This document shows, piece by piece, positions 1 through 33,366 of a DNA stretch of 33,366 nucleotides. Made by a program: the position numbers and the translations under genes. Source of the DNA: Candidatus Hydrogenedentota bacterium (lineage in GTDB: Bacteria; Hydrogenedentota; Hydrogenedentia; Hydrogenedentales; SLHB01). The notes beneath the pieces are model-generated. The model made no database searches and was not told the origin of the DNA. It saw nothing but the letters and a program-made list of their open reading frames with translations. The stretch is from the NCBI GenBank assembly GCA_019695095.1, contig JAIBAQ010000055.1, positions 1-33,366 on the forward strand, in the 5' to 3' direction. Each line of letters starts with the position of its first letter. Position 1 is the stretch's first letter.

Positions 1-787
1 TCTCCGCGTTGGCATGGAGGAACATCTCCAGCACCTCATCACTTAATCCGAGTGTAGGGACTTGGCCAAGACACACTTCGGGGGTGAGCATGGGATAGTT
101 GGTGCCAAACATGACCCTGGAGCGCCCGCCACTCTTCATATATTGGATGAGTTCGGCGGGGTAACGGCTGGGTTTGTAGGCAGAAGTATCGATGTAGATA
201 TTCTCGAACTTGCGCGCGAAGGCGACCAATTCGTTGTGCCAAGGGTATCCGATATGCCCACACACGATTTTCAGATCGGGGAAGTCGAGAGCAACACGTT
301 CAATGTAGAGAGGTTGGCCAGTCTCCGAAGTGCGAAGCGGCCCCGTCAGGCCCACCTGCAGACACACAGGGACTCCGAGTTCCACGCATTCGGCGTATAG
401 AGGGTAGTAGAGAGGATGGGTGCAGGGCAGTTCCCAGAGCCATTGCGCGATGCGCAATGCTTTAAATCCGTGCTCTTTCACATAAGCGCGTAGGGTTCGG
501 ACAGCCTCAATCGGATTCCGCAAGTCCACAGACGCCACACCGACAAACAAATCAGGATATGTTCTCACGGCCTGGAGCACCTCTTCATTGCTGATGATTG
601 CGCCGTTGGGACCGTGCCACGCACAGAGAAGTGCCTTCTTCACACCAGCGGCCTGCATCACCCCAGCCGTGAATTCGAGCGGGATGCTTTGGATATCCTG
701 CCCGGCCCACCGCTTGAGCGAAGCAAAGAAGGGCTGAGACAAGAAGATGTCGGTAGGATGTTGAGCCCACACATCGATGACGTGCAT
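1..787 (-). CDS. Amidohydrolase-2 family protein, 3' end cut by window edge
   Basis: The visible 262 residues fold as an amidohydrolase_2 (TIM-barrel metal-dependent hydrolase/decarboxylase) N-terminal and central part. I read it by hand on the reverse strand because it runs off the left edge. Family marks are the CGHIGYPW block (His178), the IYIDTSAY block (about 197-204) and VMFGTNYPM (225-233). The start is ATG at 787, the first start codon after an in-frame TAG, with AAGGGA about 8-10 nt upstream. Oddly, the usual D-x-H-x-H metal pair near the N terminus reads D5-x-W7-x-Q9, and the usual Asp of the FGTDYP motif is Asn230, so metal binding may differ from the classic enzymes. The substrate is not known. 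It diverges from the flavin monooxygenase gene across a 271-bp gap holding two palindromes. Confidence 0.85.
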   Translation of the reverse strand, partial: MHVIDVWAQHPTDIFLSQPFFASLKRWAGQDIQSIPLEFTAGVMQAAGVKKALLCAWHGPNGAIISNEEVLQAVRTYPDLFVGVASVDLRNPIEAVRTLRAYVKEHGFKALRIAQWLWELPCTHPLYYPLYAECVELGVPVCLQVGLTGPLRTSETGQPLYIERVALDFPDLKIVCGHIGYPWHNELVAFARKFENIYIDTSAYKPSRYPAELIQYMKSGGRSRVMFGTNYPMLTPEVCLGQVPTLGLSDEVLEMFLHANAE

Positions 788-1058
788 GCCGTGTTCCCTT
801 ACGGTTGGAATGCGTACACTGTGGCCACCAGTAGCGGGATCAGCCTAGCGAGGCCCGCTTGGACACGTCAAGATATGGATTATGAGATTCCGCATAGCAG
901 TCCCCCTTACCCGAATCCTCACTAGTGACAAAGCAAAGTGATTGCAGGTCCTTGTGACAAGGCCACGCAGATCTTGAACCTCGGTTGTTTGGTGTGCACA
1001 ATCGGCAATCCACGCTGCAAGGCGTATGCAACACCTACGCGATTTTGAAAGGAAGTCC
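788..1058. other. Divergent intergenic region with two palindromes
   Basis: This 271-bp stretch separates the divergently transcribed amidohydrolase and flavin monooxygenase genes, so both promoters should lie here. I see a perfect 10-bp palindrome TCACTAGTGA at 919-928. A second one, CCTTGT-G-ACAAGG at 950-962, has 6-bp arms around one central base. The two centres are about 32-33 bp apart, close to three helical turns. Both contain a GTGACAA-like half. I could not place convincing -35/-10 boxes. Confidence 0.45.
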
Positions 1059-2597
1059 ATGGCAGATGTAGCCATTGTTGGCGCCGGACCTGCGGGTTTG
1101 GTGACCGCGAGATACCTGAAATCAGAAGGTTTCGACCCGGTTCTATTCGAACAGGGAGATCGCGTCGGCGGGCAATGGACCGGTGACGCGCGGTACAGCG
1201 GCGTGTGGCCATCTATGCGCACCAATACTAGCCGCGTCATGACTGCGTTCAGCGATTTAGACTATCCCGAAGGCGCGCCCGTCTTCCCAACCAACCAAAT
1301 GGTGCGCGACTATCTTGAAGCGTATGCGGAACAATTCGATCTGCTGCAATCGGTCCGCCTAGGGACGGCCGTTGAGAAGATTGAGCGCGACGCCGCTGCA
1401 GAGAAATGGATAGTCCGCAGTAAAAGCCGCGATGGCAAGGCCGCCTGCGAATCATTCAACCATGTTGTCGTGGCTTCAGGGCGCTATCACAAGCCGTTGA
1501 TACCTGCTGTTCCGGGACTCGACACCTTCGCAGGCAAAGGCGGAGTCTCGCACACGTTTGCGTACAAGAATCCGGAGCAGTACCGAGGAATGCGCGTTGT
1601 TGTGGCGGGCTGCAGCATCAGCGCGCTCGAGATTGCGAGTGACCTGGCCATGCTTGGCGCGGCAAGCGTCACGGTTACCGTTCGCAGACAACGGTACGTG
1701 TTCCACAAACTGCTGGCCGGTGTGCCCACGGAGCATGTAGCCTTCACCCGGTTTGCGGTACTTGCAGCGGAATGCATGCCGATGGAAGTGGTGGCTGGCG
1801 GGCTCAAAGACCTCATCGTCAAAACCAGCGGGAGTCCAGAACAGTTTGGCGCGCCCAAGCCAGCCGACAGCGTTCTTGAAGCAGGGATAACGCAGTGCCA
1901 ACATTTCCTTCCCTTGGTTGCGGAAGGGCGTATTTGTGTAAGACCGTGGATTCAATGTATTGAAGGCTCCGTCGTTCACTTCATGGATGGCAGTACTGAA
2001 GAAGCCGATGCGCTGATCTTCGGCACCGGCTACGAACTAGACCTTCCATTCTTGTCTGACGAGTTGAAGCAAACGTTGAATCCGGATTCGAAGCACATCG
2101 ATCTTTTTGGCTTTACGTTCCACCCCGACTTGCCCGGGTTAGGATTCGTGGGGCAACTCGATCTAGTCGGTCCGTACTTCCCCGTCCTTGAGCTACAAGC
2201 GCGCTGGCTTGCCTACACCTGGAGCGGTGCGATACCTGGACCAGATCGCGAGGAGATGGAAGCAGGACTGGCAGTATGCCGAGCTCGACGCAATGGTCCT
2301 TCAGAGGTGCCTATGCATATGGCGGCCATACAGTTTGCGCGCGCGGCAGGCGTTGAGCCCGATGCCGCGCAATGGCCCGGCCTAACACGGGCTCTCTATT
2401 TTGGCCCCCTCAGCCCCGCATCGTTTCGTCTACAAGGGCGCGACAGCCTGGCGGACGCTCCACGCCGTACAGCGGAATCGGCAGAGGCCTTTGGGGCTGT
2501 GCCCACGCCCGAACTCACTCCCGACCAAAAGCAGCAACTTGACGCTTTGGCAAGCGCGCAGCAAGGTGCAAGCCTTTACTCCATATCCACGGGGTGA
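1059..2597 (+). CDS. Flavin-containing monooxygenase-like NAD(P)/FAD oxidoreductase
   Basis: This 512-residue protein has the two-dinucleotide-domain layout of the class B flavin monooxygenase family. Residues 8-13 form the FAD-binding GxGxxG (GAGPAG). An RVGGQW segment, typical of these enzymes, follows. An FMO-like fingerprint runs from Phe157 to Tyr169, but with five instead of three residues between its Gly and His. The NADP site is at about 181-192 (VVVAGCSIS followed by EIA), and a GTGY motif lies in the C-terminal half. The start is the ATG at 1059, with AAAGGAAG 3-5 nt upstream; an in-frame ATG 33 nt earlier lacks such a site. Members oxygenate N, S or ketone groups of small molecules using NADPH and O2; the substrate here is unknown. 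Its last 22 bp overlap the convergent DUF4424 gene. Confidence 0.88.
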   Translation: MADVAIVGAGPAGLVTARYLKSEGFDPVLFEQGDRVGGQWTGDARYSGVWPSMRTNTSRVMTAFSDLDYPEGAPVFPTNQMVRDYLEAYAEQFDLLQSVRLGTAVEKIERDAAAEKWIVRSKSRDGKAACESFNHVVVASGRYHKPLIPAVPGLDTFAGKGGVSHTFAYKNPEQYRGMRVVVAGCSISALEIASDLAMLGAASVTVTVRRQRYVFHKLLAGVPTEHVAFTRFAVLAAECMPMEVVAGGLKDLIVKTSGSPEQFGAPKPADSVLEAGITQCQHFLPLVAEGRICVRPWIQCIEGSVVHFMDGSTEEADALIFGTGYELDLPFLSDELKQTLNPDSKHIDLFGFTFHPDLPGLGFVGQLDLVGPYFPVLELQARWLAYTWSGAIPGPDREEMEAGLAVCRARRNGPSEVPMHMAAIQFARAAGVEPDAAQWPGLTRALYFGPLSPASFRLQGRDSLADAPRRTAESAEAFGAVPTPELTPDQKQQLDALASAQQGASLYSISTG

Positions 2598-3646
2598 ATG
2601 AAGAGAATCGCCAGGTCCTTGTCCGGCGTGTAGTTGGTGCGCTTCACCTGGAAATGCGTGTCGTCGATCTTCTTTAAGCCGTCAATCGCGGCGGAGATGG
2701 CCGATGGGCCTTCTTTGGATTTCGCGATGGTCAGCGTGAAGTCTTTGATAGGGCCATGCCAGTACGCCGCCGTCGTGAGGATGTAATCGACCACCGCAAA
2801 ACTGAAGCGCTTCTTCGCTTCACGTTGCTTTGCGGCCCACGCGAGCACGCCGTTGTCTATCTCAAAGTACTTCAGGAAATCTGCGCACTTCGAATCGAAT
2901 TCATCAGTTCCAAACGCAGGCATGTCTTTCCATTGGAGCCTGCCTTCGCTGACCTCCTTGTACCAGGGGTCGAAATGCCACTCGCTGAAGTATCCGGCCT
3001 GCGGCACATACTTGTGCTCAATGCGCGTCTCCGCATTGGCAGGAAATGTCTGTTCCCAAATGTATGCGACCTGCACGCCCCACAACGGAGCGACGTAGTC
3101 GCCCTCGCGCTGAATGACGCCTTCCTTGATAAGATCGTCCTGCGCGTCCTTGCCAAGTTTCTCTATGTTTTCCCACGCCTTCTCGCACTCACGCAACTCG
3201 ACATCGTGTTTCGTCAGGATATCGGTGACATCTTTCTTGACGGTGGCTGGTCCCTTCGAATACAGGAACGGCCCTTTCTTTGCCTCGTCGAACAACACCG
3301 CGCGTACACGCGTCTCGAAGTCGACGGGCTTGCCGTTCACCTTCACGGAGAACTCTGCGTACATGGGGTCAGAGCATTCGAAATCACCCACATGCCAGAT
3401 TGGAAGAGGAAACGCGACTTTCGTCTTCACGTCTTCCGAGGAAGTATTTTTGAAAACGTATGCGACGCGGACTTCATCCAGACTTATGAACAAGTCTTCC
3501 TTGTCCATGCTGATGACGTCGGACTTCTCGAATTCAATCCCTCCCGCGGGAACGGACGAGAAAGGACCATCGTTTGCGGCGGCAAGACCGCAAATTGCCA
3601 CGGCCAGAACAACTCCGCGAGACAGATTCATTGATGCGCGAAACAT
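2576..3646 (-). CDS. DUF4424-like secreted protein
   Basis: A 356-residue exported protein. An N-terminal signal peptide (hydrophobic segment about 10-22, then Ala-rich GLAAA) is followed directly by NDGPF..., with no lipobox, so it is probably periplasmic. The mature part starts with a GGIEFEKSD segment, then MDKEDLFISLDEVRVAY and an AFPLPIW motif. Together these are the pattern I know from DUF4424 proteins, whose role is unknown. The start is ATG at 3646, with GGAGGT 8 nt upstream. It lies 86 bp downstream of the BNR gene on the same strand and may share its transcript. Its 3' end overlaps the convergent monooxygenase gene by 22 bp. Confidence 0.75.
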   Translation of the reverse strand: MFRASMNLSRGVVLAVAICGLAAANDGPFSSVPAGGIEFEKSDVISMDKEDLFISLDEVRVAYVFKNTSSEDVKTKVAFPLPIWHVGDFECSDPMYAEFSVKVNGKPVDFETRVRAVLFDEAKKGPFLYSKGPATVKKDVTDILTKHDVELRECEKAWENIEKLGKDAQDDLIKEGVIQREGDYVAPLWGVQVAYIWEQTFPANAETRIEHKYVPQAGYFSEWHFDPWYKEVSEGRLQWKDMPAFGTDEFDSKCADFLKYFEIDNGVLAWAAKQREAKKRFSFAVVDYILTTAAYWHGPIKDFTLTIAKSKEGPSAISAAIDGLKKIDDTHFQVKRTNYTPDKDLAILFIHPVDME

Positions 3647-3732
3647 GGTTTACAACCTCCAGCTACCTTGCATTGGCACAGGAGTGTATTGGAATGGATG
3701 CACACGGAACAAATCGCAGCAGGAAACGTGAC

Positions 3733-4863
3733 TCAGGGAGCAGGCGCTTCCCAAATCGTCGCCGCAATATAGCGTTCGGGGTCAGGCGCTGAGTGGTAGT
3801 AGTAAATCGTCACCAATTTGCCGTCCGGACGCTGCACGGTGCGTGGGTAACCGATGTCCCTGCCCGCGCCGTCGTCGCGCAGATGGATTTCGTCTCCCCA
3901 CGTCAAGCCGCCGTCGGCACTGATTCGCGCACGCATGCCATAGGGCGCCGCACGATATCCGTACGTTATGCACACGCGACCGTCCTTCAACACAACCATT
4001 GCGGGCGGATTGCCTTCGCCGGTGTCGGGCGCGGGCTTGCTGACGAGTTTCCACGTCGCGCCGCGGTCTTCCGAGCGGTATGCATCGATCCAACTTTTGT
4101 CGCCTTCCTTAACGCGAATAGCAGAGAGCAGCGAGTTTTCGCCCACCCGGACGGTCGAAGGCATGATGGCGTATCCCGAGGACTCGGGGCCAATCCATCC
4201 CACAAAAGTCCACGTCTTTCCGCCGTCCACGGTGCGCGCGCAGAAAGGACGCCCTTCTTTTCCATCGCTCTTCGATGCCGTAAGGAATAGCATGCACTCA
4301 CTCGGACCGAAGACGATGTAGTCCGTGCGCGCCATGACGCCCTTTTGACCGAAAAGCGGTAGCTTGTAGGGGCCTTGCCACGTCTTGGCGCGGTCATAGG
4401 AATAGTAGAATCGCGATTCACCTGCGTTCGCACTCGACATGCGCGCGGTCAACGCGAAACTATCACGCGTAAAATCGATGCCGCCAGGGCTATCCGTAGC
4501 GGGTTTAATCGCCAGCCCAGGAATCTCCGTTCCGTGCAACGCTTCGCCTTGCGGAATCAGGAATCCGTGCGCGGCAGGATCTTCGATGGTCCACGTCTCG
4601 CCACCATCAAGGCTTCGCGCCAGCAAATGCTCCTCGGGCTTCTCTCGGTCGATGTTGTGCCGCTCAGGACCCAGGTCTTTGTAGTACCCCCGGCTGAACC
4701 CCACGACAATTTCATTGCCCCAAATCCAAATACCGTGGTTCGCGGGCCAGCCGCCAAAGCGGCCCTTCTCTTTGTAGACAATTCCGTGCTGTGGCTCCTG
4801 CGCCATGATCGGCCCACACGCGAAAACTGGAATGATACACGCAAGTGCCAAGCGGGAATTCAT
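3733..4863 (-). CDS. BNR-repeat (sialidase-like) secreted beta-propeller protein
   Basis: A 376-residue protein with an N-terminal signal peptide (about 1-21, ending near IMAQ) and four Asp-box/BNR repeats of the form S-x-D-x-G-x-T-W: SLDGGETW, TVDGGKTW, SEDRGATW and SADGGLTW. Asp boxes mark six-bladed propellers of the sialidase superfamily. I did not find the full arginine triad and Tyr/Glu needed to call an active neuraminidase, so exo-alpha-sialidase-like is the safe name. The start is ATG at 4863, with AAAGGT 6 nt upstream. It sits 39 bp downstream of the DUF1569-like gene and 86 bp upstream of the DUF4424 gene, all on the minus strand, and is probably co-transcribed with them. It may be a glycan-binding or glycan-cleaving exported protein; the ligand is not visible. 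Confidence 0.82.
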   Translation of the reverse strand: MNSRLALACIIPVFACGPIMAQEPQHGIVYKEKGRFGGWPANHGIWIWGNEIVVGFSRGYYKDLGPERHNIDREKPEEHLLARSLDGGETWTIEDPAAHGFLIPQGEALHGTEIPGLAIKPATDSPGGIDFTRDSFALTARMSSANAGESRFYYSYDRAKTWQGPYKLPLFGQKGVMARTDYIVFGPSECMLFLTASKSDGKEGRPFCARTVDGGKTWTFVGWIGPESSGYAIMPSTVRVGENSLLSAIRVKEGDKSWIDAYRSEDRGATWKLVSKPAPDTGEGNPPAMVVLKDGRVCITYGYRAAPYGMRARISADGGLTWGDEIHLRDDGAGRDIGYPRTVQRPDGKLVTIYYYHSAPDPERYIAATIWEAPAP

Positions 4864-4902
4864 GGACTTACCTTTCTCTCTGTAACCTACTAGTGCCGCC
4901 AG

Positions 4903-5355
4903 CTACAGTCCGAATTGCCGGAAATGGTGCGCGATATGGACACCGTGCACCCGTTTCCAGTATGTGAGTGTGAGCGGCCCCATAAACGGACTGACCGTGG
5001 TGCGATTGGGGTCGCGATCGGCAGCCTCCGTGAACCGCTTCAATGCATCGGTCATCAATTTCATCTCAAGACGGAAGTCGTCACTGGGTTCGGGCGTCCA
5101 CGTGGGCGGAGCCTTAATCTTCCCGCCTGGCCAGCGTGTGAAGACTCGCAGGAACAGCACGCTGAGTATGTGCCGCGAAATGAAGGTACTCCTGTCTTCT
5201 TCCACGGCTTCCCCAAGCGAGATTTCGATGGCATAGCGAATGTGCCGTGCCAGACCAGTGGGTGTCAGCTTGCCCCACTTGGGTCGTGTGTCAGCTTTCA
5301 ATGCCTTAAATCGCTCAAGAAACGTACTTAAAGTCTCACGGCTAAGTTGCATCAT
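4903..5355 (-). CDS. DUF1569/DinB-like four-helix protein
   Basis: A 150-residue soluble protein. It resembles DUF1569 members of the DinB/YfiT-like four-helix superfamily: a [16 protein letters not shown] segment near the N terminus (W-G-x-L-T-P then His) and a C-terminal PFMGPLT...[14 protein letters not shown] segment (HxxHHxRQFG). His side chains in this superfamily often bind a metal; the physiological role is unknown. I chose ATG at 5355, with GGAG about 10 nt upstream, over the longer open frame to 5487. That longer frame adds 44 residues of non-conserved, Arg/Pro-rich sequence. It is divergent to carA. Confidence 0.68.
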
Positions 5356-5535
5356 ACTGCCCGCACTCCGTCTCGGATTTCCGTCACCCACGCTTGGACT
5401 CTGACAATAGACGTTCCAGCGGACCCGAATCAAAACATGGCCGGGCAGGTCGAAGCGATGCGGCCTGGCAAGTCTCATATCGGGCACACGGTGCGCGGAA
5501 TTGCTTGAGTTACCACCGTACTACTACGCGCCGGT

Positions 5536-5564
5536 TTGACCTTCTCTTTCGGTTTCGGTACTCT
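5536..5564 (+). promoter_or_regulatory. Candidate sigma70-type promoter for carA
   Basis: TTGACC at 5536-5541 (5 of 6 to the -35 consensus) is followed after 17 bp by TACTCT at 5559-5564 (weak -10). The predicted start near 5571 leaves a leader of about 60 nt before the carA GTG. It was found by eye only, and the -10 match is poor. Confidence 0.3.
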
Positions 5565-5630
5565 TCCCTCCCGACGCTGCGCATAGCCGCGCATATCTGT
5601 AACGAAGCAACCGCACACAGGAAACCTTTC

Positions 5631-6725
5631 GTGAAAGCCACCCTTGCACTTGAGAATGGCGCTGTCTTCGAGGGAACCGCCGTAGGCGCTGAGGGCGAGT
5701 CCTATGGCGAACTCGTGTTCAATACAAGCATGACCGGGTATCAGGAGATCCTGACGGATCCATCGTATGCCGGCCAAATCGTTACGATGACCTACCCTCT
5801 TATCGGCAATTACGGCGTCAATCCCGAGGACGTGGAGTCGCGCAAGCCCTTTGTCGAGGGCTTTGTCATGCGCGAATGTTGCCATACGCCGAGCAACTGG
5901 CGCGCCAAGCAGAGCTTGCCGGAATATCTTAAAGAGCACGGTATCGTTGCCATCGAAGGTGTTGATACGCGCAAGATCACGAAGATGCTGCGTACGGAAG
6001 GCGCGAAGAAGTCGGTCATCAGCACCATCGACCACGATCACGACAGCTTGATCAAGAAAGCAATCGCTTCTCAGGACATGGCCGGCAGCGACTATGTAAA
6101 AGCCGTCAGCGTGAAAGAAGGCTATGAGTGGAACCCGGGTTTCGAGGGCAAGTACCGGGTCGTCGCCTTCGACTACGGCATCAAGTTCAACATCCTTCGA
6201 CTCCTGGAAGAGGCAGGCTGTAAGGTGTTCGTACTGCCCGCGACGGCGACCGCGGAAGAGGCGCTCGCGTGCAATCCGGACGGTATCTTCCTTTCTAACG
6301 GCCCCGGCGATCCCGCCGCGTTGCCGTACATCTATCCAACGGTTCAGGGACTGTTCGGCAAGAAGCCCATTTTCGGTATCTGCCTGGGCCACCAGATTCT
6401 GGGGCATGCCTTCGGCGGCACGACCTTCAAGCTGAAGTTCGGCCATCGCGGCGGCAACCAGCCTGTCATGAACCACATCACTGGGAAGGTCGAAATCAGC
6501 GCGCAAAACCACGGTTTTGCGGTCGACCCCGATTCGCTCGATACCTCGAAGGTGCGTATTACGCACACTAATCTTAATGACCGTTCCGTGGAAGGCATGG
6601 AGCACCTCGAACTGCCGGTGTTCAGCGTGCAGTACCACCCGGAATCGTCGCCGGGCCCCCACGACAGCCGCTACCTCTTCGCACGTTTCATCAAGATGAT
6701 GGACGAAGCGAAGGCGAAGAAATAA
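5631..6725 (+). CDS. carA: Carbamoyl-phosphate synthase small (glutaminase) subunit
   Basis: CarA hydrolyses glutamine and channels ammonia to CarB for carbamoyl phosphate, feeding pyrimidine and arginine synthesis. The 364-residue product has the N-terminal CPSase small-subunit domain ([18 protein letters not shown] at about 29-46) and a class I glutamine amidotransferase domain. That second domain carries NGPGDP, the nucleophile Cys251 in GICLGHQ, and His336/Glu338 in YHPESS. All catalytic residues are present and the length is normal. The start is GTG at 5631, with AGGAAA 6 nt upstream. The open frame continues to 5394, but the extra 79 residues are Arg-rich and not part of the family. carB is not in the window, so the operon is split. 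An inverted repeat lies 73 bp after the stop. Confidence 0.97.
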
Positions 6726-6798
6726 GCCACCGCCAAGGAATCTGATGCAGTCCTCAGTTACTGCGTTTTCCTCAGAAAGAATCGGTTAGTCGCTCTGC

Positions 6799-6829
6799 TG
6801 CAAATTTGCATTCCAAATGCAAAATTGCA
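6799..6829. repeat. Imperfect 14-bp inverted repeat between carA and isomerase gene
   Basis: Arms at 6799-6812 and 6816-6829 are complementary at 13 of 14 positions around a 3-nt loop (CCA). The left arm contains the perfect 12-bp palindrome TGCAAATTTGCA; the right contains the near-palindrome TGCAAAATTGCA. It is AT-rich against its surroundings. There is no T-tract after it, so an intrinsic terminator is less likely than an operator for the gene starting 134 bp downstream. Confidence 0.6.
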
Positions 6830-6963
6830 CGAACTCAACCCAAGTCTAACATTGTCAATACGTTGTATCGCAGACAGACCTTCTCACCATACCTTGCATG
6901 CAATGGAATACATCCTTAAACTCGTTTCAAAACTGTGCCAGAGCAGAAGAGCGGGGAAGTAAC

Positions 6964-7779
6964 ATGATGACCGATATCGAACGACTCTGTATTCACACCA
7001 TGACCACAAAGCCGTGGTCGTTGAAAGAAGCCGCAGATGGCTACACGAATGCGGGCGTGGCCGGAATTACCGTATGGCGGCAACACCTCGAGGCGGCAGG
7101 CGTCGCGGAAGGGGCGCGCATCCTCAAGGATTCCGGATTAAAGGTTGTCAGCCTGTGCCGCGGGGGGTTCTTTCCCGCTGACTCTGCGGAAAAGCGACGG
7201 GAGGCTATCGACGACAATCGCCGTGCGGTGGACGAAGCGGCGGCTATTGGCGCACCGCTGATTGTGCTGGTGTGCGGAGCCGTGCCGGGCATGCCGTTGA
7301 AGGAAAGCCGAAAGTACATCGGTGATGGTATCTCCGAGGTGTTGCCCTATGCAGGGTCGGCAGGAGTTAGGCTCAGCATCGAGCCGCTTCACCCCATGTA
7401 TGCAGACTCTCGTTCGGCCATTAACACGCTGGCTCAGGCGAACGACATGGTTGAAGCCATTGACAACGCCAACTTGGGAGTGACCGTTGACGTCTATCAC
7501 CTCTGGTGGGACCCGGATCTTCAGAATCAGATCCGGCGCGCAGGGAGCAGCATCTTCTCGTTCCACGTTTGTGATTGGCTCACGCCCACGCGTGACTTGT
7601 TGAACGATCGCGGGCTCATGGGTGATGGGTGTATCAACATTCCCGAGATCCGCGCATGGGTCGAGTCAACAGGATTCGACGGCCCGGTCGAAGTCGAGAT
7701 CTTCTCCGACGAACTTTGGGCAACGGATCAAGCTGCGTTTTTGGAGAGGATCAAAGACGCCTATTTGAAACACTGCTGA
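6964..7779 (+). CDS. Sugar phosphate isomerase/epimerase-like TIM-barrel protein
   Basis: A 271-residue protein of the xylose isomerase-like/AP endonuclease 2 TIM-barrel superfamily. The metal-binding pattern of the family is visible: Glu140 (SIEPLHP), Asp176 and His179 (VDVYHLWW), His201 (FHVCDW) and Glu245 (VEVEIFSDE). Members isomerise or epimerise sugars and cyclitols or act as dehydratases; the exact substrate cannot be told. The start is ATG at 6964, with GGGGAAG 4-5 nt upstream; the longer frame to 6898 adds 22 non-family residues. It sits alone between carA and the carboxypeptidase, 238 bp after carA, with a palindromic element upstream that could be its operator. Confidence 0.85.
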   Translation: MMTDIERLCIHTMTTKPWSLKEAADGYTNAGVAGITVWRQHLEAAGVAEGARILKDSGLKVVSLCRGGFFPADSAEKRREAIDDNRRAVDEAAAIGAPLIVLVCGAVPGMPLKESRKYIGDGISEVLPYAGSAGVRLSIEPLHPMYADSRSAINTLAQANDMVEAIDNANLGVTVDVYHLWWDPDLQNQIRRAGSSIFSFHVCDWLTPTRDLLNDRGLMGDGCINIPEIRAWVESTGFDGPVEVEIFSDELWATDQAAFLERIKDAYLKHC

Positions 7780-7870
7780 TCGGAAACACCCCGCTCTACG
7801 ATAGGAAAGAGATTGCTGAATAGTCTCCATCGCGTGCCTCACATGGCCATAGATTCAAGAAGGAATAACA

Positions 7871-9367
7871 ATGAGAATCTCGTTATTGCGCGAACGTCTC
7901 GGTGAAATTGCCGACATCAATTCGGCGATAGCTTTGCTGCAATGGGATCAGGAAGTCTACATGCCGCCGAAGGCGGCCCACGGGCGCGGGCAACAACTCG
8001 CCACCTTGTCCGCTTTGGCGCATCGCCTTTTCACGTCGGCTGAGATCGGCGAGATATTGAGTGCACTGAGCAATTCACTGTCCATCCTTGAGCATGCCGA
8101 TGCCTGCCTCGTAGAAGTTGTGTTGCACGACTTCGACCGCGCAACGAAGTTGCCTGAGAGCTTCGTGCACGAATTCGCAAAGACGCAGAGCGAGGCGTAC
8201 GAGGTGTGGGTGCACGCACGGAAGGAGTCGAACTTCTCGCTCTTTGAACCGTTGCTTGCGCGTATCGTCGAGTTGAACCGTCGTAAGGCCGATCTCCTGG
8301 GTTTCAAGGAGTCTCCCTACGATGCCCTGCTCAACGAATTCGAGCGAGGTATGACCACAGCGCGCGTAAAGTCCATTTTTGGCGAGCTGGCGCCGAAGCA
8401 GAGCGCGTTGGTTGAGCGCATCATGGCGTCTCCCCGGCAACCCGACGTGAAATGGTTAGACCAGGTGTGGCCGACACAAGCGCAATGGGACTTCTCGGAG
8501 AAGGTGCTGCGCGATATCGGCTACGACTTCGACGCGGGCCGTCAAGACAAGTCCGTTCACCCGTTCACAACCCAATTCGACGTCACGGACGTGCGAATCA
8601 CCACGCGCTTGAGCGAAAACGACCTCTTTAGCGCATTGATGGGGTCCATCCATGAAGGCGGCCACGCGCTGTACACGCAGGGGCACGATCCCGCCGACCG
8701 CCGCACGCCATTATTGGATGGGGCCTCTCTGGGATTGCACGAATCGCAATCGCGCATGTGGGAAAACATGATTGGGCGAAGTCTCCCATTCTGGAGGCAC
8801 TATCTGCCCGTGTTTCAAAGCTACTTCCCGGGCCAGTTGGAGAACGTTACAGCGGAGCAGGTATACGCAGCCATCAACCAAGTATGTCCGTCGCTAATCC
8901 GTGTCGAGGCTGACGAATGCACCTACAATCTGCACATCATATTGCGGTTTGAAATTGAAGTCGGTCTGATAGAAGGCGCTCTCGACGTGGCGGACGTGCC
9001 CGAGATCTGGAATGCCAAAATGAAGCAATTCCTTGGACTCGATGTGCCGAACGATGCGCAGGGTTGTCTACAAGATATCCATTGGTCGCATGGCGCCTTC
9101 GGTTATTTCCCGACCTATGCGCTGGGCAATTTGTATGCCGCGCATCTTTTCGAGGCCATTCTTCGCGACATCCCCGACCTGTGGGGACGCGTAGACAGCG
9201 GAGACTTCATGCCGTTGCTTGAATGGCTACGAGAGAAGGTCCACAGACACGGCCGGCGCATGCTTGCGGAAGACATCGTCCAAAAGGCAACCGGCAGCAA
9301 ACCTGATTCAAGCGCGTATCTCCGCTATATCGGAAGCAAGTACAGTGATCTTTATGGGCTAGAGTAG
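7871..9367 (+). CDS. M32 family metallocarboxypeptidase (carboxypeptidase Taq type)
   Basis: Zinc or cobalt carboxypeptidase that removes C-terminal residues from peptides, normally cytosolic. The 498-residue length matches M32 enzymes. Signatures: the DxRxT-type segment DVRITTR (240-246), the metal-binding HEGGH (261-265) with catalytic Glu262, and the third ligand in HESQSRMWEN (290-299, Glu291). There is no signal peptide. The start is ATG at 7871, with AAGGAAT about 7 nt upstream. It follows the isomerase gene by 91 bp and could share its transcript. Confidence 0.95.
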   Translation: MRISLLRERLGEIADINSAIALLQWDQEVYMPPKAAHGRGQQLATLSALAHRLFTSAEIGEILSALSNSLSILEHADACLVEVVLHDFDRATKLPESFVHEFAKTQSEAYEVWVHARKESNFSLFEPLLARIVELNRRKADLLGFKESPYDALLNEFERGMTTARVKSIFGELAPKQSALVERIMASPRQPDVKWLDQVWPTQAQWDFSEKVLRDIGYDFDAGRQDKSVHPFTTQFDVTDVRITTRLSENDLFSALMGSIHEGGHALYTQGHDPADRRTPLLDGASLGLHESQSRMWENMIGRSLPFWRHYLPVFQSYFPGQLENVTAEQVYAAINQVCPSLIRVEADECTYNLHIILRFEIEVGLIEGALDVADVPEIWNAKMKQFLGLDVPNDAQGCLQDIHWSHGAFGYFPTYALGNLYAAHLFEAILRDIPDLWGRVDSGDFMPLLEWLREKVHRHGRRMLAEDIVQKATGSKPDSSAYLRYIGSKYSDLYGLE

Positions 9368-9508
9368 TTAATCTCTTTAAGAGTACTCGACCCGTTTGCT
9401 TTCGCAAAATCCCTGGAGTAGAGTAGTTTTTATACTCTGTATGTCTGTCACTCCGGGCGGGGGAATGGCCTTCCAAACCGGACTGAACCATCGAAAGGAA
9501 TCAAGACA

Positions 9509-10021
9509 ATGAAAGCGTTTGCGACGTTTGTAATGGTAGTACTTGCCGTTGTTGGTTTGACAATGGCTGGTTGCAGCAAGCCTGAAAACAATGCTGGCGG
9601 CGCTGGCGTAAGTGCCCCCGCTCCGGCGACTCCCGATGCGAAGCCTGCTGCGGCTCCGGCTGCCCCTGCCGCACCCGAAGCCAAGCCCGAAGTGAAGCCC
9701 GAAAGCGCTCCCGCGGCTGATTCCAGCGCAGGCATGTCGGCCACCACGCCTGCCGCGACTCCGGCTGCGCCGGCTGCCGCCGCTGGCGCTCCGTTGACGG
9801 CGGAGAGCCTTGTGGGGACGAAGTGGAGCGCAAGTGGAATGACCTTCTCGTTCGAGAAAGATGGCGTGCTGAAAGTAGGCGCCGCGGGTAACGAAATGCA
9901 GGGGACCTGGAAGCTTGAAGGCACGGCACTCACGGTTTCGGCCATGGGTCAAGACTTCAAAGCAGAGATTCAAGGCGACAAGATCACGTACGATGGCCAA
10001 CCGCTTGAGCGTCTTCCATAA
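9509..10021 (+). CDS. Small lipoprotein with Ala/Pro-rich linker and META/lipocalin-like C-terminal domain
   Basis: A 170-residue predicted lipoprotein. The signal peptide ends in a lipobox-like MAGC with Cys22. Residues about 28-95 are low-complexity Ala/Pro/Lys/Glu, a flexible tether. Residues about 96-170 form a small beta-rich domain beginning LVGTKWSASGMTFSFEKDG, then GTWKLEGTALTV and GDKITYDGQ, as in META-like or lipocalin-like folds found in many unnamed lipoproteins. The function is unknown. The start has AAAGGAA about 8 nt upstream. It is the first of three consecutive lipoprotein genes and has its own terminator 30 bp after the stop. Confidence 0.78.
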   Translation: MKAFATFVMVVLAVVGLTMAGCSKPENNAGGAGVSAPAPATPDAKPAAAPAAPAAPEAKPEVKPESAPAADSSAGMSATTPAATPAAPAAAAGAPLTAESLVGTKWSASGMTFSFEKDGVLKVGAAGNEMQGTWKLEGTALTVSAMGQDFKAEIQGDKITYDGQPLERLP

Positions 10022-10051
10022 CCCAAACGACCTGCCACACGATTTGCTTCT

Positions 10052-10080
10052 ATCGGGCTCCCTGTAATGGGGAGCCCGGT
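10052..10080 (+). terminator. Hairpin terminator after first small lipoprotein
   Basis: Arms CGGGCTCCC (10054-10062) and GGGAGCCCG (10070-10078) form a perfect 9-bp stem with a 7-nt loop. It is extended by a T-G and an A-T pair. The following TCGTTTATG is only mildly T-rich, so termination may be partial. Confidence 0.65.
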
Positions 10081-10123
10081 TCGTTTATGCTGTCTGCAAA
10101 CAGCAAGCAGGAGCAGAGTCGAC

Positions 10124-10585
10124 ATGATTCCAGAGCGCACGATCCCATTCGTGATGTTGGCAGCGATATTAACGCTGGTGGTCGGATGCGGATCCGGAAC
10201 GTCAACTCAATCGTCTGCCGGGCAGTCACCCGCCGCGCCCGCACCCGAAGTGAAGGTGCAGAACGGTGAGGCTGCCGCGATCCCTGACGATTTTCCAAAG
10301 GATGTTCCGCTGTACAAGGCGATGGACGTGCTCTCCGTGACGACGTTGACGGGCGGGAAGACGTATGTCATTCAGGGAAGCACGCCGGATGCGTTCGAGC
10401 AGGTGGACATGTCCATGAAGCATGACGCGGAAGCAAACGGTTGGCAGGAACCGGCGACCGGCAATTCCGTACGCGACACGAAGATGTCCGTCCGTAACTA
10501 CTCTAAAGAAGGGCGGACCTTGAACATCACGCTCTTTCAGCAGGATGCCAACACCGTCATCAACATATCGACAAACGGCACATGA
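10124..10585 (+). CDS. Small predicted lipoprotein
   Basis: A 153-residue predicted lipoprotein with a signal peptide and lipobox VVGC (Cys22). After a short Ser/Ala/Pro tether, the domain starts IPDDFPKDVPLYKAM. It continues with a TPDAFEQVDMSM helix and a GW pair. This layout recurs in unnamed bacterial lipoproteins beginning 'FPxDVPxY'. I do not know its function. The start chosen is ATG at 10124, with AGGAG 10 nt upstream; the longer frame from 10067 begins inside the upstream terminator hairpin. The gene directly follows that terminator, so it probably has its own promoter or relies on read-through. Confidence 0.72.
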   Translation: MIPERTIPFVMLAAILTLVVGCGSGTSTQSSAGQSPAAPAPEVKVQNGEAAAIPDDFPKDVPLYKAMDVLSVTTLTGGKTYVIQGSTPDAFEQVDMSMKHDAEANGWQEPATGNSVRDTKMSVRNYSKEGRTLNITLFQQDANTVINISTNGT

Positions 10586-10720
10586 TGCGTAGCCGATTCC
10601 CCGAAGTTGTACCTGGCTCCGTATCGGCTGCTATCATTAAGCAAACGCAAACACTCGGGCATTGAGCGGCGTTGCGAGGCGGAGCGGTCCGCAGCGCACG
10701 ACAAGAGATAGGAATTCAAC

Positions 10721-11428
10721 ATGAAGCGCATCGTGGCGATCCTTGCAATAGTCTTGACAATCAGCGCGTGCAAAGCTCCGAAGAAGCCGTGGTCTCCTTA
10801 CAGCGACGATGGAAGTCAGTCCTCTGAGTCCTCCAGCAGTGCCCCCCTTCCTGTCGCGGCCCCAACGATTGACATAGGTGACGCGGAGCAGGGCATATAC
10901 ATCGAAGCCAAGTTGGCCCCGGAGTCGCAACAGTCCGGCATTAAGGCCGAAGAGCTCCAAGATATCCGCAAGTACGTTACAAAGCTCACGGTCAATGTCC
11001 CGGAGACCGGTTCGTCCGAGCTTTGGGTTGACTACTCCCTGCGCTGCTCACGCAATTTTGTGGAGCGGCCCGTGGTCTTGCGCGCAGAGGTGAAGGTGGA
11101 AGGTCAGACAGTCGACACAATCGTCGCCGTGCTCGGAGCGAATGCCAAGAAGAATACCTATACGAAGAAGATTAACCTCTTCAAGAACTTCGCCACTCCG
11201 CCACCGACTATGCTTGCGACAGTCACGGGGTCGCTCCTGCTGATGCCCGAAGGTGCTGCAGAAGGGTCCATTAATCCGGAAACGGCTGAGTCCAGCATCT
11301 CGTCACCGGCCCTGCAGTTCACCTTGGTGCGTGTTAACACCGGTGCGACGGTGAGCGCGGAGGAAGTAACGCAGCCGGAGGCCGTCTCGTCGGAAACGGC
11401 CCCACCCGCCGCAGATACGGTTCAATGA
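10721..11428 (+). CDS. Predicted lipoprotein, function unknown
   Basis: A 235-residue predicted lipoprotein with lipobox ISAC (Cys17), a Ser-rich tether (about 28-46) and a beta-rich domain in the middle (LTVNVPETGSSELWVDYSL, then RAEVKVEGQTVDTIVAV). It ends in an acidic, Thr/Ala/Pro-rich tail. I recognise no family. AGGAA lies about 6 nt before the ATG. Its stop overlaps the start of the PIG-L gene in an ATGA at 11425-11428, which implies translational coupling, so the two products are probably made together. Confidence 0.7.
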   Translation: MKRIVAILAIVLTISACKAPKKPWSPYSDDGSQSSESSSSAPLPVAAPTIDIGDAEQGIYIEAKLAPESQQSGIKAEELQDIRKYVTKLTVNVPETGSSELWVDYSLRCSRNFVERPVVLRAEVKVEGQTVDTIVAVLGANAKKNTYTKKINLFKNFATPPPTMLATVTGSLLLMPEGAAEGSINPETAESSISSPALQFTLVRVNTGATVSAEEVTQPEAVSSETAPPAADTVQ

Positions 11429-12246
11429 ACATCGTTTGCATAGGTGCGCATCCCGACGACTGCGAGTGTTTTGCCGGTGGCACCTGCCTTCGCTGGGCCA
11501 GTGAAGGGCATAGGGTGCTCTTCGTCTCGACGACTAACGGGGATGCAGGCCATCACGTTATGGGAGGAGGCCCTCTCGCCCAACGCCGCGCCTTGGAGGC
11601 GCGCGCGTCTGCTGAGATTGGCGGCATCCATGAGCTAATACTTCCCAACCACGACGGCGAGTTGGAGCCAACACTTGAGCTTCGGAAGGAGATGGTTCGT
11701 ATCATTCGCCGCTGGGAGGCAGATATCGTCATTACGCACCGCCCCTACGACTACCATCCCGACCACCGTTACACGTCCGTGGCAGTCCAGGATGCTGCAT
11801 TCATGGTTACCGTGCCTCACTTCTGCCCGGAGATGCCGCGCCTGGAGCGCAACCCGGTCTTCCTCTACATGGCGGACTCCTTTACCAAGCCTGTTCCGTT
11901 CCGCGCGGACATAGCGGTGGATATCTCGGAGGTCGTCGAAACAAAACTCGACATGCTGGATGCCATGGAATCGCAGATGTATGAATGGCTGCCTTGGCTT
12001 GAAAATCAGGTGGATTCGGTGCCCACGGAGCGCTCCGCGCGACGCCAATGGCTTGCCAAGGCATGGGAACCGTTCTCCCAACGGCTAACCGATCTGAGCC
12101 AAGACGCACTGCGATCCTGGTATGGCGAACAGACGGCCAAAGCTGTCGTTCATGCGGAACCGTTCGAGATATGCGAGTATGGGAACCAACCTTCAAAAGA
12201 AGAACTGAGACGCCTGTTTCCCTTCTTTCCGGCACGGAGGAAATAA
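11425..12246 (+). CDS. PIG-L family (LmbE-like) deacetylase
   Basis: A 273-residue zinc-dependent N-acetyl-sugar deacetylase fold. The family motif A-H-P-D-D is at 8-12 and the second metal motif H-P-D-H is at 111-114 (DYHPDHRYTS). Relatives deacetylate GlcNAc-linked molecules, for example in bacillithiol or mycothiol synthesis, or act on other GlcNAc conjugates. There is no evidence here for a thiol pathway, so the substrate is open. The start overlaps the upstream lipoprotein stop (ATGA). It is followed 5 bp later by the SIMPL-domain gene. There is no signal peptide, so it should be cytosolic. Confidence 0.9.
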   Translation: MNIVCIGAHPDDCECFAGGTCLRWASEGHRVLFVSTTNGDAGHHVMGGGPLAQRRALEARASAEIGGIHELILPNHDGELEPTLELRKEMVRIIRRWEADIVITHRPYDYHPDHRYTSVAVQDAAFMVTVPHFCPEMPRLERNPVFLYMADSFTKPVPFRADIAVDISEVVETKLDMLDAMESQMYEWLPWLENQVDSVPTERSARRQWLAKAWEPFSQRLTDLSQDALRSWYGEQTAKAVVHAEPFEICEYGNQPSKEELRRLFPFFPARRK

Positions 12247-12251
12247 TCTCT

Positions 12252-12932
12252 ATGACTATCGTACGCAGGGCGCTCCCGCCGCTCGTGGCGCTCATTGCAT
12301 GTGCTGTTACGTACGCCCAGGCCGCTCCGCAACCGGCCATGCCTCCCACCACCATCGAAAGCACGGGGAAAGCCACGCTGGACATGACTCCGGATTTCGC
12401 CGATTTCACGTTCGTGCACGACTTCAGTGCGGACACCGCCGAGGCGGCCCTCAAATTGGCGTCTCCGCTTGCCGCGTCATTGGAGGAAGAACTCAAGAAG
12501 CGCGAGTTGGCTTACCGCGACTGCACTGCCATTGGTCCGGTTCTGCTTTCTCAAGATCCCCCTGCCGCTCAGTCAAGTGTCGTCGTACGGTTTGCACTTG
12601 GGACGTTTCAGACTTCCGCGACAGGACAGGAGGAGTTCGGCGCATTGTCTGACAAACTGAAGCAGCTCGGGAAAGACCTGGGATGCGCGGTCTCCAAACC
12701 CGTGTTCGCCGTGGCCGACGTAAAGAGCGCGGAATCCACCGCTCTGGGCTCCGCGGTTGAGAACGCGTACGCATGGGGAGAGGGAGTCGCGCGCGTATTG
12801 GCGGCAGTGATCACATCGGTGGAAAATGTCCGGGTCGTCGAGGTGAAGTGGGGAGACACCGCCGACCTGAAGCGCATCAGTTGCACGGCAACGGTGAACG
12901 TCAAGTACACCGCGGTTGCCGGTCAGTCCTGA
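12252..12932 (+). CDS. SIMPL (DUF541)-domain exported protein
   Basis: A 226-residue exported protein. A signal peptide of about 24 residues ends near YAQA. The SIMPL-like start is a TIESTGKATLDMTPDFADF segment, matching the 'xVxGxGxxxxxPDxAxxxxxV' opening of the family, and a long helix follows (AALKLASPLAASLEEELKK). SIMPL proteins are periplasmic or outer-membrane-associated and of unclear function. I chose ATG at 12252, with GGAGG 11 nt upstream inside the PIG-L stop region; the open frame to 12048 only overlaps the upstream gene out of frame. It is the last gene of the plus-strand envelope cluster and converges with the histidine kinase gene 19 bp away. Confidence 0.75.
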   Translation: MTIVRRALPPLVALIACAVTYAQAAPQPAMPPTTIESTGKATLDMTPDFADFTFVHDFSADTAEAALKLASPLAASLEEELKKRELAYRDCTAIGPVLLSQDPPAAQSSVVVRFALGTFQTSATGQEEFGALSDKLKQLGKDLGCAVSKPVFAVADVKSAESTALGSAVENAYAWGEGVARVLAAVITSVENVRVVEVKWGDTADLKRISCTATVNVKYTAVAGQS

Positions 12933-12951
12933 GCCCAATACTTGCGGGCGG

Positions 12952-13683
12952 TCAGTTTACCCCATCTCTCGGCAGACGCATGATGAAGCCCCGCTCGGGG
13001 TCATACGTCAGCGTGCCGTGATGGCCTTCCAGAATGGTGCGCGCCGACGGGAGACCTAGACCCAGGTGATCGACGCCCTTCGTCGTGTAGAAGGGGACAA
13101 AAATCCGGTCGCGTGCTTCGGGCGCCACACCGGGACCGGAATCTTTGAAAACGATTTCGACATCGTTTCCATCGGTCAGCACATGAATGGTAAGCCTGCG
13201 ATCCTCGACAAGGGCCAACGCTTCCAGAGCGTTGGAGAATAGGTAGAGCAGCGCTAGCTGCATTTTGGGCAAGTCGATGGAAATCGTACCCAGAGCCGGG
13301 GCATAGTCAACCTGCAATTGAACCCTTCCGAATTTGACGTCGAAATTGCGCAGGCTCACCACGCGATCCACCAGGTCTTTCGGCTCGATGAGCCGCACAT
13401 CGGGCTTTTCGCGACGCGCAATATCCGTCATGGACGTGATGAGCGCGCTTGACTTGTTTACGGCGCCGGCTACTTCGCGCAGCATACGCTGACTTTCCGC
13501 GCCCAAAGATGATTCCATGCCGACCAATTCTACGTAGGCAAGGATAGCACCCAGATAGTTATTGACATCGTGCGTAACGCTGTTTACGCACCGTCCCAGC
13601 TGCGCAAAGCGAAACAAGCGCAGAATGCGCTCCGTGGCTTCCGGCGAGGACAGGTCCACAATTTCGTTCAATGCCCACCCCAT
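12952..13683 (-). CDS. Sensor-less histidine kinase
   Basis: A 243-residue two-component kinase core without membrane segments or PAS/HAMP domains. The H-box centres on His38 (SVTHDVNNYLGAI), the N-box on Asn151 (LYLFSNALEAL), and the G1 box is DSGPG at 181-185. An F-box-like FVPFYTTK (195-202) and a G2 box HLGLGLPSA (206-214) follow. It should autophosphorylate and pass phosphate to an unlinked response regulator; none is in the window. The longest frame starts with TTG at 13692, but AGGAG lies 1 nt before that codon and 10 nt before the ATG at 13683, so I use 13683. The upstream gap holds interlocking inverted repeats that may control it. Confidence 0.88.
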   Translation of the reverse strand: MGWALNEIVDLSSPEATERILRLFRFAQLGRCVNSVTHDVNNYLGAILAYVELVGMESSLGAESQRMLREVAGAVNKSSALITSMTDIARREKPDVRLIEPKDLVDRVVSLRNFDVKFGRVQLQVDYAPALGTISIDLPKMQLALLYLFSNALEALALVEDRRLTIHVLTDGNDVEIVFKDSGPGVAPEARDRIFVPFYTTKGVDHLGLGLPSARTILEGHHGTLTYDPERGFIMRLPRDGVN

Positions 13684-13984
13684 ATTCGCCAAACTCCTAA
13701 CGCAGACTCCTCACGAACACAACCTGCCGTCTTTCGCAATCTTCGCGCTTGCGCGAAATCTGTTAAGAACGCCAGAATCTTCGTCGAACAATGCGTGCGT
13801 GAGTAAGTCTCCTGCCATGCCCTCAACACGTGAGCATCTTGCACTGGGCCTCAGCCGATACGGTGCAAGATGCAGGTTGACGGCTGTTCTTGGCGCATCT
13901 TGTCATACTTTATGGAATCATTCAAGGTGTATCTTCCGCTAAATCCTCACAGCAAGCCGATAAACCGCGAAGACATTAACCCAA
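13684..13984. other. Intergenic region between icd end and histidine kinase start
   Basis: A 301-bp gap without a supported gene. On the minus strand it is downstream of icd and upstream of the histidine kinase. Its middle (13834-13902) contains interlocking inverted repeats, annotated separately. I saw no clear T-tract terminator for icd and no convincing promoter boxes. Confidence 0.5.
13834..13902 (-). promoter_or_regulatory. Interlocking inverted repeats upstream of histidine kinase gene
   Basis: GCATCTTGCAC (13834-13844) and GTGCAAGATGC (13863-13873) form a perfect 11-bp inverted repeat. CAGCCG (13852-13857) and CGGCTG (13881-13886) form a second one that crosses it. GCATCTTG occurs again at 13895-13902 and could pair with the same 13863-13873 arm. 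Mutually exclusive stems or repeated CAAGATGC half-sites are possible; this is inference from sequence alone. Confidence 0.5.
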
Positions 13985-15229
13985 TCAGGCTTTTCCCAGA
14001 TTGTCGATTAGGGCCTGGCCGAACTGGCTGCACTTGACTTCAGTTGCACCTTCCATCAATCGCGCAAAGTCGTACGTGACCGTCTTTGCGGCAAACGTCT
14101 TCACCAGCGCCCCAATAATGGATTCGGCCACCTCGCCCCATCCCAAGTAGTCGAACATCATGACACCCGACAGAATAACGCTGCTCGGATTCACTTTGTC
14201 CAGATTGGCATATTTCGGGGCCGTACCATGGGTAGCCTCGAAAATCGCTTTCCCCGTCTCATAGTTGATGTTGGCTCCGGGGGCAATCCCGATGCCGCCC
14301 ACCTGAGCCGCCAAAGCGTCGCTCATGTAATCGCCGTTCAGATTCATCGTGACGACCACGTCGAAATCCTTGGGGCGAGTGAGGACTTGCTGGAGGAAGA
14401 TATCGGCGATCGTGTCTTTGACGAGGATCTTGTCGCCCGGCTTTCCGCCACAGTCATCCCAACCGATGGCTTTATCCGAGAACTCATCCTTGACAAGTTC
14501 ATACCCCCACTTGCGAAAGGCCCCTTCGGTGTACTTCATAATGTTGCCTTTGTGCACGATGGTCACGCTCTTCCGATTGTGCTCAATCGCGTACTGCAAC
14601 GCGGCCCGGATAATCCGGCGCGATCCCGTCCGGCTAATCGGCTTGACGCCGATGCCCGAGTCGGGCCGAACGTTCCACCCAAACGTCTTGTGCACGAATT
14701 CGATGAACTTCTTCGCGTCGTCCGTTCCTTCTTCGAGTTCGAGGCCGCCATACACGTCCTCGGTGTTCTCTCGGAAGATCACCATGTCGACCTTTTCCGG
14801 TTCGCGCACCGGGCTGGGCACGCCTTCGAAATAGCGTACAGGGCGCACGCACGCGAACAGGTCGAGCTTTTGGCGCAAGGTTACATTGAGACTACGAAAC
14901 CCGCCGCCAACTGGCGTCGTCAGGGGGCCTTTGATGGCTACGCTGTAATCCTGAATCACGTCCAGCGTCTCTTCCGGGAGGTAACTGCCGCAGACCTGCT
15001 GGGCCTTCTCGCCGGCATAGACTTCCATCCATGAGACGGAGCGTTTGGAGCCGTAACAGTGCTTGATTGCCGCATCGAACACGGCTTGCGATGCCCGCCA
15101 GATATCAGGCCCGATGCCATCGCCTTCAATGAAGCCGATGATGGGCCTATCGGATACGACCGGACGGCCGGATCCGTTAACGGAAATGCGATCTCCTGCG
15201 GGTACGCGAACGAATTTCGTAGCGGGCAT
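13985..15229 (-). CDS. icd: NADP-dependent isocitrate dehydrogenase
   Basis: Converts isocitrate to 2-oxoglutarate and CO2 with NADP+ in the TCA cycle. The 414-residue product matches the E. coli-type enzyme along its length: [12 protein letters not shown] near the N terminus, the substrate and phosphorylation loop [28 protein letters not shown], and the coenzyme site HGTAPKY...KVNP...TYDFARLM. Tyr, Val, Tyr and Arg at the positions that give NADP preference in E. coli are retained. The loop Ser is present, though no AceK-type kinase is seen here. The start is ATG at 15229, with AGAGGA about 6 nt upstream, rather than the in-frame start 7 codons earlier. It follows serA by 33 bp and is probably co-transcribed. 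Confidence 0.97.
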
Positions 15230-15262
15230 GGGGTTCCTCTCAATTCTCAAATGTCAGGTTGA

Positions 15263-16840
15263 CTACACTTCCACGATTCGAGCAGAAAGTACGTGCGGAA
15301 TGCCGCGAATCTTGCTAAGCAAGGCTTCGTCTACTTCACCGTCGACGTTGATGACGGACGTGGCGCGTCCACCGGCGGCTTCGCGCCCTAACGAGAAGTT
15401 GGCGATGTTGACGCCCGCCTCGCCCAAGGCAGTCGCAACGCGACCGATAACCAGCGGTTTGTCCTCGTTGACGCTTATTACCATCTTGGCGACGAGTTCC
15501 GCATCCACACGCGCACCGTCAATGCTGCAAATGCGCGGTTCCAGGTTGTTGAACAGCGTGCCGCAGATTTCGCGCGATTCCTGATCCGTGCGCACATTGA
15601 CGCGAATCTGGAATGCATAGTCGGACGGCTTTGCGCTGCGCGTCTCGCTGAAGTCAATTCCGTACTCTTTGAGCAGCGTCGGCGCGCTCACTACGTTTAC
15701 GGTCTCGACCAGCGGCTCCAGGAATCCGGTGAGAATCGCTGCCGTAATCGGGTAGGTATCGGATACAACCAATTCGCCTTCGTATGAAATCTGAATCGCA
15801 TTCGGACGGCCTTGCATGTACTGCGACATGAATCGGCCGAGGCGCTCCGCAAGCGTCAGCATCGGCTGCAATTGCTTGCGCGTCTCCGCGTCCAGGCTCG
15901 GCACATTGACTGCGTTCACAATCGCGCCGGTGGAGAGGTAATCCACGATTTGGTTGGCAATGTCAACCGCCACCGTAAGCTGCGCTTCATCGGTCGAGGC
16001 CGCAAGGTGGGGAGTCATGACGATGTTATCCAGTTCGAGGAACGGATTGTTCTCGAATGGTTCCGACGTGTACACGTCCAACGCGGCCCCTGCGATTACC
16101 TTGTTCTTGAGGGCTTCGGCCAGATCCTGCTCATTGACCATGCCGCCCCGGGCGCAGTTGACGATACGGCAGCTCGGCTTCATCCGTTTAAGCTGCTCCA
16201 TGCGGATCATGTCATTGGTTTCTTTGGTCTTTGGCGCGTGGATGGTAATGAAATCGGAACGTTCGATAAGCTCATCGAGCGTTACGAGTTCGACACCAAG
16301 TGCTTCCGCCTTAAGCTTGGTCAAGATCGGGTCGTAGACCAGAACCTTCATCTCGAACGCCATAGCTCTCTTCGCCACCGCGCCGCCGATTCGGCCTGCT
16401 CCCACAATGCCCAGGGTCTTGCCAAACAATTCGGCGCCCATGAACTTCTTGCGATCCCAGCGTCCGGCAACCATCGATCCGTGCGCGGCGGGGATATTCC
16501 GGCACAGCGATAGCAACAGGGCAAACGTATGTTCGCACGTGGAGATTGTGTTGCCGCCGGGCGTATTCATGACCACGATGCCCTTCTTCGTGGCAGCTTC
16601 CTTGTCAATGTTGTCGGTGCCGGCTCCGGCGCGGCCGATGACTTTGAGCCTGGATGTCTTCTCAAGAGCCTCGGCGGTCACCTTGGTGCCGCTGCGCACG
16701 ATCATTCCGTCGTATTCGTCAATGATGGCCGCGAGCTCGTTCGGCTTCTGAGCGGGCTTCACGTCGACTTCGAACTGCGCTTTGCGCAGGATTTCGACGC
16801 CTTCCTGGCTTAAGTTATCAAGTGCAAGAATCTTAGGCAT
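15263..16840 (-). CDS. serA: D-3-phosphoglycerate dehydrogenase
   Basis: First step of serine synthesis: oxidises 3-phosphoglycerate to 3-phosphohydroxypyruvate with NAD+. The 525 residues fit the long form. The substrate/NAD domains hold GAGRIG at 147-152 and the catalytic Arg231, Glu260 and His278. An intervening (ASB-like) domain spans about 320-450. A C-terminal ACT domain (about 453-525, KPLVIGRVATALGEAGVNIA) suggests feedback control by serine. The start is ATG at 16840, with AAGGAG 9-10 nt upstream; the frame continues 17 codons further without family similarity. It is first in a probable serA-icd operon with a 232-bp leader before the upstream terminator. Confidence 0.97.
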   Translation of the reverse strand: MPKILALDNLSQEGVEILRKAQFEVDVKPAQKPNELAAIIDEYDGMIVRSGTKVTAEALEKTSRLKVIGRAGAGTDNIDKEAATKKGIVVMNTPGGNTISTCEHTFALLLSLCRNIPAAHGSMVAGRWDRKKFMGAELFGKTLGIVGAGRIGGAVAKRAMAFEMKVLVYDPILTKLKAEALGVELVTLDELIERSDFITIHAPKTKETNDMIRMEQLKRMKPSCRIVNCARGGMVNEQDLAEALKNKVIAGAALDVYTSEPFENNPFLELDNIVMTPHLAASTDEAQLTVAVDIANQIVDYLSTGAIVNAVNVPSLDAETRKQLQPMLTLAERLGRFMSQYMQGRPNAIQISYEGELVVSDTYPITAAILTGFLEPLVETVNVVSAPTLLKEYGIDFSETRSAKPSDYAFQIRVNVRTDQESREICGTLFNNLEPRICSIDGARVDAELVAKMVISVNEDKPLVIGRVATALGEAGVNIANFSLGREAAGGRATSVINVDGEVDEALLSKIRGIPHVLSARIVEV

Positions 16841-17072
16841 GATGACGTTCTCCTTGAACCTCGCTTCCCCCAGTCGGTCGCAAAACGCCATACGAGGTTA
16901 CGATACAGCAGGTGTCGCGCGTGAGTCCGGCCTGACCTCACCGAACCCGTCGCTCCGAGGGATCTCCAATTCGCGACGCCGCAGCAGCATCGTCCCTCAA
17001 TGGACGGCAGCCCCAAAGCCGCCAAATTTTCACCGGAGCGTAGCAGAGCACCCATGACTTTTTCAAACAGAG
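16841..17072. other. serA upstream region
   Basis: This stretch lies between the serA start and the terminator of the lipoprotein operon, so it must carry the serA promoter on the minus strand. I saw a small stem (GGCGGC with GCTGCC around TTTGGG, minus strand near 17010-17030) but no riboswitch class I can name and no clear promoter boxes. Confidence 0.35.
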
Positions 17073-17109
17073 GGCGGGGCGCGGCCACTTTGGGAACCCG
17101 CGCCCCGCC
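17073..17109 (-). terminator. Strong GC hairpin terminator of the three-lipoprotein operon
   Basis: GGCGGGGCGCGG (17073-17084) and CCGCGCCCCGCC (17098-17109) form a perfect 12-bp stem with a 13-nt loop. It begins 22 bp after the stop of the last lipoprotein gene. On the minus strand it is followed by CTCTGTTTGAAAAA, a modest T-run. Confidence 0.75.
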
Positions 17110-17131
17110 AGGAATTTCAGGAATTCCCCGC

Positions 17132-18541
17132 CTATTCTGTCGGCTCAGGGAAGAAGAAATCGTTCGTGTCGATGCTTACGGGGTTTACGAAATCCTTCAG
17201 CGAGGGCAGTACGAAATCCGCCGGCCTCGGCACGGTCAAGGTGTCGGCATCGTAGAAGATGTGGACATCTCCGTAATCCGAGCAGCACGAAGGACCACCA
17301 CTTGCCACGAACAGCACATCCTTCTCATTGGAGAGACAGGTCGCGCGTCCGATCTGCGAATTGGTGTCATCGAAAGACATCGCCGCGTTCTGACCCGTTA
17401 CGATTTCTTTACCGGGACGGAATGCCGTCATGCCCAAGCCGTCTTCCACACTTTTCTTCTGGCCAATGTACTCATAGGTAGCGCCGACGTAAAGCGTGTC
17501 GCCGAGCAGTTTCATGTCACCCTGCTCGCCAATATTTCCGGTTGTGCGGCTGATGACCGCACTGGGGACTTGTCCTTCCACGAGGCTGTCCGCATTATCG
17601 AACACGAACATGATGCCCGCGACGGTCGTCACATAAAGTCGATTCTCGAACACATCGACGCGCCACGGCCTCACATCATCGATATTGAGGAAGGAGTCGC
17701 CGTACAGAACCACCGACGGCTCAAAAGGATTGCCTCCCTTAATAATCGTCTGGAGGTCGGCTATACGCTGAGGGATGTCCTCAAACACGAATACAGCGCC
17801 CGTGAACGGATTGCCACCCTTAAATAAAAAGCCGCTTGACGCCACGTAGAGCGTGTTCTTCTCGACTTCGATACCTGCCGCTCCGGGCACATCAAACTCG
17901 ATGGTTGGCGTATCGCCGCCGCCGGGCACAATCGCACCCGCATTGTCGAACACCTCAACATATCCGCCGATGAACTGCTTATCCTCATTCTGGAACCCGC
18001 ATTCGCCGGACGAGTTTGACACATACAGCCGGTTATCCACGTTCAGAATTTCAATTGGGCGGCAGATTCCGCTGGTCTCTGAATCCAAGAGCACATCGGG
18101 CGGAATGGAGCTGCTTCCCTTGGCCGCAGACGCCAAAACGCGATAGTCGCGCCAGATCGCAACCGTGCTGCTGCCGTAATCGGCCGAATACAGGTCGTTG
18201 CCGGTAAAGTCGCCCGTCAGTTGAAGACTAATGGGGTACTCGATAAACGGCAGGTCGACGCCGCTAAAGACCAAATCCGGGTCTTGCAGACTTCCTTCCG
18301 TGAGCACATTGTTGTACACGAGAATCTGGGGTGGCGCGGGAGTGTCGAGACCTTTCTTGAATAGCTCGAGCCCGATATCCCCAACGGCCAAATCGACGTT
18401 TCTGAATACGATACTCGGCGGCGAGTCAGTCCCTGGGGGACACCCGACCGCAATGAAAACGACCGTGGCAGCCGCGGCTAGCGTTAGGGAGGTTATTCCG
18501 CCCCAACGCATTCTCTCGAGTAGTGTGGGCTTCCCATTCAT
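17132..18541 (-). CDS. Propeller-like lipoprotein, paralogue A
   Basis: A 469-residue predicted lipoprotein with lipobox AVGC (Cys34). It is the third and last gene of a tandem set of three paralogues. It shares the opening DSPPS then RNVDLAVGD, the LTGDFTGNDLYSADY and VAIWRDYR segments, and repeated NRLYV/TLYV strands followed by VFDNA turns, a pattern expected of a beta-propeller. Also shared are GMTAFRPG, a vicinal Cys pair (SCCSD) and a C-terminal block GDVHIFYDADTL...RPADFVLP...IDTNDF. No catalytic motif is visible. I chose ATG at 18541, with AAGGAG about 9 nt upstream, over a longer frame to 18643 lacking a signal sequence. It is followed by a strong terminator. Confidence 0.75.
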   Translation of the reverse strand: MNGKPTLLERMRWGGITSLTLAAAATVVFIAVGCPPGTDSPPSIVFRNVDLAVGDIGLELFKKGLDTPAPPQILVYNNVLTEGSLQDPDLVFSGVDLPFIEYPISLQLTGDFTGNDLYSADYGSSTVAIWRDYRVLASAAKGSSSIPPDVLLDSETSGICRPIEILNVDNRLYVSNSSGECGFQNEDKQFIGGYVEVFDNAGAIVPGGGDTPTIEFDVPGAAGIEVEKNTLYVASSGFLFKGGNPFTGAVFVFEDIPQRIADLQTIIKGGNPFEPSVVLYGDSFLNIDDVRPWRVDVFENRLYVTTVAGIMFVFDNADSLVEGQVPSAVISRTTGNIGEQGDMKLLGDTLYVGATYEYIGQKKSVEDGLGMTAFRPGKEIVTGQNAAMSFDDTNSQIGRATCLSNEKDVLFVASGGPSCCSDYGDVHIFYDADTLTVPRPADFVLPSLKDFVNPVSIDTNDFFFPEPTE

Positions 18542-18645
18542 TTCGTCCGCTCCTTCTCGAAACCTACGTTTCGATATTCCTTCTGCCGCGGAGCTTACGC
18601 GTCCACGCGCAGTATGCTTCACAATTGCCCCGTCCACACCCATCC

Positions 18646-20010
18646 TTAAGGTGTCGGCTCGGAGGTCACGAAATCGTTTGTGTCGATGCTAATCGGATTC
18701 ACGAAATCCTTCAGCGCCGGCAGCACGAAATCGGCCGGACGCGGAATCGATAGTGTGTCCGCATCGTAGAAGATGTGAACATCGCCCATGTAATTGCAGC
18801 AATCGAACCCTCCGGTTGCCGCAAACAGGACGTCGCGCTCCGCGGCGAATCCGGATACCCACGGGATCTGGGAATTCGACACACTAAAAGATACCAGCGC
18901 GTTTTGGCCCGACTGAATTGCCAACCCAGGACGGAATGCCGTCATGCCAATATCGTATGCCTTGTCTAAACCGCCATCGTTGGCGACGTACAAGGTATTG
19001 TCGAGCATCTTCATATCGCCCGCATATCCCACGGTGCCCGTAGTAGGCGCGATCACAGCCGACGGGGCTTGGCCGTCAATCAGTGAATCGGCATTGTCGA
19101 ATACGAAGAGAATACCTTCGTTAGTGGTGACATAGAGGCGATTGCCGAACACATCGACGCGAACCGGGCTCAAGTCAGGCAGATTGAGGAACGAATCGTC
19201 GCTCAGGACTGCGGACGGCGCATAAGGGTCGCCGCCTTTGGGAGGGAGCTGAACGTCGGCGAGCCGTTGCGTCATATTGTCGAACACATACACTGAACCG
19301 GTGTCGAATCCGCAGCAGAAACTGTAGGCGGCTACATACAGCGTGTCGTTCACTACCGCGATACCCTGAGCATGGGGAACGTCGAACATGATAGTCGGGA
19401 GATCGCCCCCGCCTTCGACGATGGCGCCGGCATTATCGTAGACTGACACGTAACCGTCCACAGGCTGCTTTCCGCCTTGTTCAAAACAATCGCCATACGT
19501 ATTTGAGACATACAAACGATTGTCGACTACCAGAATCTCAAAGGGATCGCATACTTCTTCTTCTATCAACACATCGGGTTGCGGAGAACTAAACCCTTTG
19601 GCATTCAGATCGCGGTAATCGCGCCATATCGCCACGACATCTGTGAAGTAATCGGAGACGTACAAGTCGTTTCCCGTGAAGTCCCCAGTCAACTGGATGC
19701 TATTGGGAGCCTCCATGAAGTCGAGGTTCTCGCTCGACAGAATCACGTCAGGGTCCTGTTTGCTCCCTTCGGTGAGCACGTTGAAATACAGCAGTACCTT
19801 GGAACTGTCGGCGTCGAGCTCCTTGCCAACGGACTGCAGTGCCAGATCGCCCACGGCCAAGTCCACGTTTCTCAGAAGAATGGAGGGCGGCGAGTCCTTT
19901 CCCGCCGGACATCCGATTCCTGCTACGCCGAGCGCTACCGCTACAAGCGCGAGCGCCGCTATACGCCACCCTACCATTGGTCTTCCTCTCTTGATGTGTT
20001 CCCTGTTCAT
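18646..20010 (-). CDS. Propeller-like lipoprotein, paralogue B
   Basis: A 454-residue predicted lipoprotein with lipobox GIGC (Cys34), the middle gene of the triplet and collinear with paralogues A and C over its whole length. It carries the same RNVDLAVGD opening, LTGDFTGNDLYVSDY, repeated LYV strands and VFDNADSL turns, TTGTVGYAGDMKML, a vicinal Cys pair (DCCNY) and the C-terminal GDVHIFYDADTLS...RPADFVLP block. It has an additional CC pair (FCCGF) near the middle. The start is ATG at 20010, with GAAGGAG about 8 nt upstream. The longer frame to 20250 would run into the end of paralogue C out of frame. It starts 40 bp after paralogue C ends, so the two are co-transcribed. Confidence 0.75.
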   Translation of the reverse strand: MNREHIKRGRPMVGWRIAALALVAVALGVAGIGCPAGKDSPPSILLRNVDLAVGDLALQSVGKELDADSSKVLLYFNVLTEGSKQDPDVILSSENLDFMEAPNSIQLTGDFTGNDLYVSDYFTDVVAIWRDYRDLNAKGFSSPQPDVLIEEEVCDPFEILVVDNRLYVSNTYGDCFEQGGKQPVDGYVSVYDNAGAIVEGGGDLPTIMFDVPHAQGIAVVNDTLYVAAYSFCCGFDTGSVYVFDNMTQRLADVQLPPKGGDPYAPSAVLSDDSFLNLPDLSPVRVDVFGNRLYVTTNEGILFVFDNADSLIDGQAPSAVIAPTTGTVGYAGDMKMLDNTLYVANDGGLDKAYDIGMTAFRPGLAIQSGQNALVSFSVSNSQIPWVSGFAAERDVLFAATGGFDCCNYMGDVHIFYDADTLSIPRPADFVLPALKDFVNPISIDTNDFVTSEPTP

Positions 20011-20050
20011 AACACAAGCTCCTTCATTCATGGATGAATCAGTCCAACCG

Positions 20051-21517
20051 TCACGGAACAGGTGTCGGACTGAAGTAGTCGTTCGAATCGATTGCCACTG
20101 CGGTAGCAAAGTCCTTGTACGCCGGCAGAACAAAATCCGCGGGCCGCACGATGGAAAGTGTATCGGCGTCGTAGAAAATGTGGACATCACCCGACGGTAT
20201 TCCGCAGCACTCTCCAAGTCCGCTCGCGACGAAGAGCACATCCTTCTCATTCGCCATCGCAGTAACTTCAGAGATTTGCGAGTTGATCGTGTCGAAAGCC
20301 AGGAGCGCGTTTTGGCCCGACTCGATTTCGAGACCCGGGCGGAACGCAGTTAAACCGGGCCATTCGGCTTTGAGCGCGTTGGACGGCTGATTCAAGGACT
20401 TAAAGAAGCCGCCGTTCGGATAGGGGAAGTACCCATCTCCGACGTACAGCGTATTGCCAACCATCTTTAGGTCGCCCAAATACCCAACGGTTCCGGTCGT
20501 ATATGCAATTACCGCAGACGGTTCCTGGAAGTCGACCAAGTTGTCGGCGTTGTCAAACACATAAAGGCCGAAGTAACCAAGCACAAAGAGCCGGTTCCCC
20601 CACACATCGCAGCGGTAGGGGTATTCCCCGCTTGGCAGATTCAGGAAGGACGGACCGGCGAGTACCACGGATGGCTCTAGTGGATCGGTGCCTTTTGTGC
20701 CGCCGTTCACCGTCTCAATGCGCCCAGGAATGTCTTCATACACGTACACGGCGCAATCGGTGGACGTGGCTGAGAAGGGGAAGTTGGAGTTCGTTCCCGC
20801 GCTACACACGTAGAGGTTGTCGCCTACAACTGCAATGCCTCTCGGCGACGGGAGGTTTAAGAGCAACGTGGGTTCCAATGGTCCGCTTTCCACCAAGGCA
20901 CCGGCGTTGTCGAAGACAAGCACTCCCTCTGAACCTATGCCTGGGCCTTTGGTTGGATTAAGACACTCGCCACCGCCGTTGGAGACGTACAGACGATTGT
21001 CAACGTTCAAGATCTCGAACGGATCGTCAACAAAAGACGAATCGCAATCCAGCACGACATCCGCAGGCGTGGAAACTTGGCCCTTGGCATCATCGACGAG
21101 ATCGCGATAGTCCCTCCAGATCTGAACGGTGTCACTGCCATCGTCCGCGACATACAGGTCGTTTCCGGTGTAGTCACCCGTCAACTGAATACTGGTGGGT
21201 GCTTGAATCAAGGGATTGTCATCGCCACTAAACACCACGCTCGGATCCTGCAGACTCCCCTTCGTGAGCACGTTGAAATACAGGAGAATCTGTGCGAATT
21301 GGAACCCCTCTTCAGCGCCGGCTTTGTCAGAGACTTCGCCAAGGCCCCAATCCCCGACAGCCAGATCCACGTTGCGCAGAAGTACACTTGGCGGAGAGTC
21401 TTTTCCCGGTGGACAGCCTATGCCTGTCACCGCAAGTAGGATAGAAACGACTGCTATCGCGGAAAGTGCCGCGATGCGCTTCGCCCTTCCTGCATGGTTC
21501 ATAGAAATCAAGTTCAT
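20051..21517 (-). CDS. Propeller-like lipoprotein, paralogue C
   Basis: A 488-residue predicted lipoprotein with lipobox GIGC (Cys35), the first gene of the triplet. It shares all blocks of paralogues A and B: RNVDLAVGD, LTGDYTGNDLYVADD, QIWRDYRDL, FEILNVDNRLYVSN, VFDNAGALV, TTGTVGYLGDLKM, LTAFRPGLEI, the Cys pair ECCG and the terminal GDVHIFYDADTLS...RPADFVLP. An insertion with extra Gly/Pro/Tyr sits before LTAFRPG. No enzyme motif is seen; binding or surface scaffolding is only a guess. The start is ATG at 21517, with GGAGG 10 nt upstream; the next ATG, 5 codons later, is an alternative. Confidence 0.75.
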   Translation of the reverse strand: MNLISMNHAGRAKRIAALSAIAVVSILLAVTGIGCPPGKDSPPSVLLRNVDLAVGDWGLGEVSDKAGAEEGFQFAQILLYFNVLTKGSLQDPSVVFSGDDNPLIQAPTSIQLTGDYTGNDLYVADDGSDTVQIWRDYRDLVDDAKGQVSTPADVVLDCDSSFVDDPFEILNVDNRLYVSNGGGECLNPTKGPGIGSEGVLVFDNAGALVESGPLEPTLLLNLPSPRGIAVVGDNLYVCSAGTNSNFPFSATSTDCAVYVYEDIPGRIETVNGGTKGTDPLEPSVVLAGPSFLNLPSGEYPYRCDVWGNRLFVLGYFGLYVFDNADNLVDFQEPSAVIAYTTGTVGYLGDLKMVGNTLYVGDGYFPYPNGGFFKSLNQPSNALKAEWPGLTAFRPGLEIESGQNALLAFDTINSQISEVTAMANEKDVLFVASGLGECCGIPSGDVHIFYDADTLSIVRPADFVLPAYKDFATAVAIDSNDYFSPTPVP

Positions 21518-21831
21518 GGCCACACATCCTCCAGCTTTGCAGCGGACTGTGGCACGCTTTGGAAAGCGGCACGTAAGGCTTAGCCTCATGGACACACCGC
21601 AGACGGTCAGCGCGCCTTGCAATCGCACTGCTTTAGATCTTCCAGAACCCTACCGGTTTATGATGCAGAATTCTATGACGAATAGCAAGAGAAAACATGG
21701 CGCGAATGTGAACTTCGGCTCATCTGGTCAAGAATAAACCTCACTTCGGCTGACGTTTGGACGTCCACGCCAATTCGAGTGGCACGCCACACGAAGGCTA
21801 ACACATCTGAGAGGCCAATCTAGGGGATGGC
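21518..21831. other. Upstream region of the lipoprotein triplet
   Basis: A 314-bp stretch between the end of the C69 dipeptidase gene and paralogue C, with no supported gene. The 9-mer ACTTCGGCT occurs twice, at 21712-21720 and 21743-21751, 31 bp apart. On the minus strand, TTGACC near 21725-21730 matches a -35 box, but no good -10 follows. I see no terminator with a T-tract after the dipeptidase gene. Confidence 0.4.
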
Positions 21832-23016
21832 TTAGGAATGAAGTCCGGCCATGGCAGACCGCTTGGCCCAGTATTTTTGCACCCACGACGGGCGCCTGTC
21901 GGGTACCGCTTGGCTCCGTGTCGCCAGCGTCCACTTTTCCAACAGGGCATCGCCGACAGCAAACGCCTCTCTTGGCTCGGGGGGATTCTCAATCCAACCC
22001 GCCTCGATGGCGTTTCGTTCGGGGATGTAAAGATCTCGCAATGCCTCGGGGTTGCGAATAACGGCCCGGTGAAACCGCTCGTGTCGCCACCACAGTGAAT
22101 CGTCGGCCTTTTCAGTGGGATTGCCCAAATCCATTGGATCCCCAACCTTGACCGGTTTGAACAGAGAAGTGCACGGCGCTGCAGTGGCCGTGACCCAGTG
22201 AGAGGAACCGGCCTTGCTAAGCTCGGATACCCACGAGGCGGTCGTCTGCGCGGTGTAGAGCATGCCACCGCCGTGCATGCAGATGCTTTGCATGGTCCCA
22301 TGCATTCGGGAATACGCAGGGGTGGTCTGGCGAAAACCGTGGTCGCGGAGCGCGGCAAATAAATGCAGAGGGCCAAGTGTGCGTCCCCCCAAGGCGATCA
22401 TCCGGTGACAGCGCACTCCCCCCCGCGAGAGTCGAGCGCGCAATCCGTCGGCGTGTTTGGCGGCAAATTCGGGAATGGTCAGAATATTGGAGATTGCGCG
22501 CAGACCCTGTACCTTCTCGATCGCGTATTCACGTCCCGCCGTTTCGAGCACAAATGCAGCCGACGGGTCTGCCACCATGAAACTGTTGTGGTAGGTAAAT
22601 CCGGGCTTCTCCAATCCGCAACCGCCGCCTTGACCGTGGTCTCGAAGTAATTGGACGATCACCTCGCACGCGCGTTCCGCGCTATTGCTTCGTTCCAGGG
22701 CCAACCGGACGAGGTCCATTCCGGTCAATCCACTCTTTGCATACGGTTGCTTGGTAAAGACTGCCTCGTTTCCGATGGCCACGTGATGTTCGTTCACCCC
22801 CATCTCCGCGCCCCAAGTCCAAAAAGGCCGGCTCAGCACCACCGCGTGTGTCTCATCTGCCTGAGGTATTTCGATGTGAGTACACTTTATGCGGGCTCCT
22901 CTGTCATAGGAACGCCGCGGCTGCCAATCGAGAACTTGGGCTTCATTGGGGTCGCGGTCTGAGTTCTTTGCGAAGAAGACTCTGTCTTTCTTGACGATGG
23001 CTATGGTGTCGCACAT
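21832..23016 (-). CDS. C69 family (secernin-like) dipeptidase
   Basis: A 394-residue Ntn-hydrolase-type peptidase. The mature enzyme in this family starts with the nucleophile Cys2, and here the chosen start gives M-C-D-T, then FFAKNSDRDPNEAQ, the secernin/C69 signature. Other family-like blocks are WGAEMGVNEHHVAIGNEAVFT, SGLTGMDLVRLALER and HNSFMVADPSAAFVLETAG. Proteins of the family cleave dipeptides or have unknown amide substrates. ATG 23016 is preferred because it places Cys at position 2, with GGAGAG upstream; the frame extends 41 codons further into the region of the M20 stop. It follows the M20 gene by 88 bp, suggesting joint peptide or amide breakdown. Confidence 0.88.
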   Translation of the reverse strand: MCDTIAIVKKDRVFFAKNSDRDPNEAQVLDWQPRRSYDRGARIKCTHIEIPQADETHAVVLSRPFWTWGAEMGVNEHHVAIGNEAVFTKQPYAKSGLTGMDLVRLALERSNSAERACEVIVQLLRDHGQGGGCGLEKPGFTYHNSFMVADPSAAFVLETAGREYAIEKVQGLRAISNILTIPEFAAKHADGLRARLSRGGVRCHRMIALGGRTLGPLHLFAALRDHGFRQTTPAYSRMHGTMQSICMHGGGMLYTAQTTASWVSELSKAGSSHWVTATAAPCTSLFKPVKVGDPMDLGNPTEKADDSLWWRHERFHRAVIRNPEALRDLYIPERNAIEAGWIENPPEPREAFAVGDALLEKWTLATRSQAVPDRRPSWVQKYWAKRSAMAGLHS

Positions 23017-23104
23017 ATAACGCTTCTCTCCGCGAGGGTTTGCGCCCCAACGGCGCACCAACGTTTCGTTGCTTCGATATTTCGCCGGACCAGGCGGACA
23101 CGCG

Positions 23105-24292
23105 TCAAGCTGGCGGGCTATCCAGATAGCGAAGGGCAATGTTCGACATTAACCGTACCGCGGGTGCGATGGCCTCATCGCTGAAGTTGTATCGGGGATT
23201 GTGCAGCGAGGGATAAGGTTCCGCGGGATTGGGATTCACGCCGAGCCAAATGAAAGTACCGGGAGTCTTCTGCAAATAGAACGCAAAGTCCTCGGCCCCC
23301 ATGTACGGGTATGGCAAATCGATCACACCCTCCCTTCCAAGCACCGATTCCGCGATCTCGCGCACAAACGCCGTAGTCGCTTCATTGTTGTACAGGGGTG
23401 GATAGCGCGTCTCCGACACATACACTTCCGCTTCCGCGCGGTGCGCCTCCGCTGTCTTCTCCGCGATTCGCCGAATTGCGCGTTCGATGGTGTCTCGAAC
23501 TTCGGATGTTAGGCTGCGGAACGTGCCTTCCAGCACAGCGCTGGCGGGAATGATGTTCGTCGCGCTGCCCGCATGGATCTTCGCGACGGTCACGACACCG
23601 GTATCCCAGGGGTTGAGTTCACGGCTGATGACTGACTGGAGAGCCGTCGTTATGTGGGCCGCCACGACGATGGGATCAACACCCGCCCCAGGATCGGCCC
23701 CGTGGCACGCTTTGCCCTTCACCGTGATCTTGAAAATGTCCGCTCCAGCCATGGTCCACCCGGAACGAAGTCCGATGCGGCCTGCGGGAATCGTCGGCCA
23801 ACCGTGCAATGCAAACGACGCATCGACGTCATCGAGCACGCCTTCTTCGACAATGAATCGACCGCCCGCCGCTTCTTCTTCCGCAGGCTGAAATACGAAT
23901 TTGACTGTGCCACGGATGGAATCGCGATGTTGCGCGAGAGTCTTCGCAACGCCGCAAAGGCATGCGGTATGACCATCGTGCCCGCACGCGTGCATGCGAT
24001 TGGGTATCGTCGAGGCGTAGGGAAGGCCAGTTTCTTCCTGGATTTCCAGCGCGTCCATATCCGCGCGGAGCAACACCGTGCGGCCCTCGCCGCCGCGAAG
24101 CGTCGCGACAATTCCCGTTCCTTTGGCATAGCCACGTTCGTAGGGAACGCCCGCTTCGTCCAAGAATCGCGCCACGCGGTCAGACGTCCAGCGTTCCTCA
24201 AAGCGAATCTCGGGATGCTGATGAAGTTCGTGGCGAAGCGCAACGATTTCCGGAAGCACTCCGTCTACCGTTGCGTGCAGCGGTACGTGCAT
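23105..24292 (-). CDS. M20D amidohydrolase (N-acyl amino acid / hippurate hydrolase type)
   Basis: A 395-residue metallohydrolase of the M20 peptidase family, which removes acyl groups from N-acyl amino acids or related amides. Metal-binding pattern: Cys103, His105 (HACGHDGHTA), Glu139-Glu140 (QPAEEE) and His163 (ALHGWP). The dimerisation domain follows, with GKACHGADPGAGVDPI and GSATNIIPASAVLEGTFR. The late MGAEDFAFYLQ motif supplies the final Glu/Asp. All key residues are present and there is no signal peptide. The start is ATG at 24292, with AAAGG about 7 nt upstream; the longer frame to 24340 reads through the terminator hairpin just upstream. It is probably co-transcribed with the C69 dipeptidase gene. 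Confidence 0.92.
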   Translation of the reverse strand: MHVPLHATVDGVLPEIVALRHELHQHPEIRFEERWTSDRVARFLDEAGVPYERGYAKGTGIVATLRGGEGRTVLLRADMDALEIQEETGLPYASTIPNRMHACGHDGHTACLCGVAKTLAQHRDSIRGTVKFVFQPAEEEAAGGRFIVEEGVLDDVDASFALHGWPTIPAGRIGLRSGWTMAGADIFKITVKGKACHGADPGAGVDPIVVAAHITTALQSVISRELNPWDTGVVTVAKIHAGSATNIIPASAVLEGTFRSLTSEVRDTIERAIRRIAEKTAEAHRAEAEVYVSETRYPPLYNNEATTAFVREIAESVLGREGVIDLPYPYMGAEDFAFYLQKTPGTFIWLGVNPNPAEPYPSLHNPRYNFSDEAIAPAVRLMSNIALRYLDSPPA

Positions 24293-24302
24293 GAGGCACC
24301 TT

Positions 24303-24340
24303 TGAAAATGCCGCGGCCGCCGAAGCGGCCGCAGCGACAA
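24303..24340 (-). terminator. UUCG-capped terminator after lptD
   Basis: Two GCGGCCGC arms (24313-24320 and 24325-24332) pair around a four-base loop that reads TTCG on the minus strand. The stem extends by about 3 further pairs and ATTTTC follows. It starts just after the lptD stop and ends about 10-15 nt before the ribosome-binding site of the M20 gene, so it separates or attenuates the two units. Confidence 0.72.
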
Positions 24341-24345
24341 CTACC

Positions 24346-27300
24346 TTAGAATTTCAACCGTGTGCCGGGGAAGGCCGTTACGCTCAACTCGACGCCGACA
24401 TCCCAGCCGGATTCGCGCTCGTTGAATTGGAACGCCCCTTCGACGCATTGCATCACACGGCGCACTTCGTACTTCTGGCGGCTCAAGTCGCCTTTCTCTA
24501 GGTCGAACACGTGTTCAAACCCGAGCGACCATTTTTCGTTCAGCTTATAACCTGCGCCGTACAGGACTTCGCGGTTGAACACTTCATCCTGGGTTTGCGT
24601 ATACGCGAACCCGACTCTTCCATTGAATCGCCCGCTGAAGGGACGATCGTCGTAGTAGAAATACGCGAGCACACGCTCGTAATCGCCGTAGGATGCGTTG
24701 TACCGATCGACCGCTTCGGGATTCGCGCGCCGGTCCGTCAGCCGTTCGTAGAGTTGAATGACGGTACGCTGTACGACGAAAGGCTCATCCAGCTTGAAAT
24801 CGATGTCGTCATTCACTGTGTGCGACTCGCCAACGGCCATGAAGCCCCACCACGGCCTGGGCCTGATCTCCAACTCCATCTCGTAGTCACTGCTTCTGGA
24901 GATTTCGTTCCAGAAGTCCGTGCCTTGATAGACAGACAGTCGAGCCACTTGCCAGGATTCCTGCGTCTCCGCATCACGGCCGAGGATTATGTTGTCGATC
25001 TTGCTCTCAAGACGACTGCGGCCGAACACGCGGTCATACGCGTCGAACTTGGGAGTCTCTTCGATACTCATAGTCGATTCGGGACTGTAGCTATAGGTCA
25101 TCGATGGGACAATCAAGTGTTTGAACTCGGAGAATCCCCAACGCCCCGGGTAGTTCTTCTGGAAGCGCGTTTGGAGCGTCACACCCGCAGTCGACGTAAA
25201 TCGGGAATCAGAACCGCCATCGTCACGCGTCTTGGAGTACCACGACCCTTCAAGTTCCAGGAACGGAGTGACGTTGAGATGATCCACCAACTCCAGGTCG
25301 TAGCTCAGACGCGCCACATTAATGGAACGGAAGGCGTTTTCGTCGTAAGGCTCTCGATTGTTGTATCCGTCGATGGTGTCGAAAGTCAGGTACAGACGAT
25401 CGGCGATCTCACGCTCCAGAACATGGAACGATCCTTCCGGAAGGCGCTCCGTTTCCGTCGTGAAGCCGTTTGTGCGCGGACGCACGGTCGCAGTCGCGAT
25501 GTACGTTGGCTGCGTATACGTCACGTTGGCGAAGGTTCGTGGATCGCTCCGGTCCTTGTACCGCTCATAGAAGAAGTCTTTGTAGAAGTCGCGGTCATAC
25601 CACTGCTCCAATTGAAGGAGGAGCACCGTGTCAGGCGTCAACTCTTGGCGGTGATACCATTCGGTGTAGCCGCGATCCTTGGTCGTGTACAGGGTATGGA
25701 ATTCGCCCTTCCCTCGATAGAGCGGGGAGGCGGGTGTCTCCATGTAGTCGTAGCTGCCATCAATGCCAACGCCGATTCCCTGCTTCTCGGTCGGCATGAG
25801 GCGCAGACCGAGCTTCAGGTCTGTCGTCACGGCGAATTGCTGGCCAACGTTTACGTAGTATCCCAGTTGCGCCTTGCGGCCACTGTCAAAATCGAATCCT
25901 ACGGTTGGCGCATCACCCCCCGAGAAGGACCAGCGCGGCCAATAAATGGGCGTACGAACGCTGCCAATCTGGAGGTTCGCGCCGGTGCCGGTGATTTCAT
26001 CGTTCTTGCCAAAGCTCGCCTTCTTGAGACGGACTTTGTAGTACTCATGGTCGCAGTCACACGTGGTCAGCCAGAGGTTTTCACCTTCCATGGCGTCTTG
26101 GCTCAAGATCGTAAGTTTCTCGCCACCAAACCTCACTTGGCCTGCATGACCTTCCACACCGGTGGCAACGCCGCTATTGGTGGTGAAGTCGTAGACAATG
26201 TGGTCGGCTTTCAGTTGGCGCGTGGGCTCGTTGATCTCGATGTTCTGCGCGTCGAGGCTACCTAACGACAGCATCTTACGGGCAAGACCCTGCTCCGTAT
26301 CTTCTCCGGCTGGCGCTAGAGGTGGAGGAACTTCCAGTTTCTTGTTCACTGGAATCACGTACCGGATGTCGTCGGCGTATGCGGAGCTCTGCCCTTGAAC
26401 GACTTCTACATTTCCATAGACGTGCAATTCGCCGGTCAATTTATCGTAGAACAAGTGGTCGGCCGCGAACTGCACGGTGTCCAGCGTCAGCCGAACATCT
26501 CCGTCCGCGACGATCTTCGTTCCATTGTCGATGGCATCAACCTTGCCAGCCTGAATGTCTTTCCACGGTTGCGTCCAATCTGGCGGCTCAAAACCTCCCG
26601 CAGAGGTTCCCAGGTTGATCCCGTCGGTCACCGCCTGGCCAAAGGTCTTGCCTTGCGAACCTTGGTCAAGCTGGGAAGGACTTGGCTTCCGGCTAAAGCT
26701 CTTGCCCTGTTCCTGCGGCTGTTCTGGTGCAGGCTGAGGCGTTATGCGACTCTTTCGCTCTTTGGGCGCCGCCGATTTCGATTCGCTGGACGCCGGTGCC
26801 GCGGCCTTCTCTTCTGCCTTCTTGGGTTCTTCGACGGGAGCGGGCGCTGGAGCAGCTTCAGCCACTTTCACAGGCTCTTCCGCTGGCTTGGCATCCTCTG
26901 CTTTGACTGGCGCTTCAGCGGGCTTTTCCTCAGCCTTCTTCTCGGTGGCCGGCGCAATTGCACCTTTGTTGCCTTCTGCGGCAGGGGCGGGTTTCTCTGC
27001 GGGCTCCGGCGTTTCGGCAGGCGCCGCTGCTGGTGCCGCGGCAGGTGCGGCCGTCTCAGCCGGGGCGGGCGCCGCCGCCACCTTCACCACCGCGGCTACG
27101 CCGCTGGTCAACCACTGGCGATTCTTGGGCGCGAGAACCACAACAACACCGTCGCGAGCGGCGACGATCCGGCCTTCGACAGATACCGACATCTTCTGCT
27201 GGGGGGCCAAGGTATCATCAAAAACCGCAACAGCGCCGTCGGTCATTACATAGACTTTCTTTCCATCGACCGCCATGTCATACACGGACAACGTCACGTC

Positions 27301-27993
27301 GTCTACGACTTTCGCGGCCTTGGCGTCGATGAGCGAAACGTGGCCTTTCGATCCCACCACAAAACGATCGCCGCTTAACGCATACACGGTGGATGCGCCT
27401 TCGGGCACGCTGACGATGGCTCCGGGTGTCTGAGCACCCCCCGAATACAACAGCAATGCCGATGGATTACGCGTTGCCACGCCCAAATATGTTTCCGACG
27501 CAGCCACGCCGCTGGGAACGCTGCTGACCCCGGTCAGCGTGATGGACTTGTCCGGCGATGACGCATCGATCAAGGTGACCGAGTCGCCGAAACTGTTGGC
27601 TACCGCAAAGCCGCCGCCTGGAAGCGCGGTAATGTCTGAAGCACCCTGCGTTTCGGATACCGTGGCATACGTCTCCATGGAATCCGTGTGAATCAACGAG
27701 ACGGAGTTCGCCACACGGTTGACACAGGCGAGCACCTTGCCATCGGCGGATAGGGCTACGCTCGTGGGTCCTTCTTGTACGGTCGCACGCGCCGCGACAT
27801 CGCCCGTCGACAGATCGATTTTGAGCACTTCATTCGTGTCGTGAGCGGAAACGTAGAGTAGGCCGTCGCCCAACGCCGCGCCGCGTAAGACGGCTTCAGC
27901 TGGATGAGGAGTAAAGGCTTCTTGGGCCGCCGCGTATCCAACCAACATGCACGCGGCTACCGCGCCTGCAATGGCCATCCGCAACCGTGTCAT
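24346..27993 (-). CDS. lptD: LptD LPS-assembly outer-membrane protein with N-terminal beta-propeller fusion
   Basis: A 1215-residue LPS translocon protein, longer than the usual 750-900 residues. A signal peptide (1-23) leads into residues about 25-290, YVTN/NHL-like propeller repeats (GDGLLYVSAHDTNEVLKID, DGKVLACVNRVANSVSLI). Residues about 300-440 are an Ala/Pro/Glu/Lys-rich linker. Residues about 480-680 are the LptA-like OstA domain (IVADGDVRL, HVYGNVEVVQG, then TTCDCDHEYYKVR at 643-655 and IGSVRTPIYWPRWSF). Residues about 690-1215 are Tyr/Trp-rich barrel strands ending in Phe, as in outer-membrane proteins. The C-terminal adjacent Cys pair of E. coli LptD is absent; mature cysteines are at 90, 645, 647 and 1183. 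The start ATG touches the stop of the PfkB gene, with GGAAAGGG upstream. The fusion is one uninterrupted frame. Confidence 0.88.
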   Translation of the reverse strand: MTRLRMAIAGAVAACMLVGYAAAQEAFTPHPAEAVLRGAALGDGLLYVSAHDTNEVLKIDLSTGDVAARATVQEGPTSVALSADGKVLACVNRVANSVSLIHTDSMETYATVSETQGASDITALPGGGFAVANSFGDSVTLIDASSPDKSITLTGVSSVPSGVAASETYLGVATRNPSALLLYSGGAQTPGAIVSVPEGASTVYALSGDRFVVGSKGHVSLIDAKAAKVVDDVTLSVYDMAVDGKKVYVMTDGAVAVFDDTLAPQQKMSVSVEGRIVAARDGVVVVLAPKNRQWLTSGVAAVVKVAAAPAPAETAAPAAAPAAAPAETPEPAEKPAPAAEGNKGAIAPATEKKAEEKPAEAPVKAEDAKPAEEPVKVAEAAPAPAPVEEPKKAEEKAAAPASSESKSAAPKERKSRITPQPAPEQPQEQGKSFSRKPSPSQLDQGSQGKTFGQAVTDGINLGTSAGGFEPPDWTQPWKDIQAGKVDAIDNGTKIVADGDVRLTLDTVQFAADHLFYDKLTGELHVYGNVEVVQGQSSAYADDIRYVIPVNKKLEVPPPLAPAGEDTEQGLARKMLSLGSLDAQNIEINEPTRQLKADHIVYDFTTNSGVATGVEGHAGQVRFGGEKLTILSQDAMEGENLWLTTCDCDHEYYKVRLKKASFGKNDEITGTGANLQIGSVRTPIYWPRWSFSGGDAPTVGFDFDSGRKAQLGYYVNVGQQFAVTTDLKLGLRLMPTEKQGIGVGIDGSYDYMETPASPLYRGKGEFHTLYTTKDRGYTEWYHRQELTPDTVLLLQLEQWYDRDFYKDFFYERYKDRSDPRTFANVTYTQPTYIATATVRPRTNGFTTETERLPEGSFHVLEREIADRLYLTFDTIDGYNNREPYDENAFRSINVARLSYDLELVDHLNVTPFLELEGSWYSKTRDDGGSDSRFTSTAGVTLQTRFQKNYPGRWGFSEFKHLIVPSMTYSYSPESTMSIEETPKFDAYDRVFGRSRLESKIDNIILGRDAETQESWQVARLSVYQGTDFWNEISRSSDYEMELEIRPRPWWGFMAVGESHTVNDDIDFKLDEPFVVQRTVIQLYERLTDRRANPEAVDRYNASYGDYERVLAYFYYDDRPFSGRFNGRVGFAYTQTQDEVFNREVLYGAGYKLNEKWSLGFEHVFDLEKGDLSRQKYEVRRVMQCVEGAFQFNERESGWDVGVELSVTAFPGTRLKF

Positions 27994-28947
27994 CTATACC
28001 CTTTCCGTGGCCAACGGCCCCGATTCCATGAACGCAAGGGTCTTATCCAGCGAATGAACACCTTCGGCCCCGCCCATTGCTTGAACGGTCAGGCCTCCGA
28101 CTGCATTCGCCAGCCTCGCGCACTGCTGCAAACCCCACCCCTGCAAAAACCCATACAAAAAACCGCCGCAGGCGGCATCACCCGCCCCGGTGGTATCCAC
28201 AACGTTCACCTGATGCGCCGGCAATTGAAACGACTCCAGCGAATCCTTCACAAACACGCCATCGCCTCCAAGCTTGATTAGCGCAATCTTCGCTCCATGC
28301 TCCAGATAGAAATCGGCTATGGCCTCCGGTGTCTGCGCACCGGTATACATACGCGCCTCTTCCAGGCTCGACATGACTATATCCAAATGCGGCAGGGCAT
28401 ATTCAATCCGGGCATACCACTTGCCTTGCCCGTCGTAGCATGTATCCATGGATGTCGTCAAGCCCAATCCCTTGGCTCGCTTCAAAATCCGGCCAATCGG
28501 CTCTCCATCCAGCCCGGCAGTGACGGCGGGACCACCCCAATGCAGGTGCCTGCCTTGCCGCACAAAATCAAAATCGACGTCGTCTTCGGTCAAGAGCGCG
28601 CTGCATCCAGGATGATGCAGGAATGTCCGCTCACCGTCTTTGCTGATTAGCACAACCGTCGCGGGAGTGCCCGCCTCAGAAGTGCGAAGGACTTTATCGG
28701 TGCACACCCCGTGCCGCTGAAGGTCTCCGAGGATGTAATCGCCAAAACCGTCTTCGCCGAGCTTTCCAACAAACGCCGTGCGCACCCCCAGCCGCGAAAG
28801 TACCGTTGCGGTGACTCCCGCCAGTCCCCCCAGGTGGATTTCGAGGTTGGGCACAAGCGATAACTTTCCCCGCTCCGGAAACGCGTCAACCGGGCGCACC
28901 ATTACATCCGCGCAGGATAAGCCCAGCGACACAACATCTAGTTCCAT
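27994..28947 (-). CDS. PfkB family carbohydrate kinase
   Basis: A 317-residue ribokinase-like sugar or nucleoside kinase. The N-terminal substrate block reads HLGGLAGVTATVLSRLG (38-54) and GKLGEDGFGDY (61-71). The C-terminal PfkB signature is DTTGAGDAACGGFLYG (251-266), with catalytic Asp257 and the anion-hole GAG. The substrate cannot be assigned from these motifs. Coupling to lptD makes a role in LPS sugar supply possible, but it lacks the cytidylyltransferase half of HldE and is not a clear heptose kinase. Its stop TAG is directly followed by the lptD ATG. The start is ATG at 28947, with GAAGGG about 8 nt upstream, behind a candidate promoter. Confidence 0.88.
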   Translation of the reverse strand: MELDVVSLGLSCADVMVRPVDAFPERGKLSLVPNLEIHLGGLAGVTATVLSRLGVRTAFVGKLGEDGFGDYILGDLQRHGVCTDKVLRTSEAGTPATVVLISKDGERTFLHHPGCSALLTEDDVDFDFVRQGRHLHWGGPAVTAGLDGEPIGRILKRAKGLGLTTSMDTCYDGQGKWYARIEYALPHLDIVMSSLEEARMYTGAQTPEAIADFYLEHGAKIALIKLGGDGVFVKDSLESFQLPAHQVNVVDTTGAGDAACGGFLYGFLQGWGLQQCARLANAVGGLTVQAMGGAEGVHSLDKTLAFMESGPLATERV

Positions 28948-28993
28948 TACTCAACCCTTCCGCAAAATGACTCGATTCCCACCTACAAGCACG

Positions 28994-29022
28994 AGTATAA
29001 CACGGTGCGAAAACCGGGGCAA
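28994..29022 (-). promoter_or_regulatory. Candidate sigma70 promoter for pfkB-lptD
   Basis: On the minus strand, TTGCCC (29022-29017, 4 of 6) and TATACT (28999-28994, 5 of 6) are spaced by exactly 17 bp. A TG lies just upstream of the -10. The expected start near 28986 gives a leader of about 40 nt to the kinase ATG. Confidence 0.5.
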
Positions 29023-29130
29023 AAATACAGACTTTCCCGGGCGGATTCTCCATTCAGTTTCCGAACTTCCCCTCGGCTCCTCGCAACCGGTCATTTTCGA
29101 AATTCGTTACTTTTCCCAGATAAAACAACG

Positions 29131-29163
29131 GCCCCGGGCGATTGCAGCGCAACAGCCCGGGGC
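29131..29163 (-). terminator. Terminator after metK / 49-residue ORF
   Basis: GCCCCGGGC (29131-29139) and GCCCGGGGC (29155-29163) form a perfect 9-bp stem. TTGC/GCAA inside the loop can extend it. On the minus strand CGTTGTTTTATC follows, giving a T-rich tail. It lies 19 bp after the stop of the small ORF and is expected to end the ribosomal/metK transcript. Confidence 0.8.
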
Positions 29164-29181
29164 ATCAGGTGATCTACAATT

Positions 29182-29331
29182 CTAGTTGTACGCGTTCAGC
29201 AACGGCATGGTGATGGGCTGACTGGGCCGCAGTAGAAGGCGCGCGTTGTCTTTGCAGATGACAAGCCACGGCTTCTGCGAATCGGAGCGCCCGTCGTCGT
29301 TCATGTCTCGAGCCGTCAGAAAACAGCTCAT
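29182..29331 (-). CDS. Small ORF (49 residues) with DxNxDGxxD calcium-loop-like motif
   Basis: Read by hand; it is too short for standard gene calls. The frame opens with ATG at 29331, preceded by GAGGGAG about 10 nt upstream, and ends at TAG 29182-29184, 19 bp before a strong terminator on the same strand. Residues 9-17 read DMNDDGRSD, an exact DxNxDGxxD loop as in dockerin, EF-hand or FG-GAP/VCBS calcium sites. PWLVICKDNARLLLRP follows, like one strand pair of such a repeat. It has no signal peptide. It could be a real small protein, the tail of a decayed larger gene, or chance; the ribosome-binding site and terminator placement favour a gene. Confidence 0.45.
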   Translation of the reverse strand: MSCFLTARDMNDDGRSDSQKPWLVICKDNARLLLRPSQPITMPLLNAYN

Positions 29332-29451
29332 CGTTCGTTTTCTCCCTCGTATTCACCTGCCGGTTGCGGCAGTGCCCACCGCCCACGCGACTAGCCCCCC
29401 ATCATGGATTCTGGCGTCACGCGGGTCTACCCCTTTAAGACTGCTTCCGGA

Positions 29452-30612
29452 CTAGAGGCCCGCCTTCTTGCGAAGCGCATCGGCCTGATCGGTCTCTTCC
29501 CAACGGAACCCTTGGTCTTCCCGCCCGAAGTGTCCGTACGCGACGGTCTTGCGAAAGATGGGTTTGCGAAGGTCAAGCGTCTTGATGATGCTGGCCGGAC
29601 GGCAGTCGAAATGCTCCAGAAGAATCTTTCCGATCTTTTCGTCGTCGATCTTACCGGTACCAAACGACGTTACGTTGATCGACACCGGTTGAGCCACGCC
29701 GATGGCATACGCAAGCTGAACCTCGCACCGGTCGGCGATGCCCGCCGCCACGACGTTCTTTGCAATATAACGCGCCATGTAAGCCGCAGAGCGATCTACC
29801 TTGGACGGATCCTTGCCGCTGAACGCACCGCCGCCATGACGACCCATGCCGCCATAGGTATCAACAATAATCTTGCGGCCTGTAAGCCCACTATCGCCGA
29901 CGGGACCACCGACTACAAAACGGCCGGTTGGATTGATGTGGTATTTCACTTCGCCGTTCACGAGATTCTTCGGAACGATAGGATTGATGACCTGTTCGAT
30001 CAGTTGCTTGCGGATTTCTTCCTGCGTGACGCTCGCGGAGTGCTGGTTCGAGATGACGATGGTATCGACGCGGACAGGTTTGTCGTCGACATACTCGATG
30101 GTCACCTGAGTCTTGCCATCCGGCTGCAACCACGGCAAGGCCTTGCTGCGGCGCAGTTCGGACATACGGCGTCCAAGCTTGTGCGCCAGCGAAATAGGCA
30201 ACGGCATCAGTTCCGGCGTCTCGTTCGAGGCATAGCCAAACATCATGCCCTGGTCGCCGGCCCCCTGCTCGTGCGTGTCCGTCTCATTGACGCCCATGGC
30301 GATATCGGGAGACTGCTTGTCCAAGTTCACCAGCACCGCGCACGTGTGGCCGTCGAATTGCGAGTCACCGCCGACATACCCGATGTCCACAATTGCCTGA
30401 CGGACAACCGCGGGAATGTCCACGACTGCCTTCGAAGTGATTTCGCCAGCAACCACGCACAGACCGGTGTTGACCAGCGTTTCGCAGGCCACGCGGCTCA
30501 TGGGATCCTGCTCGATCATGGCATCCAACACGGCGTCAGAAACGGCATCGGCTACCTTATCGGGATGCCCTTCGGTTACCGATTCCGACGTGAATAGAAT
30601 TCGCCTGCTCAT
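29452..30612 (-). CDS. metK: S-adenosylmethionine synthetase
   Basis: Makes SAM from methionine and ATP. The 386 residues match the family: [23 protein letters not shown] at the N terminus (with the ATP-binding His), the [12 protein letters not shown] hexapeptide region, and the P-loop-like [19 protein letters not shown]. The N-terminal, central and C-terminal domains are complete. The start is ATG at 30612, with GGAG about 11 nt upstream. It sits 97 bp after rplA on the same strand, where rplJ-rplL-rpoB would follow in most bacteria. I looked for a SAM riboswitch in that gap and could not recognise one. Confidence 0.97.
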
Positions 30613-30708
30613 GCGTTGCTACGCTCCACTGTTACCCTGGAATTGCGCATCTCACCCCTGTGCTGGGACGCGGCCTACCGGGAATTGTGCTGTTTAGGAG
30701 GGCCCTGA

Positions 30709-31422
30709 CTAGGCGCCCTTCATGGACGACGCCAACGAGGCCGCATCCAAACGGAAACCGGGCCCCATTGTGCTGCTCATCGTGCAAGACTTCAGATACT
30801 GCCCTTTGCACGCAGACGGCTTTGCCTTCAGTACCGCTTGAATTACCGCCGAGGCATTTTCTTCCACCTGTTGCGCGGTGAACGATGCCTTGCCGACGGG
30901 GATATGCATGTTCGCGTTCTTGTCGACGCGGAAGTCGATCTTACCCTTCTTGATTTCCTTGACGGCGTCGCCGACTTTCGGGGTTACCGTGCCGGCCTTC
31001 GGGCTGGGCATCAAACCGCGCGGACCCAGAATCTTACCGAGCTTACCGACGTCGCCCATCATGTCCGGAGCGGCCACCGCGACGTCGAAATCCGTCCAGC
31101 CGCCTTGCACTTTGGCGACGAGGTCTTCCGCACCCGCTTCCTGCGCGCCCGCGTCCAACGCGGCTTTCTGTTGCTCGGCTTGCTTGCAGAATACGACCAC
31201 GCGGACCGGTTTGCCGGTACCGTGGGGCAAGGAGACTGTACCGCGCACCATTTGATCGGCGTGACGGGGGTCGACTCCCAGGAAAAAGGCCAGTTCGACC
31301 GTTTCGTCGAACTTAGCCGTGGCACATTCTTTCATGCCTGCAGCCGCCTCGGCCAAGGTGTAGGTCGTCTTTTCGCCGAGCTTGCTCTTGAGGGCGGTCA
31401 CCCGCTTGCTTTGCTTCGCCAT
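30709..31422 (-). CDS. rplA: 50S ribosomal protein L1
   Basis: Ribosomal L1, which binds 23S rRNA at the L1 stalk and in many bacteria represses its own operon. The 237-residue product contains [41 protein letters not shown] (where E. coli has LGIDARKSDQNVRG), [16 protein letters not shown] and [13 protein letters not shown]. The start is ATG at 31422, with AGGAGG about 9 nt upstream. A longer frame in the same phase reaches 31887, but there it only shadows rplK. It is 74 bp after rplK. Confidence 0.98.
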
Positions 31423-31496
31423 CGTCTCAATCCTCCTGTGGTGCGAACGGGCTTTTGGCCCTCCCACATTCAATTGCGTTACGTCAACCGCAGAGA

Positions 31497-31943
31497 TTAC
31501 GCCTCTACGGTAATGCCCATGCTGCGCGCCGTGCCCATGACCATGCGCATGGCCGCTTCGACACTCGCCGCGTTCAAATCTTCCTTCTTCAGCTCCGCAA
31601 TTTCTTTCACTTGCGCCTTTGTCACGGTCCCAACCTTGTTCTTGTTGGGTTCGCCGGACGCCTTCGCAAGCTTGGCGGCGCGCTTCAGAAGCACGGCCGC
31701 GGGCGGGCTCTTCGTGATGAACGTGAACGAACGATCTTCGAACACGCTGATAACGACCGGAATGATCAACCCCTGCTGATCCTTCGTCCGATCGTTGAAC
31801 TGCTTGCAGAATTCCATAATCTGCACGCCGTGTTGGCCCAACGCCGGCCCAACTGGCGGCGCGGGCGTAGCACTTCCGGCAGGACACTGCAGCTTCACCT
31901 GCGCAACTAAATTCCTGCCTTTACCTTTTGCTGGCTTGCCCAT
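31497..31943 (-). CDS. rplK: 50S ribosomal protein L11
   Basis: L11 of the GTPase-associated centre, binding 23S rRNA near helices 43-44. It is 148 residues, slightly longer than the usual 141-143. It shows [31 protein letters not shown]-type [27 protein letters not shown] and the C-terminal [18 protein letters not shown]. The N terminus has a short basic extension (KPAKGKGRN). The start is ATG at 31943, with CGGAG about 9 nt upstream. It follows nusG by 51 bp, in the standard nusG-rplK-rplA order. Confidence 0.98.
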
Positions 31944-31994
31944 GACTTTGCTCCGTGCACCTCTACGGGATGCGGCCTGTGACGGCCCGTTCCG

Positions 31995-32645
31995 CTACAT
32001 CTTCTCTACTTGCCAAAACTCGACTTCGACACTCGTAAGCCGCTCGAAAATCTCTACCATCACCTTCAACGTACCGCGCTCATGGTTGATGTCCGCGATA
32101 TTGCCCATGAAATTCGAGAACGGCCCATCAATAATCTTGACGCGCTCGCTCGACTCGAATTTCACTTTCGGCTTCGGACGCTCGCGCTCACCGCGGATCT
32201 CTTCGATGATTGCCTGAACTTCACCGTCGTCCAGCGGCGTCGGCTGTGTCCGCGAACCGATGAATCCGCTGACACCCGGCGTCTCTTTGATCATATGCCA
32301 CAATTCGGGATTGCGCTCCGGATGCACCGGCAACTGCACCAATACGTATCCCGGGAAGAACTTGCGGCGCGAGATCTTCTTCTCGCCGGACTTGATTTCC
32401 GCAACCTCTTCCATCGGCACTAAAATGTCGCCTATAAGGTCTTTCAGGCCGCCTTGCTCCGCATGGATCAGGAGATTCTTCTTGACGTTCGCCTCCTGGC
32501 CCGAATACGCATGCACGGCATACCAACGGCGCTTGATTCCATCGTCCTTAACGACGGGCGCCTTCTCGCTTTCTTCGCCGCCTTCCGCCGCTTCCGCGAC
32601 CTCCGGTTCGGCGTTCTCGCCGGCCATTTCTTCGCTCGTCACCAT
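31995..32645 (-). CDS. nusG: Transcription termination/antitermination factor NusG
   Basis: Binds RNA polymerase, stimulates Rho-dependent termination and couples transcription to translation. The 216-residue product begins with an acidic Glu/Ala-rich extension of about 35 residues. The NGN domain follows (RRWYAVHAYSGQE, then RKFFPGYVLVQL and HMIKETPGVSGFIGS). The C-terminal KOW domain holds ERVKIIDGPFSNFMG. The start is ATG at 32645, with GGGAG 5 nt upstream, 8 bp after the secE stop. The open frame continues to 32786, but that part only shadows secE. Confidence 0.97.
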   Translation of the reverse strand: MVTSEEMAGENAEPEVAEAAEGGEESEKAPVVKDDGIKRRWYAVHAYSGQEANVKKNLLIHAEQGGLKDLIGDILVPMEEVAEIKSGEKKISRRKFFPGYVLVQLPVHPERNPELWHMIKETPGVSGFIGSRTQPTPLDDGEVQAIIEEIRGERERPKPKVKFESSERVKIIDGPFSNFMGNIADINHERGTLKVMVEIFERLTSVEVEFWQVEKM

Positions 32646-32653
32646 GCGACTCC

Positions 32654-32881
32654 CTAAACCAGCCAGATCAAGAGTTGGATAAATTTCAGGAACACAAAAT
32701 CGTATATTCCTACAACCACCCCAAGGAGAATCAGGGTGCAAAGCACGATCGTCGTGTTGGACTTCAGCTCGGCCTTCGTCGGCCACGCCACTTTGCCCAA
32801 CTCCGTCACCACTTCCTGATAGAACTCGCGGACACGCGTCACCAAACTCGGCTTAGCCACGGCGGCAATCTGTTTAGCCAT
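32654..32881 (-). CDS. secE: Preprotein translocase subunit SecE
   Basis: The small essential subunit of the SecYEG channel. The 75-residue length fits the short one-helix form of most bacteria. The amphipathic conserved segment REFYQEVVTELGKVAWPTKAEL (about 18-39) precedes one transmembrane helix (about 44-66). The start is ATG at 32881, with AGGAG 4 nt upstream. It lies directly behind tRNA-Trp and 8 bp before nusG, the usual bacterial arrangement. Confidence 0.97.
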   Translation of the reverse strand: MAKQIAAVAKPSLVTRVREFYQEVVTELGKVAWPTKAELKSNTTIVLCTLILLGVVVGIYDFVFLKFIQLLIWLV

Positions 32882-32939
32882 GGGACTCCTTCTTACACGC
32901 GTCTAGGGGCTGCACTGTGCAGCGGTTGCAAACTATGAA

Positions 32940-33016
32940 TGGCAGGGCTGGAGGGACTCGAACCCCCAACCTTGGGCTTTGGAGGCCCCTGCTCTAGCCA
33001 ATTGAGCTACAGCCCT
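32940..33016 (-). tRNA. tRNA-Trp (CCA anticodon)
   Basis: The minus-strand cloverleaf has acceptor arms AGGGCTG and CAGCCCT and a D arm GCTC...GAGC. The anticodon loop CTCCAAA carries the anticodon CCA, and the T loop is TTCGAGT. The 3' CCA is genome-encoded (32940-32942), and the discriminator base is G. One mismatch appears at the end of the anticodon stem. It sits between tuf and secE, as in many bacteria. Confidence 0.95.
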
Positions 33017-33238
33017 GCGGAAAAGACACTCCACAAAACAGGATGGCGAACTGACACACTTTCCGCTGGCTTGCTCTATCGTTCCACACCCACACACAAC
33101 CGGCCCCAAACAGAATACTCCCTGTCAAGGTAGCTGCGCGGGTGGATTGGCCAAATGGCTGCCGAATGCGACAAGTACCGGAAAGCCGTACAATCCTACC
33201 AACCTACGGATTCAATTTCAATCTGGACGCCGCACGTA
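33017..33238. other. Spacer between tuf and tRNA-Trp
   Basis: 222 bp without a supported gene. On the minus strand there is a consensus-perfect TTGACA (near 33121-33126), but no matching -10 at 16-18 bp. I saw no strong terminator hairpin after tuf, so tuf, the tRNA and secE may be partly co-transcribed. Confidence 0.4.
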
Positions 33239-33366
33239 CTATTCGATGATTTTCGTGACGACGCCCGCGCCGACCGTACGGCCGCCTTCGCGTACCGCGA
33301 AGCGCAGGTTCTCGTTCATGGCGATCGGCGTAATCAGTTCCGCCGTGATGCGAATGTTGTCGCCCG
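33239..33366 (-). CDS. tuf: Elongation factor Tu, C-terminal end (5' part beyond window)
   Basis: The minus-strand frame ending at TAG 33239-33241 gives the last 41-42 residues of EF-Tu. It contains [20 protein letters not shown], then [19 protein letters not shown], the canonical C terminus of domain III. The rest of the gene lies beyond the right edge. It is the first visible gene of the tuf-tRNA(Trp)-secE-nusG-rplK-rplA block. Confidence 0.96.

Follow-up and report, generated by a model that had tools for sequence, protein, structure and literature searches.

Most Gram-negative bacteria cannot live without LptD, a drug target that is usually portrayed as a protein of two domains only. The locus considered here, on a contig of 33,366 nucleotides (JAIBAQ010000055.1, analysed over its whole length and referred to below as the window) from a Candidatus Hydrogenedentota bacterium with a genome of 6.77 Mb, raises the question of whether an LptD can carry a folded third domain and what such a domain might do next to the LPS exit point. 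The minus strand between 27993 and 24346 forms one open frame with no internal stops (P0001), and the plus-strand translation of the same interval is interrupted. The sequence-only reading had described an uninterrupted frame of 1215 residues in which a propeller and a linker precede LptD. The frame, now placed on the minus strand, and the order of its parts are borne out by our analysis, but the limits of the parts had to be redrawn, with a separate conserved segment recognized between the tether and the jellyroll (Table 1). The AxAQ ending of the signal peptide is common among the aligned relatives.

Table 1. Parts of the lptD gene and its immediate neighbors, in coordinates of the window
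Feature	Positions	Strand	Details and basis
lptD-propeller fusion gene (P0001)	24346..27993	-	1215 aa; translation and homologues
N-terminal signal peptide, residues ~1-24 (MTRLRMAIAGAVAACMLVGYAAAQ)	27922..27993	-	sequence inspection
Seven-bladed YVTN/YncE-type beta-propeller, residues ~28-297	27103..27912	-	AlphaFold, hmmsearch, Foldseek, alignment
Disordered A/P/E/K tether, residues ~298-430	26704..27102	-	composition and length comparison
Conserved segment, residues ~431-480	26554..26703	-	alignment of LptD forms
LptA-like jellyroll of LptD, residues ~481-681, contains C645 (TTC motif)	25951..26553	-	profiles and model
LptD beta-barrel, residues ~700-1215, contains C1183	24349..25896	-	Foldseek, model, alignment
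pfkB-family sugar kinase, directly upstream of lptD, no gap	27994..28947	-	
M20-family amidohydrolase/peptidase, directly downstream of lptD	23105..24340	-	

The pfkB-lptD gene order is maintained with both forms of LptD, with and without the propeller, and an M20-family gene follows lptD in several relatives as well. An assignment of the kinase to LPS heptose synthesis (HldE) is unsupported, as the protein scores closer to iolC/ribokinase types, none of them above the cut-off. Elsewhere in the window, three tandem paralogues of ~500 amino acids (17132-21628, minus strand), 51-56% identical to each other, are apparently lipoproteins (GCPPGKDSPPS) and have no Pfam or NCBIfam match of note. The frame of ribosomal protein L1 (30709-31887, minus strand) has been called at 392 amino acids with the L1 model starting at residue 158, the extra N-terminal part probably resulting from a false upstream GTG start.

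Because the matches of P0001 alone to Pfam LptD_N, LptD_2 and YNCE all fall below the curated cut-offs, identification from the sequence is not trivial and was based on structure and on profiles of the family. In hmmsearch, the profile built from 52 C-terminal parts (A2) matches the solved LptD 7omm (E-value 3e-7) and several LptA structures; Pfam LptD_N is detected at E<0.01 in 41 of the 52 members, LptD in 22 and LptD_2 in 28. The model of the LptD part (pLDDT 82, pTM 0.64) retrieves LptD chains at all of Foldseek ranks 1-37, including 4q35 at a TM-score of 0.67, with an identity of ~10-14%. The LptA-like jellyroll is thus recognizable from the LptD_N matches, the LptA structure matches and the strands of the model, and the LptD-type barrel from the Foldseek ranks and the Pfam LptD and LptD_2 matches, so that the C-terminal part, as modelled, is LptD by fold, as originally proposed, and is predicted to be active in LPS export. 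Jellyroll and barrel are shared with the LptDs of E. coli, Shigella (4q35) and Neisseria (7omm), from which P0001 differs by its N-terminal seven-bladed propeller and long tether and by the very low identity. That LptDs of other phyla vary is illustrated by Treponema pallidum TP0515, which likewise has an extra region and different cysteines; that region, however, is a disordered tail at the C-terminus, placed within the barrel by modelling, whereas that of P0001 is a folded N-terminal domain (PMC8407342). Around 25850-25950 (minus strand), a low-confidence alignment has no conserved proline where E. coli LptD has its lateral-gate prolines P231 and P246, but DFDSGR and GYYVNV instead.

In P0001, 62% of residues 297-478 are A, P, E or K, and the same stretch varies from 91 to 242 amino acids across the relatives. 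It ends in the conserved segment of ~50 residues (consensus RAPxPGRPSANPL...LxDALxxPxEFG...GFxPPDW), which immediately precedes the jellyroll and is retained in LptDs that have no propeller. Since the LptA of E. coli binds to this end of the LptD jellyroll (PMC6286764), the tether departs from the joint of the bridge. The conserved segment (26554-26703, minus strand) could serve as a contact element for LptA or LptE.

Maturation of E. coli LptD proceeds by exchange among C31, C173, C724 and C725 (PMC8423444), and it had been proposed that, with the adjacent C-terminal pair missing from P0001, this process may be controlled differently. C645 aligns with a Neisseria cysteine (HMMER) and with E. 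coli C173 (hhalign, low probability with a single-sequence template), and C1183 was matched by eye to C725 (C-terminal consensus LHCWE versus SCCYA), so that cysteines for an inter-domain disulfide of the C173-C725 type are present. They are conserved in 54 of 56 and 48 of 52 sequences, respectively; the two genomes without C645 are also without C1183, and two of family f4 are without C1183 alone. No equivalent of C31 or C724 was found in P0001 or its family, which thus keeps one of the two E. coli disulfide pairs: the absence of the adjacent pair stands, but one inter-domain pair is retained. Given the conservation of C645 and C1183 and the absence of equivalents of C31 and the adjacent pair, maturation probably uses one inter-domain disulfide (C645-C1183) without the four-cysteine shuffle, and the joint loss of C645 and C1183 supports such a minimal one-disulfide maturation of LptD in Hydrogenedentota. 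As cysteine positions are not conserved in T. pallidum LptD either (PMC8407342), the four-cysteine set does not define the LptD family.

The genome also encodes an LptC-LptA-LptB cluster (contig C49), LptF/G (C74) and LptE (C189). The last of these, whose presence the sequence-only reading had left to be checked, was found in 58 of the 68 genomes of the phylum. The presence of LptA, LptB, LptC, LptE and LptF/G means that the propeller replaces no Lpt part; in particular, a replacement of LptE was rejected. With the Raetz lipid A pathway occurring in >94% of Hydrogenedentota genomes (PMC11406978), this is an otherwise ordinary Lpt system in which a single part has been elaborated. Two proteins encoded by the LptC-LptA-LptB cluster have features of their own. 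LptC (L143:5104-5730) appears to be a lipoprotein (lipobox AIAGC) in which an A/P/Q-rich tether, and not a transmembrane helix, precedes the jellyroll, so that tethers may exist at both ends of the LPS bridge. The LptA-like protein (L143:5727-7073, G000 contig C49 as for LptC), with 448 amino acids, is more than twice the usual size and matches LptD_N close to the N-terminus and LptC/OstA_2 close to the C-terminus; it is possibly a multi-jellyroll LptA.

The N-terminal domain was modelled with AlphaFold from residues 20-300 and 33 homologues, the set that makes up the propeller alignment A1. The model (pLDDT 95.2, pTM 0.92) contains 28 strands forming seven four-stranded blades in a closed ring, confirming the propeller that had been read from residues ~25-290. 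When the strands are read against the repeat pattern, the N-terminal one closes the last blade, which indicates that the domain is complete and independent. The family profile matches the YVTN surface-layer protein 1l0q (E-value 1.8e-42) and YncE (5e-12) in hmmsearch, and 1l0q is the top Foldseek match of the model (5e-15). As in the YVTN/YncE propellers (1l0q; YncE, 3vgz), there are seven blades, YVTN-like repeats of ~40 residues and a predicted extracytoplasmic location; unlike them, the P0001 domain is fused to LptD in one frame, scores below the Pfam cut-offs and has no conserved His. With 18.5 bits against a curated YNCE cut-off of 27.1, it is best filed as YVTN/YncE-like rather than as a member of Pfam YNCE. 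No conserved His, Glu or Lys was found in the propeller family, a result that speaks for binding rather than for a metal, haem or lyase site, and a role as an enzyme or metal site was rejected on these grounds. A PHROGs search gave no match. Frames of ~830-970 amino acids that combine a YVTN propeller with a seemingly phosphatase-type domain occur commonly across Hydrogenedentota, at G000:C3:8037-8342 (L002) and at comparable loci of other genomes; they match the LptD propeller profile only in part and may be distant relatives.

BamB is a periplasmic eight-bladed propeller lipoprotein of the BAM complex, and hence a periplasmic propeller beside an outer-membrane barrel, much as predicted for P0001. 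The propeller could accordingly be a built-in BamB-like factor that docks on the POTRA domains of BamA during folding of the LptD barrel and speeds the assembly of a large, slow barrel. Six of the 33 propeller members weakly match Pfam PQQ_2/BamB, the cut-off of the BamB model TIGR03300 is reached in none of the 68 genomes, and in E. coli the assembly of LptD on BAM depends on additional assistance and on quality control (PMC8423444). Yet the nearest folds of the P0001 domain are the seven-bladed YVTN/YncE and WD40 propellers rather than the eight-bladed BamB, which is moreover a separate lipoprotein and not a domain of LptD, with those PQQ_2 matches as the sole sequence relation. Genomes without the propeller are also without BamB, so that the complementarity expected of a substitute is unsupported (no BamB above the cut-off in either group of genomes). 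We regard a BamB-like role as unlikely.

How widely the fusion occurs was surveyed in 68 Hydrogenedentota genomes, 59 of which have a match to the LptD part. Propeller and LptD share one frame in 35 genomes from many genera (33 in which the domain is complete and two in which the left end of the contig truncates it), and 18 have an LptD without the propeller, counted among sequences readable throughout; three further cases are cut at contig ends, with pieces that fit found elsewhere. A joining of two genes by a frameshift or misassembly, which would have to lie near 26600-27100, was also considered, since low-complexity tether repeats do break assemblies and the contigs of two genomes (G024, G031) end there, but the same single-frame fusion has been assembled independently in dozens of genomes, which excludes such an origin for practical purposes. 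No match to LptD was found on plasmids. A search of the open literature found no description of an LptD-propeller fusion. In four genomes of family f4 (G035, G045, G049 and G052), searches with P0001, with profile A2 and with the Pfam LptD model detected no LptD, although LptE and LptF/G are present; this may reflect a divergent LptD, missing contigs or real loss, and Pfam LptD also misses known LptDs of the phylum.

Propeller-bearing LptDs are spread across nearly all families of the phylum. On the unrooted tree of LptD parts, the trait requires at least seven changes (at least five by starred branches). The distances among propellers and among barrels are correlated (Mantel r 0.62, 0 of 2000 permutations), indicating that the two domains are inherited together, and no stand-alone copy of the LptD-propeller clade was found at a high score in the phylum. 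Likewise, no split propeller gene was found in genomes with a short LptD, all strong matches being fused to LptD or located on contigs broken beside lptD. The wide spread, the matching distances and the lack of free copies make it most likely, as far as an unrooted tree allows, that the propeller was present early in the phylum and was repeatedly lost, rather than repeatedly gained. The number of losses would be at least about 5 to 7, and such repeated loss suggests that the propeller is accessory and not essential to LPS export.

Genomes that bear the propeller tend to be larger (median 6.1 vs 3.4 Mb, p 3e-6 without phylogenetic correction), but by sister contrasts the link is not significant (~6 of 7 agree). 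This association, the occurrence of YVTN propellers in proteins of the surface and envelope (for example 1l0q) and a tether region that, at ~90-240 residues, should be long enough to reach the wall would all fit a propeller that ties the translocon to the peptidoglycan, or to some other polymer of the envelope, and thereby places the LPS exit sites. In addition to the outcome of the sister contrasts, the Pfam scans matched no known peptidoglycan-binding family, and wall anchoring appears quite improbable.

The aligned propeller stretch is 259-265 amino acids long in all but one of the 33 complete domains (L025, 294), a near-constant length compared with that of the tether. For seven close pairs, dN/dS ranged from 0.10 to 0.30 for the propeller, from 0.16 to 0.38 for the tether and from 0.03 to 0.17 for the barrel, values that are rough because dS is near saturation in most pairs; the propeller thus lies below the tether and mostly above the barrel. 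An eighth pair (L025 vs L016) has a propeller dN/dS of ~0.8 in a poor alignment, suggestive of relaxation in one lineage. Judged from these comparisons, the propeller is under purifying selection. Conservation is higher on the face formed by the BC and DA loops, which includes R37, D52, N92, D137 and R175, than on the opposite one (0.441 vs 0.389, permutation p 0.0018); this bias is modest, and some of it may stem from the structural conservation that is normal for YVTN repeats.

The repeated losses, the evolution of the propeller at a faster rate than the barrel and the seemingly relaxed lineage are features that would also be expected of a nearly neutral passenger, gained in a single event and retained because the tether keeps it apart from the function of LptD. 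A neutral fold of 270 residues would, however, have decayed, which is at odds with the near-constant length, a dN/dS of 0.1-0.3 and retention in one frame in about two-thirds of the phylum at a mean pairwise identity of ~31%, so that neutrality is hard to credit. In order of decreasing probability, these alternatives are the BamB-like folding role, wall anchoring and neutrality.

Our preferred explanation, to which we assign a probability of roughly 0.55, is that the propeller is a useful but dispensable, non-catalytic platform in the periplasm that binds an envelope partner near the LPS exit point, specific to this clade and repeatedly lost in it. The losses count to some extent against such a platform, as they are equally expected of a passenger. 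The signal peptide would export the protein, the barrel would insert in the outer membrane and the jellyroll would complete the LPS bridge, with the propeller hanging in the periplasm, a topology suggested by LptD biology, on a disordered tether whose anchor point immediately precedes the LptA-docking edge of the jellyroll. The partner that it would hold there could be BAM, a component of the bridge or an envelope polymer. For this explanation we infer loss over regain, binding over catalysis and the existence of any partner. The docking or sensing role first suggested for the propeller is plausible as a prediction. A more specific and distinctly tentative proposal is that the propeller is a regulatory arm that binds an envelope partner at the LptA-LptD junction and so decides where or when the trans-envelope LPS bridge is completed; if true, this would add a level of control over Lpt that is not known from model bacteria. 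In the LptD of this phylum, a folded and tethered third domain, probably of early origin, shows that elaboration is possible at the outer end of the LPS bridge, and the natural series of lineages that have kept or lost the propeller offers a built-in comparison for finding the role of this domain.
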